This document shows positions 1 through 64,000 of a DNA stretch of 64,000 nucleotides, in pieces (positions within the stretch are counted from its first letter, which is position 1; each line of letters begins with the position of its first letter). The notes beneath the pieces are model-generated. The model made no database searches, was not told the DNA's origin, and was given only the letters and a program-made list of their open reading frames with translations. This DNA comes from Actinomycetota bacterium (GTDB lineage: Bacteria > Actinomycetota > Actinomycetes > Streptosporangiales > Streptosporangiaceae), in the NCBI GenBank assembly GCA_003168255.1, contig PMSU01000055.1:21185-85184 (forward strand), in the 5' to 3' direction. Both the position numbers and the translations under genes were made by a program.

Positions 1-75
1 GGGCTCCGTCACATCGATCTTGGAAAGGATGCGGAAGGAGGCGCCTGCGGGCCGCCGGTGCCGGTGCGCAGCGGC
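1..75. repeat. Partial copy of dispersed palindromic element, cut by window edge
   Basis: The first 25 bases are the right arm of the palindrome seen whole at 35137-35186 and 49629-49680. The following ~50 bases match the flank of both large copies (AAGGATGCGGAAGGAGGCGC, then GGGCCGCCGGTGCCGGTGCG). Similarity fades after about base 75. The left part lies outside the window. Confidence 0.75.
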
Positions 76-517
76 TGCACGATCGCGGATGGCATCCGTA
101 GCTGGGTCGGCGCGGAGCCGTTCGGCTGAAATGGGGTTTGCCGTCAAATCCGCCGGCCCGCCCGCGCACGCGCTGGCGGGCCTGATGCCATCGGCCGGGC
201 CGCGCATCGCCCGCACCCGGGCCGATCTAGCAACCTGAGATGGCCTCGCCGCGCAGCACCCCCGTCCGCATGACCAAGCGGTGATCCTCCTTACCGGGCA
301 GGCGTTCCCGCAGCGGAAGACGGCATGTCGCTCCTCCGTAAGATGCGCCGAAACGACACACTCTGCCGACATAATTTCCGGTTCCTTCAAATATGACCAG
401 GTAGGTTTATATTCTGGTAGATAGACACCTCATCGCGGTCCGCGATGGTGTAGGCAACCACGGGAGCGATCACCAGGCTCCCAGCCGGATCACATGCAGG
501 CACTAGTTAGGGAGACT
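76..517 (+). other. Gene-free upstream region of the sedolisin gene
   Basis: No convincing gene is seen here; the short open frames continue out of the repeat and have no ribosome binding site. From about 350 the DNA becomes AT-richer than anything nearby (around 365-425), the likely promoter zone of the downstream peptidase. I could not fix a -35/-10 pair with confidence. Confidence 0.4.
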
Positions 518-2494
518 ATGTCCAGACTGAGGATGGTCGTCGGCGCCATCGGCGCCACGGCGGCGGTGGTAGGCATGACTACCGCCGGTGCAAGCGGGCT
601 AGCCCAGGCCTCGCCGAGACCGGCCGAGACGCTCCTGGCCGGCAGCGCCGCTTCATTCACCAGCCACACCCGGGTAACCGGTGACGTCGCTGGTTCCACG
701 CAGCTGACAATCCAGATGTGGCTCAAGCCGAATGTGGCTGCGGCAGCGCGTTTCGCCACCGAGGTGAGCACGCCGGGCAGCCCCCTGTACCGCCACTACC
801 TGAGCCCGGCTGGTTACACCGCCCGCTTCGGGGCGACCAGCAGCGAAGCAACCAAGGTCGAGTCGTGGCTGCGCTCCGAGGGCTTCACCGCCGTCCATAC
901 TGACTCGCAGCGCTCCTACGTGCGGGCCACCGCGTCAACGTCGAAGATCAACGCGGCGTTCCGCGTGCGGCTGGAAACGTACAAGGCGTCGAAGGCGGCC
1001 AACGCCGGACCCTACGCACTGCGCGCCAACAACCGCGAGGTCTCCCTTCCCGCCTCGCTGGCCAGCAGCGTGCTCGGCGTAACAGGGCTGGACAACGCCG
1101 CGCCGATTCTCCCGCTGATCAGGCAGAGCACTAAGCCGGCTGCCGCGACTGGCGTAAAGAGCACCCCTGACGCTAGCTCGACCGGGGCCTGCTCGCACTA
1201 CTACGGACAGCACGAGACCACCGGCCTGCCGGAGCAGTTTGGCACCACGTCGTTCCCGACCGAGGTGTGCGGCTACAGCGCCGATCAGCTTCGGGCGGCC
1301 TACGGGGCCACCTCCAGCAGCGCCGGCGCGGGCCAGACCGTCGCCCTGGTGGAGCTGGGCCTAGCCAAGGACATGTTCCTCACCCTGCAGGATTACGCGA
1401 CGGCCAACGACATGCCCGCGCCGTCGTCAGAGCGGTACGCGGAACTGTCGCTCGGTCAGGGAACCGCCTGCGGCGATGAGTTCGCCGTGGAAGAGCAGCT
1501 TGACGTCGAGTCCTCTTACGACATGGCCCCGGGGGCGAACCAGCTCGTGGTCGGCGGTGACAGCTGCAACCAGGGCGACTACGGGCTGCAGGGACTCTTC
1601 GACGCAGACACGGCGATCCTCAATGGCGCGAGCGGCCACCCGCTGGCGTCGGTTGCCTCCAACTCGTGGGAAGGCGGGATTGAGTCCCAGCCTGCGTCGC
1701 TGACGAACATCGAGCACGCCTATCTGGTGCGCGCCGCCGCCGAGGGCGTCGGCATGTACTTCTCGGCAGGCGACGGCTCTGGCGTCTTGTCCCCGTCCGA
1801 TGACCCGTTCTCGATCGCGGTCGGCGGCACCACGCTCGGCATCGGCAAGACCGACAACCGCCTCTTCGAGACCGGCTGGTCCACCGGGGAGTCCTTCCTG
1901 GAGAACAACAGCTGGGTCTTCGAGGGCGAGCAGGGTGCCTCCGGCGGCGGTCCCAGCCTGCTGTGGAAGCAGCCGGCCTACCAGAAGGGCGTAGTGCCGT
2001 CAGCGCTGAGCAAGGCCGCGGGCAACCGCGGCGAGCCTGTCCGCAGCATCCCGGACATCAGCGCCGACGCCGACCCGTTCACCGGGATGGCGATCGGGAT
2101 ACTTTCCTTCAAGAAGGGCGTCCCCAGGTACCACCAGTTCGACGTCGGCGGGACCAGCGAGGCCTCGCCGTTGGTGGCCGGGCTCGTGACCGCGGCTCAG
2201 CAGGGCCAGCCGGCGTCGTTCGGGTTTGTAGACCCGGCGCTCTACCAGCTGGCAGGGAGCAGCGCTTACTATGACACCCTGCCGCTGACCAGCAGCAGCC
2301 CCGCACTCTGGCAGGGCACGGTATGCCAGGCCAAGACGTGCGGCATCCAGCTGCTGACCACCTTCGATGACCAGAGCACCAGCATGTTCGGTTACACCGG
2401 GCAGGTCACCCTGCCGGGCTACGACAACATGTCAGGTGTGGGCACGCCCGACGGGCCGAATTTCACCACCGGCCTCCGCTCGCTGGAGGGCTAA
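518..2494 (+). CDS. Secreted sedolisin (S53 family serine-carboxyl peptidase) with pro-domain
   Basis: Predicted secreted acid-active endopeptidase. I place the start at the ATG at 518, not 494, because AGGGAG lies just upstream and the N-terminus becomes a clean signal peptide (MSRLRMVVGAIGATAAVVGM, cut near ASGLAQA). Residues ~30-190 form the pro-kumamolisin-type activation domain (PLYRHYLSPAGY, FGATSSE). The catalytic domain shows Glu325 and Asp329 spaced E-x3-D, and the nucleophile Ser547 in GGTSEASP, as in sedolisins. The C-terminal SGVGTPDGPNF matches the family's calcium site. At 658 aa it is a normal full-length proenzyme. It is monocistronic, followed by a strong hairpin at 2529-2565. 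Sedolisins usually work at low pH, which suggests an acidic habitat (inference). Confidence 0.93.
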   Translation: MSRLRMVVGAIGATAAVVGMTTAGASGLAQASPRPAETLLAGSAASFTSHTRVTGDVAGSTQLTIQMWLKPNVAAAARFATEVSTPGSPLYRHYLSPAGYTARFGATSSEATKVESWLRSEGFTAVHTDSQRSYVRATASTSKINAAFRVRLETYKASKAANAGPYALRANNREVSLPASLASSVLGVTGLDNAAPILPLIRQSTKPAAATGVKSTPDASSTGACSHYYGQHETTGLPEQFGTTSFPTEVCGYSADQLRAAYGATSSSAGAGQTVALVELGLAKDMFLTLQDYATANDMPAPSSERYAELSLGQGTACGDEFAVEEQLDVESSYDMAPGANQLVVGGDSCNQGDYGLQGLFDADTAILNGASGHPLASVASNSWEGGIESQPASLTNIEHAYLVRAAAEGVGMYFSAGDGSGVLSPSDDPFSIAVGGTTLGIGKTDNRLFETGWSTGESFLENNSWVFEGEQGASGGGPSLLWKQPAYQKGVVPSALSKAAGNRGEPVRSIPDISADADPFTGMAIGILSFKKGVPRYHQFDVGGTSEASPLVAGLVTAAQQGQPASFGFVDPALYQLAGSSAYYDTLPLTSSSPALWQGTVCQAKTCGIQLLTTFDDQSTSMFGYTGQVTLPGYDNMSGVGTPDGPNFTTGLRSLEG

Positions 2495-2528
2495 GACAGC
2501 CGCGCCGATCCGGCGGGCTTGACCGAGC

Positions 2529-2565
2529 CGACCGGGCCCACCTGTACTCCGGGTGGGCCCGGTCG
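2529..2565 (+). terminator. Strong hairpin terminator after the sedolisin gene
   Basis: A perfect 14-bp inverted repeat (CGACCGGGCCCACC and its complement) encloses a 9-nt loop, 35 bases after the stop codon. There is no T-tract, as is common for actinobacterial terminators. Confidence 0.8.
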
Positions 2566-2644
2566 CATGTCGGCCAGTGCCAAGGTCAGGGCGCAGGCTC
2601 AGCTGGCCAGGCATGATGCGTACCGGGAGGCGGCTGCCGGGGTC

Positions 2645-2668
2645 ATGGGTTACGGGTTACGGGTTACG
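2645..2668. repeat. 8-bp tandem repeat (GGGTTACG-type, about three copies)
   Basis: Three near-perfect copies of GGTTACGG lie across the 3' end of the minus-strand small gene, whose TAA stop at 2657 is inside the array. Because the unit is not a multiple of three, gain or loss of a copy would change the C-terminus. Confidence 0.7.
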
Positions 2669-2908
2669 CAGCGAGATACCGTCGGACCCGGCGATGTTGT
2701 CGGCCTTCACGGCGCGCAGTCCTTCGCCTAGGCGCTCGCGGGCCTGCCGCAGAAGCTTGAGCGAGTTGGTGGCGGGACTCTGCGCCGCGGCGCGCTCCGG
2801 ATCGGCCCCATGCTCCTCGATCAGGTGTGTCTGGAGGGCTGCGGCGATTTCATCGGCAGCCTTCAGCGCGTGGTAGATGGCCCGGTCCCGTGCGTTGTCG
2901 TCAACCAT
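2657..2908 (-). CDS. Small uncharacterised protein, 83 aa
   Basis: Function not recognised. The frame is open further upstream, but that extension runs through the CCTGG repeat and is pure low complexity, so I start at the ATG at 2908 (MVDDNARDRAIYHALKAADE). A GATACT -10-like hexamer lies 6 nt upstream of this ATG, consistent with a leaderless transcript. The protein is mostly helical and charged (HALKAADEIAAALQTHLIEE, SLKLLRQARERLGEGL), with no cysteines, membrane segments or known motif. It sits divergent to the SRPBCC gene. The last codons fall in an 8-bp tandem repeat. Confidence 0.6.
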   Translation of the reverse strand: MVDDNARDRAIYHALKAADEIAAALQTHLIEEHGADPERAAAQSPATNSLKLLRQARERLGEGLRAVKADNIAGSDGISLRNP

Positions 2909-2948
2909 GCCGCCAGTATCCCGCGCTGCCTGCCCGGCGCGGCTAGCC

Positions 2949-3004
2949 GGCCCTGGCCTGCCCTGGCCTGCCCTGGCCTGGCCTGGCCTGGCCTGGCCCT
3001 GGCC
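2949..3004. repeat. CCTGG-rich simple tandem repeat
   Basis: About eight CCTGG pentamers occur in GGCCTG/GCCCTG units between the small gene and the SRPBCC gene. It is non-coding low-complexity DNA; CCTGG is also a potential Dcm-type methylation site. Confidence 0.75.
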
Positions 3005-3122
3005 GGGTAGAAACGGCGGCAATTACCCAGACCGAGTATTACCAACCCGGTATCCCGCGCCGCGAGGCATGCCGCTGGCGGCCGCCCTGCCGGGCCGGCG
3101 GCCTGGCCGTTATGGTGTGCAC

Positions 3123-3584
3123 ATGTCAGATGAGGTCGCCGAGCACATCACCGTCGGCGTTCCGCCCGCCGATGTGTACCTGGCCGTGTCCGATGTGCGC
3201 CGGATGACGCGGTGGAGCCCAGAGTGTTTCGCGACCCTGGTCTGGTCGCGTCGCGGCGGCGTGCCGGCCCGGTTCGTCGGCTTCAACCGGCGCGGGCCGT
3301 GGGTCTGGTTCACCACGTGCCGGGTCGTGGCCGCCAAGCCTGGCCAGGAATTCACGTTCGACGTCACGACGTTCGGGATGCCGGTGTCGCGGTGGAGCTA
3401 CCAGCTTGCGGGTGTGGCCAACGGCACCGAGGTGACCGAGCGCTGGCTGGACCAGCGTGGCCGCGGCGCTCATGTCCTCGGCCGGGTGTTCACCGGGAAG
3501 GTCGCCAGCGACCGGCCGCAGGCCAACCGCGCGGGAATGCGCACCACCCTGGAGCGGCTCAAGCGCGAACTGGAAACTGGCTGA
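3123..3584 (+). CDS. SRPBCC (START/polyketide-cyclase-like) family protein
   Basis: A 153-aa protein with the helix-grip fold typical of SRPBCC ligand-binding proteins. The opening EHITVGVPPADVYLAVSDVR followed by MTRWSPE is the classic first strand, helix and W-SPE turn of actinobacterial members, which are often annotated as polyketide cyclase/dehydrase. The frame is open upstream, but that part is repeat-derived. ATG 3123 is preceded at 6 nt by TATGGT, so translation is probably leaderless. No signal peptide. Ligand unknown; the neighbours give no pathway clue. Confidence 0.82.
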   Translation: MSDEVAEHITVGVPPADVYLAVSDVRRMTRWSPECFATLVWSRRGGVPARFVGFNRRGPWVWFTTCRVVAAKPGQEFTFDVTTFGMPVSRWSYQLAGVANGTEVTERWLDQRGRGAHVLGRVFTGKVASDRPQANRAGMRTTLERLKRELETG

Positions 3585-3667
3585 CCTCCAGGGCCGCCGG
3601 TCATGTCGGCGGCTTGGCGAGATGCGCGGCGCTCACCGAACTGCTGATGACACCCTGTCAGAACCGA

Positions 3668-3730
3668 GATGGATGTGGCAGAGCCCCCCACGGGTGGTAG
3701 GTAACGCCGCATTCATGCCTGGCCCTGGCC
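3668..3730 (-). repeat. Short copy of the dispersed palindromic repeat (ATGAATG subtype)
   Basis: Read on the minus strand it is nearly identical to 51663-51728: GGCCAGGGCCAGGCATGAAT leads into the same palindromic core (CTACCACCCGTGGGGGGC). It belongs to the same family as 35137-35186 and 49629-49680, but with ATGAATG-type rather than GATCGATG-type outer arms. Confidence 0.85.
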
Positions 3731-4158
3731 GCTGCGCATCCCGTCATCCGCGCCCAGCAGTCACCGCCTGCCCCGCCTGCCCCAGAAATCCCTCCCGGTA
3801 CCACCCCGCCCGAGATCGATGCCGATTTGCTGGTCGCCCGTAACGACCCAATTCCATTACATGATCTTGGGCCGTGCCTGCATTGACCTCGACGCGCCGG
3901 AATTCGTCGTTATCGGATGTTCTTGGTCATCTTGACTGCGCGTCGTCGGCATATCGGCCGGGCAAAAGAGCAAAATTCCACCAAATCGTCGCGAATAATC
4001 TCGCTGATGACTCCGACGCAAAGTTCTTATAGATTACATCTGCGGATACGTCCTCAGGAGGTGAGTGCAGTTCGACCCGACTCGACCCGACGCTGCGCAC
4101 CAGACAGCGCGCCTGATCCGACGCGGTGCCAGAAATAACTTCAGGAAAGGGGATTCTG
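3731..4158 (+). other. Gene-free region upstream of secreted protein gene
   Basis: No gene seen. The segment ~3840-4050 is unusually AT-rich for this genome (AAAATTCCACC, TTATAGATTACATC) and probably carries the promoter of the gene at 4159. A short direct repeat TCGACCCGA occurs twice near 4070-4092. The Shine-Dalgarno-like GGAAAGGGG is at ~4143. Confidence 0.4.
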
Positions 4159-4893
4159 ATGCGAAACGCGATCCGCCGACTGGCCTTGCCGCTGGGCTCT
4201 CTTTTGGCTGCTGGCGGCCTAGTGCTTGCTACAGCCGCCACTGCCGGGGCCGCGATCAACACAGACTATGCCACTGGCTGGCAGGCCGGGAATAACGCCT
4301 GGCAATTCCGGTTCGTCGAAGCCAAGTTCACCGTTCCGCTGCATGCCTGCGGCAGTGACGACTTCTGGGGGGCAGGCATTTCGCTGATCGGGTCTTCGGA
4401 TAGGGTGACGCTCGGCGTCTCGTGTCAGGGCAGCATTCCCTTTGCCGGGTATCAGTTCGACTACACCGGGACCACCGACCCGAATTCCTGGTCGCACGTT
4501 ACGGCGGTCGCAAGCAATCACGTCATCCTGGAACAACTTTACTACGACCAGACCACCGACTACGTCAGTCTCTGGGCGAAAGATCTTACGACCGGTGCCG
4601 TTCTCGTTAACGACTCGCACTATGCCTCTAGCGCGCGGTATATGACAGTTCTTGCCGCCGCCGCGGTTGCCGATCCTGCGTCCTATGCGCCGTCCGCAGG
4701 CAAGAGTTTCGTCCTGATGCCATTTACTGATGTCAACGTAACCAGTTACAATGGCGTCCATGGTAATGGCATAGAGGGCCGCTGGGGTGTCAAGGAGCTG
4801 GATGAGACCAATGGCGCCCAGGTTATTGCCGCCGCTCCAGACCTTTACAACGGCGGGACCGCCTTCAACGTCCGAGAATACGGTAACTCCTGA
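4159..4893 (+). CDS. Secreted protein of unknown function (weakly G1-peptidase-like)
   Basis: A 244-aa exported protein. Start ATG 4159 follows GGAAAGGGG and opens a clear signal peptide (MRNAIRRLALPLGSLLAAGG, cut near TAGAA). The mature part is beta-rich, with sparse cysteines (HACGSDD, GVSCQG) and aromatic-rich strands. The layout, a WQF..VEAKFTVP strand followed by DDFWGAGISL and a LYYDQTTDYVSLW hairpin, faintly recalls G1 (eqolisin) jelly-roll proteins. I cannot identify the catalytic Gln/Glu pair, so the enzymatic role is unsupported. GC content is lower than in neighbouring genes. It stands alone, convergent with the next gene. Confidence 0.65.
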   Translation: MRNAIRRLALPLGSLLAAGGLVLATAATAGAAINTDYATGWQAGNNAWQFRFVEAKFTVPLHACGSDDFWGAGISLIGSSDRVTLGVSCQGSIPFAGYQFDYTGTTDPNSWSHVTAVASNHVILEQLYYDQTTDYVSLWAKDLTTGAVLVNDSHYASSARYMTVLAAAAVADPASYAPSAGKSFVLMPFTDVNVTSYNGVHGNGIEGRWGVKELDETNGAQVIAAAPDLYNGGTAFNVREYGNS

Positions 4894-4974
4894 TCCCAGG
4901 GCCAGCGGCGTCGGTTGGGGCAGTTCACGGCTCCGGCACCAACGCTCGCCGTAACCAGCGAACTCGCCGGCCGG

Positions 4975-5835
4975 TCATCCCGCCGAGCCGGGAGCGGGCA
5001 CGCCGATCGGGCTGCGGAAGGGCATCACCTTGGCGCATGCCTGCGCGAGCGGAGTAAGGGCGGCCTCCAGTTCCCTCACGGAAGCCGGCCCGACGCGGGT
5101 CCATGGCCGCGCCGCGGCGCGGTCCGTAGCCTCCTCTACCGCCTGATGCCCGTCCCGGCCGGCGCTGGTGAGCTCACCGTCCGGACCGATCCAGCCCCGG
5201 CTGGTCAGCCGCGCCCGGGCGTCGTCCCATTGCCCATCGGTCCAGCCACGCACTGGCTGCATCTCCTCCCGCAGCAGGTCCATGCCGCAGCGCAGGACCA
5301 GCGCCTCGCAGCCGTCGATGTCCGCCGCCAGCAGCGCGGCGAAATGGCCGTCACCGCGATGCTCGCGCAGCACCGTCGCCGCCTGCCATAGCCGGCCCAG
5401 CCCGTCATCGGGAACCGGCAGCGCGGCGTTGCCCGCGGCCAGCACCCGGCCGGCGCAGTCCAGCTCATCGACTACCCGCCACAGCAGATCCGCGGCCGAC
5501 GCGGCCTGCGACTCAAGCTCGCCGAGCACGTCGCCCAGCGCGCCGACCGCACCGGCCAGTCGCAGCCGCAGTGCCTCATCCGGCGTGACCAGCTCCCAGA
5601 TGCCGGGGATCGCGCGGGCGATCATTGCCGGGGCGAAGTTGTAAAACGACGCGGTGACCACCGCCGGGCCGGCCGTCCCCAGCGGCGCGGCCCGGCCCGC
5701 GAAATACGCTCGCCAGAATCCGCGGACGCCCGCCTCCACGAATGCCGAACGAGCCTGCGTGGTGAAGTAACACACCGCGTGAACCGGCTCGAACAGCGTC
5801 CACATTGCGCGCGCCGCATGGGCAGCATCGTCCAT
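4975..5835 (-). CDS. SCO6745/SalK family protein
   Basis: A 286-aa cytoplasmic protein matching the actinobacterial SCO6745 (SalK-like) family by its N-terminus, AARAMWTLFEPVHAVCYFT, and the following EAGVRGFWRAYFAGRAAPLG. ATG 5835 is chosen because GGAGGA lies 7 nt upstream; a start 15 nt earlier lacks one. Members often have wHTH-like C-terminal segments (here ARARLTSRGWIGPDGELTSA). Their molecular function is not settled. It is downstream of the NRAMP gene on the same strand but separated by 125 bp including a tandem repeat, so co-transcription is uncertain. Confidence 0.82.
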   Translation of the reverse strand: MDDAAHAARAMWTLFEPVHAVCYFTTQARSAFVEAGVRGFWRAYFAGRAAPLGTAGPAVVTASFYNFAPAMIARAIPGIWELVTPDEALRLRLAGAVGALGDVLGELESQAASAADLLWRVVDELDCAGRVLAAGNAALPVPDDGLGRLWQAATVLREHRGDGHFAALLAADIDGCEALVLRCGMDLLREEMQPVRGWTDGQWDDARARLTSRGWIGPDGELTSAGRDGHQAVEEATDRAAARPWTRVGPASVRELEAALTPLAQACAKVMPFRSPIGVPAPGSAG

Positions 5836-5880
5836 GACCGCTCCTCCCATCTTCCCGCCACCGCAACCGTCGCCAGCCCT

Positions 5881-5937
5881 GCCCGGGCAACCCGCCCGGG
5901 CAGCCCAGGCCGGGCAACCCGCCCGGGCAGCACCCCA
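5881..5937. repeat. 28-bp direct repeat, two copies
   Basis: GCCCGGGCAACCCGCCCGGG is followed by CAGCCCAG and then repeated almost exactly. Each copy is internally palindromic (CCCGGG). It lies between the SalK-like gene and the NRAMP gene and may act as a terminator or processing site. Confidence 0.7.
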
Positions 5938-5959
5938 GCCAGCCTACGAGCAGGCGCGG

Positions 5960-7285
5960 TTACGCGAGCAGAATCGAGTAGAGCAGGTAGCCATTCAGCG
6001 CGGTGATCACCACCGCGACGGCGCTGGCGACCGCGGTGGTGACCGAGCGGTTGACGAGCGCGCCCATGATGTCCGCGCGGCGGGTGAGGAGCACCAGCGG
6101 CACCAGGGCGAACGGGATGCCGAAGGAGAGCACGACCTGCGAGATCACCAGGCTGTCTGTGATCGGCACCCCCAGCCCGAGCACCACCAGAGCCGGGAGC
6201 ATAGTGAGGCCGCGGCGCGCGAACAGCGGGATGCGGCGCCCGATGAAGCCCTGCATCACCACCTGCCCCGCGTAGGTGCCGACGCTGGAAGAGGACAACC
6301 CGGAGGCGAGCAGCGCGACAGCGAATGCCAGCGCGGCGCCGCCGCCGACCAGCCTGCCGAGCCCCGCATGCGCGGCCTGGATCGTGTCGAGGTGCGCCGA
6401 GCCGCCATGGCTGAGCAGCGACGCCGCGATGAACAGCATGGACAGGTTGATCAGGCCGGCGAAGCCGAGCGCGACAAGCACGTCGAGTCGCTGAAAGCGC
6501 AGTACCTCGCGGCGCTCCGCGTCGTCACGACAGTGCACCCGGGCCTTCGTCAGGGCCGAATGCAGGTAGACGACGTGCGGCATCACGGTCGCCCCGATGA
6601 TACCGACCGCGAGCAGCAGGCTGGCGGAGCCATCGAAATGCGGTACGAGCCCGGCCGCGATCCCCCGCGGGTTCGCTCCCACGGCGACCTGGTCGTAGGC
6701 GAAGCCCAGGAACACGATGCCGAGCAGGGCGCTGATCGCGAGCTCGAAGCGGCGGTATCCGCGCTGCTGCATGGCCAGCACCCCGAACGCGACCACGGCC
6801 GTGAGTAGCCCGGCGGGCAGCAGGGGCACGTGAAACAGCAGGTTCAGCCCTACTGCGGCGCCGACGAACTCTGCCACGTCGGTGGCCATGGCGATGAACT
6901 CTGCCTGCACCCACAGGCCGACCGATATGGCACGAGGAAGATGCTCACGGCATAGCTCAGGCAGGTCGCGCCCGGTGGCGACACCGGTCTTGGCCGACAG
7001 GTACTGGACCAGCATGGCCATCACGTTGGCGACCACGATCACCCAGGCCAGCGTGTAGCCGAACTGTGCGCCGGCGGAGAAATTGGTCGCGAAGTTCCCC
7101 GGGTCGACGTAGGCCACGGCCGCGACGAAGGCCGGACCGAGCAGTGCCGCGATGCCCCGGGCCCGGCCGCGCGAGCGCAGCAGGCGCAGCCCGCTCTGCT
7201 GCGCACCGCCGGTGGCCGGGGAACCGCTCTGCTGCCCGCCGCCGGTGCCGGGGGAACTTGCGATGCTCGTCTGGTCTACGGCCAT
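5960..7285 (-). CDS. NRAMP family divalent metal transporter (MntH-like)
   Basis: A 441-aa proton-coupled Mn2+/Fe2+ importer of the NRAMP family with about 11 membrane spans. Transmembrane segment 1 has the metal-binding DPGN motif (Asp61, Asn64). Segment 6 carries GATVMPH (Ala232, Met235, His237), though the usual MPHN Asn is Val here. The cytoplasmic N-terminus (residues 1-35) is Gly/Ser/Gln-rich. The start lies 12 bp after the chaperonin stop, so it is probably the last gene of the propane monooxygenase operon. I infer that it supplies iron (or Mn) for the di-iron hydroxylase. NRAMP genes are not usually part of described mim/prm operons. Confidence 0.93.
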   Translation of the reverse strand: MAVDQTSIASSPGTGGGQQSGSPATGGAQQSGLRLLRSRGRARGIAALLGPAFVAAVAYVDPGNFATNFSAGAQFGYTLAWVIVVANVMAMLVQYLSAKTGVATGRDLPELCREHLPRAISVGLWVQAEFIAMATDVAEFVGAAVGLNLLFHVPLLPAGLLTAVVAFGVLAMQQRGYRRFELAISALLGIVFLGFAYDQVAVGANPRGIAAGLVPHFDGSASLLLAVGIIGATVMPHVVYLHSALTKARVHCRDDAERREVLRFQRLDVLVALGFAGLINLSMLFIAASLLSHGGSAHLDTIQAAHAGLGRLVGGGAALAFAVALLASGLSSSSVGTYAGQVVMQGFIGRRIPLFARRGLTMLPALVVLGLGVPITDSLVISQVVLSFGIPFALVPLVLLTRRADIMGALVNRSVTTAVASAVAVVITALNGYLLYSILLA

Positions 7286-7296
7286 CGGCCGCGGTC

Positions 7297-8994
<1,698 letters not shown>

Positions 8995-9075
8995 TCATCC
9001 GGCGTCGTGTGTGAATTGGCTAGTAGGCGGTCAGGTACGAGCTAGTGAATGGATGAAGGCTGGTGTCTGGACCGG

Positions 9076-10101
9076 TTAGGGGACGAGGATGGCGCGGCCG
9101 CGTACCCGGCCTGCGTCGAGATCGGCGAGCGCCTCCTGCGCGTTATCCAGCGGATAGGTTCTTGTGTGCAGCGTAACCCGGCCAGCCTGCGCCAACGACA
9201 TCAGCTCGGCGAGCTCGTTGTAGGTTCCGACGATGTTCCCGACGATGTTGCGCTCGGTCGAGATGATGTCCAGCGTCGGGATGTGCACGGTGCCGCCATA
9301 GCCGATGACGTAGTAGGAGCCGGCCGGCCGGGTCATCGCGAACCCGTCCTGCTCGGCGCCCTGCTCGGCGACGAAGTCGAGCACGACCTCGGCGCCGGCC
9401 CCATTGGTCAGGTCTTTCACCGCGTCCACCTGCCCGCCGTCGGCCACTACTGTGTGATGCGCACCCAGTTGCTCGGCCAGCTTGAGCGCTTCGGGGTTGC
9501 GGTCCACCACGACGATGGTGGTCGCGGTGAGGGCGGCCAGGCACTGGATGCCGATGTGGCCGAGGCCGCCGGCCCCGATGAGCACGCAGGTGGTGCCGGG
9601 GTAGAGCAGCGGGAGCGCCTTGCGGACCGCGTGGTAGGCGGTGATGCCGGCGTCGGCGAGTGCCGCGACGTCCTGCGGCCGGGTAGCAGGGTCGAGTTTG
9701 ACGCAGGCACGCGCCGAGGTGAGCAGGTATTCGGCCATCCCGCCGTCGCAGCTCAGGCCGGGGAAGGAACTGTTCTCGCAGTGCATGTCGTCGCCGGCCC
9801 GGCAGGCCCGGCACAGCCCGCAGGTGGGCGTGGGGTGCAGGATCACCGTGTCGCCGACCGCGACGTTGGTGACCGCGGAGCCGATCTCATGCACCCAGCC
9901 GGCGTTCTCGTGGCCGATGATGTAGGGCAGCGGGGTACCCATCGCCGCGTCCCACTGGCCCTCGATGATATGCAGGTCGGTGCGGCAGACCCCGGCGCCG
10001 CCGATCTTGACGATCACGTCGAGGGGCCCGCTGATCTTAGGCTCCGGTACCTCGTCGATGACGGGCTGGCTGTGGAACTCATGCAACCGGACGGCCTTCA
10101 C
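9076..10101 (-). CDS. Zinc-dependent NAD alcohol dehydrogenase (propane pathway)
   Basis: A 341-aa medium-chain dehydrogenase/reductase. The catalytic zinc ligands are Cys39, His64 (GHENAG) and probably Asp150. The structural zinc cysteines are Cys94, 97, 100 and 108. The Rossmann GAGGLG is at 177-182, and the Asp in VVVDRNPE indicates NAD preference. The gene overlaps the preceding MIP18 gene by ATGA. In propane metabolism the expected reaction is oxidation of 2-propanol (or 1-propanol) made by the monooxygenase to acetone or propanal. An 87-bp gap separates it from the chaperonin gene. Confidence 0.93.
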   Translation of the reverse strand: MKAVRLHEFHSQPVIDEVPEPKISGPLDVIVKIGGAGVCRTDLHIIEGQWDAAMGTPLPYIIGHENAGWVHEIGSAVTNVAVGDTVILHPTPTCGLCRACRAGDDMHCENSSFPGLSCDGGMAEYLLTSARACVKLDPATRPQDVAALADAGITAYHAVRKALPLLYPGTTCVLIGAGGLGHIGIQCLAALTATTIVVVDRNPEALKLAEQLGAHHTVVADGGQVDAVKDLTNGAGAEVVLDFVAEQGAEQDGFAMTRPAGSYYVIGYGGTVHIPTLDIISTERNIVGNIVGTYNELAELMSLAQAGRVTLHTRTYPLDNAQEALADLDAGRVRGRAILVP

Positions 10102-10877
10102 TGGTCCTCCTCCTCGCCTAGTCCCGGTGTCTGATACCTGTGCGCCAGCATGCCGCGGCAGACACCGGCGTTTGCCTCGATGCTGACTCGTGTGGTGCGC
10201 GCTCGCCGCAGATGCAGCGGCAGCCCCTGCTCGCCGACCGTAGCGCCGGTGGCCGGGTCAATGAGCAGCGGGGCGTCGTCGCCCGAGGGCAGGGCGAGGT
10301 CGGCCCGCCGCTGCCGCAGCCGGTCCGCCGCCCGGGACGGCGGCAGCTCGCCCAGCGTCATTTCCGCCAGTGCAGCGGGCGATGTGCCCGCGGCGAGCAA
10401 GGGCCGACACACCTGGTCGGTGCCCGCCATCACGGCCTTGCGCAGGAAGTCGGCTCGCAGCTGGTCGAGCTCACCGACAGCCTCGCCGTCGAACGACCGG
10501 GCAAACCCGGCCCGGGCAGCCACCCCGCCGTTGATCACGTCAGAGGCGAAGTGATCCTCGAGCATCACCTCGGTACGGCGGACGCCTGGCAGCGCGGTCA
10601 CCGCGTCATAGGCGTCGGCGACCATCAGGAAAGCAAAGTTGGGTGCGCAAAAGTAGGTGGGCAGCCGCAACCGGACCTGCGCGTCGCCGTCGGCGGAGAC
10701 GGTGCACGACGCGACGAACCCGAGCGCGGTTATCGGCTCGTCAAGTTCCGGGTCGCGCACCGTCTCCAGCGCCGCGAGCAGTTGCGGGGTTCCGGGCCGC
10801 TGGCCGGCCGGCCCCGGGGGAGCACTGTGCACCCCGGGGCCGCCGGCGCGCGACCCGGTAGTCGCCGGAGGGCTCAT
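10098..10877 (-). CDS. MIP18/DUF59 (iron-sulfur assembly-like) protein of the prm operon
   Basis: A 259-aa protein whose first half (residues ~30-125) is a MIP18/DUF59 domain: ALETVRDPELDEPITALGFV, then TYFCAPNFAFLM with the conserved Cys77 seen in SufT/PaaD-type cluster-assembly factors. Residues 1-30 are a disordered Pro/Gly-rich tail. The C-terminal half is family-specific. It overlaps both neighbours by ATGA, so translation is coupled to the amidohydrolase and dehydrogenase. The same gene position is kept in mycobacterial mim operons. It may mature the reductase 2Fe-2S centre or assist di-iron loading; this is inference. Confidence 0.85.
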   Translation of the reverse strand: MSPPATTGSRAGGPGVHSAPPGPAGQRPGTPQLLAALETVRDPELDEPITALGFVASCTVSADGDAQVRLRLPTYFCAPNFAFLMVADAYDAVTALPGVRRTEVMLEDHFASDVINGGVAARAGFARSFDGEAVGELDQLRADFLRKAVMAGTDQVCRPLLAAGTSPAALAEMTLGELPPSRAADRLRQRRADLALPSGDDAPLLIDPATGATVGEQGLPLHLRRARTTRVSIEANAGVCRGMLAHRYQTPGLGEEEDQ

Positions 10878-11926
10878 GCCCCCCCGACCAGCTGGGCGTC
10901 GTCCTGTGCTGCTGGGCTGCCTTCGCCGGCATCCAGCCTGAGCTCGGCCGGCACTTCGATGTCGTAGAGCTTGGCCGCGTTCAGTCCGAGGATCTTCTTC
11001 TTGCCTGCGGTGCCGAGCCGCGGGTAGTCGGAGTAGTCCTCAGAGTCCGGGAAGTCCCAGTCCACGAAACCCTCGATCTGCCACTTCGGCTCCCAGATGC
11101 CGTAGTCGCTGCCGAAGGTCATCTTGTCTTCGCCGACCCAGAACAGCAGCTCGCCCATGACCTTGGCGAAGAACCGGGGCCGTGCGTGCATGAGCCCGCC
11201 GATGACCACCGAGAGACCCGCGTAGACGTTCGGCTCCTGCGTCGCCATGAAGCAGAAGTCCTCGATCCGCGGCAAGCCGACGTGCTCGACAATGAAGTTA
11301 AGGTCGGGGAAGTCGGTCGCGCAATGGTCGATGTCGGACACGTCGAAGGCATCCTTGTCCAGCGGCCAGATCGTCGGGCCCTTGTGCACGTGGACGTTCT
11401 TGATGCCGAGCTCCTGGGCGGCGGCGAGGAACTTGTAGGCCTCCGGGTCGCTCAGCTTGTAGCCCCGCGAGCCCTTGTTCCACTCCGCGGTGTACAGCTT
11501 GACTCCCTTGGACCCGAAGCGCTCGACGTTGGCCCGCAGCTCCTTCATGCCCTCGTCGCCGTCGCGGGGGTCAAACCGGGTGTTGTAGATGAACTTGCCG
11601 GGGTGCTTCTCGCCCATCAGCGCGTTGCGCTCGGTGGTGTTGAAGCCCTCCTTGTACCACTCCTTCAGGTATGTGGGCTGGAAGACCGCAACGTCGACAT
11701 AACCGTCCTCGAAGACGTCCTTCATCAGGTCGTCCTCGGAGTACTTCTGGAAGTGCTCAATCGACCAGTGTGTCTCCGGCGGCCCGAGCCCCTGATAAGC
11801 GTGGAAGCACTCGATCCAGCCCTTGGCGTACTGCTCCGCTCCCTCGACCCAGTTGTCCGGGGCTGCGTTCCAGTAGTGCATATGGCTATCGACAACGAAG
11901 TACTTCTCGCCGTCCTTCTGGTACAC
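10874..11926 (-). CDS. Amidohydrolase-2 family metal hydrolase of the prm operon
   Basis: A 350-aa TIM-barrel metalloenzyme of the amidohydrolase-2 (ACMSD-like) type. It has the HxH pair His15/His17 in VDSHMHYW, a strand-5 His in VHVHKGP, a strand-6 His in FIVEHVG and the strand-8 Asp in FGSDYGI. The start is GTG at 11926 with GAGGAGGA 5 nt upstream. Family enzymes hydrolyse or decarboxylate small acids, but the substrate in alkane operons is not established to my knowledge. It is separated from prmD by an 82-bp gap containing a long hairpin and overlaps the next gene by ATGA. Confidence 0.9.
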   Translation of the reverse strand: MYQKDGEKYFVVDSHMHYWNAAPDNWVEGAEQYAKGWIECFHAYQGLGPPETHWSIEHFQKYSEDDLMKDVFEDGYVDVAVFQPTYLKEWYKEGFNTTERNALMGEKHPGKFIYNTRFDPRDGDEGMKELRANVERFGSKGVKLYTAEWNKGSRGYKLSDPEAYKFLAAAQELGIKNVHVHKGPTIWPLDKDAFDVSDIDHCATDFPDLNFIVEHVGLPRIEDFCFMATQEPNVYAGLSVVIGGLMHARPRFFAKVMGELLFWVGEDKMTFGSDYGIWEPKWQIEGFVDWDFPDSEDYSDYPRLGTAGKKKILGLNAAKLYDIEVPAELRLDAGEGSPAAQDDAQLVGGA

Positions 11927-11956
11927 GGTTCCTCCTCGTGGTGGGCGAGCGGCGAC

Positions 11957-11994
11957 GGGCCCGGCGGCAGCAATTTCTGCTAGCCGCTGGGCCC
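11957..11994 (-). promoter_or_regulatory. Intercistronic hairpin between prmD and amidohydrolase
   Basis: Arms GGGCCC-GGCGGC-AGCA and TGCT-A-GCCGCT-GGGCCC pair almost completely around a 5-nt loop. No T-tract follows, so it is likelier an mRNA processing or stability element, or a partial terminator, than a full stop. Confidence 0.6.
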
Positions 11995-12008
11995 GCAGGC
12001 GACAAGAC

Positions 12009-12377
12009 CTAATTAGCCGTCAAGTCGAAGCCGATATATTCGGCCGCGTCCTCAGGGTTGGCGAACATGATCGTCCGGTCGTCTTCGTGAATCATGCGAC
12101 CGTAGTGCGTGGACATGTTCTCCTCGAACTCCGCTGCGTCGAAGAAGCCGGGCTCCTCGCCGAGTGCTTCGGAGATCTCGTCGTAGACGAAGTCCATTCG
12201 GCGGACAGCGTCAACACGGACCATGGATGGCAGCGCCATTACGGTGACGCCGGGCTTGGTGCTCATTACCTGGGCCATTACGGCGCCCACCTGGTTGTTC
12301 ATCAGCGTGACGCCACACAGGTTGGACGCTGTGTTGTTTGACTTGTACCGGCTCTCCGCCGTCTTGAACGTGGTCAC
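12009..12377 (-). CDS. prmD: Propane monooxygenase coupling (effector) protein
   Basis: A 122-aa effector of the soluble di-iron monooxygenase, like MmoB/MimD. It docks on the hydroxylase and tunes oxygen activation. The family signature is visible in [20 protein letters not shown], the region of residues ~27-46, and in the C-terminal [10 protein letters not shown]. There is no cofactor. It starts in the ATGA overlap with prmC, which fits stoichiometric co-production. Confidence 0.93.
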
Positions 12378-13537
12378 TGGGCCAGCTCCTTCGGGGTCTC
12401 CAGGCCAAGGTCGGACAGGATGCCGCTGAAGCGGCTCTTCGCGCGGTCGAGACCGTCCTCGAAGCGGGGTGGCTTCGAGTCAGGCTGCGACCAGATCGGC
12501 TGGAGCGTGCGGGCCGCATCGATGGCGCGCGGCACCCAGGTTGACAGCCACTGCTGGAGGAGCGCCTTGTTGTGGTCTGCGAACTCGCGGTCATTGGTCA
12601 GCAGCACGAACATCGCGGTGGTGTATCGCAGATCCCGCTCGGCGTAGTCGTATTCCTCCGCGCCGATGACCGTGGGAGTGACGAAGTCGCCGTTGCGGGG
12701 TGCGGCCTGCTGCACCAGCCCGCTCCTGAACAGCTCGCCTACCAGCGGCTCAAAGATCACGTTCGCCGCGAAGATCGCCTCGCACCAGTCGTCAATGCCG
12801 GTGAGCTGCTCGGCGACCTTGCGGACTCCCTGCCACGCCGGGTCGCTGTTCCACGTCTCGATGTGCGCCGCGCCGTCGAAATCGGGGACCTCTTCGCTCA
12901 GCGTGAGGTTGTACAGGGCCAGGTCCTGCGCGGCCCTGATCCTGTGCATGCTGTTGACCGAGATCGCGTTGTTGTGCATGTTCGTCGGGGCCCGGCGGTT
13001 GGCGTTGGCGAACAAGTACAGCCCCAGGCCATGGTCCACGTGCATCCAGGCGCCAAGGTGGCGCTCTACGAAGGTCACCCAGTTGCGGTTCCACTGCTCG
13101 AACGCCTTCGACTGCCTGGCCGCGTCGATGTTCTGGTTGAGCTGGCGCACGACGTTGGAGTTGTACCGGTAGAAGGTGAGTTCCCACTCCTCGTTAGGGT
13201 CGCGGAACTCGTGCCAGCCGGTGGCCGGCCAGTCATAGCCCTTGCCGCCCGATCCTGGGTAGCGCTTCGGCTCGGGCCGGTCCGATCCCCAGGCCTTCAG
13301 GGCGGTCCAGTCCAGCGGGTACCCGCCGCGGCCGTCGGAGAATCCGTACAGCCAGCCTTGGGCAAGGTAATGCCGCGGGTCAGGCTGGACCTCGACGGTG
13401 ACGTCTTCGTAGTGGGTCTGCTTGCGCTTCTGCGGGGTGTAGTAGTTGAACCGTCGGGCAGTGGAGTCGGGGAATTCTTGGGCGCCGGCCTCGGCATCGG
13501 TAAAGTGTGGCTTCGGCAGGTCGCGTCCGGTAGTCAT
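12374..13537 (-). CDS. prmC: Propane monooxygenase hydroxylase small (beta) subunit
   Basis: A 387-aa beta subunit of the group-5 soluble di-iron monooxygenase. It is all-helical, ferritin-like and lacks metal ligands, as expected. Recognisable stretches include [20 protein letters not shown] near residue 28 and [19 protein letters not shown] in the centre. It pairs with PrmA to make the alpha2-beta2 hydroxylase. GAAGGAAGGA precedes the ATG. A 94-bp gap with a hairpin separates it from prmB; it overlaps prmD. Confidence 0.93.
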
Positions 13538-13591
13538 GAGGTCCTTCCTTCACCTGTAGTGTTCAACCGATGTCGCCACCGGGCTTTGTCA

Positions 13592-13616
13592 CCAGCCGTG
13601 CTGGCGGACCGGCTGG
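13592..13616 (-). promoter_or_regulatory. Intercistronic hairpin between prmB and prmC
   Basis: Perfect 7-bp arms (CCAGCCG and CGGCTGG) surround an 11-nt loop in the prmB-prmC gap. It is weaker than the hairpins at 14706 and 11957. Confidence 0.4.
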
Positions 13617-13631
13617 GTTCTCCCACGCCGT

Positions 13632-14675
13632 TCATTCGGGGTCACCCGTGGTAGTGAACTTGTCGAAGTACACGCGCTTCTCTGGCACGCCGAGCTGGCT
13701 AAGCAACGGCATCGCCGCTTCCACCATCGGCGGCGGACCGCAGATGTAGGCGTGCGCGTCTTTCAGGTTGGCCTCATGCTTCTTCACCACGTCGGTGATC
13801 AGGCCTACCTCGCCGTCCCAGTCATCGGAATCCTCCGGCTCGGATAGTGCAGGCACATAACGGAAACCCGCCAGAGTCCCCTCGAGTGCGCGCAGCTCCT
13901 CGTCGAAGCACAGATCTTTCCGGCGCCTCGCGCCGTAGTAGTAAGTGGCCTTGCGGTTGATGCCGCGCTCGGACATCGAGCGAAGCAGCGCCAGGATGGG
14001 CGCCATCCCCGCCCCGCCGCCCACGAAGACCAAGTCCGTCTCGTGACCTTCGCGGAGCGTGAACACGCCGAACGGCCCGGTCAAGTTGAGCTGGTCGCCG
14101 ACGGCGAGGCGGCTGTCCAGGAAGTCCGAGAACAGCCCGTCCGGGTAGACCTTGATGATGAACTCAAGCCTGCCGTCCTCACGGCAGGACGTGTTCGCCA
14201 TCGAGAACGAACGGGTGGATTCTGTACCGGGTACGGCGATATCGACGTACTGCCCGGGGAAAAACTTGATCTCCTTGGGCTCGATCAGCCGCAGCACCAG
14301 GTGCCGCATGTCGTGCGTGACGGGGTCGTTGGACACCACCTCGGCCACTGCCTCCTGGATGGGCAGGCCGGAGCGGATCATGTCCTCGTCGAAGTTGAGC
14401 AGCTCGATCGTCACGTCCTCGTAGGGGTGCGCCCGGCACAGCAGGGTGAACCCCTCCTCCCGCTCGTAGTCGGGAAGGGCGAACGTCGAGTACTTGTCGA
14501 GCTCGATGTCTTCGCCGTCGAGGATAAACGACTTGCAGGCTGAGCACTGCCCCTCCTTGCAGCCGTGCATGAGCATGATTCCCTGCTCAGCCGCTGCGCG
14601 CAGGATGTTCTGATCCTCGCCGACCTCGATCTCGATACCGACTGGCTCAAATCTCACGACATGCTTGTCGGCCAT
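13632..14675 (-). CDS. prmB: Propane monooxygenase NADH reductase component
   Basis: A 347-aa electron-transfer reductase. The N-terminal plant-type ferredoxin domain has cluster cysteines Cys39, Cys44, Cys47 and Cys80 (GCKEGQCSACK ... LLCRAHP). An FAD domain with RSFSMAN follows, then an NADH domain with GGGAGMAPI and a C-terminal YICGPPPM-type loop. It passes electrons from NADH via FAD and 2Fe-2S to the hydroxylase. I use ATG 14675, preceded by GAGGGAG; the frame is open 249 bp upstream, but that stretch runs back into prmA and lacks coding character. Confidence 0.95.
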   Translation of the reverse strand: MADKHVVRFEPVGIEIEVGEDQNILRAAAEQGIMLMHGCKEGQCSACKSFILDGEDIELDKYSTFALPDYEREEGFTLLCRAHPYEDVTIELLNFDEDMIRSGLPIQEAVAEVVSNDPVTHDMRHLVLRLIEPKEIKFFPGQYVDIAVPGTESTRSFSMANTSCREDGRLEFIIKVYPDGLFSDFLDSRLAVGDQLNLTGPFGVFTLREGHETDLVFVGGGAGMAPILALLRSMSERGINRKATYYYGARRRKDLCFDEELRALEGTLAGFRYVPALSEPEDSDDWDGEVGLITDVVKKHEANLKDAHAYICGPPPMVEAAMPLLSQLGVPEKRVYFDKFTTTGDPE

Positions 14676-14705
14676 GGCTCCCTCGCGGACTGTGCTGCCG
14701 GCAGA

Positions 14706-14747
14706 GCAGGGGGAGGGCCGGGGTTGTGCCCCGGGCCCTCTCCCTGC
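14706..14747 (-). promoter_or_regulatory. Intercistronic hairpin between prmA and prmB
   Basis: GCAGGG-GGAGGGCC and GGGCCCTC-TCCCTGC form a long GC stem around a GGGGTTGTGCCCC tip. It lies directly after prmA and before the prmB ribosome binding site. It plausibly protects prmA mRNA or reduces downstream expression. Confidence 0.6.
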
Positions 14748-14776
14748 TAGACGACCAGCTTGTTTCCGGCTACCGG

Positions 14777-16441
14777 TCAGGCGTCCACGGGTGCCGGCCG
14801 ACCGGCCGGGCCCTGGCGGTTGTAGTCCGCCTTGAACGCCACTCGCTCTTCCGGCGTCATCTCGTTCAGGATGACGTTCGGGCTGAGCACCGGGCCCATC
14901 TTGCGCAGGTGGTCGAGCGTCCACATCTTCTTGGGGTCATCCAGGTTCAGATGCGGCTGCGCGACCATCGTCTTGCCGTCGTCACGCACATAGCCCATGT
15001 CGGACACGACGTCGGCCCAGTTCCAGCCGTGGTACAGGGTCTCCCACTCGCGGTTCCCGATCAGCTTGCCCATGTTCGGGGTTGACCGGCCCTGGTAGGT
15101 CGGCCGGAAGGCCTCCACGTCGGTCCAGCGGCACATCTCGTGGCAGTAGGTGCGTACCTGGCCGTCGATCTCGTCGATGACCATGTCCTCGCGGACGAGG
15201 CACGGCACCATGCAGGTCCAGCAGCGGTGCGGGTACACGTAGTCGACGTTCTCGGCCACGATCGGGTGGTGCCCGTTCGGCGTCGAGAGGCGGTTGTAGT
15301 TCTCCCACCACTTGCCGTACTTGTCGTACCAGCCCGGGTACTTGTACTCGAACCACTCGAAGTCGGTGTCGGTCATCGGGTCGATCCGCCAGTAGTTCGC
15401 CAGCCAGCCGGTGGCGAAGAACTGGGCGACCTCATGCACGTAGCCCTTGTTCCAGATCTGGTTCCAGGCTTCTTCGATGAGGTCGTGCGGGATAACCAGG
15501 CCGTACTTCTCCAGCGGCACGAGGTAGCTGCGGTAGTAGTCGTCGTAGATCCACCGACGCCACATCTCCGCGTAGCTTTCCCGGTCCTTGCGGCGGTCCT
15601 TGGTGCCGTACTCGATGAACGTGCCGATCGCCGCGTCCACCACCCGGTGGTTGTTCCACCATGCGTAGCGCAGGTCGCGCTCGAGTAGCTGGTGGTTGCC
15701 TTCGTCGGCCAGCGCCATCAGCAGCGTCGCGTAACCGTTGCTGATGTGCCTGGACTCGTCGGACTGCACCGAGTGGAACACCGTTGGCAGCAGGTAGTCG
15801 CCGTTGGCGGCAGCCTCGGCCGGCATGGCCACGAACAGGGTGTTCGTGAACGCCGTCTCGGCCACGATCGTCAGGTAGATGCTGGCAGCCGTGATGGCGT
15901 CACCAGTGATGAAGCCCTCGGCGAACTGCCGGCCGATCGTCCCGCAGTAGTCGTTGTGGAAGTTACGGAGGCTGTTGTTGAAGCCCGCCGGGTCGATGTA
16001 GTTGTTCATGTACAGGCGCTTGAGGTTCTGCTGGATCGTCGAGTGGCGTACCTCGTCGATCATCTGGATCGCCTGACCGTTGTGCAGCTCAGGGTTCGGG
16101 ACGGTGCGGAACAGCAGTGGCATCGCTCGCGCGGCCGAGACCTCGGGTAGCGGAATGATGCTCAGGAACAGCTTCTGCCACTCCAGCCAGCGCTCTTGCA
16201 CCTGGCGGAACATGTTCCCGCGGATGGCGCCGTCGGAGGCTCCGTAGACTCGATGGTCCTTCTCTTCCTGCATGGGGAAGTAGGACCGGAGGACCTGCTT
16301 GAGCGGGTCCTTCTTTTGCGACTTCTCGAACGTGTAGTCCGTTCCGTACTGCGCAACTGGCTCGTGGTACTGCGGCTCCCAGGACAGTTCCTGGATCTTC
16401 TGGTGGGCCTTTGCCACGCTCTGGCGACTCAAACCTGTCAC
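14777..16441 (-). CDS. prmA: Propane 2-monooxygenase hydroxylase large (alpha) subunit
   Basis: A 554-aa catalytic subunit of the PrmA/MimA type. The six di-iron ligands are all present: Glu100, Glu130-x-x-His133 (IDEVRHS), Glu195 (VAETAF) and Glu229-x-x-His232 (SDESRHI). Their spacings of 30, 65 and 34 are exactly those of MmoX. The C-terminal CWTCMVPC plus TYCHEMC form a likely zinc site typical of this group. It hydroxylates propane (and probably acetone or phenols in relatives). The start is GTG at 16441 with GAAGGG upstream; a 150-nt leader contains one of the two operators. It resembles mycobacterial MimA closely as far as I remember that sequence. Confidence 0.96.
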
Positions 16442-16594
16442 CCCTACCCTTCATTCGGGCCGATTGGACGGCCTCCTGCAGCCTTGATCGTCTTCGGCGA
16501 CGTTGGCGCCTCAGCTCGCCGGCCGGCCCAATTGACCGTCCGGCAGAAAGGTCCTCGTGTGCTGAATCTCACCGCGTGCAAGGACATTTGTGGC

Positions 16595-16607
16595 TCTCAA
16601 CATGAGA
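16595..16607. promoter_or_regulatory. Operator copy 1: TCTCA-ACA-TGAGA upstream of prmA
   Basis: A perfect 5-bp inverted repeat with a 3-nt centre lies 154 bp upstream of the prmA start. Fifteen bases (TCTCAACATGAGACA) are identical to the second copy at 16955-16969. It is probably a binding site of the AcoR/MimR-type activator encoded at 17077. Confidence 0.65.
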
Positions 16608-16655
16608 CAGCGGCAGCCGGGCCGGCGCCGCTGATCAGAGGGCCCGGCCAGCGGG

Positions 16656-16904
16656 TCAGCTCTCGCCGAACACAGCCGACCGGATCTCCTCGAGGTGTTG
16701 CCGGACATCCCGGGAGATCTCCAGATTCCCCTCCGCCGCAGGCTCGATGCCCAGGCACCTGAGCAACTCTGCGGCCGGGCCTCCCGGATCCCCGGCCTCA
16801 CCGAGGACCGGATGTAGGCCTTGGTCGGCCAAATGATGAAACACCAGATTTACGATGCTCCAGGGATTAAATGTCTCGTGCCGTGGTTCAGCGGGCTGCT
16901 CCAT
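16656..16904 (-). CDS. Small uncharacterised protein upstream of prmA, 82 aa
   Basis: Start ATG 16904 is supported by AGGAGG 7 nt upstream; longer frames lack a site. The sequence begins MEQPAEPRHETFNPWSIVNL and has a compact helical body (NLVFHHLADQGLHPVLGE, EEIRSAVFGES). There are no cofactor motifs and no signal peptide. It is first in line with prmABCD, 214 bp upstream, with its own operator copy in front and another between it and prmA. I do not recognise a characterised homologue. An accessory or regulatory protein of the monooxygenase is plausible. Confidence 0.7.
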   Translation of the reverse strand: MEQPAEPRHETFNPWSIVNLVFHHLADQGLHPVLGEAGDPGGPAAELLRCLGIEPAAEGNLEISRDVRQHLEEIRSAVFGES

Positions 16905-16953
16905 CGGGCACCTCCTAGCCGACGCATCAAAAGGCGTTCGGCACGTAGCGGCG

Positions 16954-16968
16954 GTCTCAACATGAGAC
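16954..16968. promoter_or_regulatory. Operator copy 2: GTCTCA-ACA-TGAGAC in divergent promoter region
   Basis: A perfect 6-bp inverted repeat lies 49 bp upstream of the 82-aa gene and 108 bp upstream of the regulator gene, just before the regulator's candidate -35. It is therefore placed to control both directions. Confidence 0.7.
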
Positions 16969-16974
16969 ATACCC

Positions 16975-17002
16975 TTGTAACAGCGCGTTTACTTTGTAGG
17001 TA
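16975..17002 (+). promoter_or_regulatory. Candidate promoter of the regulator gene
   Basis: TTGTAA (16975-16980) and TAGGTA (16997-17002) are spaced by 16 bp, right after operator copy 2. There is no -24/-12 (GG..GC) element, which fits an organism lacking sigma-54. Confidence 0.4.
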
Positions 17003-17076
17003 CGACGCACACCTCGGACGCCACCCCCGTGGGCACCCACGACCCGCAAAGCGAGACAGGGAGGCAAGGAAGCGCC

Positions 17077-18891
17077 ATGTCGACGGCAGCAGCAGTGAAC
17101 CCACCGACTTTAACCGACAGTGACGGGTTGGCCCTGTCGCGCCAGCGATTCCTGACTTTCGAGTCGGTCGAGCCGCATCGGGTGCGCGACACGATCCTGG
17201 CGTCGTGGTGGCGATCCCGGCGGTGGAACGTCGCGGCCGACCACATTGACCTGGCCTATACCGGCGACCCGAACCTCGACACCGCGCTGACCCGCAGCGC
17301 CATGCCGGTGCTGAGAAGCCTGCGGGAGCACCTGGACACCCAGCCGATCAGCGTCATCCTCACCGACGCCGCCGGGGTGGTTCTCTCCCGGCTGGCGGCC
17401 GACAATGAGCTTGACCGGCACCTCGACAGCGTCCAGCTCGCTCCGGGCTTCAGCTATGCCGAGGAGACGGTCGGTACCAACGGAATCGGCACGGCGCTCG
17501 AGGGCGGCCGGCCGATGCACGTGTTCGGCCACGAGCACTATGCGGAACACCTGGAGAACCTCGCCTGCGCCGGGGTGCCGATCCGGCACCCCATCTCCGG
17601 CGTGACCCTCGGCGCGGTGGATCTGACCTGCTGGCGCAAGGACGCCGACCGGCTGCTGATCACGCTTGCCAAGACCACCGCCGACCAGATCACCCAGGCG
17701 CTGCTCACCGACAGCGGCGCTCGGGAATTCGAGCTGCTTCAGGAGTATCTGCGCGCCTGCCGGCGCAGCGCGGGGATCGTGCTCGCGGTCAACAAAGAAG
17801 TCGTCATGATGAACGAGCAGGCCCGGCAGGTGCTCGACCCGGGCGACCAGGTAGTGCTGCTCGCGCAGGCAACCGACCTGCTGACCAGCCGTCACCCGGT
17901 CCCGGTGGTCGTGGAGCTGCCCACCGGTGCCAAGGCGCGGCTGTACTGCCGCCCGGTGCGAAGCGACGACCCGAGGGCCGGCGGTGTCCTGCATGTCAAG
18001 CTGCTCGAGTCGGGCAGCCGGGTGGCCGGCGAGCCCGGGCCCGCGCCCAGGCTCCAGATGTTCCTGCCTGGCCTGGTCGGCTCAGGCCCGTTGTGGCTGC
18101 GCGGCTGCCACCAGGTCGATGAGATGTACGCGGCGGGGGAGTGGCTTGCCATCGAAGGCGAGCCAGGGGTCGGCAAGCTGGCCCTGCTCAGGGCGGTGCA
18201 CCAGCGACGGAACCCGGCAGGCCGCTTCCACGTGCTGGACGCCGCTGAGGCGGTCGACCAGGAGTGGCAGGTGACGGCCCGCAGGGAGCTGCTCGACGGG
18301 GAGGGGTGCCTGGTCATCCGGCATGTCGACCGGCTGAGCGCCCGTCGGCTGCACGCGCTGTCGGCCGCCCTCCAGGAGGCGATGGCCGCGGGCCAGCAGG
18401 ACTCACTGTGGGTGGCTGTCACCCTCAGCAAGCGCCCCGCGGCCGGCGGCCTGGCCGATCTGCTGCGATTCTTCCCGAGCACGGTGGAGCTGCCCCCGCT
18501 CCGGCATCACGCCGAGGACCTGCACGAGCTCGTGCCGTTCTTCATCGCGAAGCTCAACCAGTACCCGCGGCTGGTCTGCTCGCCCGAGGCGATGCAGCTG
18601 CTGCTGCGGTCGAGCTGGCCCGGCAACACCGAGCAGCTCTGGCAGGTGCTGAGGAAGGTGGTGCAGCACCGCCGTACCGGGACGATCACCCCGAACGACC
18701 TGCCGCCGGAATGCTGGACGGTGAGCCGCCGGATGCTCAGCCCGCTGGAATCGATGGAGCGCGACGCGATCGTGCAGAGCCTGCTGGACTATAAGGGCAA
18801 TAAGGTCAAAGCGGCCGAATCGCTCGGAATGTCCCGCGCAACTATTTATCGCAAGATCCACGAATACGGGATCGTCACCCCCTCCAGCTGA
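17077..18891 (+). CDS. mimR: AcoR/MimR-type transcriptional activator of the propane operon
   Basis: A 604-aa regulator. Residues ~25-220 contain a GAF-type sensor (FSYAEETVGTNGIGTALEGG is the hallmark of AcoR-like proteins). Residues ~335-520 are a shortened AAA+ domain: Walker A GEPGVGK at 361-367 is intact and a degenerate Walker B (CLVIRHVDRLS) follows. The GAFTGA loop needed to contact sigma-54 is absent. The C-terminus is a Fis-type helix-turn-helix (KAAESLGMSRATIYRKIHEY). ATG 17077 follows AAGGAAG; the frame opens 48 bp earlier without a site. It is divergent to the prm operon and predicted to induce it. The gene symbol is by analogy with the mycobacterial mim system. Confidence 0.9.
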   Translation: MSTAAAVNPPTLTDSDGLALSRQRFLTFESVEPHRVRDTILASWWRSRRWNVAADHIDLAYTGDPNLDTALTRSAMPVLRSLREHLDTQPISVILTDAAGVVLSRLAADNELDRHLDSVQLAPGFSYAEETVGTNGIGTALEGGRPMHVFGHEHYAEHLENLACAGVPIRHPISGVTLGAVDLTCWRKDADRLLITLAKTTADQITQALLTDSGAREFELLQEYLRACRRSAGIVLAVNKEVVMMNEQARQVLDPGDQVVLLAQATDLLTSRHPVPVVVELPTGAKARLYCRPVRSDDPRAGGVLHVKLLESGSRVAGEPGPAPRLQMFLPGLVGSGPLWLRGCHQVDEMYAAGEWLAIEGEPGVGKLALLRAVHQRRNPAGRFHVLDAAEAVDQEWQVTARRELLDGEGCLVIRHVDRLSARRLHALSAALQEAMAAGQQDSLWVAVTLSKRPAAGGLADLLRFFPSTVELPPLRHHAEDLHELVPFFIAKLNQYPRLVCSPEAMQLLLRSSWPGNTEQLWQVLRKVVQHRRTGTITPNDLPPECWTVSRRMLSPLESMERDAIVQSLLDYKGNKVKAAESLGMSRATIYRKIHEYGIVTPSS

Positions 18892-18974
18892 TCATCTTGG
18901 TGTTTCTCCAGCGCCCCGTTTTGTCCCTTTGCTGTCACAAAACCCCCCTCCACCCCATGTGACGGACCTCTCAA

Positions 18975-19012
18975 CCCACTTGTGACTCAGCTCTTTGCCC
19001 ACTTGTGACTCA
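18975..19012 (+). promoter_or_regulatory. Direct repeat CCCACTTGTGACTCA x2 upstream of AceTr gene
   Basis: Two identical 15-mers start 23 bp apart (18975 and 18998), about two helical turns, upstream of the transporter. Just before them GTCACA and TGTGAC (18935-18963) form an inverted repeat. Tandem activator sites are the likely reading; the protein is unknown. Confidence 0.5.
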
Positions 19013-19108
19013 AACTGAGAAGAGCGACGAGGTACCGGAGCGGTACATACAAGTCAAAGGTCCACAGCCCGTAGTGGATTGCCAATGCTTCGGCCAAAAG
19101 GAGGCGCG

Positions 19109-19816
19109 ATGACCGCGCTCGATGCTGACGGCTCTGCCCACCCTGCCCACGTTCCCACCACAGAGGAAGGCATACCGCTGATAGCGGTCGAGCCAGCCGT
19201 GGTAGGGCTACTGGCCGGCGACCCGATGATGCTAGGCCTGCCCACCTTCATCGTAGGTTCCTTCGCGCTCGGCCTGGCCCTGATAGGTGCCCAGGTGCCG
19301 GTCGGCTCGTTCGGTGCCGCCCTGGCGGTCATCCTGACCGCCACTTCGATCGGCCTGTTCATCTCGGCGGTCTGGGCTATCGCCGTCGGGCAGAGCGCGG
19401 TGGCGTCCATCTTCGGCATCTTTGGTGGCTTCTGGCTCAGCCTCGTGGTCCTGGTGGCCGGGGGGGTCGACCACAACTGGTTCGCCTTCGCCGCGCCGGC
19501 CGCCGCCGGTGCGCCCGCAAGCAACATCAGCGTGGGGGCCATAGAGCTGTTCCTGATCACCTGGCTGATCATCGTCGGGATGTATACCCTGGCGACGCTG
19601 CGGCTGCCGGTGGCCTACACGCTGCTGCTGCTGCTCATCGCTCTCGCGCTGATCTTCGTGCTGCTTGGCGTCAGCGGGGCATCGACCGGCGACCTGAAGA
19701 CCGCGGGTGCCTTCACGATCGCGTTCGCCAGCATCGGGGTCTACTTGTTCTTCGGCTCGGCATCGGTGGCCACCGGCGGCAAGCCGCTACCGCTCGGCCC
19801 GCCGATTCTCAAGTGA
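19109..19816 (+). CDS. AceTr (GPR1/FUN34/YaaH) family acetate transporter
   Basis: A 235-aa integral membrane protein with six hydrophobic spans. DPMMLGLPTFIVGSFALGL corresponds to the family NPAPLGL signature region. Members carry acetate or succinate by proton symport in bacteria and fungi. ATG 19109 is chosen for the AAGGAGG 5 nt upstream. It lies downstream of the propane regulator on the same strand, 217 bp away, with its own direct-repeat element. A role in handling acetate from propane/acetone breakdown is likely but inferred. Confidence 0.9.
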   Translation: MTALDADGSAHPAHVPTTEEGIPLIAVEPAVVGLLAGDPMMLGLPTFIVGSFALGLALIGAQVPVGSFGAALAVILTATSIGLFISAVWAIAVGQSAVASIFGIFGGFWLSLVVLVAGGVDHNWFAFAAPAAAGAPASNISVGAIELFLITWLIIVGMYTLATLRLPVAYTLLLLLIALALIFVLLGVSGASTGDLKTAGAFTIAFASIGVYLFFGSASVATGGKPLPLGPPILK

Positions 19817-19860
19817 CGAAAGCCGGCCCGGTCACCGTCTGAAGCAGGATTTAGCCGAAC

Positions 19861-19884
19861 GGGCAGTGTGTACCACACCTGCCC
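19861..19884 (+). terminator. Hairpin after AceTr gene
   Basis: GGGCAGTGTG and CACACCTGCCC pair with one bulged base around a 3-4 nt loop, 45 bp beyond the stop. It is the first of two hairpins in this gap. Confidence 0.6.
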
Positions 19885-19928
19885 GACCGGCACAGTGACT
19901 GCCCGGATGAGTCACGCGAACAACTGCC

Positions 19929-19961
19929 ACTGCCGCCGCCCGGATTCCGGGCGGCGGCAGT
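19929..19961. terminator. Perfect 16-bp inverted repeat
   Basis: ACTGCCGCCGCCCGGA and its exact complement are separated by one base. This is an extremely stable stem in the gap between the transporter and the M1 peptidase gene, probably the main terminator. Confidence 0.75.
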
Positions 19962-20097
19962 TCCATGTCAAGGCCAGGCCGCCGGCGGGCCGAGTCCAGG
20001 CCGAGCCCTCGTCCAGATGCGTCTACTCTTCAGAGTCGACCTGGTGCGGCTTGACACATCCGGCCGGGCCTGCTGCAACGAATCAGGAGATCCGCCG

Positions 20098-21954
20098 ATG
20101 CCCATGCCCAGGCGCTGGCTGCAAGCCACTGTCATCACGTCGATCTCGGCAATGGCGCTGACCGTCCCGGCGTCGGCCTCAGCCGTCCTGGCCGGCGTCC
20201 ATCACGGCCGGGACACCGGCCGGCGCGCCGACGCCGGGCAGTGCTCGGCAGGCGCCCATACGCTCTCCCACTTCGGGGCTCACCTCTACCCGGACACGGG
20301 AAACGGCGGCTATACGAGCGTTCACACCGACGTCGATCTGGTCTATGACGCCACCACGAACATGTTCCTGCCGGGCAACCACGTGGTTCTCACCGACCTG
20401 GCCACGCAGTGCCTGACCAGCTTCAGCCTGGACTTCGAGCGCAACTCCGACAACCTGAAGGCCGGCCCTGACATGGCCGTCCGCTCCGTCAGCGTCAACG
20501 GTCAGCCTGCCGCGTTCAGCTTCGTCCAGCCGACCTACCCCGGTGACCCGCACGGGCCAAGCGACCCCGACCCGGCGGCCCACGAGGCGTCCCAGGACAA
20601 TCCGGTCGGCGGGCCCCAGCACAATCGGCTGCCACCCGCCTGCTCACCCGAGCTGCTGTCCACCAACCCGGCGAAGCAGGACTCGCTGAATGGCACGCAG
20701 TGCCCGGCGAACAAGCTGGTGGTCACGCCGCAGACCCCGATCAAGGATGGGGCGACCTTCACCGTCACGGTCAGCTACACCGGCAGGCCCGGCCTGCACA
20801 ACGACGGCGACGGCACCACCGAGGGCTGGTTCCGCTCCAGCGACGGCGGCTTCGTCACCACCGAGCCGGTCGCCTCGCAGGACTGGATGCCGCTCAACGA
20901 CTACCCGACCGCCAAGCCCACCTACGACTTCTACGACACCGTCAACGCCGGCAAGACCGTCATCGCCAACGGCATCCTGGAGTGGACCAGGCAGAACAAG
21001 CCCAATGCCGATTTTCCGAACGGCTCCGTCACCTGGCACTGGCACTCGCGGGCGCCCATCGCCAGTTACCTGGTGGAAGACAGTGTCGGCGACTATGACC
21101 TGACCGAGCGCACCGCGGACAACGGCATCCAGTACTACGAGGCCCAGGACGCGTCGATCAGCCCCGCGCGGCAGAAGAAGAATCTCGCCATCATGAACCA
21201 GCAGGAGAACATCACCGAGTTCGAGAGCCAGTTCAACGGGACCTATCCATTCACGTCCGACGGCGTCGTCGTCGGCACCCCTCCGGCCAGTTTCGAGGAG
21301 GAGATGCAGACGATGATCACCTTCGCGGGCGGGCAGATCGGCTTGTCCGTCTTCTACCACGAGAACATGCACCAGTGGTGGGGCGACAACGTCACCGAGG
21401 GCGGCTATGACATGACCTTCTACAAGGAGGGCATGGCAACCGTGGCGCAGTACCTGCTGACCGCCCGCCAGGCGGAGACCGCAGCCGGCGGCCCGCAGTC
21501 CGCCAAGGGCCAGGCCGCTTTCCAGGCCAGCCTGGTCCATCAGTTCAACGAGACCTACGCCGCTGGCAAGGACTTCTGGAACGCGGCACCGTCGAACCCG
21601 ACTCCGTACGGCCTCTTCGCCACCCCCGGCACCTACGCGCGCCCGGCCGCCGCCTATCTCGCGCTGCGCCAGATCCTCGGCAGCACCAACTTCACCCAGG
21701 CCCTACAGCAAATCCAGCGTGACTACGGCGGCGCCAGCATCACCGAGCCTCAGCTGGAAGCCGCCTTCCACCAGTGGATGCCCAACCAGAGCGGGTCCTG
21801 CCAGGCCAAGCTCAGCGATTTCTTCACCGAGTGGTTCGACACGGCCTACCCAAGCGGCGGCGGCGCGAACCAGCCGCAGATCACCGGGCCCGGCCTGTCC
21901 GGGCCAGGGTTCTACAACACCACCGGCGGCTGCACCACGACCAGCACGCCATGA
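20098..21954 (+). CDS. Secreted M1 family zinc metallopeptidase (aminopeptidase N-like)
   Basis: A 618-aa gluzincin. The zinc site is His421-Glu422-x-x-His425 (YHENMHQWW) with the third ligand Glu444 in YKEGMA, the M1 HExxH-18x-E spacing. The exopeptidase loop FEEEMQT stands in for GAMEN. Start ATG 20098 follows CAGGAG and opens a signal peptide (RRWLQATVITSISAMALTVP). The N-terminal beta domain contains paired Cys. The C-terminal helical domain is short compared with full ApeN. It has no operon partners. It is probably an extracellular peptidase for nutrient scavenging. Confidence 0.92.
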   Translation: MPMPRRWLQATVITSISAMALTVPASASAVLAGVHHGRDTGRRADAGQCSAGAHTLSHFGAHLYPDTGNGGYTSVHTDVDLVYDATTNMFLPGNHVVLTDLATQCLTSFSLDFERNSDNLKAGPDMAVRSVSVNGQPAAFSFVQPTYPGDPHGPSDPDPAAHEASQDNPVGGPQHNRLPPACSPELLSTNPAKQDSLNGTQCPANKLVVTPQTPIKDGATFTVTVSYTGRPGLHNDGDGTTEGWFRSSDGGFVTTEPVASQDWMPLNDYPTAKPTYDFYDTVNAGKTVIANGILEWTRQNKPNADFPNGSVTWHWHSRAPIASYLVEDSVGDYDLTERTADNGIQYYEAQDASISPARQKKNLAIMNQQENITEFESQFNGTYPFTSDGVVVGTPPASFEEEMQTMITFAGGQIGLSVFYHENMHQWWGDNVTEGGYDMTFYKEGMATVAQYLLTARQAETAAGGPQSAKGQAAFQASLVHQFNETYAAGKDFWNAAPSNPTPYGLFATPGTYARPAAAYLALRQILGSTNFTQALQQIQRDYGGASITEPQLEAAFHQWMPNQSGSCQAKLSDFFTEWFDTAYPSGGGANQPQITGPGLSGPGFYNTTGGCTTTSTP

Positions 21955-21997
21955 TCTGCATCACCGGGCGGCGGAGAAAGTTCTTAGAGAAGGAGAT

Positions 21998-22309
21998 TCA
22001 GGGGTGGCAAACTGGGCAGTGCCGGATGTCTTTGCCCTCAAACTCCTCAGCAAGCTCATCACGCGTGCCGCAAACCGAAGTATCGTACGGGCCAGGCGAC
22101 GTGATCTTTTCGCAGGTGGCATGGTGCAGCACCCTGGTCAGCGACCCAAGTTTATTTTTCCCGTAATCTACGTGACCGCCGGTTGCCCGAGGGGGCCCGC
22201 CGGGCCCGAATTCCAGATCTACGGCGATCAGGAAATCATCGGGATTACTGGCAAGCCATTCAGCGTATTGATGTCCTGGACCGCGAACGTAAGTTAGCAT
22301 TTCACTCAT
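21998..22309 (-). CDS. Small uncharacterised protein with C-terminal Cys motif, 103 aa
   Basis: Start ATG 22309 (MSEMLTYVRGPGHQ); the open frame upstream overlaps the FAD-monooxygenase gene and is not coding-like. Features are a YAEWLASNPDDFLIAVDLEF segment and cysteines in HHATCEK, SVCGT and the terminal HCPVCHP. The latter could bind a metal with upstream Cys/His. I do not recognise the family. It has somewhat lower GC than its neighbours. It lies directly downstream of the monooxygenase on the same strand (46 bp), so the two may be co-transcribed. Confidence 0.6.
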   Translation of the reverse strand: MSEMLTYVRGPGHQYAEWLASNPDDFLIAVDLEFGPGGPPRATGGHVDYGKNKLGSLTRVLHHATCEKITSPGPYDTSVCGTRDELAEEFEGKDIRHCPVCHP

Positions 22310-22355
22310 AGTACCGCGTCGGCGATTTCTGTGAGGCGCCGCGGCGAAGGCCCGG

Positions 22356-23912
22356 TCACCGCCGCGACAGCTCGCCCGGCGAGCCCGCCGTTTCGGACCA
22401 CCGGGACTCCACCGGCTGGCCGAACCAGAGCGCGAGCGCCGCCCGGAACTGGTCCGCGAGAACAGCGTCATCATCGGTCCCGGCGTCCTTCAAAGCCCCC
22501 CACGCCACGATCCCGTCCGGCCGGATGAGCAGGCTCTCGGTTCCCGGCGTACCGGCGACGACCCGCACCCGATCACCGCGGTATCCGGCGGTGGCCCGCG
22601 ACCAGCGGGAATCCGCCGAACCGTCCACGACCAGCCCGCCGGGCGTCCTCAGCAGCTCATACAGCCGCACGCTGCCGTCGGCGGAGTCGATCAGCCGGTC
22701 AGCGACCATCCGCCCGGCTTCCGGATGGTCGCCGACGATCGGATAGGGCTGATCCACGCCGGTCATCAGCCTGCTCACGTGCTGGTTCGCGTCGTCGTAG
22801 CCCATCAGCTCGCCAAACAGTGCCCGCAGAGCGCTGACCTGCGGATCGGGTCGCATCAGGGCGATCTGCGCCCGGGTGTTCGCCAGCGCCGTTGCGCCTA
22901 CCGGATGGCGTTCGGCCGTGTAGGAATCCAGCAGGGCCGGCGGGGCGCTCCCGGCAATCGTGGCGGCAAGCTTCCAGCCCAGGTTCGCCGCGTCCTGGAA
23001 GCCCAGGTTGAGCCCCTGGCCGCCGAACGGCGGATGGACATGGGCGGCATCGCCGGCCAGCAGCAGCCGGCCGCGGCGGTACGCATCGGCCTGGCGCGTG
23101 TTGTCTGTCCACCTGGTCCCGGTATGCAGGGCCGTGACGGTCACGTCCGTGCCGGAGACACGGCGCAGGCTGGCCTGGACCTCGGCCGCGTCGACCGCCG
23201 CGGCCCGGTCCGCGGGCGGCCCGTCGAACTCGACGGTGAGTACCCGGGAGGGACCAGGGCCAAACACGAACATGCCGCGCCCGGTGCGGTGCCAGCCCTT
23301 CTCCAGCGGGTTCGGCTCCGCGATGTCGACCAGCGCCTGGCGCCCGGTGATGGTCGCGTCGGTGCCAGCGAAGCCGAATCCGCCGAGCCTGCGCACCAGG
23401 CTCCGGCCACCGTCGCAGCCGACGAGATACCGCGCGGTCAGCACGATGCTGTCGCCATCGTGTGCCACGGTCACCGCCGCCGCGTCGCCGTCGTCGCTGA
23501 CCGCCGTGACCTCGTGCTCGCGCAGGATCGCCGCGCCGAGGTCCGCCGCGTAACGCTCCAGGACGGTCTCGACATCGGCCTGCTGGGCGAAGATCGGCAT
23601 CGTCCGGATCTCGGGCGCGCCGCGCAGCACCCAGAGGCCGGCGAAGTGGCCGAGCGGCACTGGGGTACCAGCGTTGCCAGCCTTGGCGAAGATGCTGAGA
23701 TCCGGCTGCGGGAACTCGTCGAGCAGACCTCGCTGGTCGAATAGCTCGGCCGACTGAGGTCCCGCCGAACCGGCCTTGATCTGCCGCGATGGCTCGCCCA
23801 GCCGCTCGATCACGGCCACCGACACGCCGAAGCGCCGCAGTTCCCCGGCGAGGAAGAGTCCCACCGGGCCAGCACCGGGTACGATCACGTCATAAGATTT
23901 TTGTAGTGTCAC
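22356..23912 (-). CDS. Class A FAD-dependent aromatic monooxygenase
   Basis: A 518-aa flavoprotein hydroxylase. It has the N-terminal dinucleotide motif VPGAGPVGLFLAGEL, the DG motif region VGCDGGRSLVRR, the GD motif RLLLAGDAAHVHPPFGGQGL and a C-terminal thioredoxin-like domain remnant (VRVVAGTPGTESLLIRPDG). The fold group includes phenol hydroxylases and antibiotic-modifying enzymes such as rifampicin monooxygenase. The start is GTG 23912, leaderless-like (TACTCT 7 nt upstream). A divergent TetR gene begins 38 bp away and probably represses it, a pairing typical of drug or phenolic detoxification. Confidence 0.92.
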   Translation of the reverse strand: MTLQKSYDVIVPGAGPVGLFLAGELRRFGVSVAVIERLGEPSRQIKAGSAGPQSAELFDQRGLLDEFPQPDLSIFAKAGNAGTPVPLGHFAGLWVLRGAPEIRTMPIFAQQADVETVLERYAADLGAAILREHEVTAVSDDGDAAAVTVAHDGDSIVLTARYLVGCDGGRSLVRRLGGFGFAGTDATITGRQALVDIAEPNPLEKGWHRTGRGMFVFGPGPSRVLTVEFDGPPADRAAAVDAAEVQASLRRVSGTDVTVTALHTGTRWTDNTRQADAYRRGRLLLAGDAAHVHPPFGGQGLNLGFQDAANLGWKLAATIAGSAPPALLDSYTAERHPVGATALANTRAQIALMRPDPQVSALRALFGELMGYDDANQHVSRLMTGVDQPYPIVGDHPEAGRMVADRLIDSADGSVRLYELLRTPGGLVVDGSADSRWSRATAGYRGDRVRVVAGTPGTESLLIRPDGIVAWGALKDAGTDDDAVLADQFRAALALWFGQPVESRWSETAGSPGELSRR

Positions 23913-23929
23913 GAATATTAGAGTAACAC
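23906..23929. promoter_or_regulatory. Candidate TetR operator between FAD monooxygenase and TetR genes
   Basis: A 24-bp imperfect inverted repeat (GTGTcAC...GTaACAC) is centred on AATATT. It covers the monooxygenase start codon and its TACTCT -10 element, so a bound repressor would block both genes. Confidence 0.5.
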
Positions 23930-23950
23930 CATGTTTGTGGAAGGGTGGTC

Positions 23951-24631
23951 GTGCCCCCCAAAGCCGCGTCTGGCCTGCGCGAGCAGAAGAAGGCGAGAAC
24001 CCGCAGCGCCATCGCCGTCGCGGCCGCGGATCTCTTCGGCCGCCATGGCTACCCGAACGTCACGATGACGCAGGTCGCGGCCGCGGCCGGTGTTGCCGAC
24101 CAGACGCTGTACAACTACTTCCCGACCAAGGAGAGCCTGGTCTTCGACAAGTCCGACGAATTCGAGCAGCACCTGATCGAGACGCTGACAGCTCGCGCCC
24201 GCGGCATCAGCGTGATCGACGCGTACGCCGCGTGGCTCAGCCAGTTCCTGCTGGGCGAACCCGCCCGGCGCGCGCTCGCCAGCCCGGGCGGCATGCCCCG
24301 CCTCGTGGTCGCCAGCGACGCGCTGCATCGCGGGTTTCTCGATGTTGCCCACCGGATGGCGACCAGGCTGGCCGGGGCGCTCAGCGATACCGGCGGGTTC
24401 GCCGGACCGGCCGCCGTCGCCGCCGCCGATGCGCTGCTCGCCGTCCTGGTGCGCGCCGTCGAACAGCTTGGCGCCGCGACCGATGAAGCCATGCTGGACG
24501 ACATCGCCGCCCGGGTCAGCGCCGCCATCGACGCCCTCCGGCCGCTGTTCGCCGAGGATCGCCGGCCCGCGCCCAGGCTTGAAAACCGGTTATTCCGAAC
24601 GGGGGGTTGCCGGTCCCTCACCCGTACCTGA
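23951..24631 (+). CDS. TetR family repressor, partner of the FAD monooxygenase
   Basis: A 226-aa regulator. The N-terminal helix-turn-helix is VTMTQVAAAAGVADQTLYNY, followed by FPTKESL, a textbook TetR sequence. The C-terminal ligand domain is all-helical and Ala-rich. I favour GTG 23951, which has GGAAGGG 5 nt upstream, over GTG 23945. It is divergent from the monooxygenase and likely autoregulates through the 24-bp repeat. Its last 42 bp overlap the convergent GNAT gene. Confidence 0.88.
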   Translation: MPPKAASGLREQKKARTRSAIAVAAADLFGRHGYPNVTMTQVAAAAGVADQTLYNYFPTKESLVFDKSDEFEQHLIETLTARARGISVIDAYAAWLSQFLLGEPARRALASPGGMPRLVVASDALHRGFLDVAHRMATRLAGALSDTGGFAGPAAVAAADALLAVLVRAVEQLGAATDEAMLDDIAARVSAAIDALRPLFAEDRRPAPRLENRLFRTGGCRSLTRT

Positions 24632-25168
24632 ACGCTGCCGCCTGAAGGCGACGTGCGGCCGAATGGGGTGGCCAGGCTCGATCCTCGGGTGCTCGAAGTG
24701 AGCGTACGGAGTCATCCCGATCCGCCGCATGACGGCCTGCGACGGCTCGTTGAGAACCGCCGTCATCGACCAGATCTCATGCAGGCCGATGCCGTTGAAG
24801 GCTACGTCCACGGCAGCGGCGGCGGCCTCGGTGGCATACCCGTGGTGCCAGGCGTGCTGAGCTAGCCGCCAGCCCACCTCCATGCCGCCCCAGCCAGGGA
24901 CGCCCTCGGGCATCGGGTTCAGGCCGGTGAACCCGAGGAACTCCGCCGTGTCTGGCAGCTCGAGCACCCACAACCCAAACCCCTGCCGTTCGAACAAGGA
25001 CTCCATCCGGTCCACGCTGACATCGCTGGCCGCCCGGTCCTGTAGAGCCGGAAAGTAGCGCATCACCACGGGGTCGGCGTTCATCGCCGCATACGGGTCC
25101 CGGTCCGCCTCCCGCCAGCGCCGCATCAGCAGCCGGTCGGTGCGGATGGTGTCGAAGCGATCCCCCAT
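24590..25168 (-). CDS. GNAT family N-acetyltransferase (RimJ/RimL-like)
   Basis: A 192-aa acetyltransferase_3-type GNAT: ETDR-like opening TIRTDRLLMRRWREADRDPY, the central GWRLAQHAWHHGYATEAAAA acetyl-CoA loop and ELL-type VLNEPSQAVMRRIGM. It acts on N-terminal or small-molecule amines; substrate unknown. ATG 25168 has TACGCT 6 nt upstream (leaderless). The 5' end overlaps the LysR gene by 43 bp and the 3' end overlaps TetR by 42 bp, an unusually compressed arrangement. Confidence 0.9.
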   Translation of the reverse strand: MGDRFDTIRTDRLLMRRWREADRDPYAAMNADPVVMRYFPALQDRAASDVSVDRMESLFERQGFGLWVLELPDTAEFLGFTGLNPMPEGVPGWGGMEVGWRLAQHAWHHGYATEAAAAAVDVAFNGIGLHEIWSMTAVLNEPSQAVMRRIGMTPYAHFEHPRIEPGHPIRPHVAFRRQRSGTGEGPATPRSE

Positions 25169-26112
25169 CCCAGCAGCGTAGCCGCCGCCCGAGCGGGACC
25201 GGGAAGTAGCGGCCCGCAGGTTTCGAGCCCGGTGGGGACGGCGGTGCGCAGGGCGGCGGTGACGGTGGCGACGGCGGGGTGCGCGTCGGCTCCGGCGCGG
25301 TGGGCGGTCATGGTCCGCCTGCGGATCGGCATCCGGGTCAGCACCACGCCGGGTGCCGGATTCACCGCGCCGAGCTGCGGGATCAGCGCGACTCCCTGCC
25401 CGGCGGCGACCAGGGCCAGCACGGTGGCGAACTCGTCAATATGGTGCCGGACGCGCGGGGTGAAACCGGCGGCCTGACAGGCCCGGATGGTCATCGCGTG
25501 GCAGGCCGTGCCCGGGATCGCCGTGATCCAGGGCATGTCCTGGCAGCCGGTGATCGCCTGGCCGTCGGAGTTCCCCATCGGAGCAGCCGACGCCAGATAC
25601 ACCGGTTCGCTGCACAGCGGCTGGGTGGCCAGGCCTGGTTCGGTCGGCTGAGGGACGAAGTCGTAGTCGTGGATCAGCGCGAGGTCCAGGTCACCTGCGC
25701 GCAGCGCGTCGGCGACGTTGGCCGGATCGATCTCCGAGACCATCGGCTCCAGGCCAGGGTGCTCGCGGGCGAGGGCGGTCAGAGCGGCCGGGAGGATCGC
25801 GCGCGCCGCTGTCGGAAAGGTGCCGATGCGCAGCGGGCCGGCCAGGCCGTGGCGGGCGTCGACCAGCTCGCCTGCGGCCTGTTCCAGTCGTTGCAGGACC
25901 GCCTCGGCGTGACGGGCCAGGTTCTGCCCGGCGGGGGTCAATCGCACCCGTCGCCCTGTCCGTTCCAGCAGCGGCACGCCCGCCTCGCGCTCCAGGACGG
26001 CCAGCTGCTGGGAGACCGCCGAGGGGCTGAAGGACAGCGCCTGGGCGACGGCGGCGATGGTGCCACGCAGGGCGAGTTCGCGCAGCAGGCGCAGCCGACG
26101 AACATCGAGCAT
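25126..26112 (-). CDS. LysR family transcriptional regulator
   Basis: A 328-aa LTTR. The wHTH at residues 1-60 (MLDVRRLRLLRELALRGTIA, LSFSPSAVSQQLAVLE) is followed by the effector domain from ~90. TAAGCT sits 6 nt before the ATG, so it is leaderless. It is divergent to the DapA-like gene 72 bp away, which it most likely regulates. ACCCACAAAGGCG and ACCCGCACAAGGCGG in that gap are candidate half sites. The C-terminal ~25 residues are Ala/Pro-rich and overlap GNAT. Confidence 0.9.
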   Translation of the reverse strand: MLDVRRLRLLRELALRGTIAAVAQALSFSPSAVSQQLAVLEREAGVPLLERTGRRVRLTPAGQNLARHAEAVLQRLEQAAGELVDARHGLAGPLRIGTFPTAARAILPAALTALAREHPGLEPMVSEIDPANVADALRAGDLDLALIHDYDFVPQPTEPGLATQPLCSEPVYLASAAPMGNSDGQAITGCQDMPWITAIPGTACHAMTIRACQAAGFTPRVRHHIDEFATVLALVAAGQGVALIPQLGAVNPAPGVVLTRMPIRRRTMTAHRAGADAHPAVATVTAALRTAVPTGLETCGPLLPGPARAAATLLGWGIASTPSAPTGC

Positions 26113-26184
26113 CAGCTCAGCTTACGCTGGAACCCACAAAGGCGAACTGGACCCGCACAAGGCGGCTGGGACACGCTGGTGACT

Positions 26185-27084
26185 ATGACCTTGAAAACCG
26201 CCCTCCGTGGGATTCATGTACCGCTGATCACGCCGTTGACCGCTGACGGCCAGATCGCGACGGACACCCTAGAGCGGCTCGCTCACGATGTTCTGGCTGC
26301 GGGCGCCACCGGGATCGTCGCGCTGGGGACGACCGCCGAGGCCGCCACTCTCGCCGAAACGGAGAGGCGCGCTGTCATCGACGTGTGCGCCCGGGTCTGC
26401 CGCGAGCGTGACGCGACCCTGATCATCGGCGCGGGCAGCAACGACACCCGGGGCAGCGCGACCGCCCTCGCGCAGCTCGCGGCGTGGCCGGACGTGACGG
26501 CCGCGCTGGTCCCCGTGCCGTACTTCACCCGGCCGGGGCACCCCGGCGTGCTGGCACACTTCACCCACCTGGCGGCCACCAGCCCCGTACCGTTGATCGT
26601 CTACCACGTCCCGTACCGCACCGGTCAGCAACTCGACGCGGCCTGCCTGCGCACGTTGGGCCGGTTGCCCGCAATCGTCGGGGTCAAGTACGCGGCCGGC
26701 GGCATCGACCCGCACGCGGTGGAGCTGCTCGGCGACCTTCCACCAGACTTCGCCGTCCTGGCCGGGGACGACCTGTTCGTCTCACCACTCCTCGCGCTCG
26801 GCGCCACCGGCGGCATCCTGGCCTCCGCCCACCTGGCCACCGGACGGTTCACCGAACTGGCCGCCGCCTGGCTCAGCGGGGACCTCCCGCGGGCCCGGAA
26901 CCTCGGACACCGCCTGTCCGCCCTGTCGGCCGCCGCGTTCGCCGAACCCAACCCCACCGTGATCAAGGGCGTCCTGCACGCGCAAGGCCGCATCCCCACG
27001 CCGGACGTGCGACTGCCGCTGCTGCCCGCCGGGCAAGACACGATCAACCAGACACTCAAGCAGCTCGCCGACCTTCGGGCATAG
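26185..27084 (+). CDS. DapA/NanA-family class I aldolase (dihydrodipicolinate synthase-like)
   Basis: A 299-aa TIM-barrel lyase. It has the Schiff-base Lys in GVKYAAGG (about residue 163), a Tyr in YHVPYRTG (about 135) and the carboxylate-binding loop LGTTAEAATL in place of GTTGES-TL. The GTTAE change and the separate location from lysine genes suggest a pyruvate-dependent aldolase with another substrate. The start is ATG 26185; the frame is open ~900 bp upstream, but only antisense to LysR. It is divergently controlled by LysR. Confidence 0.88.
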   Translation: MTLKTALRGIHVPLITPLTADGQIATDTLERLAHDVLAAGATGIVALGTTAEAATLAETERRAVIDVCARVCRERDATLIIGAGSNDTRGSATALAQLAAWPDVTAALVPVPYFTRPGHPGVLAHFTHLAATSPVPLIVYHVPYRTGQQLDAACLRTLGRLPAIVGVKYAAGGIDPHAVELLGDLPPDFAVLAGDDLFVSPLLALGATGGILASAHLATGRFTELAAAWLSGDLPRARNLGHRLSALSAAAFAEPNPTVIKGVLHAQGRIPTPDVRLPLLPAGQDTINQTLKQLADLRA

Positions 27085-27256
27085 CCCTGGAGAACGGGGA
27101 GCACGGCCTCGGCTTAGGCGGGCAGATCCGGCAAGCCAATGTGGGCACTTTTCTTCGGACCGGGGTGTTCGCCCAGTTCGGGATGCTGCAAGGCTATGGA
27201 CAAATGTGCCTGCCACTGCGCAGAGTTGGCGGTGACGCATGATCGGGAAGGATCAC

Positions 27257-27502
27257 ATGCCCAGGTTCATGGATTTCCACGATGACTTGCAGCTCCCGCA
27301 GGAAGCCATCGATCAGATAGCCGCAGGAACTCGGGAGGGCGCAACCGACGAGTTCGGCGTGCGGCAGATTGAGCTGTACCACAACGCCGACGGCAAGGTC
27401 TACTGCCTCCTGGAAGGCCCGGACGAGGAGGCGATCCGCAAGCATCACGAGGCGCTGGACGTCCCCTGCGGCGACGTGCACCGGGTAGACAGCCTGCTCT
27501 GA
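27257..27502 (+). CDS. DUF4242 (SCO4226-like nickel-binding) protein
   Basis: An 81-aa ferredoxin-like small protein. The motifs DEFGVRQIELYHN and KVYCLLEGPDEEAIRKHHEA match the DUF4242 family, whose Streptomyces member SCO4226 binds nickel. ATG 27257 follows GGAAGGA; an ATG 18 bp earlier lacks a site. It is 62 bp upstream of the TPR gene and possibly co-transcribed. Function in the cell is unknown. Confidence 0.85.
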   Translation: MPRFMDFHDDLQLPQEAIDQIAAGTREGATDEFGVRQIELYHNADGKVYCLLEGPDEEAIRKHHEALDVPCGDVHRVDSLL

Positions 27503-27564
27503 ACCGGCACGCTGGACCAGCGAGTGACGTTCGGCACGGTGCACGGATCACGGCAGGCGGGGCG

Positions 27565-28227
27565 ATGAGCGCGGATGAACGAGTCGACCGGGCCAGGCTG
27601 CTCTACCAGCGCGCCATCTTCGATGGCGATGCCAGCGGGCTGACGCTAGCCGACCGGGAACTGGACGCAGTCGAAGCCGATCTGTCCCTGGCCCGCGGCC
27701 GGATCATTCACGGGCGATTCCTTGACCAGCGAAGCAACGGGCCGGAGCAGCCAACCGAGGACCCGGGTGAGCTGGCGTTGTTCGAGCGTGCGGTGCAGCT
27801 TTATCAGTCGCTCGGCGACGTGCCCGGTGAGGCTGAGTCGCTGTTCTGGGTCGGCTGTCTCCACCAGGTCGTCCGGCGCGACGATGACGCTGCGGTTCCC
27901 GTTCTCGAACGGTCCTGCGAGCTCGCGGCGCAGGTCGGCGACAAGGCGACAATGTCCGACGCGCTTCGGCACCTGGGCATCGCGGAGCATGCCGCCGGCC
28001 GGCTGGACACGGCGCGGGAGCGGCTAGAGGAGTCGGTGCGGATTCGCCGGGAGATCGGGCTTATGCCCGGCGTTGCCGCGAATATGGTTGGGCTGGTGTA
28101 CATCGCCGCCGGACAGGGCCGCCGTGACGAGGCATTGGCGCTGGCCGACGAGGCGGCCGTGATCGCCGAGGCCAGCGGCGCTCACGCCATCCTGCGCCAG
28201 GTCGAGGAGGCACGCTCCCAGCTGTAG
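27565..28227 (+). CDS. Tetratricopeptide-repeat protein
   Basis: A 220-aa all-helical protein with about three TPR-like helix pairs between residues ~70 and 215 (LFERAVQLYQSLGDVPGEAE, HLGIAEHAAGRLDTARERLE, DEALALADEAAVIAEASGAH). The N-terminal 60 residues are unassigned. It resembles regulatory TPR proteins of actinobacteria but has no HTH or enzymatic domain. Likely a protein-interaction module. Confidence 0.82.
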   Translation: MSADERVDRARLLYQRAIFDGDASGLTLADRELDAVEADLSLARGRIIHGRFLDQRSNGPEQPTEDPGELALFERAVQLYQSLGDVPGEAESLFWVGCLHQVVRRDDDAAVPVLERSCELAAQVGDKATMSDALRHLGIAEHAAGRLDTARERLEESVRIRREIGLMPGVAANMVGLVYIAAGQGRRDEALALADEAAVIAEASGAHAILRQVEEARSQL

Positions 28228-28416
28228 CCAACCGTCGCCGTCGGCCGGCTGCCCGCCTCAGCAGGAAGCGCCGTTGTCGAGATAGCGGACGCGGCCGTGA
28301 CTTGGTCGTTGACAAGGTGTTGTTACAGGGGCGAAAGTCAGGTCAGATCGCCCGCGACCGGCGGGCAATGCGGCGTGCGTCGCTGTTTACGTGAAGGATG
28401 CAGAGCGAGTGATCAG

Positions 28417-28989
28417 ATGCGGCTTCTGCTAATCGGTGCTCCCGGCGCCGGCAAGGGAACCCAGGCCGAGCGTCTCGCCGCTCGGTTCGGCATCGCGCAT
28501 ATCTCCAGCGGCGACCTGCTGCGCCAGCACGTCAGGGACCAGACGTCACTCGGGCAGACGGTGAAGTCCTACGTCGACAACGGTGACTTGGTCCCGGACG
28601 GCGTTGTCATGGACATGCTGCGCAAACCCGTATTGGCTGCGGCGAGTGGCTATGTCCTCGATGGGTTTCCGCGGACCGTTGAACAAGCGACGGAGTCCTA
28701 TGCCGTAGTCCGGGCGCTCGGGGTTGAAGTGCAGGCCGCGATTCACCTCGACGTCCCCCGCGAAGAGCTGGTGCGCCGGCTGCTGGCCCGTGGCCGCGGC
28801 TCAGAGGATGCCGAAGCCGTTGTCGAGCACCGTTTGCAGGTGTACCTGGAAAGGACTGTGCCCCTGCTCGAGTACTACGCGGGTCGCGAATGGATGTTTA
28901 CCGTCGATGGTGCCCAGTCAGCGGATGCCGTGCACGAGGACATCGTGGGGCGCATCCAGAAGCTGGCCGCCTTCACCGCATCCACGTGA
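28417..28989 (+). CDS. adk: Adenylate kinase paralogue, short-lid type
   Basis: A 190-aa nucleoside monophosphate kinase: P-loop GAPGAGKGTQAERLA, SSGDLLRQH, and DGFPRTVEQA for NMP binding. The LID is the short form (RLLARGRGSEDAEAVVEHRL) without zinc cysteines. It converts AMP + ATP to 2 ADP. ATG 28417 is the first with a homologous N-terminus. It is not in the secY/map ribosomal operon where actinobacteria keep their main adk, so it is probably a second copy. It is followed by a TraR/DksA-type gene. Confidence 0.88.
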   Translation: MRLLLIGAPGAGKGTQAERLAARFGIAHISSGDLLRQHVRDQTSLGQTVKSYVDNGDLVPDGVVMDMLRKPVLAAASGYVLDGFPRTVEQATESYAVVRALGVEVQAAIHLDVPREELVRRLLARGRGSEDAEAVVEHRLQVYLERTVPLLEYYAGREWMFTVDGAQSADAVHEDIVGRIQKLAAFTAST

Positions 28990-29040
28990 TGAAGCACCTT
29001 TGCCAGCCCGCAGGCCACGAGACTCTGGTACCCAGGAAGG

Positions 29041-29391
29041 GTGACAGGGCAGGGGAGCGTGTATGGGTGGCTGGCTGCGGAACGGGTGAACAGCCTTGCG
29101 CGGCTGGGCGGGCTGGAGCGGGAGTTCTCCGAGATCCTCGAGTCGTCAGGCTCGGCCGGCACCGACGACGAGCACGACCCTGAGGGCGCGACGATCGCGT
29201 TCGAGCGGCAGCATGCCGCCGCCCTGCTCAGCCGGGCCCGTGAGCACCTCGCCCAGATTGATGCGGCCATGCTCAGGCTGACAGAGGGTAGCTATGACCA
29301 GTGTGAGAACTGCGGCCAGCCGATCGGCGCCGCCCGCCTCGCCGCCAGGCCAGTAACCACTACCTGCATTAACTGCGCCTCCCAGCGCTGA
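29041..29391 (+). CDS. TraR/DksA-type zinc-finger protein
   Basis: About 116 aa. A helical N-terminus with DDEHDPEGATIAFERQHAAA and a coiled LLSRAREHLAQIDAAMLRL precede the C4 zinc finger CENCGQPI ... TCINCASQ. In actinobacteria such proteins resemble RNA-polymerase secondary-channel factors. The start is uncertain: GTG 29041 sits directly on AGGAAGG, and GTG 29059 or 29086 are alternatives. It is 51 bp after adk and possibly in the same transcript. Confidence 0.82.
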   Translation: MTGQGSVYGWLAAERVNSLARLGGLEREFSEILESSGSAGTDDEHDPEGATIAFERQHAAALLSRAREHLAQIDAAMLRLTEGSYDQCENCGQPIGAARLAARPVTTTCINCASQR

Positions 29392-29472
29392 GTCGCCAAC
29401 TGAAACTGACGGACATCGGCGCCATCACGACTCCTGGCCCAGCAGCAGGGCGGTGGCCTCGCGCGCACAGCG

Positions 29473-30324
29473 TCACGTCGTCGGAAGTCGTCGGAAGTCG
29501 TCGGCATGGTCAGCCACCCACTGGCCGAAGGGCCGCGCCTGATGGCCAGTGATCTGCCGCACCGTCGATGTCACGTCTTCCGGCTGGTCTATGAAGTCAG
29601 CCCAGGCCGACAGCGCGTGCGCGGCGAAATCAGCGTCGCCGAACATCTCGGTAAGGTCGGCCCGGGCCTCGTCTGAGGACATTTCTTCCCATCGCAGCGA
29701 GCGGTGCAGCACCGCACCGATGATCTGGACCTGCTCAGCCTGCGTCACGACGCCAGGACCGGTGGGCATGTAGATCTTCTGATCGTGCCCGTCCTGGGTC
29801 AGGGCCGCCGTGGCGACCGCGGCGATGTCGGCTTCGTGGATCAGGGAGCGGGCGGCCTGGCCGTAGGGCCAGCGCACCACGTCACCGGACTTGATCTGCG
29901 GCGCCCATATGAGAGTGTTCTTGGCGAACCCGGACGGTCGCAGGAAGGTCCAGTCGGCCCCTGACCGGCGGATGCTCTGCTCGACGATGGCCCAGAAGGA
30001 CCCGGGATCATCCGCGGCCGGCTGCGCGGAGAGGTAAACGATGCGACGCGGCGCAGCGGCGAGCACTTCGACGACCTGCGGTGCCAGCTTCGCCGTCAGT
30101 TCGGCTGAAGTGAACGGCCACACCAGGAACACGGCGTCGGCGTCCCGCACGTGCGGAGCGATGCTCGCCGGGTCGGCGAGGTCGCCAGGCACCGTCTCGA
30201 CACCATCGGGGAGCATGGCCGCCCCGGGATGACGGGTGACCGCCCGCACGGGACTACCTAGCTTGCCGAGCTGCGACACCACCTCGCGGCCGACGCTTCC
30301 CGTTGCTCCGGTAACAAGGATCAT
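29473..30324 (-). CDS. NmrA/atypical SDR family NAD(P)-binding protein
   Basis: A 283-aa Rossmann protein with VTGATGSVGREVVSQLGKLG at the N-terminus and the NmrA-like layout (VPGDLADPASI, YLSAQPAADDPG, LRPSGFAKNTL). There is no YxxxK active site, so it could be a redox sensor or NAD(P)H:quinone reductase-like isomerase. ATG 30324 follows GAGGAGGGA; upstream open frame is antisense to the MerR gene and rejected. It is divergent to MerR, which probably activates it. Confidence 0.87.
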   Translation of the reverse strand: MILVTGATGSVGREVVSQLGKLGSPVRAVTRHPGAAMLPDGVETVPGDLADPASIAPHVRDADAVFLVWPFTSAELTAKLAPQVVEVLAAAPRRIVYLSAQPAADDPGSFWAIVEQSIRRSGADWTFLRPSGFAKNTLIWAPQIKSGDVVRWPYGQAARSLIHEADIAAVATAALTQDGHDQKIYMPTGPGVVTQAEQVQIIGAVLHRSLRWEEMSSDEARADLTEMFGDADFAAHALSAWADFIDQPEDVTSTVRQITGHQARPFGQWVADHADDFRRLPTT

Positions 30325-30364
30325 CTGGTCCCTCCTCTGCTCGAAAGCAACGCTACGAGCTAAA

Positions 30365-30382
30365 CCTTTGTTGAAGTCAAGG
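30365..30382. promoter_or_regulatory. MerR-type operator CCTTtG...TCAAGG
   Basis: The 18-bp imperfect palindrome CCTTTGTTGAAGTCAAGG lies between the NmrA-like and MerR genes and overlaps a TTGACTT -35 on the minus strand. It has the length and symmetry of MerR/SoxR-class sites. Confidence 0.5.
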
Positions 30383-30435
30383 GCGTTCGGTGCGAGCATC
30401 GGGCTATACCCATGTGACGAGGGAGGCCGGTCCCG

Positions 30436-30822
30436 ATGAAGGAGTACGACTGGCACGAGGCAGGCCTGACAGTCGGGCAGGTGGCGCATCGGTCCGGCCT
30501 GGCGGCCTCTGCCCTGCGGTTCTACGAGAGCCAGGGGCTGATCACAAGCGACCGCACGAGCGGCAACCAGCGCCGCTACCACGGCGACGTCATGTGCAGG
30601 GTCACGATGATCCGCGCCTGCCAGCGGGTAGGGCTGTCTATCGCCGAGATTCGCGCCGCGCTCAGTGAGCTGCCCGAGGGCCAGGTCCCTACCCGCGAGG
30701 ACTGGGACCGGCTCGCCCGCCATCTCAGGTCCGAGTTGCGTGACCGCGTCGATCAGCTCAACGACCTGCTCGCCGAGCTGTCGCCAAGCGACCAGGACGC
30801 CAGCGCCCTTCGGTCAGGCTGA
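30436..30822 (+). CDS. MerR family transcriptional regulator
   Basis: A 128-aa regulator with the MerR wHTH LTVGQVAHRSGLAASALRFY and ESQGLI..RTSGNQRRY, then RVTMIRACQRVGLSIAEIRA and a dimerisation coil. The DNA-binding half looks like SoxR, but no C-terminal CxxCxxxxxC cluster is present, so it does not sense redox through 2Fe-2S. The short C-terminus suggests a small ligand or none. It controls the divergent NmrA-like gene by inference. Confidence 0.88.
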   Translation: MKEYDWHEAGLTVGQVAHRSGLAASALRFYESQGLITSDRTSGNQRRYHGDVMCRVTMIRACQRVGLSIAEIRAALSELPEGQVPTREDWDRLARHLRSELRDRVDQLNDLLAELSPSDQDASALRSG

Positions 30823-30913
30823 CCCCTGGCCGCCAGCCACCAGGCCCAGGCCGCAGGCCTGGTCAGGTCCTCGCCATCGCCAGCAGCGCTGGCCTTGCCA
30901 CCGTCGCGCCGAC

Positions 30914-31723
30914 ATGAGAGCTGACCGCCCGCGCCTGGTCGCCATGGATCTTGACGGCACGCTGCTGCGCAGCGACCAGACGATCTCCCCGCGGACCATC
31001 GCTGCCCTGGCTCGCATTGGCAGTGCCGATGCCCGGTTCGTCTTCGTGACTGGCAGGTCGCCGCGGCACACCGCAGCCGTCCTCGGGCCGCTGCGCTACC
31101 AAGACACCGTGATCTGCTCCAACGGTGCGCTGATCTACGACATGCGCCGCGCAAGCGTCATCGATCAGCACCTCATTCCAGCGCGGCTGCTTGCCGAGGC
31201 GGCGGGTCGGCTGCGCCAGGCGATACCCGGTCTCGGGATCGCCGTCGAATTCGCCGACAAGCTGATCCGTGATGACCTTTTCAAGGCAGCTGCCTGGGAG
31301 GCCGATGAGTCCATGCCGCGCCTGCCGGACGCGCAGTTGTTTGCCCGGGACGCGGCGAAGCTGCTAGGCCGTCACCCCGGCCTGCCCGCCGACGAGCTAC
31401 TGGCGCTGGCCGCTCCCGCCATCGGGGAGATCGTCAACGTTTACCACTCGGGCGGTGCACGGCTGGTAGAGGCCACCGCGGCCGGCGTCAGCAAGGGATC
31501 CGCGCTCGCTGATCTAGCCAGGCGGCTCGGTATCGCGGCCGCAGACGTGGTGGCGTTCGGCGACATGGTCAACGACCTGCCCATGCTCGCCTGGGCAGGC
31601 ACATCGTTCGGCATGGCGAACGCGCACCCCGACGTGCTCGCCATGGTCGACCAGGTGATCCTCGGCAATGACGAGGACGGCGTGGCAGCGGTCCTCGAGC
31701 ACCTCTTCCCGGATCCCTGCTGA
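30914..31723 (+). CDS. HAD superfamily Cof-type phosphatase
   Basis: A 269-aa hydrolase. Motif I DLDGTLLRSD has nucleophile Asp12, motif II is VTGRSP, motif III is the Lys in VSKGSALADLARRLGI and motif IV is FGDMVNDLPML. The C2-type cap between motifs II and III makes it a Cof/YidA-like sugar-phosphate or nucleotide phosphatase. ATG 30914 is chosen because the upstream frame is antisense-like and overlaps MerR. Confidence 0.9.
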   Translation: MRADRPRLVAMDLDGTLLRSDQTISPRTIAALARIGSADARFVFVTGRSPRHTAAVLGPLRYQDTVICSNGALIYDMRRASVIDQHLIPARLLAEAAGRLRQAIPGLGIAVEFADKLIRDDLFKAAAWEADESMPRLPDAQLFARDAAKLLGRHPGLPADELLALAAPAIGEIVNVYHSGGARLVEATAAGVSKGSALADLARRLGIAAADVVAFGDMVNDLPMLAWAGTSFGMANAHPDVLAMVDQVILGNDEDGVAAVLEHLFPDPC

Positions 31724-31829
31724 CCGCGCGGTCGGACGGGATAAAAACAGCCTTTACCGAACGGCGCTGGGTACAACGCACAGTAACCATGAAGCGTCCG
31801 CCGGCCCGTCCCCTCCGGCCGGCGCCTCG

Positions 31830-32504
31830 TCAGCCGGACCCGGCCGACGGCCGACTGTCTCCCAAGAGCCGGCGCAGAGCCGACTGGTCGCCGGTGACGA
31901 CGACGTCGCCGGCGGCCATGGCAGCGTCGAGCGCCGCCGGGTCGTCGAGCAGGGCGGCGAGTGTCTTGGGGTCAGTGCGCAGGCAGACATCCGCCTGGGC
32001 GGGTTCGCCGGGCTGAAGGTGCAGCCGCCCTGCCGCGATCCGGACGGTCCATATGCGGTCGTCGAGCTCGAGACGGCACACGGTTGCGGGCGCCTGGGGG
32101 TCGGGGCGAGCGCAGGTTCGCAGAAACAGGAGGGCGGAGGTGGCGCTGAGCGTGGTCGGCGCGGGCGGGAGCGGGGCGCGAATACCCCAGGTGCCCAGGG
32201 CGAGCACGATCGGTTCCAGGTCCCGTCCCCATTCGGTTAGTTCGTACACCCATGAACTGGCCGGGGGTGCAAGTTTGCGGCGGCGGACCACTCCGCGGCC
32301 TTCGAGCTCGCGAAGCCGGTCGGCAACCAAGTTCGAGCTTGCGCTGGCCAGCGCGTGCCGCAGGTCGGAGAAACGTTGCGGTCCAAGTAGCAGTTCGCGC
32401 ACGACGAGCAAGGCCCACCGTTCCCCGACGACGTCGAGGGCGCGGGCTATCCCGCAGGCGTCCCCGTAACTACGGCGCGTTGGCACAATCACCACCGTAC
32501 CCAC
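31830..32504 (-). CDS. HxlR family regulator with SCP2-like C-terminal domain
   Basis: A 224-aa protein. Residues ~12-105 are an HxlR wHTH with IARALDVVGERWALLVVREL, LLLGPQRFSDLRHAL and a wing GVVRRRKLAPP. The C-terminal ~100 residues look like an SCP2/sterol-carrier-like domain (GRLHLQPGEPAQADVCLRTD, LAALLDDPAALDAAMAAGDV). The start is one of several clustered GTG codons (32504 taken). It is divergent to the VOC protein with a perfect palindrome between them. Confidence 0.85.
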   Translation of the reverse strand: MGTVVIVPTRRSYGDACGIARALDVVGERWALLVVRELLLGPQRFSDLRHALASASSNLVADRLRELEGRGVVRRRKLAPPASSWVYELTEWGRDLEPIVLALGTWGIRAPLPPAPTTLSATSALLFLRTCARPDPQAPATVCRLELDDRIWTVRIAAGRLHLQPGEPAQADVCLRTDPKTLAALLDDPAALDAAMAAGDVVVTGDQSALRRLLGDSRPSAGSG

Positions 32505-32519
32505 CTAGGTGCTAATTCG

Positions 32520-32533
32520 CAACTTATAAGTTG
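32520..32533. promoter_or_regulatory. Perfect palindrome CAACTTATAAGTTG, candidate HxlR operator
   Basis: A 14-bp perfect palindrome, AT-rich in a GC-rich context, lies 16 bp from the HxlR start and 72 bp from the VOC start. TTGTTT (32531) and TATGGT (32553) downstream could form the VOC promoter. Confidence 0.6.
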
Positions 32534-32604
32534 TTTTTAACAATCAACCTGTTATGGTGGTCGACGTGTCAGCGACCGGGCTACCGGCGCGGAAAGGACC
32601 AATA

Positions 32605-32991
32605 ATGGGACAGCCAGTTGTCCACTTCGAGATCATCGGGACCGATCCGGCGAAGCTCCGGAGCTACTACGGCGACCTGTTCGGGTGGGAGTTCGACACG
32701 AGCGGACCGGTCTCGGAGGCCGTCTCCCAGCCGGGTAATTACGGGTTCGTAGACGGCAGCACGACCAGTGACGGGACCGGGATCCCTGGCGGCGTCGGCG
32801 GCGGCGCGAGCTACGACGGCCATGTGATCTTCTACGTCGGCGTTCCCGATGTCGAGGCCGCGCTCCAGCAGGCCGAGAGCCTCGGCGGGACGCGCCGGAT
32901 GGGACCCGACCAGGCCCCGGGGGGAAACCTCGTGGTCGGCCACTTCACCGACCCCGAAGGCCACTTGATCGGCCTGGCCGGCCCGGCTTAG
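32605..32991 (+). CDS. VOC (glyoxalase-like) family protein
   Basis: A 128-aa vicinal-oxygen-chelate protein with two babbab modules: PVVHFEIIGTDPAKLRSYYG, LFGWEF, then HVIFYVGVPDVEAALQQAES and HFTDPEGHLIGLAG. Metal-ligand-like His7 and the terminal Glu/His are present. Substrate unknown. The gene is probably regulated by the divergent HxlR protein. GGAAAGGA precedes ATG 32605. Confidence 0.88.
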   Translation: MGQPVVHFEIIGTDPAKLRSYYGDLFGWEFDTSGPVSEAVSQPGNYGFVDGSTTSDGTGIPGGVGGGASYDGHVIFYVGVPDVEAALQQAESLGGTRRMGPDQAPGGNLVVGHFTDPEGHLIGLAGPA

Positions 32992-33042
32992 CCGTCGGCG
33001 CCAGGCGCTCGTCGAGCCAGCCGTCGACCTCGATGTTGACGG

Positions 33043-33438
33043 TCAGGCCTGACCGGCGGCTAGCTGGTGTGACATCAGTTCGATCAGCTTCTGCAACCCG
33101 CGCATCGGTCGCACCATCACCGTGAAGCTGACCAGCTTGCCGTCGCCGTTCCAGCGCAGCATGTCCACGCCGTGGACATAAACGCCGTCAAGCTCGGCCT
33201 CGAACTCCAGCACCGCGCTGCTGTCGTCATGCCACTGGCCGACGTAGTGCAGCGAGGGACCCAGGACAACCAGCGCGGCGTTCAGGTAGCGGACCGTCAG
33301 CGCCTTGCCCTGCTGCGGCGCGAACACTGCCGGTGACCTGAACACCACATCGTCAGCTAGCAGGCCGTCCAAGAGCGCCGCTTCCTGGGACTCGACGACG
33401 GCATGCCAGGAACGGACGGCAGGTGGTTGATCAGACAT
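33043..33438 (-). CDS. SnoaL-like (NTF2 fold) protein
   Basis: A 131-aa single-domain protein of the NTF2/SnoaL type: WHAVVESQEAALLDGLLADD, VVFRSPAV, then strands LEFEAELDGVYVHGVDMLRW and FTVMVRPMRGL. Such proteins are isomerases, cyclases or simple binders. I start at ATG 33438 (MSDQPPAV); an upstream in-frame start at 33489 has no better signal. It is divergent to the potassium channel gene. Confidence 0.8.
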   Translation of the reverse strand: MSDQPPAVRSWHAVVESQEAALLDGLLADDVVFRSPAVFAPQQGKALTVRYLNAALVVLGPSLHYVGQWHDDSSAVLEFEAELDGVYVHGVDMLRWNGDGKLVSFTVMVRPMRGLQKLIELMSHQLAAGQA

Positions 33439-33526
33439 GGATGTACTCAAACCCAAACCGACGAAAACATCAAGCCGTCGCTCAGTCATGCCTCCCGGTC
33501 ACTTCAACGGCTGAGCACAATGGGGC

Positions 33527-34585
33527 ATGTCCATAAACAGTCCTCGCGGCTACGCGGGTAGCCGGCCGGTCCGGCATTCGAGGAGGCTCGGCATCGGGCT
33601 CCTCGCACTGCTGCTGGTGCTCGTCGGAGGAACGATGGGCTATGTGGCGTTCGGTTATGGGGTGCTCGACGCCGTCTTTCAGACAGTTATCACCGTCACC
33701 ACCGTCGGCTTCGGTGAGGTCCACCGCTTTGGCACCGGACAGAAAGTCTTCACGATCGTGCTGATCCTGACCGGCGTCGGTTCGGCCGCGTATAGCTTCA
33801 CCGTATCGGTCGAGACCTTGCTCGAAGGCTACCTTGCCGACGAATTCGGGAGGCGGAGGATGGAGCGCCAGCTGAGGCAACTCAGGGGTCATGTAGTGCT
33901 GTGCGGCTGGGGCCGGGTGGGGCGGGCGATCGCCAGCAGCCTGCGCAGCTCGAAGGTAGAGGTGGTCGTGATCGATTCCTCCGCGGAGCGGGCCGGCACC
34001 GTTGACGGGCCTTCCCTGTGTGGCGATGCCACCGACGAGGACGTCTTGCGCGCTGCCGGGATCGATCGGGCTGCGGCGCTCATTACCGCCCTCAATGGCG
34101 ACGCCGACAACCTCTATGTGACCTTGACCGCCCGTTCCATGTGCCCCGACCTGTTCATCGTTTCCCGGACCGCTTCGCAATCAGCCATTGTCAAGCTCCT
34201 CCAGGCGGGAGCCAACCGGGTGGTGAACCCACAGGATCTCGGTGGTGCACGGATGGCAGCGCTCGCAACTCAGCCCGACGTAGCCGAGTTCCTGGACGTG
34301 GTCATGCACGACGGCAGTCTGGAATTCCGCCTTGAACAAGTTGATGTTCCCCCCGGCTCGCCGCTGGCTGGCCAGACCCTCAGCAGCGCCCGGGTCCATG
34401 CTCACAGCGGCGCGCTTGTCCTGGCCCTGCGGCACCCCGGACAGGAGTTCCGCACCAACCCGGAGCCCGAGGCGCAAATCAGCGGGGGAGACGTCCTCGT
34501 GGTTATCGGCAACGCTAAGCAAATCGATGCTCTCCGGGCCCTGGCTATCGGCGAGGAGCAGCGCGGGGCCGGGGTCCCTGACTGA
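33527..34585 (+). CDS. Potassium channel with RCK/TrkA-N domain
   Basis: A 352-aa two-TM channel. Transmembrane helix 1 spans ~20-42, then a pore helix and selectivity filter TVTTVGFGE (TVGFG at about 59-63), and helix 2 at ~72-92. The cytosolic RCK-N Rossmann domain starts GHVVLCGWGRVGRAIA near 121 and contains CGDATDEDVL. RCK-C ends with GGDVLVVIGNAKQIDAL. It belongs to the Kch/MthK-like group that gates potassium flow by nucleotide or ion binding. Confidence 0.93.
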   Translation: MSINSPRGYAGSRPVRHSRRLGIGLLALLLVLVGGTMGYVAFGYGVLDAVFQTVITVTTVGFGEVHRFGTGQKVFTIVLILTGVGSAAYSFTVSVETLLEGYLADEFGRRRMERQLRQLRGHVVLCGWGRVGRAIASSLRSSKVEVVVIDSSAERAGTVDGPSLCGDATDEDVLRAAGIDRAAALITALNGDADNLYVTLTARSMCPDLFIVSRTASQSAIVKLLQAGANRVVNPQDLGGARMAALATQPDVAEFLDVVMHDGSLEFRLEQVDVPPGSPLAGQTLSSARVHAHSGALVLALRHPGQEFRTNPEPEAQISGGDVLVVIGNAKQIDALRALAIGEEQRGAGVPD

Positions 34586-34773
34586 CCGCTCACCGGACGG
34601 CACCCATTTCGCCGGTTCGCCATCGAGAGCAGAACGGCCCCTGCGCTTAGCGCTGTTCCGATGGTGCTGATGTGAGCGCAGCCTCGGCGGGAGCGACGTC
34701 GCCGATCGCGAAGTCGTAGATGCTGCTGAAGCAGGCGCCCATGCCGACGCCGAGAACGAGGATCGAGGGGGCC

Positions 34774-34821
34774 ACGGCCCCACGGCCCCACGGCCCCACG
34801 GCCCCACGGCCCCACGGCCCC
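34774..34821. repeat. 8-bp tandem repeat ACGGCCCC, six perfect copies
   Basis: Six exact copies of ACGGCCCC lie inside the MFS remnant and read as GPWGRGAV repeats in its frame. Eight-bp units shift frame unless gained in threes, a classic slipped-strand contingency layout, though here it lies in an already broken gene. Confidence 0.9.
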
Positions 34822-35003
34822 ACAGCGCCAGCGAGGGTGATGTCCAGGCCGATAATCACGAGCACCCGCCCGCGCTTCCCGATCAGCGGGCGGCACACCA
34901 GGGACGCGACGATTATGCCGATCATGAGCGGGCCCAGGGCGATCGCGGCCGCGGCAGGCTTCAGCCCGAGCGCGGTCTGGAAGAACAGCGAGATGACATG
35001 GGA

Positions 35004-35390
35004 CACGTCGTGGAATAATCCGTCGTTTCCTGATCCCGGACGATCGTGCGGTGCCCGCGGACCCGGCCGACCGGGTCACTCCCGCCACACCGGAACCATC
35101 GACCCCGTGAGCCACGTCTTCCGGAGCGCCGCCGAAGATCGATGTGGCATTGCCTACCACCGGTGGGGGGCTCTGCCACATCGATCATGGAAACGATACG
35201 GAAAGGGGCGTCTGCGGGCCGCCTTCCCCGGTGCCGTGCGGGCGCCGGCTGTTCGAGGACTCCAGACGATAGCGTGCCAGAACCGCCGCGCACGGTCACG
35301 CGCCGGCTTACGTCCCGCGCGCTAGCTAGCGCGCGGCCCGGCGGCTTACGGTCCGCGCGCTAGCCAGCGCGCGGCCCGCCGGCCTTGGGC
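35004..35390 (+). mobile_element. Palindrome-bearing repeat element, large copy A (~385 bp, non-autonomous)
   Basis: Nearly the whole segment recurs in inverse orientation at 49455-49815. Homology starts at CACGTCGTG (35004), runs through TCGTTTCCTGATC and the central palindrome at 35137-35186 (GATCGATGTGG ... CCACATCGATC), and continues through GCGGGCCG..CCGGTGCC.TGCGGGCG to GGCTTACG(T)CC. The last ~42 bp unit (ending CCAGCGCGCGGCCC) is present twice here. No transposase is encoded. It appears to have split an MFS gene, so it behaves like a MITE or other non-autonomous element; its origin is unknown. Confidence 0.75.
35137..35186. repeat. Central palindrome of element copy A
   Basis: GATCGATGTGGC and GCCACATCGATC pair perfectly as outer arms; the inner arms are GCCTACCACC and GGTGGGGGGC around an ACCGGT centre. 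The RNA or single-stranded form would be a ~50-nt hairpin. Confidence 0.9.
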
Positions 35391-35695
35391 GGGCACCCCT
35401 GAGTTCTTGCCGGGCGCCCCGGCCCGACCTGACCTGACAATCACGAAACCTGCGGCCTACCTCTCTGCGGGCCCATAGGCCAGGCCATTGACTGCGGCGA
35501 AGAACGCCAGGCCGAGCAGCAGGCCGGAGGTGAATCCCGTTCGGGCTGGCGCCGGTGCCGATCATCGGGATCTCCACGGCCATGTCGACCAGATCGAATT
35601 GTGCTGAGTGGCGGCGGCGGCCATCGCCGCGCCGGATCGCCGTGTCAGCATGGGCACCGTGCCAGAGGTGACAGCGGAGTTTGGGGGTTGGTTCG

Positions 35696-36178
35696 ATGAT
35701 GGCGGGTTACCGGTCCTGGCCGGGCCCGGTGAGGGTGATGGCCCTGGCCGTCGATGCCGCGGTGTCGGCGGCGCAATCGGCCGAAGCCGCGGCATTCACT
35801 GACGCGGTAGCCGGCCTGAGCCGCGTCGACCGCGAGCAGCTCGCGGTGCTCCTGGGGACCGTGGCGCGGGATCTGCTCGAGCGCTCGCACCCCGATGGCC
35901 TGGACTCCGATGATGCCGGGCAGGTGCTGGCGAGCTGCATCCGGTCCGCTGCGGGCTGGTACGAGCGGCTCGACAGCGATTCGCTGGTCCGGGCGCTTAC
36001 CGGCGCGCTTGGCATCACCGATCCGGATGAATCGCCGCAGCCCGACGGGGCAGCCGTCATGACACACGGCCTGCTGCTGATCGCGGATCAGCTCACGATC
36101 CTGGCCCTGGAGCTGCCCCCTGTTCTCGACCTGGCGCTTCACGAGCTGATGCGCGCGCAGACTATCGAACTGCCGTGA
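35696..36178 (+). CDS. Uncharacterised helical protein, ~160 aa
   Basis: Family not recognised. The likely start is ATG 35696, 7 nt after GGGGG; a later ATG near 35738 is possible. The protein is Ala/Leu-rich and all-helical (AVSAAQSAEAAAFTDAVAGL, LAVLLGTVARDLLERS) with TILALELPPVLDLALHELMR near the C-terminus. It has no signal peptide or clear membrane span. It stands alone, downstream of the repeat element and MFS remnant. Confidence 0.6.
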   Translation: MMAGYRSWPGPVRVMALAVDAAVSAAQSAEAAAFTDAVAGLSRVDREQLAVLLGTVARDLLERSHPDGLDSDDAGQVLASCIRSAAGWYERLDSDSLVRALTGALGITDPDESPQPDGAAVMTHGLLLIADQLTILALELPPVLDLALHELMRAQTIELP

Positions 36179-36264
36179 TCGGCTATCGGCATCAAGGCGC
36201 ACGCCAGAGCTGCTACGGCGTGCATCCTCGGCCTGGCCGCGCTGGCTATCATCGCGGCCCTGCC

Positions 36265-36325
36265 GCTGCCGCAGGGCCGGCGCCCTGCCTCCCTGCTGCT
36301 GCCGCAGGGCCGGCGCCCTGCCTCG
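36265..36325. repeat. 33-bp direct repeat carrying two identical hairpins
   Basis: GCAGGGC-CGGC-GCCCTGC, a perfect 7-bp stem with a 4-nt loop, occurs at 36271 and again at 36304 within a duplicated 33-bp unit. It lies between the uncharacterised gene and the acyl-CoA dehydrogenase gene and could be a double terminator. Confidence 0.8.
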
Positions 36326-36382
36326 CAGCATCTCCCGCGCTATCGTCGCTAGTGAATCGATCACCCCTGACATGGAGCTGCC

Positions 36383-37534
36383 GTGGACTTCGCCGAGACC
36401 GACGAGCACCGCGACCTGCGCGCCGCAGTCGCCGACATTGCCAGCAGCTACGGCCCGCACTACTACGCCGAGCATGCCGCCGCCCGCAAGCCCTGCACCG
36501 AGCTCTGGTCGCAGCTGGCCGACGCGGGGATCATCGGCGTGAACGTCCCTGAGGAGTACGGCGGAGGCGGCGGCGGCATCTCCGAGCTCTCGATCGTGGG
36601 GGAGGAGCTTGCCGCCCAGGGCACCCCGCTGCTCCTGCTGCTGGTATCGGCTGCCATCTGCGCGGAGGTGATCGCCGAGTTCGGCACCGAGGAGCAGCGC
36701 AAGACGTGGCTTCCCGGCCTTGCGGCCGGCACCTCCAAGATGGTCTTCGCGATCACCGAGCCTGACGCCGGATCCAATACCCACCGGCTGTCCACGACCG
36801 CCACGGCGGACGGGGATGACTGGCTGCTCAGCGGGACCAAGTACTACATCTCCGGGGTGGACGAGGCCAAGGCCCTGATGGTCGTCGCCCGGACCGGCCA
36901 GGACGAAAAGGGCCGTGCCGCGCTTTCGCTGTTCGCCGTTCCCACCGACGCACCCGGGCTGGAGGCCCGCGTGCTGCCGGTCGACATCATGCTGCCTGAA
37001 CGCCAGTTCACGCTGCACTTCGATGACGTGCGGGTCGGCCCCGACGCGCTGATCGGCAACGAAGGCGAGGGCTTCAAGCTGGTCTTCCACGGCCTGAACC
37101 CCGAGCGGATCATGAGTGCCGCCCTCGGCGTGGGCGTCGCCCGCCACGTCCTTGCCGCCGCGGCCAAGTACGCGAACGAGCGCCAGGTCTGGCAGACGCC
37201 GATCGGTGCTCATCAGGGCGTGGCGCACCCGCTTGCCAAGGCCAAGATCGAGACCGAGCTGGCCGCGCTGATGACCCGCAAGGCCGCCTGGCAGCACGAC
37301 CAGCACCTGCCGGCCGGCGAGTCGTCCAACGTGGCCAAGTACGCGGCCGCCGAGGCCGCCGTCGCCGCCGTCGACGCGGCCATCCAGGCGCATGGCGGCA
37401 ACGGCCTTGCCACCGAATACGGCCTGGTGCCCTACCTCGGCATGGCCCGCCTGCTGCGCATCGCGCCGATCAACAGGGAGATGATTCTCAACTTCGTTGC
37501 CCAGCACAGCCTGGGCCTGCCCAGGTCGTACTAG
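36383..37534 (+). CDS. Acyl-CoA dehydrogenase
   Basis: A 383-aa FAD flavoenzyme. It has the middle-domain signature FAITEPDAGSNTHRL and the C-terminal QAHGGNGLATEYGLVPYL with the usual acidic residue region, plus the DEHRDLRAAV opening. It oxidises an acyl-CoA to the 2-enoyl-CoA. The start is GTG 36383 with GGAG upstream. The lipoprotein gene begins 15 bp after the stop. With the carboxylase and AtuA genes downstream it could act as a citronellyl-CoA or branched acyl-CoA dehydrogenase (inference). Confidence 0.92.
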   Translation: MDFAETDEHRDLRAAVADIASSYGPHYYAEHAAARKPCTELWSQLADAGIIGVNVPEEYGGGGGGISELSIVGEELAAQGTPLLLLLVSAAICAEVIAEFGTEEQRKTWLPGLAAGTSKMVFAITEPDAGSNTHRLSTTATADGDDWLLSGTKYYISGVDEAKALMVVARTGQDEKGRAALSLFAVPTDAPGLEARVLPVDIMLPERQFTLHFDDVRVGPDALIGNEGEGFKLVFHGLNPERIMSAALGVGVARHVLAAAAKYANERQVWQTPIGAHQGVAHPLAKAKIETELAALMTRKAAWQHDQHLPAGESSNVAKYAAAEAAVAAVDAAIQAHGGNGLATEYGLVPYLGMARLLRIAPINREMILNFVAQHSLGLPRSY

Positions 37535-37549
37535 GAGGACGTTCATTTG

Positions 37550-38947
37550 ATGGGAACGGGGGATAGCACGAGGCTGGGAGCGAAGGGAACGAAGGGACCG
37601 AAGGGAACGAAGGGAGCGCTGGTCTTCGCGCTCGCAGCGGCAACGCTGGCATCGAGCCTGGCCGCGTGCTCGTCGCAGTCACAGCAGTCATCTGCGGCAA
37701 ATGCCGTCGCGGCGTGCCAGCGCAAGCCCGCCGGTGTGCAGCTCCAGCCGCGGTCGGCCAACGCCGGACCTGGCGGTATCCGGTGGTCGGCGCTGCTGGA
37801 CCGCTGTCAGGGAACACCCATCGGGCAATGGGGCGCAGCAGCGGACTTCACCGGGGAGGCTGGCATCGCCGCTCCCGGCGACCGGCTCGTCCTGGTGCTG
37901 GATGGCGTCGTGAGAATGTACGACGAGCACACCGGTGCGCTGGCGTGGCAGCGGACCGTAGTGTCGCCGCGGCTGGAGCCGGAAGTGCAGGACATCGAGG
38001 CATCGGGCGCGGTGGTGCTGGTCAGCCTTCAGCCGTCCGGCGGACCTGCCAGGGACACGTTCCTGGACGCCGCGAACGGTCAGCCGCTGGGCCGGATGAA
38101 CGTCGCCCCGCCGGGCACGCCCTTCCTCGTCGGCTCGCATGTTGTCCTCAGCGACGCCAGCACCATGCTGGCGGGATATGACCCGGGCACGGGGCGCACG
38201 CTGTGGCGTGACTCGGTGCCCGACGCCCCGCAGGCGCAGGCAGCGGTTCACGACGAGAGCACTGTCTACGTCGACTCGGTCAAGCCTTCGGGTTCAGGCG
38301 ACGAGACGGACGAGGGCGCTATCCTGCGCATCGACGCTGCCACCGGCGGCAAGCTGCCGTCGCTGCGGCTGTCCCGGCGGCTGAACGTCGACCTGGAAAC
38401 GATCGACGCCAACGGATTCGGCCAGGGCCTGCTCGTGCTGGACGTCAACAGCGCCGCGCCGGTCAAGGGCACCGGCGGCGAGATCGGGTACCCCGTCACG
38501 CAGACCGTCGCGGTCAATCCGCGCACTGGCCAGACGGCATGGACCCACGGCGGCAACGTGAACGCCGAGCCGGCCGGAGCCTTTGACAACGAAGACGGGA
38601 CCGCGCACACCTATACCGCGGTGAATCCCCAGACCGGCAAGACGCTGTGGGCCATCCGCTATCAGGGACTGGGAACCGTCGCCGGGCCAAACCCGCTGAT
38701 GGCGCAGCCCGGTTACATGGTGGCGTCGAGCAACAGCGCCACCGCGCCGGCCAGCGGATCGGTGATCGGCGTGCGCCCGGACTCAGACGGCGGCGGCGAA
38801 CAGGCGTGGAACTCGCCAGCACTGGCTTATCCGGTGTTCGTCGCGGCCAGCCAGGACACGGTCTTCGTCACCACCTGCACCCAGCCGGCCGGCACCTCTG
38901 CCGCGAACCTGTGCGCCGCCCGCCAACTCGTCGCCGTAGCGGTCTGA
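37550..38947 (+). CDS. Lipoprotein with PQQ-like beta-propeller
   Basis: About 465 aa. The N-terminus holds a basic KGTKGPKGTKG tract encoded by a 9-bp repeat (GAAGGGAAC/ACC), a hydrophobic helix and the lipobox LAAC. It is predicted to be membrane-anchored on the outside. The body has repeating strands typical of PQQ-binding-like propellers: DGVVRMYDEHTGALAWQRTV, AGYDPGTGRTLWRDS, VNPRTGQTAWTHGG, VNPQTGKTLWAIRY. AGGAGG follows immediately on the dehydrogenase stop, so the two are co-translated. The start is ATG 37550 or TTG 37547. Probably a scaffold or sensor rather than an enzyme. Confidence 0.85.
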   Translation: MGTGDSTRLGAKGTKGPKGTKGALVFALAAATLASSLAACSSQSQQSSAANAVAACQRKPAGVQLQPRSANAGPGGIRWSALLDRCQGTPIGQWGAAADFTGEAGIAAPGDRLVLVLDGVVRMYDEHTGALAWQRTVVSPRLEPEVQDIEASGAVVLVSLQPSGGPARDTFLDAANGQPLGRMNVAPPGTPFLVGSHVVLSDASTMLAGYDPGTGRTLWRDSVPDAPQAQAAVHDESTVYVDSVKPSGSGDETDEGAILRIDAATGGKLPSLRLSRRLNVDLETIDANGFGQGLLVLDVNSAAPVKGTGGEIGYPVTQTVAVNPRTGQTAWTHGGNVNAEPAGAFDNEDGTAHTYTAVNPQTGKTLWAIRYQGLGTVAGPNPLMAQPGYMVASSNSATAPASGSVIGVRPDSDGGGEQAWNSPALAYPVFVAASQDTVFVTTCTQPAGTSAANLCAARQLVAVAV

Positions 38948-39022
38948 GACCGGCGGCCGGCTGGCGTGGCGCTATGGTCGGTAGTGTCTGATCATCGCAG
39001 CGCAGCCCGCATGGGAGGCAGC

Positions 39023-40606
39023 GTGGACATCGCGCGCAATCTGATTCAGCGCATCAACATCGGCGATTCGCTCACCCGGTCCGCCGCGTCCAGGCCCGGC
39101 CAGCTCGCGGTCGTCGACGGCGACCGCCGCTGGACCTACGCCGAGTTCAACGCCTTCGCCAACCGCGTCGCGCACGGCCTGGCGGGTCGCGGCTACAGCC
39201 GGGGCGACACCCTCGGCCTCGCGTCGGGCAACAGCGCCGAGTTCCTTGCCGTCTACTACGCCTGCGCGAAGCTCGGCGTCGCCTGCGTGCCGGTCAACCT
39301 GGGCTGGCGCCCGGACGAGGTGGCCTACGTGCTCGATCACTCTCGAGCCCGCGGCATCGTCGTCGAGTCGCAGCTGGTGCCGACGATGTGCGATGCGATC
39401 GCCAAGGTGCCGGATGTAGCCGACGTCATCGTCGCGCCCGGCCTGGCCGCCGCCTACGAAGCCGAGCCCGCCGACCGGAACTGGACAACGCTCGGCGGCC
39501 TGCTCGCCGCCGACACATCGGAACCCGAGTGCTTCGTCGATGACCGCGACGCCATCAGCTACCTGTACACCTCGGGGACCACGTCCTTCCCCAAGGGCGT
39601 CGTCGGCACCCACGTGGCCATCTACCTGGAGTCGATGTCCAGCGCGCTCGACTCGGGATGGCAGGCCAGCGACAGGTTCGCCGCGATGATGCCGATGTTC
39701 CACACCGCGCAGCTGAACGCGTTCTGCACGCCGGCGGTCATGGTCGGCGCGACCCTTCACATCCTGCGCAAGTTCGACCCGGAAACGCTGCCGGACCTGA
39801 TCGAACGCGAGCAGATCACCCAGGTCTTCGGGCTGCCGATGATGTTCCGCGCGATGCTCGACCATCCTGCGTTCGGAAATCATGATTTTTCCAGCCTGCG
39901 GCGCGCGGTCTACGCGATGGCGCCGATGCCCGATGAACTGATCCGCAGGTGCCTGGACGGATTCGGCTGCGGGTTCGCGCTGCTCTTCGGCCAGACCGAG
40001 ATGAGCCCGGTGACCACGCTGTTCCGGCCCGAGCACCAGCTGTCGCACATCGGAGCGGTGGGCACGCCGATCACCGGCGTGCAGGTGGCGATCATGGGCG
40101 CGGACGGCGAACTGCTGCCGGCCGGGCAGCAGGGTGAGATCGTGTACCGCGGCCCCTCCACGATGAGCGAGTACCTGCACAACCCCGAGGCCACCGACGC
40201 CGCGTTCGCGCATGGCTGGTTCCATTCCGGCGACGTCGGCCGGTTCGGCGATGACGGCGTGCTGTGGTTCGCCGACCGGCACAAGGACGTGATCAAGACC
40301 GGTGGCGAGAATGTCGCGTCCATCGAGGTGGAAAAGGCGGTCTACGCAGCGGATCCCAGGATTGCCGAGGCCGTGATCGTAGGTCTTCCGCATGAGCGGT
40401 GGACCGAGGCAATCACCGCCGTGGTGGTACTGAGACCGGGCGAGACCATCGACGAGGCCGCGCTGATCGCCACGCTCAGGCAGCGACTCGATGGCTACAA
40501 AGTGCCCAAGGCCGTGATCGTGGTCGAGGCGCTGCCCAAGACGTCGACCGGGAAAATCCAGAAGAATGTCGTTCGGTCCGAGCACGCGAGCCACTACGCC
40601 GGATGA
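39023..40606 (+). CDS. AMP-forming acyl-CoA synthetase
   Basis: A 527-aa ANL-superfamily ligase. The P-loop is YTSGTTSFPKG (about 187), A5-type FGQTEMSPV, A7 WFHSGDVGRF, A8 DRHKDVIKTGGENVAS and the catalytic Lys in PKTSTGKIQKN. It activates a fatty or terpenoid acid with ATP and CoA. GTG 39023 is chosen because GGGAGG lies just upstream. It is paralogous to the ligase at 53877 (both have DHPxF..FSSxRxxxYAMAPMP). It sits 75 bp after the lipoprotein gene. Confidence 0.93.
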   Translation: MDIARNLIQRINIGDSLTRSAASRPGQLAVVDGDRRWTYAEFNAFANRVAHGLAGRGYSRGDTLGLASGNSAEFLAVYYACAKLGVACVPVNLGWRPDEVAYVLDHSRARGIVVESQLVPTMCDAIAKVPDVADVIVAPGLAAAYEAEPADRNWTTLGGLLAADTSEPECFVDDRDAISYLYTSGTTSFPKGVVGTHVAIYLESMSSALDSGWQASDRFAAMMPMFHTAQLNAFCTPAVMVGATLHILRKFDPETLPDLIEREQITQVFGLPMMFRAMLDHPAFGNHDFSSLRRAVYAMAPMPDELIRRCLDGFGCGFALLFGQTEMSPVTTLFRPEHQLSHIGAVGTPITGVQVAIMGADGELLPAGQQGEIVYRGPSTMSEYLHNPEATDAAFAHGWFHSGDVGRFGDDGVLWFADRHKDVIKTGGENVASIEVEKAVYAADPRIAEAVIVGLPHERWTEAITAVVVLRPGETIDEAALIATLRQRLDGYKVPKAVIVVEALPKTSTGKIQKNVVRSEHASHYAG

Positions 40607-40661
40607 CACCTCGCCTGTCCCCCGGCTAGCCGGACCGCTGCCGCACCGATCGCCGGCGGAC

Positions 40662-42167
40662 TCAGTTCACGCAGGGGATGCCATCCTTTGCCTGGATGGC
40701 GCCGCCCTGCGGGCCTGTGGTGGGGGCAGCCGACGACGTCTTCTGCGGCGTGGCGGGCGAGGCGGCGATGTCCGGCAGGGTAGCGCTGGTGCCGAGCAGT
40801 ATCTCGACATGACCAGCCGCGACCGATGAGCTTGCAGCCGCGGCGACGCCGAACATCGAAGCGATCTTGCCGGCATTCGCCGACGCGCCATTGCCGTACA
40901 GGACCGCCGTGGTCACGCGGGAGGTCGTGTTCCCGACCTGGCCGGCCCGGTACCCGGCCCCGGCGAGGGCGGTCGAGACTTGGGTGGCGAGGCCGGCCGT
41001 GTCACCCCCGTTGAGAACATCCACCGTCGTGGTCCCGGCCGCGGGGCTCGTCGCCTGGGGCTGACGGGTCTGACGGTGCGGGCTAGGTTTGGGAAAGAAG
41101 GTGGCCTGAACGATGCTCTTGATGTAGGCGGGGTCGACCGCGTTGGCGTCTTGGCCGTCGATCGTCTCGTAGCCCTCGATCGGCAGCGTGTGGAAGACAA
41201 GATCCCCGCTGGTCAGGCTCCGCATTTCCGTCGCGAAGTCCAGCAGGTTCCAGCCGGAGTCGGTGATCATGTACTGCTTGGCGACCGACAGCAGCGCCTG
41301 GATCTTGCCCAGGTCGCCGAGAACGCCCTCGTCCTTCAGCTGGTGCATCACCGAATCAAGAAAGGCCTGCTGGCGGTGCGTCCGGTCCAGGTCGCCATTG
41401 GGCAGGCCATCGCGCTGGCGGACGAACGCCAGCGCCTGCTCGGCGTCCAGGTGCTGATAGCCGGCCCGGAAGTCCGCACCAGAGTTGGCGTCATGAACCG
41501 GATGGTTGAGGCAGACCTGCACGCCCCCAAAGACCTTGGCCAGCTCATAGAAGCCGTCCAGGTTTACCTCGGCGAAGTGGTCGATGTGCACGCCGGTGAG
41601 CTTTTCCACCGTCGCGACAGCGGCGCTGCGGCCGGCCTCGTTGCCGAGGAAGGCCAGCTGATCCTGGCTCATGCTGGGGTCCTGAGCCTTCAGCTTCTGC
41701 TGCTGGTAGAACATGCTCACCCCGTACGCCTGGTCGATCTTGCCCTGCTGCTCCGTCCCCACCGTGCCGGCGAAGTTCACCCAGTCGTCGCGGGGAATGG
41801 AGAATCCGACCGCCTTCGTGCCGCCGGCGAATATGTGGATCAGGATCAGCGTGTTGGTGTCGTTGCCGCCGACACCGTCTTCGACGCCCTGCCTGCTTCC
41901 GGCGTGCAGCACGTTAAGGATGCTGTTGGGCAGGATGTTCCCGTTCCAGTCCCGGCGGCTCTCCAGCCCCATCACCAGGATGTTCTGCGCGCCGATGGAA
42001 GGGCCGCTGATGATCGCGTGCGAGGTGCCGATGCTGTTCACGCTGCGGACGACGAAATAGGAAAAGCCGCTGATCACCAGGGTCACTGCCGCGGCGATGC
42101 AGCTCAGGCCGTACCCGGCCTTTCCGACCCCGCCCCACAGTGATGTGCCCGTGCGCACGCTTCGCAT
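40662..42167 (-). CDS. LytR-CpsA-Psr (LCP) family glycopolymer ligase with LytR_C domain
   Basis: A 501-aa membrane-anchored phosphotransferase that attaches glycopolymers to peptidoglycan. An N-terminal transmembrane helix (SCIAAAVTLVISGFSYFVV) is followed by the LCP catalytic domain with NDTNTLILIH, FSIPRDDWV and VRQRDGLPNGDLDR. A Pro/Ala linker leads to a C-terminal LytR_C domain (VDVLNGGDTAGLATQVSTAL). GGGATGGGA precedes the ATG. It interrupts the acyl-CoA gene group on the opposite strand and is divergent to the next small membrane protein. Confidence 0.94.
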   Translation of the reverse strand: MRSVRTGTSLWGGVGKAGYGLSCIAAAVTLVISGFSYFVVRSVNSIGTSHAIISGPSIGAQNILVMGLESRRDWNGNILPNSILNVLHAGSRQGVEDGVGGNDTNTLILIHIFAGGTKAVGFSIPRDDWVNFAGTVGTEQQGKIDQAYGVSMFYQQQKLKAQDPSMSQDQLAFLGNEAGRSAAVATVEKLTGVHIDHFAEVNLDGFYELAKVFGGVQVCLNHPVHDANSGADFRAGYQHLDAEQALAFVRQRDGLPNGDLDRTHRQQAFLDSVMHQLKDEGVLGDLGKIQALLSVAKQYMITDSGWNLLDFATEMRSLTSGDLVFHTLPIEGYETIDGQDANAVDPAYIKSIVQATFFPKPSPHRQTRQPQATSPAAGTTTVDVLNGGDTAGLATQVSTALAGAGYRAGQVGNTTSRVTTAVLYGNGASANAGKIASMFGVAAAASSSVAAGHVEILLGTSATLPDIAASPATPQKTSSAAPTTGPQGGAIQAKDGIPCVN

Positions 42168-42262
42168 GCCGTCCCATCCCCTCTACGGCAAGCTTGTCTG
42201 TTGTGGCGAAGAGTACCCGCGCGCTCTCTCCACTGCGGCGCAGCGGCTAGCATCGGTGAGCA

Positions 42263-42904
42263 ATGAGCGACCCACGGTGGCGCGATGCTGATCCGCGGCC
42301 GCGTTATCGCGGCGGGCCTGAGTGGCCAGCGCGGCCAGCGGCGGCTGCCGCCAGACGGCCGCGGTGGGGCGCGCTGCCCGGCGTAGTCGGAGTCTGCATC
42401 GTGATCGGCGGTACCGCATTCGGCGCGCTTGTCACCGCGGTGGCAGGCAGCGAGCCCGGCCTGGCGCTCGGCTTCTTCCTCGTCGCCAGCACGGCGTGCG
42501 CTGTCCTTGCCGTCAGGCCCCGTGCGGTCTACCTGATCATCCCGGTACCGGCGCTCGCCTATGTAGTGGCCGCCATCCTGGTCGGCCAGATCGTCCATCA
42601 GGACGGCACATCCCTGACGGCGCTGGCCGTCGGCGCGGCCCAGTGGATCGCCAGCGGCTTCGTTGCGATGATCATTGCGACGGTGATCGCGATCGTGACG
42701 ACCGCCGTCCGGCAGCTGCGGAGCAGGCGCGATCCGCGATATTCGGCGGCTCAGGTGCGAGCCGGCCGCTCCCGTCATGGGCCGGCCGGCGCCACCCGCC
42801 GTGCCGCGCCGGCCCGTCCGCAGCAGCGCGGCGCAGAACTCGACGTCGGTGCCGCGGCCACTACGGCTTTCCTGGAGCGGCATGGCGAAGGACGAAATGA
42901 CTGA
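42263..42904 (+). CDS. Small integral membrane protein, 213 aa
   Basis: The N-terminal 35 residues are basic and Arg/Pro-rich; then four hydrophobic spans between ~36 and 150 (WGALPGVVGVCIVIGGTAFG, LGFFLVASTACAVLAV, VYLIIPVPALAYVVAAILVG, FVAMIIATVIAIVTTAV). The C-terminal tail is basic and disordered. It resembles actinobacterial DUF6542-type proteins, but I am not sure of the family. GGTGAG precedes the ATG. It is divergent from the LCP gene, so a cell-envelope role is plausible. Confidence 0.75.
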   Translation: MSDPRWRDADPRPRYRGGPEWPARPAAAAARRPRWGALPGVVGVCIVIGGTAFGALVTAVAGSEPGLALGFFLVASTACAVLAVRPRAVYLIIPVPALAYVVAAILVGQIVHQDGTSLTALAVGAAQWIASGFVAMIIATVIAIVTTAVRQLRSRRDPRYSAAQVRAGRSRHGPAGATRRAAPARPQQRGAELDVGAAATTAFLERHGEGRND

Positions 42905-42934
42905 GGCCGTCGTCACCGTGGGAGGGCTCACGGC

Positions 42935-44533
42935 GTGCCGACCCTGACCTCCTCGCTGGATACGACGGGCGAGACGTACCGCGCCAACCGCGCCGCGCAG
43001 CTTGCCCTGCTGGATCAGCTCCGCGAGCAGCTGGAGCTGGCGATCGCCGGCGGCGGGCCTCGCTACCAGCAGCGGCATGCGGAGCGCGGCAAGCTGCTCG
43101 CCCGGGAGCGGATCGAGCTGCTGGTCGATCCGGACAGCCCGTTCCTCGAGCTGTCCACCCTCGCCGCCTACGGCACGCAGTTCACCGTCGGCGCGAGCCT
43201 GGTCACCGGGATCGGCGTGGTGTCCGGCGTGGAGTCCGTGATCATCGCGCACGACCCGACGGTACGCGGCGGGGCGATCAACCCCTACTCGCTGCGCAAG
43301 TCGCTGCGCGCCACCGAGATTGCCCGGTCCAACCGGCTGCCGGTGATCAACCTGGTGGAGTCGGGCGGGGCGGACCTGCCGACCCAGGCCGACTTGTTCG
43401 TCCCGGCCGGGCGGAGCTTCCACGACCTCACCGAGCTGTCCGCGATGGGCATCCCGACGATCGCGCTTGTCTTCGGCAACTCGACCGCCGGCGGCGCGTA
43501 CGTGCCTGGCATGTGCGACTACTCGGTCATGGTCGACCGCCGGGCGAAGGTTTTCCTCGGCGGCCCGCCACTGGTCAAGATGGCCACCGGGGAGGAGTCC
43601 GACGACGAGACGCTCGGCGGAGCGGAGATGCATTCGCGGGTGTCGGGGCTGTCGGACTACTTCGCGGTCGACGAGCTCGACGCCATCAGGATCGGCCGGG
43701 ACATCATGTCCCGGATCAACTGGCGAAAGCACGGACCGCGGCCGTCGGCCAGTCCGGCAGAGCCCAGGTATGACCCGGACGAGATCCTCGGCATCGTCTC
43801 GGCCGACGTGAAGGTGCCGTTCGACCCTCGCGATGTGCTCGCCCGCACCGTGGACTCGTCGGAGTTTGACGAGTACAAGCCGCTCTACGGCACCTCGCTG
43901 GTGACCGGATGGGCGCGTCTGCACGGCTATCCGGTCGGCATCCTGGCCAACCACCGCGGCGTCCTGTTCAGCGACGAGGCGAAGAAGGCGGCCGAGTTCA
44001 TCCTGCTCGCCAACCAGACCGACACCCCGCTGATATTCCTGCAGAACACCACCGGCTACATGGTCGGGGCGAGTTATGAGCAGGGCGGCATCATCAAGGA
44101 CGGGGCGAAGATGATCAACGCGGTGACCAACAGCACCGTGCCGCATCTGACGATCAACATGGCGTCGTCGTTCGGGGCGGGAAACTACGGCATGTCAGGC
44201 CGGAGCTATGACCCGCGCTTCATCTTCGCCTGGCCAGGCGCGAAGCTGGCGGTAATGGGCGCGGCGCAGCTGGCCGGGGTGCTATCGATCGTCGACAGGG
44301 CGAGCGCGGCGGCCAGGGGCCGGCCGTTCGACGAGGAGGTGGACCGGATGCGGACGACAGCGGTCGAGGCGCAGATCGACGCCGAGTCGCACGCGTTCGC
44401 GGTGACCGGCCGGGTCTACGACGACGGCGTCATCGACCCGCGTGACACCCGCACCGTGCTGGGAATCGCGCTGTCGGCCGCGCACTCCAATACGGTGGCC
44501 GGCCGCCGCGGCTACGGCGTCTTCCGGATGTGA
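42935..44533 (+). CDS. Acyl-CoA carboxylase carboxyltransferase (beta) subunit
   Basis: A 532-aa carboxyltransferase of the methylcrotonyl/geranyl-CoA carboxylase type: ERGKLLARERIELLVDPDSP, the oxyanion glycines GNSTAGGAYVPGMCDY and the C-terminal QNTTGYMVGASYEQGGIIKD. It transfers CO2 from biotin to the acyl-CoA. The GTG start is 30 bp after the membrane-protein stop; translation is coupled to the biotin carboxylase subunit (TGATG). With AtuA nearby a geranyl-CoA-like or methylcrotonyl-CoA-like substrate is likely. Confidence 0.94.
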   Translation: MPTLTSSLDTTGETYRANRAAQLALLDQLREQLELAIAGGGPRYQQRHAERGKLLARERIELLVDPDSPFLELSTLAAYGTQFTVGASLVTGIGVVSGVESVIIAHDPTVRGGAINPYSLRKSLRATEIARSNRLPVINLVESGGADLPTQADLFVPAGRSFHDLTELSAMGIPTIALVFGNSTAGGAYVPGMCDYSVMVDRRAKVFLGGPPLVKMATGEESDDETLGGAEMHSRVSGLSDYFAVDELDAIRIGRDIMSRINWRKHGPRPSASPAEPRYDPDEILGIVSADVKVPFDPRDVLARTVDSSEFDEYKPLYGTSLVTGWARLHGYPVGILANHRGVLFSDEAKKAAEFILLANQTDTPLIFLQNTTGYMVGASYEQGGIIKDGAKMINAVTNSTVPHLTINMASSFGAGNYGMSGRSYDPRFIFAWPGAKLAVMGAAQLAGVLSIVDRASAAARGRPFDEEVDRMRTTAVEAQIDAESHAFAVTGRVYDDGVIDPRDTRTVLGIALSAAHSNTVAGRRGYGVFRM

Positions 44534-46725
44534 TGACCGTGCCAGCCAACACCGGGCCAGCAAGCGCCGGGCCAGCAAGCACCGCGCCAGCAGGCAGGGC
44601 GCCAGCAGGCAGGGCGCCGATCCGCAAACTGCTGATCGCCAACCGGGGCGAGATCGCCGCCCGGGTGATGCGAACCGCGCACCGGCTGGGAATCTCGACA
44701 GTCGCGGTCTTCTCCGATCCGGACTCCGCCGCGCCGTTCGTCGCTCTCGCCGACGAATCGGTGCGGCTGCCCGGCAGCTCGCCGGCCCAGACGTACCTGC
44801 GGGCGGACCGCATCCTGGCGGCGGCCGCAGCCACCGGTGCGGACGCCATCCACCCCGGGTACGGGTTCCTGTCGGAGAACGCCGGGTTCGCCCGCGACTG
44901 CGCCGAGGCCGGGATCGTCTTCGTCGGCCCGGGCCCCGAGGCGATCGCCGCCATGGGCTCCAAGCTCGAGGCGAAGGCGCTGATGGAGGCGGCCGGCGTG
45001 CCGGTGCTGCCGGGCGCGATCATCGACGACGACTCCGACCTCGGCGCGGACGGAGCCCGCGTCGGCTTCCCCCTGCTGGTGAAGGCCTCGTACGGCGGTG
45101 GCGGCCGCGGCATGCGGCTGGTCCGCGATCCCGGCGACCTGGCGGCCGCGGCGGCGGCCGCGAGCCGGGAGGCGGCGTCGGCGTTCGGCGACGGGACCGT
45201 GTTCCTCGAGCGGTTCGTGACCGACCCGCGGCACGTCGAGGTGCAGATCTTCGGCGACTCGCGCGGCACCGTGCTGCACCTGTTCGAGCGGGAGTGCTCT
45301 ATCCAGCGCCGCTACCAAAAGATCATCGAGGAATCGCCGTCGCCAGCGGTCGACGACGCGCTGCGGGCCGCGCTGGGGGAGGCCGCGGTCGCCGCCGGAA
45401 AGGTCATCGGGTACGTCGGCGCCGGCACCGTGGAGTTTGTCCTCGATGCGTCTGGCAGTTTCTACTTCCTCGAGGTCAACACCCGGCTACAGGTCGAGCA
45501 TCCGGTGACCGAGATGGTGACCGGGCTCGACCTGGTCGAGCTCCAGCTGCGAATAGCCGAGGGCGAGCCGCTGCCGCCCGAGGTCATCGATGCCCGCATC
45601 AGCGGGCACGCGATCGAGGCGCGGCTCTATGCCGAGGACGTGCCCGCCGGGTTCCTGCCCGCCACTGGCACGTTGCACCGGTTCGATTTCCCGTCGGGCC
45701 CAGGCGTGCGGGTAGACGCCGGGTACTGCGGCGGCTCGGTGGTGGGACCGCACTACGACGCGATGCTGGCCAAGGTGATCGCGCACGGCCGGACCCGGAC
45801 CGAGGCTGCCCGGCGGCTGGCCCGCGCGCTGGCCCGCGCACGGGTGCATGGCGTCACCACGAACCGGAGCCTGCTGCTCGGGATCCTCCGGGAGCCGGAG
45901 TTCCTGGCCGGCCGCACCGACACCGGCTATCTCACCCGGCACGATCCGGCGGCTCTGTCCGGCGCAGCCGGCACCGCGGCCGGCACCGCAGTCGGTGCCG
46001 CGGCCGCGACGGCTGCGATGCCTGCGACGGTGAGGCATGCGGCGGCGGCCGCGCTGGCCGGGCAGGCAGGTAACCGCCGCAGCGCCGGCGTCCTGCGGTC
46101 GCTGCCGTCGGGCTGGCGCAATGTGCCATCGGCGCCCAGCCGGGTGAGCTACGCGCTGGGCGATGAGAAGTACGAGGTGACGTACCGGCTGCGCGGCGCC
46201 GAGGTCGACCTCTCGGTCAACGGCGAGCCGATCGGCGCCCAGGTAGTCGTCCGCGCTGCGTCGCCGGACACGGTCGATCTCGAGGTTGACGGCCTGCGGC
46301 GGGTGTATTCCGTTGCCCGGGTTGCTGCGGCCGGCAGCACCGGCGGCGCCGATGTCTACGTGGACGGCCCGGACGGCTCGACATCGCTCACCGAATTGCC
46401 GCGGTTCGCCGACCCCAGCACGGCGGCGCACAGCGGCTCACTGCTCGCACCGATGCCTGGCGTGGTCATCCGCGTGCTCGCCGAGGCCGGCCTGGCCGTC
46501 AAGGCCGGCCAGCCGCTGATCGTGCTCGAGGCGATGAAGATGGAGCACGCGGTGGCCGCGCCATCCGACGGCATCGTGACCGAACTTCGGGCCACCGAAG
46601 GGGAGCAGGTCGACGCGGGCCAGCTGCTGGCCGTCGTAGCTGCCGCCGACGAGGCCGCCGACGAGGCCGCCGACGAGGCCGCCGCCGAGGCCGCCGCCGA
46701 GGCCACGGCCACGGCCCAGAACTGA
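44533..46725 (+). CDS. Biotin carboxylase / biotin carrier fusion (alpha) subunit of acyl-CoA carboxylase
   Basis: A 730-aa alpha subunit. The biotin carboxylase domain starts IRKLLIANRGEIAARVMRTA and has KASYGGGGRGMR, the ATP-grasp EVNTRLQVEHPVTEM and RIAEGEPLP. The biotinyl domain has Lys669 in VLEAMKMEHAV. Both ends carry low-complexity tracts: an Ala/Pro/Gly N-terminus and a C-terminal (ADEA)n run from GAGGCCGCC repeats. The start ATG shares one base with the upstream stop; GTG 44530 is the alternative. It forms the holoenzyme with the 42935 subunit. Confidence 0.94.
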   Translation: MTVPANTGPASAGPASTAPAGRAPAGRAPIRKLLIANRGEIAARVMRTAHRLGISTVAVFSDPDSAAPFVALADESVRLPGSSPAQTYLRADRILAAAAATGADAIHPGYGFLSENAGFARDCAEAGIVFVGPGPEAIAAMGSKLEAKALMEAAGVPVLPGAIIDDDSDLGADGARVGFPLLVKASYGGGGRGMRLVRDPGDLAAAAAAASREAASAFGDGTVFLERFVTDPRHVEVQIFGDSRGTVLHLFERECSIQRRYQKIIEESPSPAVDDALRAALGEAAVAAGKVIGYVGAGTVEFVLDASGSFYFLEVNTRLQVEHPVTEMVTGLDLVELQLRIAEGEPLPPEVIDARISGHAIEARLYAEDVPAGFLPATGTLHRFDFPSGPGVRVDAGYCGGSVVGPHYDAMLAKVIAHGRTRTEAARRLARALARARVHGVTTNRSLLLGILREPEFLAGRTDTGYLTRHDPAALSGAAGTAAGTAVGAAAATAAMPATVRHAAAAALAGQAGNRRSAGVLRSLPSGWRNVPSAPSRVSYALGDEKYEVTYRLRGAEVDLSVNGEPIGAQVVVRAASPDTVDLEVDGLRRVYSVARVAAAGSTGGADVYVDGPDGSTSLTELPRFADPSTAAHSGSLLAPMPGVVIRVLAEAGLAVKAGQPLIVLEAMKMEHAVAAPSDGIVTELRATEGEQVDAGQLLAVVAAADEAADEAADEAAAEAAAEATATAQN

Positions 46726-46738
46726 CCGGAGGCCTTTG

Positions 46739-47557
46739 ATGCCAGCGGACATGAACGCGCTCGCCGACGACCTGGCAGCGGAGACGGCAATCGTGCGGGA
46801 GCTTGTCGCCGGCCTGGACGAGCAGGCCTGGCGCCAGGCCACCCCGGCCCCGGGCTGGAGCATCGCCGACCAGATCAGCCACCTGGCGCACTTCGACGAC
46901 GTGGCGGTGCAGTCGGCCGTCCGACCCAGGGAATTCAGCGCCGAGCTGGCCAGCGCTGCGCAGAGCGGCGGCATCGATCCTGACGCCATAGCCGCGCGGT
47001 ACCGGGCAATGCAGCCGGCGACCCTGCTCGACTGGTTCGACAACGCCAGGGCACGGCTGCTGGACACATTCCGGTCACTCCACCCGTCGGTGCGGGTGCC
47101 ATGGTTTGGCATGCATATGAGCGCCGCCTCGTCGCTGACCGCCCGTCTGATGGAGACCTGGGCGCACGGGCAGGACATCGCCGACGCACTCGGCATCCGC
47201 CGGGAACCGACGGACAGGCTGCGGCACGTGGCGCACATCGGCGTCGCGGCGCGGCCGTTCAGCTTCGCCGCGCACGGCCAGCCGCTGCCGCAGGAGCCGG
47301 TAAGGGTCGAGCTCATCTCGCCAGGCAGGGACGTGTGGATGTGGGGGCCGCCCGGCGCCGCCGACCGGGTGACCGGCAGCGCGCTCGACTTCTGCCTGGC
47401 CGTCACCCAGCGGCGCCATCTCGATGACACCTCGCTGCTGATCTCCGGCCCGATCGCGACCGGATGGATGTCGATCGCGCAGGCGTTCGCGGGCCCGCCG
47501 GGACCTGGCAGGCAGCCCGGCCAGTTCCGGCCCGGCCAGGACCTGGCCGGGAGGTGA
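46739..47557 (+). CDS. TIGR03084 / maleylpyruvate isomerase-like metal-binding protein
   Basis: A 272-aa DinB-like four-helix bundle protein. WSIADQISHLAHFDD and METWAHGQDIADALG carry the conserved His residues that bind a divalent metal in this family. ATG 46739 follows GGAGG. The gene lies 13 bp after the carboxylase and 5 bp before AtuA, a grouping commonly seen in actinobacteria with terpenoid-type acyl-CoA genes. Thiol-dependent isomerase chemistry is possible but unproven. Confidence 0.87.
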   Translation: MPADMNALADDLAAETAIVRELVAGLDEQAWRQATPAPGWSIADQISHLAHFDDVAVQSAVRPREFSAELASAAQSGGIDPDAIAARYRAMQPATLLDWFDNARARLLDTFRSLHPSVRVPWFGMHMSAASSLTARLMETWAHGQDIADALGIRREPTDRLRHVAHIGVAARPFSFAAHGQPLPQEPVRVELISPGRDVWMWGPPGAADRVTGSALDFCLAVTQRRHLDDTSLLISGPIATGWMSIAQAFAGPPGPGRQPGQFRPGQDLAGR

Positions 47558-47562
47558 CGCAG

Positions 47563-49344
47563 GTGACCGGACGCCCCGCCGTGCGCATCGCCAACTGCTC
47601 CGGCTTCTACGGTGACCGGATGGCGGCGGCCAGGGAGATGCTCGCCGGGCCGATCGACGTGCTCACCGGCGACTACCTGGCCGAGCTCACCATGCTGATC
47701 CTCTGGAAGGCGCGGCTCAAAGACCCGCAGCTGGGCTACGCGAGGACGTTCCTGCGCCAGATGGAAGACGTCCTCGGCACCTGCCTGGAGCGCGGCGTGA
47801 AGATCGTGGCCAACGCCGGCGGCCTCAACCCGGCCGGGCTGGCGGCGAAGCTGGACGAGCTGGCCGGACGCCTCGGCCTGGAAGCGCGCATTGCCTACAT
47901 CACCGGCGACGACCTCGTCGATCGGCTTCCCGATATGCAGGAACGAGGCATCGAGCTGGCGAATCTCGACACCGGCGTTCCGCTGGCCAAGGCCGGGCTC
48001 CCGGTAGTGACCGCCAACGCCTACCTGGGCGGCTGGGGCATCGCCGCGGCGCTGGACGTCGGCGCGGACATCGTGGTCTGCCCCCGGGTAACCGACGCGA
48101 GCCTCGCGGTCGGGCCGGCCGCCTGGTGGCACGGCTGGCGCCGCGACGACTGGGACGAGCTGGCCGGAGCCGTGCTGGCCGGCCACGTGATCGAGTGCGG
48201 GCCGCAGGCGACCGGCGGCAACTACAGCTTCCTGGACGAGATCACCGATCGCAGGTATCCCGGCTTCCCGATCGCGGAGATAGCCGCGGACGGCAGCTCG
48301 GTCATCACCAAGCACGACGGCACCGGGGGACTGGTCTCGGTCGGCACGGTCACCGCCCAGCTGCTCTACGAGATCGCCGAGCCGGCCTACCTCAACCCCG
48401 ACGTCATCACGCACTTCGACACCGTCCGCGTGCGGCAGGCCGGCCCAGACCGGGTGACACTGACCGGGACGAAGGGCTCGCCGCCGCCCGGCACCGTCAA
48501 GGTCGCGCTGAACATGCTCGGCGGCTACCGGAACACGATGACCATGGTGATCACCGGCCTGGACATTGAGGAGAAAGCGGATCACGCCCGTCAGCTACTC
48601 TTCGACCGGCTCGACGGCCCGGACGCCTTCGAGGAGGCGGACGTCAGGCTGCTGCGGTTCGACCGGCCGGACGCGCCGACGAACACCGAAGCCACCGCGC
48701 ACCTGCGCATCACGGTCAAGAGCCAGGACGAACGCGCGGTCGGCCGGGCATTCTCCGACGCGACCCTGGAGCTCGCGCTCGGCGGGTACGCCGGATTTCA
48801 CCTGACCACGCCGCCGACCGGGGCGAGCGCGTTCGGCATCTACTGGCCGGCTCTCGTGCCGTCGGCCGAGGTGACGCACACCGTGCACCTGCCGGACGGG
48901 ACGGCGCAGGACATCCCGCACACCGCGGGTCAGGACCACAAGACCGCACCACCGGCGGCTGACCAAGCGGCGGGGGAGGCGTTCGGCCCCGATCGCGTCG
49001 CCGTGCCGCTGGGCCGCCTGTGCGGCGCCCGCTCCGGTGACAAGGGCGGAAACGCCAACGTCGGGTTCTGGACCCGCGACGAGCGCGCCTACGCATGGCT
49101 GCGCGACGAGCTGACCGTGCAGCGGTTCAAGGAACTGCTCACCGAGGCGGCCGACCTCGAGGTACGCAGATATGAGTTGCCGAACGTCCAGGCGCTGAAC
49201 TTCGTGGTCATCGGCTTGATAGCGCCCGGGGTCGCCGCGACCACCCGGCCGGACGCGCAGGCCAAGGGACTCGGCGAATACCTGCGCTCCCGCGTCGTCG
49301 CAGTCCCGGCCGAGCTGCTCAACCCCCGGGCATCAGACTCCTAG
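47563..49344 (+). CDS. atuA: AtuA family protein (acyclic terpene utilization)
   Basis: A 593-aa protein with two recognisable parts. Residues 1-~440 are the DUF1446/AtuA core (RIANCSGFYGDRMAAAREML, VLTGDYLAELTMLIL, KIVANAGGLNPAG, PRVTDASLAVGPAAW). The C-terminal ~100 residues form the AtuA-C domain (LCGARSGDKGGNANVGFW, ERFKELL-like). AtuA is required for citronellol/geraniol growth in Pseudomonas; its biochemical role is not settled. GTG 47563 has GGGAGGTGA upstream. It completes the carboxylase operon. Confidence 0.93.
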   Translation: MTGRPAVRIANCSGFYGDRMAAAREMLAGPIDVLTGDYLAELTMLILWKARLKDPQLGYARTFLRQMEDVLGTCLERGVKIVANAGGLNPAGLAAKLDELAGRLGLEARIAYITGDDLVDRLPDMQERGIELANLDTGVPLAKAGLPVVTANAYLGGWGIAAALDVGADIVVCPRVTDASLAVGPAAWWHGWRRDDWDELAGAVLAGHVIECGPQATGGNYSFLDEITDRRYPGFPIAEIAADGSSVITKHDGTGGLVSVGTVTAQLLYEIAEPAYLNPDVITHFDTVRVRQAGPDRVTLTGTKGSPPPGTVKVALNMLGGYRNTMTMVITGLDIEEKADHARQLLFDRLDGPDAFEEADVRLLRFDRPDAPTNTEATAHLRITVKSQDERAVGRAFSDATLELALGGYAGFHLTTPPTGASAFGIYWPALVPSAEVTHTVHLPDGTAQDIPHTAGQDHKTAPPAADQAAGEAFGPDRVAVPLGRLCGARSGDKGGNANVGFWTRDERAYAWLRDELTVQRFKELLTEAADLEVRRYELPNVQALNFVVIGLIAPGVAATTRPDAQAKGLGEYLRSRVVAVPAELLNPRASDS

Positions 49345-49454
49345 ATCGTCCGGTATCCAGGCAGGGTTCGCCTGCATACCGGGTCAGGTCGCTGGCGGTC
49401 AGCACGCCCTGGTGGTCCAGCCGCCGGTCGTGCATGGCCCAGAAGCTGCCCTGC

Positions 49455-49815
49455 CGCTCCGCCCGCCGGGGCCGGGGGGCCGCGCGCTGGTGAGCGCGAG
49501 GACGTAAGCCGGCGCGTGACCGTGTGCGGCGGTTCTCGCGCGCCGCCGTCTGGAGTCCTCGAACAGCCGGCGCCCGCACCGGCACCGGGCAACGCGGCCC
49601 GGAGGCGCCTCCTTCCGCATCGTTTCCAAGATCGATGTGGTGTAGCCCACCACCGGTGGTGGGCTCCGCCACATCGATCTTCGGCGGCGCTATGGAAGAC
49701 GCGGCTCACGGGGTCGGTGGTGCTGGTGTGACGGGAGTAATCCGGCCGACAGGGTCCGCGGGCACTGCAAGATCGTCCGCGATCAGGAAACGACAGTTTA
49801 TTTCACGACGTGCTT
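49455..49815 (-). mobile_element. Palindrome-bearing repeat element, large copy B (inverted relative to copy A)
   Basis: Read on the minus strand this ~360-bp segment aligns along its length with 35004-35390: CACGTCGTG at the left end, then TGTCGTTTCCTGATC, GCGGGCC..GTGCCG blocks and GGCTTACGTCC near the right end. It has only one copy of the terminal ~42-bp unit. It lies in the gap after atuA. The 49345-49454 stretch contains only a short inverted repeat (CCGGTAT..ATACCGG at ~49350-49384) and no gene I can support. Confidence 0.75.
49629..49680. repeat. Central palindrome of element copy B
   Basis: The cleanest copy: outer arms AGATCGATGTGG / CCACATCGATCT (12 bp, perfect) and inner arms GCCCACCACC / GGTGGTGGGC (10 bp, perfect) around CCGG, separated by 4-nt internal loops on each side. 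Confidence 0.95.
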
Positions 49816-50083
49816 ACTGCCGACCCATCAACGACTCAGGACGCTGGCTCAGCGCATGCTTTGGTCAACAGCGCGTCACTGTACAAACGAATTCCTGACA
49901 GTCCCAGCCTGCACCTCGCCAGAAAGTCTGCGGCTCCGCCGGTAAGTCCGCCGGTAAGTCTGCCGGCAAGTCCGCCTGGCTTCCGGCCCACAGGAATAGT
50001 TATGGTCTTTCAAGAGTCAAAAAATTCGATGACGCTGTGCTAACGACCTGCGGAGCATTGGCCTAGTGACAGGAGGAACAAAG
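49816..50083 (+). other. Gene-free region upstream of secreted protein
   Basis: No gene seen. A 12-bp imperfect tandem repeat (TCCGCCGGTAAG-type) covers ~49928-49980. The segment 49998-50045 is AT-rich (AAGAGTCAAAAAATTCGATG) and probably contains the promoter of the gene at 50084. Confidence 0.4.
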
Positions 50084-50773
50084 ATGAGAAGAAATATGAG
50101 ACGAGCGAGCCGGGGCAGCTCGGTCATCGCCACGGTGGCCTCAGCTACTCCTTCCAGCCATTTCCGCCCGGTGCCTTTGCGCATCCGGTACGTGGCACTA
50201 ATTGCCGCTGCGGCAACCGTAGTCGGCTGCGTGGGCATGGCGCCGGCGTCCGCGTCCGCGCAGACAGCTGCGACACCGGCAATGGCCTCCGCGCTGGTGA
50301 AGACGGGCGCGGTGGTTAGACCATTGGACTCGGGCGAGACGGCGGTCTGCCTTAGCAACGACAATGCATACTGCGCGACCATCAACCCTCAGGATGCCGA
50401 GGTAATCCTGACGGGGGTCGGCGTGATCCTTAACGCGATATCTATCTGGCTACAAATTAGGGCAGGTATATATAAAGGCAAGCATGGAAAGTATCAGGAG
50501 CTAGAGCTTTCGGACAATCAGAACGGCCTGTGCCTCGCGGACACCTTCGGGTACGCTTATCTGGCTTCCTGCGGTGCTAACGGGACGATATGGCTCGTGG
50601 TCCCGCACAACGACGGGGCTTACCTTGAGAGCAGGTACGCGCTTGACAATGGTCAAACCGAAGTCCTCACGGCAGATCCTGTCGCAGACGGTGCGCGCCT
50701 GTATATCTACGATCCTGAGCAGTCTGGATCGCCCTACTGGCAGACCTGGACCGGCTATCCGAGCTTTCCCTGA
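50084..50773 (+). CDS. Secreted protein of unknown function, 229 aa
   Basis: ATG 50084 follows AGGAGG by 7 nt. A long basic N-region precedes a hydrophobic core (YVALIAAAATVVGCVGMAPA) and an ASA-Q cleavage site, so it is an exported protein with an extended signal peptide; a later Met could shorten it. The mature domain has ILTGVGVILNAISIWLQIRA, then NGLCLADTFGYAYLASCGAN and a Trp-rich end (YWQTWTGYP), reminiscent of ricin-type lectin-like folds but not convincingly so. GC is lower than in neighbours, which might indicate transfer. Confidence 0.65.
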   Translation: MRRNMRRASRGSSVIATVASATPSSHFRPVPLRIRYVALIAAAATVVGCVGMAPASASAQTAATPAMASALVKTGAVVRPLDSGETAVCLSNDNAYCATINPQDAEVILTGVGVILNAISIWLQIRAGIYKGKHGKYQELELSDNQNGLCLADTFGYAYLASCGANGTIWLVVPHNDGAYLESRYALDNGQTEVLTADPVADGARLYIYDPEQSGSPYWQTWTGYPSFP

Positions 50774-50917
50774 TGGCCTGATGGCTGTCGCGATAGGACG
50801 GTAACGTCCTGACGTCGCGAACAGGGTTCCCGGAGCCCATCTTGCGTACCTGGTCAGCACACACCCGCAGCCCAGGCCCAGGCGGCCGGTCGCGCCCGGC
50901 AGTCTTTCTGGGATTGA

Positions 50918-51526
50918 TCAGGCTTGGAGTCCTCGGATGAGGGTGTCGAGCGTGGCGACGTAGCGCCGTTTGTAGTCCACGGCTGGTCCGTGCCGGCTCA
51001 GCTCGAAGCTGACCAGCCCGTGCGCGGAGGCCCACAACATGTAGGCCGCGGCCCGCGGCGTGCTGGTCAGCTCGCACACTGTGCTCCAGGCGGTGACGGC
51101 TGCGACGAACTGGTCGTATGCGTCGCGGGCGAACTGCCGCGCGTGCGTGTCGGGCACGAACTGCGAGCTGCCGTTGCCGAACATGACCTGGTAATAGGCG
51201 GGAAACGCCAGGGCGACGTCGCGATAGTTCAGGTACCTCGTGCGCACCTGGTGCTCCGGGTCGGCAGCGTCAGGAACCTCCGCCTGGGCGCGCGCCAGCC
51301 GCTCGAACCCGGTGATGTACATGGCATTGAGCAGGCCCTGCTTACCGCCGAAGTAGTGGTAGACGACCATCGTGGAGCAGCCCGCGGCGGCCGCGACCTT
51401 GCGCACGGTAAGGCCTTCGGCGCCGTCCCTGGCGAGCAGCTGCGCTGCCGCCTCGATCACGGCCACCCGCATCGACGGCGCGGACGAGCTTGACTCGGCC
51501 GTGCCAGTCACGCGTGCATCTCCCAC
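50918..51526 (-). CDS. TetR family regulator (WHG-domain type)
   Basis: A 202-aa repressor. HTH GLTVRKVAAAAGCSTMVVYH, then YFGGKQGLLNAMYITGFERL. The C-terminal domain AFPAYYQVMFGNGSSQFVPD with WASAHGLVSFEL is the TetR_C_13/WHG type. It is divergent from the hydrolase-led gene group, 362 bp away. The palindrome ATAACG-CT-CGTTAT at the hydrolase start is a fitting operator. Confidence 0.9.
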   Translation of the reverse strand: MGDARVTGTAESSSSAPSMRVAVIEAAAQLLARDGAEGLTVRKVAAAAGCSTMVVYHYFGGKQGLLNAMYITGFERLARAQAEVPDAADPEHQVRTRYLNYRDVALAFPAYYQVMFGNGSSQFVPDTHARQFARDAYDQFVAAVTAWSTVCELTSTPRAAAYMLWASAHGLVSFELSRHGPAVDYKRRYVATLDTLIRGLQA

Positions 51527-51562
51527 GCCGACACCCTATGAGTGGCCGTCATCCTCCGCCGC

Positions 51563-51601
51563 CGGACGGGGCCGGGCGAGGCCGGACGGGGCCGGGCCGG
51601 G
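51563..51601. repeat. 20-bp direct repeat, two copies
   Basis: GGACGGGGCCGGGCGAGGCC is followed directly by GGACGGGGCCGGGCCGGG, just upstream of the TetR gene. It is non-coding. Confidence 0.7.
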
Positions 51602-51662
51602 AGGGATGCGTGAGGCAGACGGGGCAGGTAGTGACTGCCGGGCGCACATGGCGGACGCGTAG

Positions 51663-51728
51663 TGGCCAGGGCCAGGCATGAATGTGGCGCTGCCTACCAC
51701 CCATGGGGGGCTCTGCCGCATTCATCCC
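51663..51728 (+). repeat. Short copy of the dispersed palindromic repeat (ATGAATG subtype)
   Basis: GGCCAGGGCCAGGCATGAAT runs into the palindromic core CTACCACCCATGGGGGGC and ends GCCGCATTCAT. It is nearly identical to the reverse complement of 3668-3730. The rest of the 51527-51851 gap holds only this, the 20-bp repeat and no gene. Confidence 0.87.
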
Positions 51729-51851
51729 CCGGGCCGGGGCTCATGCTCCGGGCCGGGGCGCGGCTCGGCTGGAGTGAGCCCGTCTGCCGCCGCAAGCGAC
51801 TGGGGAGGTGAGCTTGGCGCGCAGTTCGGGGATCGTCGGGATCTGCTTGGC

Positions 51852-51890
51852 TTGACAGCCGCTTTCCGCGAGAGCTATAACGCTCGTTAT
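51852..51890 (+). promoter_or_regulatory. Leaderless promoter with TetR-type operator overlapping the start codon
   Basis: TTGACA (51852-51857), an 18-bp spacer, then TATAAC (51876-51881), 7 nt before ATG 51889. The perfect 14-bp palindrome ATAACGCTCGTTAT (51877-51890) covers the -10 and the first two bases of the start codon. The divergent TetR at 50918 is the natural candidate repressor. Confidence 0.65.
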
Positions 51891-52959
51891 GCAGCTTCGA
51901 AGGTTGGGACGGCGCGGGGCCACGCACGAAAGGCCGGGCGCTGCCCGGCGGCGGTTGCTCAGGGTCGGCGCCGTCGGTGTTCTGGTCGCGGGCGTCATCG
52001 GGGGCGGCGGGCCGGCTTTCGCGGACGGGTCGCAGGGCACGTGCAGCAACGTGTTCATTCCGGTCAACATCGGCCTGATCGGCAGCGCGTCCATCTACGG
52101 CGAGTACTGCACCGCCGCCGGCGGCGCGGAGCGCCCGCTCCAGATTCTCGTTCCCGGAATCACGTACACACACGTCTACTTCGACATGCCTGGCTTCGGC
52201 GGCCGCTACTCCTACGTCAAGTTCATGAACGCGCGCGGCTATGACACCCTCGCGATCGACCGGCTTGGCATGGGGCAGAGCACCCGGCCGCTGATCGCCG
52301 CGACGGTCAATGCCTATTCCAACGCCGAGGCTCTGCATCAGGTCGTCCAGTACGTGCGCGCGGGCAACCTGGCGCGCAGCTACGACTCGGTGGTGCTGAC
52401 GGGCCACTCGTACGGGACGTTCGTGTCGGATCTCGAGTCCGCGACATACCACGATGTCGACGGCATCATCGGCACCGGCTGGCTACAGGAGCCCACCGCG
52501 GTAGGCCTCGCCGGGGTACTGAGCATTCTGACGCCCGCCGACCTTTATCCCAAGTTCGCCGGGGTAATCGACCCGACCTACGTTACGACGACACCCGGCG
52601 ATCGCGGCTTCTTCTACGCGCCCGGCGACACCGACCCCGCGGTCGTCGCGGCCGACGAGCAGACGAAGGACACGGCATCCCTCGCGGAGGTCACGTACCT
52701 CATTCCGGAGAACCTCGGCGGGCTGACCGAGCGCATCGGCGTGCCCACGCTTCGGGTCGTCGGCTCGCGGGACCGGATCATGTGCCTGGCCGACTCATGC
52801 AGCCCCGCGAACCTCGCCAAGACCCTTCCGCCGCTGTTCCCGTCCGGCGTCGACATCTACGTGCAGGAGGGCGCTGGCCACGACGTAGCGCTCGAGGAGA
52901 ACAACACCGGCGGGTTCGACGCGATGCTGTCCTGGCTGAAGTCTGGCTTCCCGCAGTGA
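51889..52959 (+). CDS. Secreted alpha/beta-hydrolase
   Basis: A 356-aa exported hydrolase. A basic, Arg-rich N-terminus (twin-arginine-like RRR) precedes GAVGVLVAGVIGGGGPAFA and a cleavage site after FADG. The catalytic triad is Ser in TGHSYGTF (nucleophile elbow), an Asp near SRDRIMC and His in EGAGHDVAL. Four extracellular Cys suggest two disulfides (CSNV/EYCTAA, CLADSC). It overlaps the following SDR gene by GTGA, so it heads that operon. Esterase or lipase activity is likely; the substrate is unknown. Confidence 0.9.
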   Translation: MQLRRLGRRGATHERPGAARRRLLRVGAVGVLVAGVIGGGGPAFADGSQGTCSNVFIPVNIGLIGSASIYGEYCTAAGGAERPLQILVPGITYTHVYFDMPGFGGRYSYVKFMNARGYDTLAIDRLGMGQSTRPLIAATVNAYSNAEALHQVVQYVRAGNLARSYDSVVLTGHSYGTFVSDLESATYHDVDGIIGTGWLQEPTAVGLAGVLSILTPADLYPKFAGVIDPTYVTTTPGDRGFFYAPGDTDPAVVAADEQTKDTASLAEVTYLIPENLGGLTERIGVPTLRVVGSRDRIMCLADSCSPANLAKTLPPLFPSGVDIYVQEGAGHDVALEENNTGGFDAMLSWLKSGFPQ

Positions 52960-53786
52960 GCGAACGCATGGACATCATGTTCGACTTCACTGACCGCACC
53001 GTGGTCGTGTTCGGCGGCACATCCGGGATCAACTACGCGATAGCCGAGGCGTTCGGTCGCCGGGGCGCGCGCGTCGCCGTCGCCAGCCGCAAGCAGGACA
53101 ACGTCGACGCGGCGCTGGAGCGACTGCGGCGCCTCGGCATCACCGCCGCCGGCTTCATGGCCGACGTGCGCGACGTCGCGGCCGTTGAGGCGGCCTTCGA
53201 GTCAGTCGCCACCAGCTGGGGACCGATCGACGTGCTGGTGTCAGGCGCGGCCGGCAACTTCCTTGCCGAGGCGAATCAGCTTTCCGCCAACGGCTTCAAG
53301 GCTGTCGTCGACATCGACCTGCTCGGCACCTTCCACGTGATGCGCCAGGGATTCTCCCGTCTCGCATCCGGCGCGTCGGTCATCAACATCACCGCGCCGC
53401 AGGCCGACATCCCGATGCGCTACCAGGCGCACGTGTGCGCGGCAAAGGCCGGTGTCGATCAGCTCACCCGGGTACTCGCCCTCGAGTGGGGCGCCCACGG
53501 TATCCGCGTCAACGCGATCTCACCCGGCCCCATCGAGGGCACCGAAGGGCTGGCCCGTCTCTCTCCCGCAGGCGACCCGGCCGGCTCGACGGTCCTGAAG
53601 TTCGCGCCGCTCGGCCGCCTCGGAACCAAGCAGGACGTCGCGCAGCTGGCCATGTTCCTCGCCTCGTCGGCTGCTGGTTACATCTCCGGAGCCGTGATCC
53701 CGTGCGACGGCGGCGGCGCGATCGACAGCGTCAAGCCCGGGATCGAGGAGGCGGGCCGAGCCATGGCCCGATTATCCTTCCGATGA
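52956..53786 (+). CDS. Short-chain dehydrogenase/reductase, 2,4-dienoyl-CoA reductase-like
   Basis: A 276-aa Rossmann oxidoreductase: FGGTSGINYAIAEAFGRRGA (N atypical for GxxxGIG), SGAAGNFLAEANQLSANGFK as in DECR-type SDRs, and HVCAAKAGVDQLTRVLALEW around the catalytic Lys. The usual YxxxK Tyr is replaced (V-C-A-A-K), as in the DECR subgroup. The GTG start overlaps the hydrolase stop; ATG 52968 and 52977 are alternatives. It probably reduces an enoyl-type or dienoyl-CoA. Confidence 0.88.
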   Translation: MSERMDIMFDFTDRTVVVFGGTSGINYAIAEAFGRRGARVAVASRKQDNVDAALERLRRLGITAAGFMADVRDVAAVEAAFESVATSWGPIDVLVSGAAGNFLAEANQLSANGFKAVVDIDLLGTFHVMRQGFSRLASGASVINITAPQADIPMRYQAHVCAAKAGVDQLTRVLALEWGAHGIRVNAISPGPIEGTEGLARLSPAGDPAGSTVLKFAPLGRLGTKQDVAQLAMFLASSAAGYISGAVIPCDGGGAIDSVKPGIEEAGRAMARLSFR

Positions 53787-53850
53787 CGGCGTATCCCGCC
53801 ATCCCCGCTGTCCCGCGGCCACGGCGTCCCCGCCATTCCCGCTGTCCCGC
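53786..53850. repeat. 30-bp direct repeat between SDR and acyl-CoA ligase genes
   Basis: ACGGCGTATCCCGCCATCCC plus CGCTGTCCCGC is repeated 35 bp later with three changes. No hairpin is obvious and nothing is encoded. Confidence 0.75.
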
Positions 53851-53876
53851 CGAACGAGCAGACTCGAAAGGCCGTG

Positions 53877-55484
53877 ATGCTGCCGACCACTTCGGCCGAG
53901 TTCCGGCGGATCAGCCGGGTAGCCCTCGGCGACATCATCCACCGCTCGGCATCCCTGCGCGGCGCCCGGCTAGCGGTCGTCGACGGCGACCACCGGCTCA
54001 CCCATCAGCAGCTGGACGCGCGCAGTTCCCAGTTTGCCCACCACCTGCTGACCGAGCACGACGGCGCTCACGTCGCCACCCTGTGCGCGAACTCCATCGA
54101 CATGCTCGTGGCCATATACGGCATCAACAAGGCCGGCTCGGTGTGGGTGCCCGTCAACATCCAGCTAGCCCCCGCGCAGATCGACTACATCCTGCGGCAT
54201 GCCGAGGTGTCCTATCTCGTCATCGACGAGGACATGCTCGCGCGGCCCGAGATCTCAGACGTGGTGACGAAGCTCGACCTCGCCCTCGTGATCTCCCGCC
54301 CGACGGCAGCCACATCCGGCCGGCTCACGATGGCGGCAGCGACCAGCGGCCGTCCGAGCGAGCTGCCTGACATCGAGATTGCGGGCGATCAGCTCGCCCT
54401 GATCATGTACACCAGCGGCACGACCGGCGACCCCAAGGGCGTCATGCACTCGCATGCGTCCGCCTACAGCGCCATCATCGCCAACATCGCCACGCTCGGG
54501 ATCACCGAGTCTGACGTCATCTCCGCCATGCTCCCGCTGTTCCACTGCGCGCAGCATGTCCTGGCGACATCCGCGCTGGCGGCCGGCGCCGCGATCGTCT
54601 TGACGCGGGGCTTCGCCCCGTCGGCGGCCCTGCACATGATCGGCGGCGACCACGTGACGATCTTCGCCGGACTGCCGATGATGTACGTGGCGATGCTCGA
54701 CCACCCGCAGGCACCAGGCACCGATTTCTCCTCGGTCCGGCTGTGCCTCTATGCCATGGCACCCATGCCCCGGCCGCTGATCGACCGGATCGCGACCACG
54801 ATCGACGCGGACGTCTGGCTCGTCACCGGTCAGACCGAGGCGTACCCGATCACCATGCGCTTCCTGCCGATGCAGCATCCCTCGCTTGAAGCCAACTACT
54901 GGGGCGAGTCCACGGTCGTCTGCGAGACCGGGATCATGGATGACCAGGGCAGGCTGCTGCCGCCCGGCGAAATCGGCGAGATCGTCCATCGGGGCCCTAA
55001 CATCATGCTGGGCTACTTCAAGGACCCGCAGGCCACGGCGGCGGCTCAGGCCTACGGGTGGCACCACACCGGCGACCTCGGCACGATCAACGCCGACGGT
55101 CAGCTGCTGTTCCTGGACCGCAAGAAGGACATGATCAAGACAGGTGGCGAAAACGTCCCGAGCGTGAAGGTCGAATCCGTGCTCCTGGCGCATCCGGCGA
55201 TCACGGACGCCGCCGTGATCGGGGTGCCGCATCCGCACTGGAGCGAGGCCATCGTCGCTGTCGTCGTTCGCAGCCCCGGGCAGGAATGCTCGGTCGAGGA
55301 CATCCTGCGCCACTGCCGACGGTATCTCGGCGTTTTCGAGGTGCCGAAGGACGTCGTCTTCGTGCAGAGCCTGCCGCACACCGCGACGGGCAAGGTTCTC
55401 AAGACGGTCCTGCGCGGCACCTACGATTCGCACTTCGCCCGACACCCGAGCCCAGGCCAGGCAACCCCAGTCAGCGGCCAGTAA
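53877..55484 (+). CDS. AMP-forming acyl-CoA synthetase (second paralogue)
   Basis: A 535-aa ANL ligase: P-loop MYTSGTTGDPKGVMHSH, A5 TGQTEAYPI, A7 HHTGDLGTI, A8 DRKKDMIKTGGENVPS, catalytic Lys in PHTATGKVLKT. It is clearly paralogous to the 39023 enzyme. ATG 53877 follows GAAAGG. It lies between the SDR and the oxygenase-methyltransferase-acyltransferase trio, so it may provide the acyl-CoA used by the acyltransferase (inference). Confidence 0.93.
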   Translation: MLPTTSAEFRRISRVALGDIIHRSASLRGARLAVVDGDHRLTHQQLDARSSQFAHHLLTEHDGAHVATLCANSIDMLVAIYGINKAGSVWVPVNIQLAPAQIDYILRHAEVSYLVIDEDMLARPEISDVVTKLDLALVISRPTAATSGRLTMAAATSGRPSELPDIEIAGDQLALIMYTSGTTGDPKGVMHSHASAYSAIIANIATLGITESDVISAMLPLFHCAQHVLATSALAAGAAIVLTRGFAPSAALHMIGGDHVTIFAGLPMMYVAMLDHPQAPGTDFSSVRLCLYAMAPMPRPLIDRIATTIDADVWLVTGQTEAYPITMRFLPMQHPSLEANYWGESTVVCETGIMDDQGRLLPPGEIGEIVHRGPNIMLGYFKDPQATAAAQAYGWHHTGDLGTINADGQLLFLDRKKDMIKTGGENVPSVKVESVLLAHPAITDAAVIGVPHPHWSEAIVAVVVRSPGQECSVEDILRHCRRYLGVFEVPKDVVFVQSLPHTATGKVLKTVLRGTYDSHFARHPSPGQATPVSGQ

Positions 55485-55554
55485 GAACCGCGGCGGCCTC
55501 GCGCTCAAGCCCCTGAGACGGCCCTACGTCAGCAGCGTCCTGGCGGACCCCGGC

Positions 55555-55567
55555 TAGATTGGACCTT
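55555..55567 (+). promoter_or_regulatory. Leaderless-type -10 (TAGATT) before the oxygenase gene
   Basis: TAGATT ends 7 nt before ATG 55568 and there is no Shine-Dalgarno sequence. The TANNNT-N7-ATG layout is the actinobacterial leaderless pattern seen at ten other genes in this window. It suggests the trio has its own transcript. Confidence 0.5.
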
Positions 55568-56437
55568 ATGGGCGCATCTGGAACTCGGGTAGTCGACCGG
55601 ATTGTCAACGAAGCGAGCTATCGGCTGTCCGAGCCGGAGAGCGCGGCGTGGCAGCATGTCGTCGCCCGCACCCAGAGCGAGCTCTTAACGCTCGGCTGTA
55701 GCGTGCTTCCCGGCTTCGTCTACCCGGAGGCCTGTCACGCGCTGCGCTCGCAATGCGCTGCGATCGCCCCGCTGGCGTATTTCGACGTCGAAACCGTGAA
55801 CGCCTACAACACCGCCCCCGACTCGTCCCTGCCAGAAGATCATCCTGGTCGCATCACCATGGAGCGCGGCAACGCCTTCGTGCCCCGCGATCGCATTCCG
55901 GCGGACTTCGTCATCCACCAGCTGTACTCCAGCGAGCTGTTCCAGCAGTTCGTCGCGAGCTGCTTCGAGCTGCCCCGGCTCTGCGAACTGGCCGACCCGC
56001 TGGCCGGCCTGTGCCTCAACGTCGTCCGCCCTGGCATGGAGCACCCGTGGCATTTCGACACCAACGAGTTCACTGTGAGCATGGTCACCCAGCAGCCGCA
56101 GGCCGGCGGGGTCTTCGAGTACTGCCCGAACATCAGGTCCGCTCGTGATGAAAACTTCGACGACGTCCGGGACGTGCTGGCTGGCCACGGCGAACACCTG
56201 ATCCGTCGTCTCCCGCTTCGCCCTGGCGACCTTCAGCTGTTCAGGGGGCGGTATTCGGTGCATCGGGTGAGCTGCGTGCGAGGCGATACGGACCGGCACT
56301 CGGCGATCTTCGCCTACAGCGAGCGCCCCGGAGTGGTCGGTACCGTGGCGCGGACGAGGCAGCTCTTCGGCCGGGTGCTGCCGGAGCATCTCGCTGCGCA
56401 GGGACGCTCCGTGCGATCCGACCAGCTACTGGACTGA
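55568..56437 (+). CDS. 2-oxoglutarate/Fe(II)-dependent oxygenase, BesD/HalD-like with intact HxD
   Basis: A 289-aa cupin-fold oxygenase. The facial triad is His162-Phe-Asp164 (PWHFDTNEF) and His232 (YSVHRV); Arg243 (DRHSAIFAY), 11 residues further on, fits the 2-oxoglutarate anchor. The stretch FTVSMVTQQPQAGGVFEYCP resembles the family of free-amino-acid halogenases/hydroxylases (BesD, HalD) as I remember it. Those halogenases have HxG, so the Asp here predicts hydroxylation. One base separates its stop from the methyltransferase GTG. Substrate unknown; a free basic amino acid is my best guess. Confidence 0.82.
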   Translation: MGASGTRVVDRIVNEASYRLSEPESAAWQHVVARTQSELLTLGCSVLPGFVYPEACHALRSQCAAIAPLAYFDVETVNAYNTAPDSSLPEDHPGRITMERGNAFVPRDRIPADFVIHQLYSSELFQQFVASCFELPRLCELADPLAGLCLNVVRPGMEHPWHFDTNEFTVSMVTQQPQAGGVFEYCPNIRSARDENFDDVRDVLAGHGEHLIRRLPLRPGDLQLFRGRYSVHRVSCVRGDTDRHSAIFAYSERPGVVGTVARTRQLFGRVLPEHLAAQGRSVRSDQLLD

Positions 56438-56438
56438 T

Positions 56439-57314
56439 GTGCACCCCGACGAGGAACACGAATCCGTGCAGTACGACGACACCGGCAAGATCTCGTTCGA
56501 CGACATCTACACGCAACCCGACCCGCGCGCCTACTTCGGCACGCTGCGCCGGCTCGGCTACTGCATCCCTCAGCTCGCCAAGCCCTACTTCTTGCGACTC
56601 CTCCAGCACATACGGCCGCAGCAGCAGAGCGATACGAAGATCCTTGACATCGGCTGCTCTTACGGGGTCAACGCGGCGCTGTTGAAGTGCGACCTCACCA
56701 TGGACGAGCTATACCTTCGCTACTGCGGAGCCCCGGCCCGCGCGGAGTCCCGCAGTGCGCTGCTGGCCGGCGACCGGGAGGTCGTCCGTACTCGGAATCG
56801 CCTGCCGTTTACGAAGTTTGTCGGCCTCGACAACTCGCTGCCCGCCCTGTCGTACGCGATGCTGGCCGGCTTCCTAGACGATGCGGTGCACGGTGACCTG
56901 GAGGAGCGCGCCTCGACGGGGCGACAGCGCGAACAGCTTGCCGGGACGGATCTCATTATCTCGACCGGGTGCGTGGGCTACGTCACCGACCGGACGATCG
57001 CACGGGTCCTGGACGCGAATGACGGGCGGCATCCGTGGATGGCGCACTTCGTGCTGCGGATGTTCCCGTTCGACCCGATGATGGAGAGCCTGGCGGGGTT
57101 TGGATACCAGACCGTAGGCTTCGAGCGCGTCTTCAAGCAGCGGCGGTTCGCCTCCCCGCAAGAGCAGGCGCTCGTCCTGGACACGCTGGCGGAGGTGGGA
57201 GTGGATCCCCAAGGCCTGGAGGCCGACGGCTGGCTGTACGCGCAGCTCTACGTGTCCTGGCCGCGCAGCGCCAGCGGCCCCGTCATCGCGGATCTCGCCG
57301 CGGGCAGCCAGTGA
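56439..57314 (+). CDS. Class I SAM-dependent methyltransferase of the trio
   Basis: A 291-aa protein. Motif I is KILDIGCSYGVNAALL, and a second nucleotide-contact strand is FVGLDNSLPALSYAMLAGFL; DLIISTGCVGYVTDRTIARV follows as the motif IV region. The N-terminal ~60 residues (DDIYTQPDPRAYFGTLRRLG) precede the Rossmann core. The start is GTG 56439, the only start at the N-terminus. Its stop shares a base with the acyltransferase ATG, so the two are translationally coupled. Methyl acceptor unknown; N-methylation of the hydroxylated product is inferred from its neighbours. Confidence 0.82.
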   Translation: MHPDEEHESVQYDDTGKISFDDIYTQPDPRAYFGTLRRLGYCIPQLAKPYFLRLLQHIRPQQQSDTKILDIGCSYGVNAALLKCDLTMDELYLRYCGAPARAESRSALLAGDREVVRTRNRLPFTKFVGLDNSLPALSYAMLAGFLDDAVHGDLEERASTGRQREQLAGTDLIISTGCVGYVTDRTIARVLDANDGRHPWMAHFVLRMFPFDPMMESLAGFGYQTVGFERVFKQRRFASPQEQALVLDTLAEVGVDPQGLEADGWLYAQLYVSWPRSASGPVIADLAAGSQ

Positions 57315-59125
57315 TGACCAGTAAGCAAGGGTGGTCCGCCCGCACCTTCGGCAATGAGGACCGGCTGCCGCGGGTACCGTTGCCCGCACTGGAGGAGAGC
57401 TGCAAGCGGTTCATTTCCTGGTGCGCACCGCTGCTAACCTCACGCGAGCTGGCTGCGACCGAGACCGCGGTGAATGCGTTCCTGCGGCCGCATGGCCCTG
57501 GCCGCAAGCTGCACTCCGCGCTCCAGGAGTACGACGCCAGCGATGGCGTGCACAGCTGGCTCGACACGTTCTGGCCTTACCGGTACCTGGGCCGCCGCGA
57601 CCGCATCGCGCTCAATGCCAACTTCTTCTTCTTGTTCGCCGATTCGGGCGAACAGCAGCTGGACCGGGCGGCCGGGCTCATCGCCGCAGCCGTCGACTAC
57701 AAGCTGCGGCTCGACGAGGAGCTTGTCGAGCCGGTCGTCCAGCGCGGGCAGCCCCTCTCGATGGAGCAGAACAAGTTCCTGTTCTCATCGACCCGGATAC
57801 CTGGGCGCGAGCAGGACACGGTCCGCACGCCCTACAGCGCGCAATGGCCCGGCCCGTCCCGAGCCCGCCACATCGTGGTGTTCTTCCGGGGGAACATGTT
57901 CCGCTTGGACGTGCTGGGCGGCGATGGACAGTGCCACAACCTGGACGAGCTCAAGGACGGCCTGCGCGCGATCATGGACGCGGGCGAGGTCGCGGCCGGG
58001 CCAGGCGCGTCCGTCGGGCACCTCACCACCAAGGCGAGGGCGGAGTGGGCGGCTAGCCGGGAGGCGCTGCTGGCCTGCCATCGCGGGAACGCCGCCGCAC
58101 TCGATGACGTGGAGACGGCGCTCTTTTGCGTGTGCCTGGAGGACTTCGCGCCGAAGGACGCGCTGGCGGCGTGCGACCAGCTGCTGCATGGTGACAGCGG
58201 CAACCGGTGGTTCGACAAGTCCGTCTCACTGATCGTCTTCCGGGATGGCACCGCAGGGATCAACGTGGAGCACTGCGGTCTGGACGGGACGACAATCCTC
58301 AGCTTCGTCGACGCGCTGCTCGGCGCACCCGCGCCCGAGCAGTCACCGAATCCGGGGTCCCGGTCTCAGGATCCGGCGGCCGTCAGGCCCGTGACGTTCG
58401 TGCTCGACGATCACCTGCGGGCCGACGTGCAGGCTGCGGCCGCCGCGTTCGCCGCCTACGCGGCCGGCACCGCCACCACGATCGTGTCGTTCGACGACTT
58501 CGGCGCCAACCAGGCCAAGCAGCTGCGGATCTCGCCGGATGCCTTCGTGCAGATGGCCTATCAACTTGCCCACAACCGCGCCAAGGGATTCATCGGCGCC
58601 ACCTACGAGTCGATCGCCACCCGGCAGTACGGGTGGGGGCGCACCGAGGCGATGCGCGTCGTCACGCCCGAGGTGCTGGCGTTCGTGGCAACCATGGACG
58701 ACCCCCTGGTGGATGCGGTCACCCGCAGGACGAGGTTCCGGGTCGCCGCCGCCAAGCACGTCCAGCGGGCGAAGGAGTGCCAGGCGGGTCATGCACCCGA
58801 GCAGCACCTGTGGGAGCTACAGCTGATCCAGCGGCGGCGCGGCGCGGCGCTTGGGGTGTCCGAGCCGGATCTGTACAAGACGCCGGGCTGGCTCAAGATG
58901 CGCGACGACTACCTGAGCACCAGTTCCGCGCCCTCAGCCAACATCGCGTACTTCGGCTTCGGATCGACCAGCAGTCAGTGCATCGGCGTCGCGTACGTGC
59001 TGCTCCCGGACCGCTTCAACCTGTACTTGAGCACGCCACTCGCGGTGGCCGACGAGATGTTCGTGTTCGCCGACAAGCTCCGCGACGCGGTGCGCGAACT
59101 CCAGGATCTGCTGTCGGCGCAGTAG
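57314..59125 (+). CDS. Carnitine/choline O-acyltransferase family protein
   Basis: A 603-aa acyltransferase, the normal length for carnitine acetyltransferases. Catalytic His320 lies in VEHCGLDGTTILSFVDAL. Also present are the GRTEAMR loop, the LSTSSAP motif (Ser535-Thr536-Ser537) and FGFGSTSSQCIGVAYVLLPD as the C-terminal lid. N-terminal LPRVPLPALEESCKRFISWC matches the family's LP.LPVP.L..TL..Y opening. It moves an acyl group between CoA and a hydroxyl next to a quaternary amine. It is coupled to the methyltransferase by a one-base overlap. Such enzymes are mainly eukaryotic but occur in some actinobacteria. Confidence 0.92.
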   Translation: MTSKQGWSARTFGNEDRLPRVPLPALEESCKRFISWCAPLLTSRELAATETAVNAFLRPHGPGRKLHSALQEYDASDGVHSWLDTFWPYRYLGRRDRIALNANFFFLFADSGEQQLDRAAGLIAAAVDYKLRLDEELVEPVVQRGQPLSMEQNKFLFSSTRIPGREQDTVRTPYSAQWPGPSRARHIVVFFRGNMFRLDVLGGDGQCHNLDELKDGLRAIMDAGEVAAGPGASVGHLTTKARAEWAASREALLACHRGNAAALDDVETALFCVCLEDFAPKDALAACDQLLHGDSGNRWFDKSVSLIVFRDGTAGINVEHCGLDGTTILSFVDALLGAPAPEQSPNPGSRSQDPAAVRPVTFVLDDHLRADVQAAAAAFAAYAAGTATTIVSFDDFGANQAKQLRISPDAFVQMAYQLAHNRAKGFIGATYESIATRQYGWGRTEAMRVVTPEVLAFVATMDDPLVDAVTRRTRFRVAAAKHVQRAKECQAGHAPEQHLWELQLIQRRRGAALGVSEPDLYKTPGWLKMRDDYLSTSSAPSANIAYFGFGSTSSQCIGVAYVLLPDRFNLYLSTPLAVADEMFVFADKLRDAVRELQDLLSAQ

Positions 59126-59135
59126 CCGCGGCCGG

Positions 59136-59900
59136 TCACTGGCGCCAGGCAGGGAGCCGCCGCTCCAGGAATGCGTGAATGCCTTCCTGCGCCTCGTCGC
59201 TGGCGAACAGCCGGGCGGACAGCGCCGCCATGCCCGCCGAGTCGGTGGCCAGCCGCTGCCGGCGGGCGCTGGTGACCAGCCTCTTGGTCTCCGCCGAGCC
59301 CTGCGGTGAGGTCTGGCGGATCTGGTCCAGCAGCGCGCCGATCACGGCGTCGATGTCGTCGGCGCTGGCCGCCATGGTGATCAGGCCGAGCTCGGCCGCC
59401 GTCGCGGCGTCGAACGTCTCGCCGGTGAGGTAATAGCGGGCCGCGGCGCGGGGCTGCATCAGGTCCAGCGTGGTCAGCGAGATGATCGCGGGTGCCAGGC
59501 CGATGCGGACTTCGGTGAACGCGAACGATGCGGCATCGGTCGCGACGGCAATATCGCAGGCGCCGATGATGCCCATGCCGCCGGCCCGCACATGTCCGCC
59601 GATCTTGGCGAGCACCGGCTTGTCCAGCTCGACGATCGTGGTCAGGACCGTCATTATCGCCCTGGCGGCGTCGGCGCTCGGCTGGCTGCCGGCCTCGGAC
59701 AGGTCCGCGCCGGAGCAAAAGACACGGCCGGTGTGCGTGAGCACGACGGCCCGGACAGTCGGGTCGCCACCTGATGCTGTCAGGCTGCTGGCGAGTTCGC
59801 TCACCAGCGTTCGGGAGAGGGCATTTCGGTTTTTGGGGGAGTCGAGCGTGATCGTCGCGACGTTGTCGCTGACGTCGTAGTGCACGAGTGAGGTCGTCAC
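59136..59900 (-). CDS. Enoyl-CoA hydratase/isomerase family protein
   Basis: A 254-aa crotonase. Oxyanion-hole segments are FCSGADLSEAG and HVRAGGMGIIGACDIAVATD. The first catalytic Glu of ECH-1 (GGGCE) is replaced by IGACD, but TEVRIGLAPAI keeps the second acidic site, so hydratase or isomerase chemistry remains open. The start is GTG 59900 with TACGCT 6 nt upstream (leaderless). It is convergent with the acyltransferase (10 bp) and may join the acyl-CoA catabolism encoded to the left. Confidence 0.92.
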   Translation of the reverse strand: MTTSLVHYDVSDNVATITLDSPKNRNALSRTLVSELASSLTASGGDPTVRAVVLTHTGRVFCSGADLSEAGSQPSADAARAIMTVLTTIVELDKPVLAKIGGHVRAGGMGIIGACDIAVATDAASFAFTEVRIGLAPAIISLTTLDLMQPRAAARYYLTGETFDAATAAELGLITMAASADDIDAVIGALLDQIRQTSPQGSAETKRLVTSARRQRLATDSAGMAALSARLFASDEAQEGIHAFLERRLPAWRQ

Positions 59901-59905
59901 CGCCT

Positions 59906-59928
59906 GAGCGTAGCCTGCCGGTGTGGGC
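59906..59928. promoter_or_regulatory. Bidirectional leaderless promoter 1
   Basis: AGCGTAGCCT holds two overlapping -10 elements: TACGCT on the minus strand (59907-59912, 6 nt before GTG 59900) and TAGCCT on the plus strand (59911-59916, 6 nt before GTG 59923). These 23 bases recur exactly at 61048-61070. Confidence 0.65.
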
Positions 59929-60516
59929 TCTCAGCCGGACCTGGCCGGCAATCCGGATCGGCTCCGGTGGAATGCCAGGTACGAAGACGGCTTCGGGGGG
60001 TCGTTCGGTCCCCATCCGCTGGCGGAGCGGGCGTTGTCCTTGCGGCTGCCCGGCGGGCCCGTTCTTGACCTGGCAAGCGGGCCGTCGGGCAGCGCGCTGC
60101 TGGCCGCCGCGGCCGGGCGCCAGGTCACGGCCGTCGACGTCTCCGAGGTGGCACTCGACCTGCTGCGCCGCGAATCGCTGCGCCGTGGGCTCGATGGTCT
60201 GATCACGCTCGTGCATGCCGATCTGGCGGCCTGGCAGCCGCGGCCTGGCGGCTATTCGCTGGTGCTGTGCACTGGTTTCTGGGACCGGGCCGTGTTCGGC
60301 GCCGCGGTGGCGGCGGTGACGGCTGGCGGCCTGATCGGCTGGGAGGCGTTCACCGTTGACGCGCGGCGCGCGCGACCTGGGCTGTGCGCCGGATGGTGCC
60401 TGGATCCCGGCGAGCCGGCCGTGCTGCTCCCCGCCGGGTTTACCGTCCTCGCCCAGGACGACCTGCCAGATGAGCGCTCGGGCACGAAGCGAAGGCTGCT
60501 GGCCCGGTTCGGATAG
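59923..60516 (+). CDS. Class I SAM-dependent methyltransferase (tellurite/thiopurine-like)
   Basis: A 197-aa small methyltransferase with motif I PVLDLASGPSGSALLAAAAG, the acidic strand-2 VTAVDVSEVALDLLRRE and HADLAAWQPRPGGYSLVLCT. The opening DRLRWNARYEDG..GPHPLAERAL is typical of the small TehB-like group. It probably methylates a small molecule. GTG 59923 is set by the leaderless promoter. It is convergent with TrmO. Confidence 0.88.
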   Translation: MGSQPDLAGNPDRLRWNARYEDGFGGSFGPHPLAERALSLRLPGGPVLDLASGPSGSALLAAAAGRQVTAVDVSEVALDLLRRESLRRGLDGLITLVHADLAAWQPRPGGYSLVLCTGFWDRAVFGAAVAAVTAGGLIGWEAFTVDARRARPGLCAGWCLDPGEPAVLLPAGFTVLAQDDLPDERSGTKRRLLARFG

Positions 60517-60519
60517 CGG

Positions 60520-61041
60520 TCAGGCCGACGGAGTGTCACGGGCGAGCCGCGCGGGCGTGGTTCCCTCGCTGATGGTGAGCTGATCGAACCAGCCGCATCG
60601 CGGATCGCCGGGCGGCCGGTCGAACCGGGTCACGTACGGCTTGAGATCGATCACGGGCGTCCCGTCGATGACGTCGACGCCTGCGAACACGACGCTCTGG
60701 CCGGTCACCCGGAGCAAGCGGATCAGGCTGAGCCCGATCGGGTTGACCCGGCGCGGCCCGCGGGTGGCGAATATGCCCATCAGGCGCTGCTGGCTTCGCA
60801 GCAGGAAGGGCACCTGCTGGAGAGGCGGGGCGCCGGCCTGATCAGCTGGCCGGTGTAGCCAGGTGAGCAGCCAGGCGTAGTCGAAGTCCTCGAGTCCCGC
60901 CAGGCCGGCCAGGTAGGGCGCGGCGATGTCGATCGTGCCGTGCTCGGCGCGGTTGAGGCCGGCCTGGATCGGCGTGGTCTCAAGCTCCGAATGGCTGGTG
61001 CGGACAACGCCTATCACTGGCAGCGGAACGGTAGCGGTCAC
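60520..61041 (-). CDS. trmO: TrmO (TsaA) tRNA m6t6A37 methyltransferase
   Basis: A 173-aa beta-barrel SAM methyltransferase of the UPF0066/TrmO family: PVIGVVRTSH at the N-terminus, FDYAWLLTWLHR, the conserved GIFATRGPRRVNPIGLSLIR and VIDLKPYVTRFD. It N6-methylates t6A37 of certain tRNAs. GTG 61041 is preceded by TACGCT at 7 nt. It lacks the C-terminal extension of E. coli TrmO. Divergent to the TfoX-GrpB fusion. Confidence 0.93.
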   Translation of the reverse strand: MTATVPLPVIGVVRTSHSELETTPIQAGLNRAEHGTIDIAAPYLAGLAGLEDFDYAWLLTWLHRPADQAGAPPLQQVPFLLRSQQRLMGIFATRGPRRVNPIGLSLIRLLRVTGQSVVFAGVDVIDGTPVIDLKPYVTRFDRPPGDPRCGWFDQLTISEGTTPARLARDTPSA

Positions 61042-61047
61042 CGGAGC

Positions 61048-61070
61048 GAGCGTAGCCTGCCGGTGTGGGC
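61048..61070. promoter_or_regulatory. Bidirectional leaderless promoter 2
   Basis: Same 23 bases as 59906-59928, with TACGCT (minus, 61049-61054, 7 nt before GTG 61041) and TAGCCT (plus, 61053-61058, 6 nt before GTG 61065). Confidence 0.65.
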
Positions 61071-61880
61071 AAGATCGAGGACGAGATCCGCATCGACGCC
61101 GAGGATGCGCTTGGCGGTCTTGACGGGCTGGACGTGCGGCGGATGTTCAGCGGCTGGGGTTTCTACCGGCATGGCCTGCTGTTTGCTGCCGCCTGGGAGG
61201 GCGAGTTCCGGTTCCGCACCCGCCAGGGCCGCCGCTGGGTCTATGAGGTCGTGGACCCGGGGATGCTGGACCGTCCGGAAGAACTGGTCACCGCCGCCCG
61301 TGGAGTTCTGGCCGCCCTGGAGCGCGAGCCCGCGGCCGCAGCCAGGCCCGAGCGGCGGGGCACCGGCGAGGCCGTCTCGATCAAGCCCTACCACCCGGCC
61401 TGGGCGGCCGCGTTCCAGGACGAGCGCCGCCTGCTGGAGCAGACGATCGGCGAATACGTCGAGGACGGCATCCATCATGTGGGCAGCACCGCGGTTCCCG
61501 GGCTGGCTGCCAAGCCGATTATCGACATCCTGGCCGGGATCCGCGATCTGGATGGCGCCCGCCCGTGCATCGACCTGGTTGCCCCGCTCGGCTACCTGTA
61601 CGCTCCCTACCGCGCCGATGAGATGCTCTGGTTCTGTAAGCCGCATCCCAGTCGGCGCACCCATCACCTGCACCTGGTCCCGGTCGGCTCCGAGCGCTAC
61701 CGCGACGAGTTGCGGTTCCGCGACTACCTGAGGGCCCACCGGGAAAGCCGGGATGAATACGCCCGCCTTAAGCGCGGTCTGGCCATGAAGTTCCGCCTGG
61801 ACCGGGAAGCCTACACCGGCGCCAAGACGGCATTCGTGAATGACATACTCAGCCGCGCAGACGACGATGCCGCGAGGTGA
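61065..61880 (+). CDS. TfoX-N / GrpB (UPF0157) fusion protein
   Basis: A 271-aa two-domain protein. Residues ~1-90 are a TfoX N-terminal domain (VRRMFSGWGFYRHGLLFAAA, FRFRTRQGRRW). Residues ~105-265 are a GrpB/UPF0157 nucleotidyltransferase-like domain (IKPYHPAWAAAFQDERRLLE, HHVGSTAVPGLAAKPIIDIL, HHLHLVPVGSERYRDELRFR). The two usually occur as separate proteins. Cellular role unknown. Start GTG 61065 is set by the leaderless promoter. Confidence 0.9.
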   Translation: MGKIEDEIRIDAEDALGGLDGLDVRRMFSGWGFYRHGLLFAAAWEGEFRFRTRQGRRWVYEVVDPGMLDRPEELVTAARGVLAALEREPAAAARPERRGTGEAVSIKPYHPAWAAAFQDERRLLEQTIGEYVEDGIHHVGSTAVPGLAAKPIIDILAGIRDLDGARPCIDLVAPLGYLYAPYRADEMLWFCKPHPSRRTHHLHLVPVGSERYRDELRFRDYLRAHRESRDEYARLKRGLAMKFRLDREAYTGAKTAFVNDILSRADDDAAR

Positions 61881-61932
61881 GGCGGCCCTGAGCACGCCGC
61901 CTTATGCTGGGTGTGAGGCCGAAGGAGGTCCC

Positions 61933-62952
61933 GTGGCCATCAAGTCAGCTAGGACGGCAACCTGGCGCGCTGGGTGGGCGCGGACCGGGGGAGTGCTGCT
62001 GATGGCAGCAGGCGTCCTTGCCGCAGCGCCAGGACCGATCGCCGCCGCCGCTCCGGCTGCACCGGCTGCACCGGCTGCACCGCAGACGTGGACGGCCCCG
62101 GCGGGCATACCGGCGGCGATGACGAACGCGGGATCACCCGCACTGGCAAACTACAACGGCGTCCTCTACGCGGCATGGCAGGGCCAGTCGAGTCCTTATC
62201 ACATTTACTACTCGGCCTACAACGGTCATACCTGGTCGGCGGAGGCGACTGTGCCGTCGGCCCTGACCAACTACCGGACCGGCCCGGCACTCGGCGTCTA
62301 CAACGGTGACCTGTATGTCGCGTGGCAGGGTCAGTCGACTCCCTTTCACATTTGGTATGCGGCCTTTGACGGCAAGGCCTGGACGGCCGAGGCGAAAGTC
62401 CCGTCGGCCCTGGACCACATAAGCTCGACCCCGGGTCTCGCCGCGTACGACGGGAACCTCTATCTCGCCTGGACAGGTGAGTCGTCACCGTATGCCGTCT
62501 ACTACTCCGCGTTCAACGGCACGAGCTGGACGGCGCAAGCGAAAATCCCCTCCTCGAGCAGCGACAACTTCCAGGCTACTGACACCCCGCTGGCCGTGTA
62601 CAACAGCCAGCTGTACGCGTCGTGGGAGACGACGGCGAGTAATGAGCTGGTGTACGCAGCATTTGACGGCGCCTCGTGGTCGAGCCCGGCGGACGTCGGG
62701 GCGACGTCCGATGCTGGTCCTGCGCTCGCGGTGAAGGGCAAGAAACTCTACGAGTCCTGGATTGATTACTCCAGCCTTGACGTCATGTGGGCCTCGTTCA
62801 AGGGCAAGAGCTGGACGGTCGGGAAAGCGATTCCGGGCGCGTCGGTCTTTATAGAGACCGGCCCGGCTCTGGCGGCCTATAGCGGCTCGCTGTTTGACGC
62901 GTGGGATCCGGATTCGTCCCCTTCGGCGATCGGGTACTCGCTAGGCCCCTGA
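61933..62952 (+). CDS. Secreted six-repeat beta-propeller-like protein
   Basis: A 339-aa exported protein. GTG 61933 follows GGAGG; the signal peptide VLLMAAGVLAAAPGPIAAAA is followed by an AAPAAPAAP linker. The mature part has six ~48-residue repeats, each with the pattern PALAxYNGxLYxAWxGxSSP, then HIYYSAYNGHTWSAEA, ending in a short sixth unit. This is a six-bladed propeller layout, as in fucose-binding lectins of the AAL type or sialidase-like proteins; no Asp-box catalytic residues are visible. Carbohydrate binding is an inference. Confidence 0.82.
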   Translation: MAIKSARTATWRAGWARTGGVLLMAAGVLAAAPGPIAAAAPAAPAAPAAPQTWTAPAGIPAAMTNAGSPALANYNGVLYAAWQGQSSPYHIYYSAYNGHTWSAEATVPSALTNYRTGPALGVYNGDLYVAWQGQSTPFHIWYAAFDGKAWTAEAKVPSALDHISSTPGLAAYDGNLYLAWTGESSPYAVYYSAFNGTSWTAQAKIPSSSSDNFQATDTPLAVYNSQLYASWETTASNELVYAAFDGASWSSPADVGATSDAGPALAVKGKKLYESWIDYSSLDVMWASFKGKSWTVGKAIPGASVFIETGPALAAYSGSLFDAWDPDSSPSAIGYSLGP

Positions 62953-62971
62953 CGGGTGTAACTTCCTCAGC

Positions 62972-64000
62972 ATGAGCAACAAGGACAACGGTGATAGCCA
63001 GCGCGGATCAGGCCGGTGGATCATCTTCATCCCCGCCTTAGGCTGCCTCGGTGTTGCCGCCATCGCCGTCTACGTCCTGCAGGTTTCGAGCGGAGTCCGG
63101 TGGAGCGTCTTCGGGACGGCGGTGGCAATAGCGGGTGCGGCCGGCCTGGCCGGCGGGATCGTTGGCTTCTTGTTCGGAATCCCGCACACCGTCCAGGCCA
63201 CCGCTGCGCCGACTAGCGGCACGCAGTACCAGGGCAACACCAACCTGGAGCAGGTGTCCGATTGGCTGACGAAGATCATCGTTGGCGTCGGCCTGGTCCA
63301 GATCGGCCGCGCTTTGCCCGCTCTGAGCAAACTTGCCAAGAACATGAAGGCGCCGCTCGGCGGACTGGCGTCGAGCTCGGCGTTCGGCTTGGCGCTGACC
63401 ATTTCCTACGCTGTGCTCGGCTTTCTCTTCCTCTATCTGTGGGCGCGCGAGAAATTCCCGCGGGAACTACAGGCGGCCGCGACTATCCAGGAGCAGATTG
63501 ATAAGCGCGAATCCGCCCAGTCGAATGCACTGAGCCTGGTTAATCGTCAGCTCAGCTCCTTGAAGGGCGGCGTGCCGCCAACGCAAGACGAGCTGAACCA
63601 GGCCATTACTACCGCGCCGGACTCCACTCGTCTCCAGATCTTCAATCAAGCCGAGCATGCCCGTAACGTAAACTGGGATAAAGATAAGCCGCTGATGGCG
63701 CTGACGATTCCAGTGTTCCGCGGGCTTATCGCTGCCGACACGGAGAATCAATACCACCGGAATCACGGCTCGCTGGGCTGGGCGCTGAAGGATCAGCCGG
63801 ACCCCCAGTGGCAGGCGGCGAGTGACGAGCTCACCACCGCGATCGAGATTCGGGACAAGCTCAAGGTGGCCGGCTGGAAACTGTACGAAGCGAACCGCGC
63901 GCTCTGCGGCATCCACCTGGTCGTTGAACTAACAACTGGAGATCCAAGGGTTGCATCGCTTAGCGCGGCGATTAATCAGGATATAGCCGCTGCCCGGACA
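62972..64000 (+). CDS. Membrane protein with cytosolic C-terminal region, truncated by window edge
   Basis: Open from ATG 62972 to the end of the window (343 codons, no stop). Three hydrophobic spans: WIIFIPALGCLGVAAIAVYV, then FGTAVAIAGAAGLAGGIVGF, and ALTISYAVLGFLFLYLWA near 145. Between spans 2 and 3 is NLEQVSDWLTKIIVGVGLVQ, which I associate with membrane proteins found beside putative bacterial conflict or signalling modules, from memory only. After span 3 comes a coiled, soluble region (EQIDKRESAQSNALSLVNRQ). The end is missing, so any effector domain is not visible. Confidence 0.75.
   Translation, partial: MSNKDNGDSQRGSGRWIIFIPALGCLGVAAIAVYVLQVSSGVRWSVFGTAVAIAGAAGLAGGIVGFLFGIPHTVQATAAPTSGTQYQGNTNLEQVSDWLTKIIVGVGLVQIGRALPALSKLAKNMKAPLGGLASSSAFGLALTISYAVLGFLFLYLWAREKFPRELQAAATIQEQIDKRESAQSNALSLVNRQLSSLKGGVPPTQDELNQAITTAPDSTRLQIFNQAEHARNVNWDKDKPLMALTIPVFRGLIAADTENQYHRNHGSLGWALKDQPDPQWQAASDELTTAIEIRDKLKVAGWKLYEANRALCGIHLVVELTTGDPRVASLSAAINQDIAAART

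What the first reader, a model, noticed from the sequence alone, without database searches (positions are those of the whole stretch)
55568..59125. Coupled trio: 2OG/Fe(II) oxygenase + SAM methyltransferase + carnitine-type O-acyltransferase
Seen: the three genes have a 1-nt gap and a 1-nt overlap and probably their own leaderless promoter. The oxygenase has intact HxD...H plus Arg; the acyltransferase has the catalytic His320 and the STS motif. Known: carnitine acyltransferases act on hydroxyls beside quaternary amines. BesD/HalD-like enzymes modify free amino acids, and those with HxD should hydroxylate rather than halogenate. Inference: hydroxylation of an amino acid, N-methylation and O-acylation would give an acyl-carnitine-like zwitterion or lipid. 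The upstream acyl-CoA ligase could supply the acyl-CoA. I know of no described bacterial pathway with this trio.
Basis: partly seen in the sequence, partly recalled or inferred. Interest (0 to 1): 0.78.

Follow-up and report, generated by a model that had tools for sequence, protein, structure and literature searches.

The report
Three-gene acyl-betaine pathway in actinomycetes
Three neighbouring genes, kept together in the same order in many actinomycetes and found in most sampled members of the Frankia family, encode an iron oxygenase, a likely methyltransferase and a carnitine-type acyltransferase that are predicted to build an unidentified, betaine-like acylated small molecule for which no pathway turned up in the papers searched.

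Summary
The trio is real and is a conserved unit. In 78 of 80 named loci the order is oxygenase, methyltransferase, acyltransferase. In 394 sampled genomes of the class, the same 40 carry a strong oxygenase and a strong acyltransferase. In 14 of 120 listed acyltransferase homologues the last two genes are one protein. No other neighbour is kept across genera; the upstream acyl-CoA ligase has a relative nearby in 2 of 80 loci. The oxygenase is a hydroxylase-type member of the BesD/HalD amino-acid family: iron triad intact, but two acids that bind lysine's ammonium are replaced. The acyltransferase keeps the catalytic His, Tyr and Thr, but the Arg that binds carnitine's carboxylate is Gln in 184 of 184 rows; two free-standing actinobacterial relatives keep Arg. 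It is probably not a carnitine acyltransferase, and a bulky acyl-pocket residue predicts a short acyl group, not a lipid. Best reading: hydroxylate, N-methylate and O-acylate a small amino-acid-like zwitterion. Substrate, methylation site and product are untested. The oxygenase occurs in 30 of 35 Frankia-family genomes. Ten paper searches found no description.

The parts
55568..56437 (+). Fe(II)/2-oxoglutarate oxygenase of the HalD/BesD family, hydroxylase-type HxD...H triad (289 aa)
   Evidence: PF23169 46.5 bits, cut-off 26; Foldseek ranks 1-41 are all BesD-family chains; triad and Arg243 in 198 of 198 rows
56466..57314 (+). class I SAM-dependent methyltransferase-like protein (282 aa from the likelier GTG start at 56466; 291 aa from GTG 56439)
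   Evidence: Pfam only below cut-off; AlphaFold2 model pLDDT 83.8 matches class I methyltransferases; motif DIGCSYG and the Asp of the acidic loop conserved
57314..59125 (+). choline/carnitine-type O-acyltransferase (603 aa), catalytic His320, carnitine-Arg position replaced by Gln497
   Evidence: PF00755 533 bits; CPT2, COT, CrAT and ChAT chains match; residue alignment

Best explanation
The block is a conserved three-gene unit that is predicted to encode a short biosynthetic pathway in which the oxygenase would hydroxylate a small amino-acid-like carboxylate, the methyltransferase would likely N-methylate it, and the acyltransferase would transfer a short acyl group from acyl-CoA onto the new hydroxyl, giving what would be an acylated betaine that resembles acetylcarnitine without being an acylcarnitine. 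Shown by calls: gene order, co-occurrence, methyltransferase-acyltransferase fusion, intact iron, 2OG, SAM and acyl-transfer residues, Gln in place of the carnitine-binding Arg in all rows examined, and no neighbour kept across genera. Inferred: that gene order is reaction order; that the fused pair hands the methylated intermediate directly to acylation; that the acceptor is an amino acid without a lysine-type side chain, or a zwitterion made from it; that the acyl group is short (C2-C4). Because no further gene is kept with the trio across genera, its substrates should be ordinary cell metabolites: an amino acid or derivative, 2-oxoglutarate, O2, S-adenosylmethionine and acetyl-CoA or another short acyl-CoA.
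For: Order kept in 78 of 80 named loci. In a sample of 394 genomes of the class the 40 with a strong oxygenase are exactly the 40 with a strong acyltransferase, and 37 of them hold all three on one contig (lists compared by hand). 14 of 120 listed acyltransferase homologues are full methyltransferase plus full acyltransferase in one chain. Pairwise distances of the three proteins correlate at r 0.86-0.89 over 78 loci, largest of 500 permutations 0.16. No other gene family is shared by more than 24 of 80 loci, and those seen within 5 kb are largely confined to single genera. Oxygenase: BesD-family fold, HxD not HxG; His159 aligns with the BesD His that binds substrate carboxylate, while two amine-binding acids are Leu145 and Thr165. 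Acyltransferase: Tyr431, Thr444, Phe549 kept, Arg to Gln497 in 184 of 184 rows, Phe547 in 166 of 184 where CPT2 has Gly.
Confidence: 0.48

Rival explanations
1. Same three-enzyme assembly line, but the methyl group goes on oxygen or carbon (for example a methyl ester or a branched amino acid), or the acceptor is choline-like without a carboxylate; the product is then an acylated amino alcohol or ester and no betaine.
For: Loss of the carboxylate-binding Arg in all acyltransferase rows examined is also what a carboxylate-free or esterified acceptor would predict; methyltransferase fold matches are mixed in acceptor atom.
Against: Tyr431 and Thr444, which align with two of the three carnitine-carboxylate contacts named in PMC11820905, are in 184 of 184 rows; the quaternary-amine Phe is kept as Phe549.
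Confidence: 0.25
2. Catabolic unit: the oxygenase oxidatively N-demethylates or opens a betaine-like nutrient, and the acyltransferase works in reverse, moving an acyl group from an ester to CoA.
For: Carnitine-type acyl transfer runs in both directions (PMC11852590, section 5). Distant HalD-family paralogues sit beside an arginine-deiminase/DDAH-like hydrolase (L200), an amino-acid-type ABC importer (L201) or a DddP-like protein (L195), i.e. in nitrogen-compound metabolism.
Against: No importer, dehydrogenase or hydrolase was found kept beside the trio across genera; a methyltransferase fused to the acyltransferase points to building, not breaking.
Confidence: 0.14
3. One reading: a long-chain acyl-carnitine-like lipid with the upstream acyl-CoA ligase as the acyl donor.
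For: In the window the ligase (53874-55484) lies directly upstream on the same strand; by sequence CPT2 is the top solved match.
Against: A relative of the ligase (E 1e-15, half the length) lies in 2 of 80 loci, at about 30% identity and 6-7.5 kb downstream; the one acetyl-CoA-synthetase-like gene met beside a methyltransferase-acyltransferase pair (L194) was not caught by that test and is of another type. Phe547 in place of the CPT2 Gly should block a long chain; Arg replaced by Gln argues against carnitine.
Confidence: 0.06

Closest known systems
BesD/HalA/HalB/HalD amino-acid halogenases and the BesD-like lysine hydroxylase (7jsd, 9oet)
   Same: Pfam PF23169, fold, position of iron ligands, the carboxylate-contact His (His159)
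   Different: HxD triad as in the hydroxylase; two acids that bind lysine ammonium (E123, D143 of BesD in PMC13244439) are Leu145 and Thr165; only 14-22% identity to the solved chains in the fold search
Carnitine acetyltransferase, octanoyltransferase, palmitoyltransferase 2
   Same: PF00755 over nearly the full length, catalytic His320, Tyr431, Thr444, Ser-Thr-Ser, Phe549
   Different: the carnitine-carboxylate Arg (R505 of octanoyltransferase by the alignment) is Gln497; Thr two residues after GRT is Ala446; Phe547 in place of Gly of CPT2
Choline acetyltransferase
   Same: same fold family; also lacks the carnitine Arg (recalled: Asn there)
   Different: Gln not Asn; encoded with a hydroxylase and a methyltransferase; by sequence weaker than CPT2, COT and CrAT
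Carnitine biosynthesis (gamma-butyrobetaine hydroxylase plus carnitine acyltransferase)
   Same: logic: hydroxylate a betaine with an Fe/2OG enzyme, then O-acylate it
   Different: the oxygenase matches HalD and no TauD-type profile in Pfam; a methyltransferase is built in; the acyltransferase lacks the carnitine Arg

Membership tests
HalD/BesD family (PF23169) | Profile match above the curated cut-off | tested here: met
   46.5 bits against 26
HalD/BesD family (PF23169) | Family fold | tested here: met
   Foldseek ranks 1-41 are BesD-family chains; model pLDDT 75; under VIA-align PHD2 ties
BesD-type halogenase | Gly or Ala in place of the iron-binding carboxylate (HxG/A) | tested here: not met
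   Asp164 in 198 of 198 rows; criterion from PMC13244439
BesD-type lysine enzyme | Acidic residues at the BesD E123 and D143 positions for the lysine ammonium | tested here: not met
   Leu145 (197 of 198) and Thr165 (194 of 198) by the ungapped stretch of the alignment; the third acid, D239, could not be placed
Choline/carnitine O-acyltransferase superfamily (PF00755) | Full-length profile match and catalytic His | tested here: met
   533 bits over residues 21-575; His320 in 184 of 184 rows
Carnitine acyltransferase proper | Tyr, Thr and Arg that bind the carnitine carboxylate | tested here: not met
   Tyr431 and Thr444 present, Arg replaced by Gln497 in 184 of 184 rows; residue roles from PMC11820905
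Carnitine acyltransferase proper | Activity on L-carnitine | not testable with these tools
   needs an enzyme assay
Class I SAM-dependent methyltransferase | Rossmann-type fold with glycine-rich SAM motif and acidic loop | tested here: met
Amino-acid N-methyltransferase | N-methylation of an amino acid to a betaine | not testable with these tools
   no family profile above cut-off; acceptor atom cannot be read from sequence

The most novel reading that the evidence does not exclude
Actinobacteria, and Frankia almost as a rule, make their own carnitine-like acyl carrier or signal de novo: a short-chain O-acyl ester of a hydroxylated amino-acid betaine, from common metabolites, by a three-enzyme pathway in which a carnitine-acyltransferase fold was re-tooled (Arg to Gln) for a bacterial hydroxy-betaine and in places fused to the methyltransferase that prepares its acceptor.
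Probability: 0.33. Interest if true: 0.82.

Novelty: new variant of a known kind. Interest (0 to 1): 0.66.

Why it matters
Carnitine-type acyltransferases are uncommon in these bacteria: 5 of 396 genomes of the phylum sample, one of them a marginal fragment, and 42 of 394 of the class sample, 30 of them in the Frankia family. A paper seen in passages here states that bacteria cannot make carnitine de novo (PMC9666466). A self-contained pathway that ends in such an enzyme, with a changed acceptor pocket, points to an unknown family of acylated zwitterions. Near-fixed presence in the Frankia family (30 of 35 genomes), known for nitrogen-fixing plant symbionts, makes a role in basic physiology or symbiosis directly testable, and three genes are few enough to express in one host and find the product by mass spectrometry.

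Tried and rejected
Rejected: participation of the window's other neighbours. For the upstream acyl-CoA ligase, SDR and alpha/beta hydrolase and the downstream enoyl-CoA hydratase and second methyltransferase, relatives were found in 2, 1, 0, 0 and 2 of 80 loci (E 1e-15, half the length). The neighbourhood clustering listed components shared by at least 8 loci: the first five are the trio and frames overlapping it; the next (24 of 80 loci, a fifth of its members within 5 kb) looked by eye like ABC ATPases and was not scanned. In one search, three components lie within 1.5-5 kb in 13-16 of 24 Actinomadura loci but in at most one locus of another genus: local synteny, against a strict claim of 'no neighbour at all'.

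Rejected: a conserved leaderless promoter. Inconclusive: neighbours of solo methyltransferase paralogues. Twelve such loci were compared (11 with the methyltransferase recovered by the gene caller); two (L183, L187) share a neighbourhood, four share an ABC ATPase family, and one paralogue (L180) lies beside a glycine-betaine-type ABC system. HalD-family paralogues were read for context only. Pfam, NCBIfam and solved-structure searches did not name the methyltransferase. The search for the Streptomyces palindrome in G580, G646 and G678 gave 0 of 3 and in the window 0 matches.

Not in print: ten paper searches found no description of the trio; some had broad terms and only the top 10-20 rows were listed. 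The library holds open-licence papers only, so subscription papers on BesD-family enzymes are missing and absence is weak.

Counts and dropped rows: the 80 named loci are the best 80 of 508 encoding stretches found with the methyltransferase, so they are chosen for containing it. In one search the 14 fused acyltransferases were left out, and some proteins may be present both as locus and as database row. In one search the 52 loci whose oxygenase match began at profile position 1 were used, of 78. In one search, 77 loci with at least 150 bases upstream were used. In one search a gene split in two pieces entered with its best piece only. In some searches only 6 candidates per genome were scored.

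Papers: PMC13244439 passages (searches gave nothing); PMC11820905 passages; PMC11852590 passages and section 5 part 1; PMC9666466 passages; PMC13255071, PMC10187165 (one search gave nothing) and PMC12348882 passages. All other papers: search listing only. Recalled, from no call: role of CrAT Met564 in acyl length, the Asn of choline acetyltransferase, that R505 of octanoyltransferase is its carnitine Arg, that MmtN is an S-methyltransferase, Frankia as plant symbionts.
Full report
What is there. The window carries, on the + strand, an oxygenase (55568-56437), a methyltransferase-like gene (start GTG 56439 or, likelier, GTG 56466; end 57314) and a carnitine-type acyltransferase (57314-59125). 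The last two overlap by one base. Pfam puts the first in HalD (PF23169, 46.5 bits, cut-off 26) and the third in Carn_acyltransf (PF00755, 533 bits); the second matches methyltransferase profiles only below their cut-offs. NCBIfam names none of the three above cut-off.

The trio is a unit. A scan of species-representative genomes with the methyltransferase found 508 encoding stretches; the best 80 were kept. Of these 80, 78 have oxygenase, methyltransferase and acyltransferase in that order, one (L002) has methyltransferase and acyltransferase, one (L062) the methyltransferase alone. A sample of 394 genomes of the class, not chosen for the trio, gave an acyltransferase in 42 (40 strong, two distant), the methyltransferase in 49 at E 1e-10 and the oxygenase in 45 at E 1e-10 (40 strong). 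The 40 strong oxygenase genomes and the 40 strong acyltransferase genomes are the same 40 (lists compared by hand). Nine further genomes have only a solo methyltransferase relative. In 14 of 120 listed acyltransferase homologues a complete methyltransferase and a complete acyltransferase form one chain of about 900 residues. Distance matrices of the three proteins over 78 loci correlate at 0.86 (oxygenase-methyltransferase), 0.89 (oxygenase-acyltransferase) and 0.86; the largest of 500 permutations is 0.16.

What is not part of it. Apart from the trio and frames overlapping it, no gene family is shared by more than 24 of the 80 loci. Three families lie within 5 kb in 13-16 of 24 Actinomadura loci, but in at most one locus of another genus, which is local synteny. 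The window's upstream acyl-CoA ligase has a relative in 2 of 80 loci, 6-7.5 kb downstream, the downstream enoyl-CoA hydratase in none. The pathway therefore probably runs on general metabolites alone (inference).

Distribution. In the phylum sample 5 of 396 genomes have PF00755, one a marginal fragment. Sample genome G628 has one contig of 7590853 bases and the trio at the coordinates of Frankia sp. QA3 (locus L017), which identifies its family as that of Frankia. In that family 30 of 35 genomes carry the oxygenase, and the same 30 appear in the acyltransferase and methyltransferase lists. The other 10 of the 40 are scattered over other families. Loci with the whole trio include, by record title, Frankia, Protofrankia, Streptomyces, Actinomadura, Micromonospora, Actinokineospora, Herbihabitans and Haloechinothrix; one 7.8-kb contig (L055) is labelled Candidatus Melainabacteria, which may be a binning error.

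Acyltransferase. By sequence CPT2, COT, CrAT and ChAT are the solved relatives, CPT2 first. PMC11820905 (passages) names Tyr431, Arg497 and Thr444 of human carnitine acetyltransferase as carboxylate contacts and Phe545 and Val548 as the pocket of the quaternary nitrogen, and says that the similarity of the site extends to COT, CPT1 and CPT2. By the alignments to COT and CPT2 our protein has Tyr431, Thr444 and Phe549, but Gln497 in place of the Arg, and Thr552 where Val is expected by spacing. Gln497 is in 184 of 184 rows. Two free-standing actinobacterial acyltransferases outside the trio (G139, G667) keep the Arg, so the change goes with the trio. At the position where CPT2 has Gly, Phe547 stands in 166 of 184 rows; a large residue there (Met564 in carnitine acetyltransferase, recalled) limits the acyl chain. 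Carnitine acetyltransferase prefers C2-C4, CPT2 C8-C18 (PMC11852590 section 5). A short acyl group is the prediction; the 18 rows without Phe may differ.

Mechanism proposed. Hydroxylation, N-methylation and O-acylation of a small amino-acid-like molecule, giving an acetylcarnitine-like but distinct ester. Gene order and the fusion of the last two enzymes fit that order of steps. Shown: gene linkage, residues, folds. Inferred: substrate class, methyl position, acyl length, order. Untested: any activity.

Context clues from paralogues. HalD-family genes outside the trio stand beside an arginine-deiminase/DDAH-like hydrolase (L200), an amino-acid-type ABC importer (L201) and a DddP-like protein, below that family's cut-off, with a carbon-nitrogen hydrolase (L195). 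Two others (L203, L204) stand beside a second 2OG oxygenase and near an elongation-factor gene. They are distant and only suggestive.

Regulation. In 15 of 77 loci examined, all Streptomyces by title, an inverted repeat, CAACTNNGTTACTNNTCAGTAGAGTTG or close to it, lies 37-225 bases upstream of the oxygenase. In the five whole genomes that hold five of these loci it occurs once each, and the control pattern not at all. It is absent from the window. A dedicated regulator is possible; no regulator common to the nine loci looked at was seen next door (by eye).

Literature. Ten searches of an open-licence library found neither the trio nor a bacterial acyl-betaine pathway of this make-up. The only bacterial carnitine acetyltransferases met in the passages read were those of sponge-associated chlamydiae, read there as acquired from eukaryotes (PMC9666466).

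Verdict.

Noticed in passing
upstream of the oxygenase in L010, L011, L016, L022, L023, L027, L028, L038, L045, L051, L052, L058, L069, L077, L081: 27-base inverted repeat CAACTNNGTTACTNNTCAGTAGAGTTG (or near) 37-225 bases upstream of the start, found in Streptomyces loci only; exactly one copy in each of five genomes searched. Looks like a trio-specific operator.
   Followed up: partly
G646:C21 (L191) and G678:C9 (L192): Oxygenase and acyltransferase side by side with no methyltransferase between them, while a solo methyltransferase paralogue lies on another contig.
   Followed up: partly
L193 and L194 (one genome, G449): One copy has oxygenase, methyltransferase remnant and acyltransferase; a second contig has methyltransferase and acyltransferase near an acetyl-CoA-synthetase-like gene (ACAS_N). 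A duplicated and partly decayed trio.
   Followed up: partly
L200:4179-5852: A HalD-family oxygenase gene follows, after a 3-base gap, an arginine-deiminase/dimethylargininase-like hydrolase gene, beside an M20 peptidase: possibly a separate guanidino-amino-acid pathway.
   Followed up: no
L195:3195-8435: The closest non-trio oxygenase of the 394-genome sample (E 7e-90) sits with a DddP-like M24 protein (below the family cut-off), a carbon-nitrogen hydrolase and a class III transaminase.
   Followed up: no
L180:8314-13028: Solo methyltransferase paralogue divergent from an ABC system with a glycine-betaine-type binding protein (PF04069).
   Followed up: no
L196:6501-8204 and L197:6454-8241: Free-standing actinobacterial carnitine-type acyltransferases that keep the carnitine Arg; a different bacterial lineage of the family.
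   Followed up: partly
window 55540-55570: The window's oxygenase lacks the GGAGAGGATC-like ribosome site of many relatives and has TAGATT 7 bases before the ATG, as for a leaderless start.
   Followed up: yes
L044:5603-7399 and L081:10001-10894: Acyltransferase (L044) and methyltransferase (L081) match in two pieces in these two contigs, from decay, an insertion or sequencing error.
   Followed up: no
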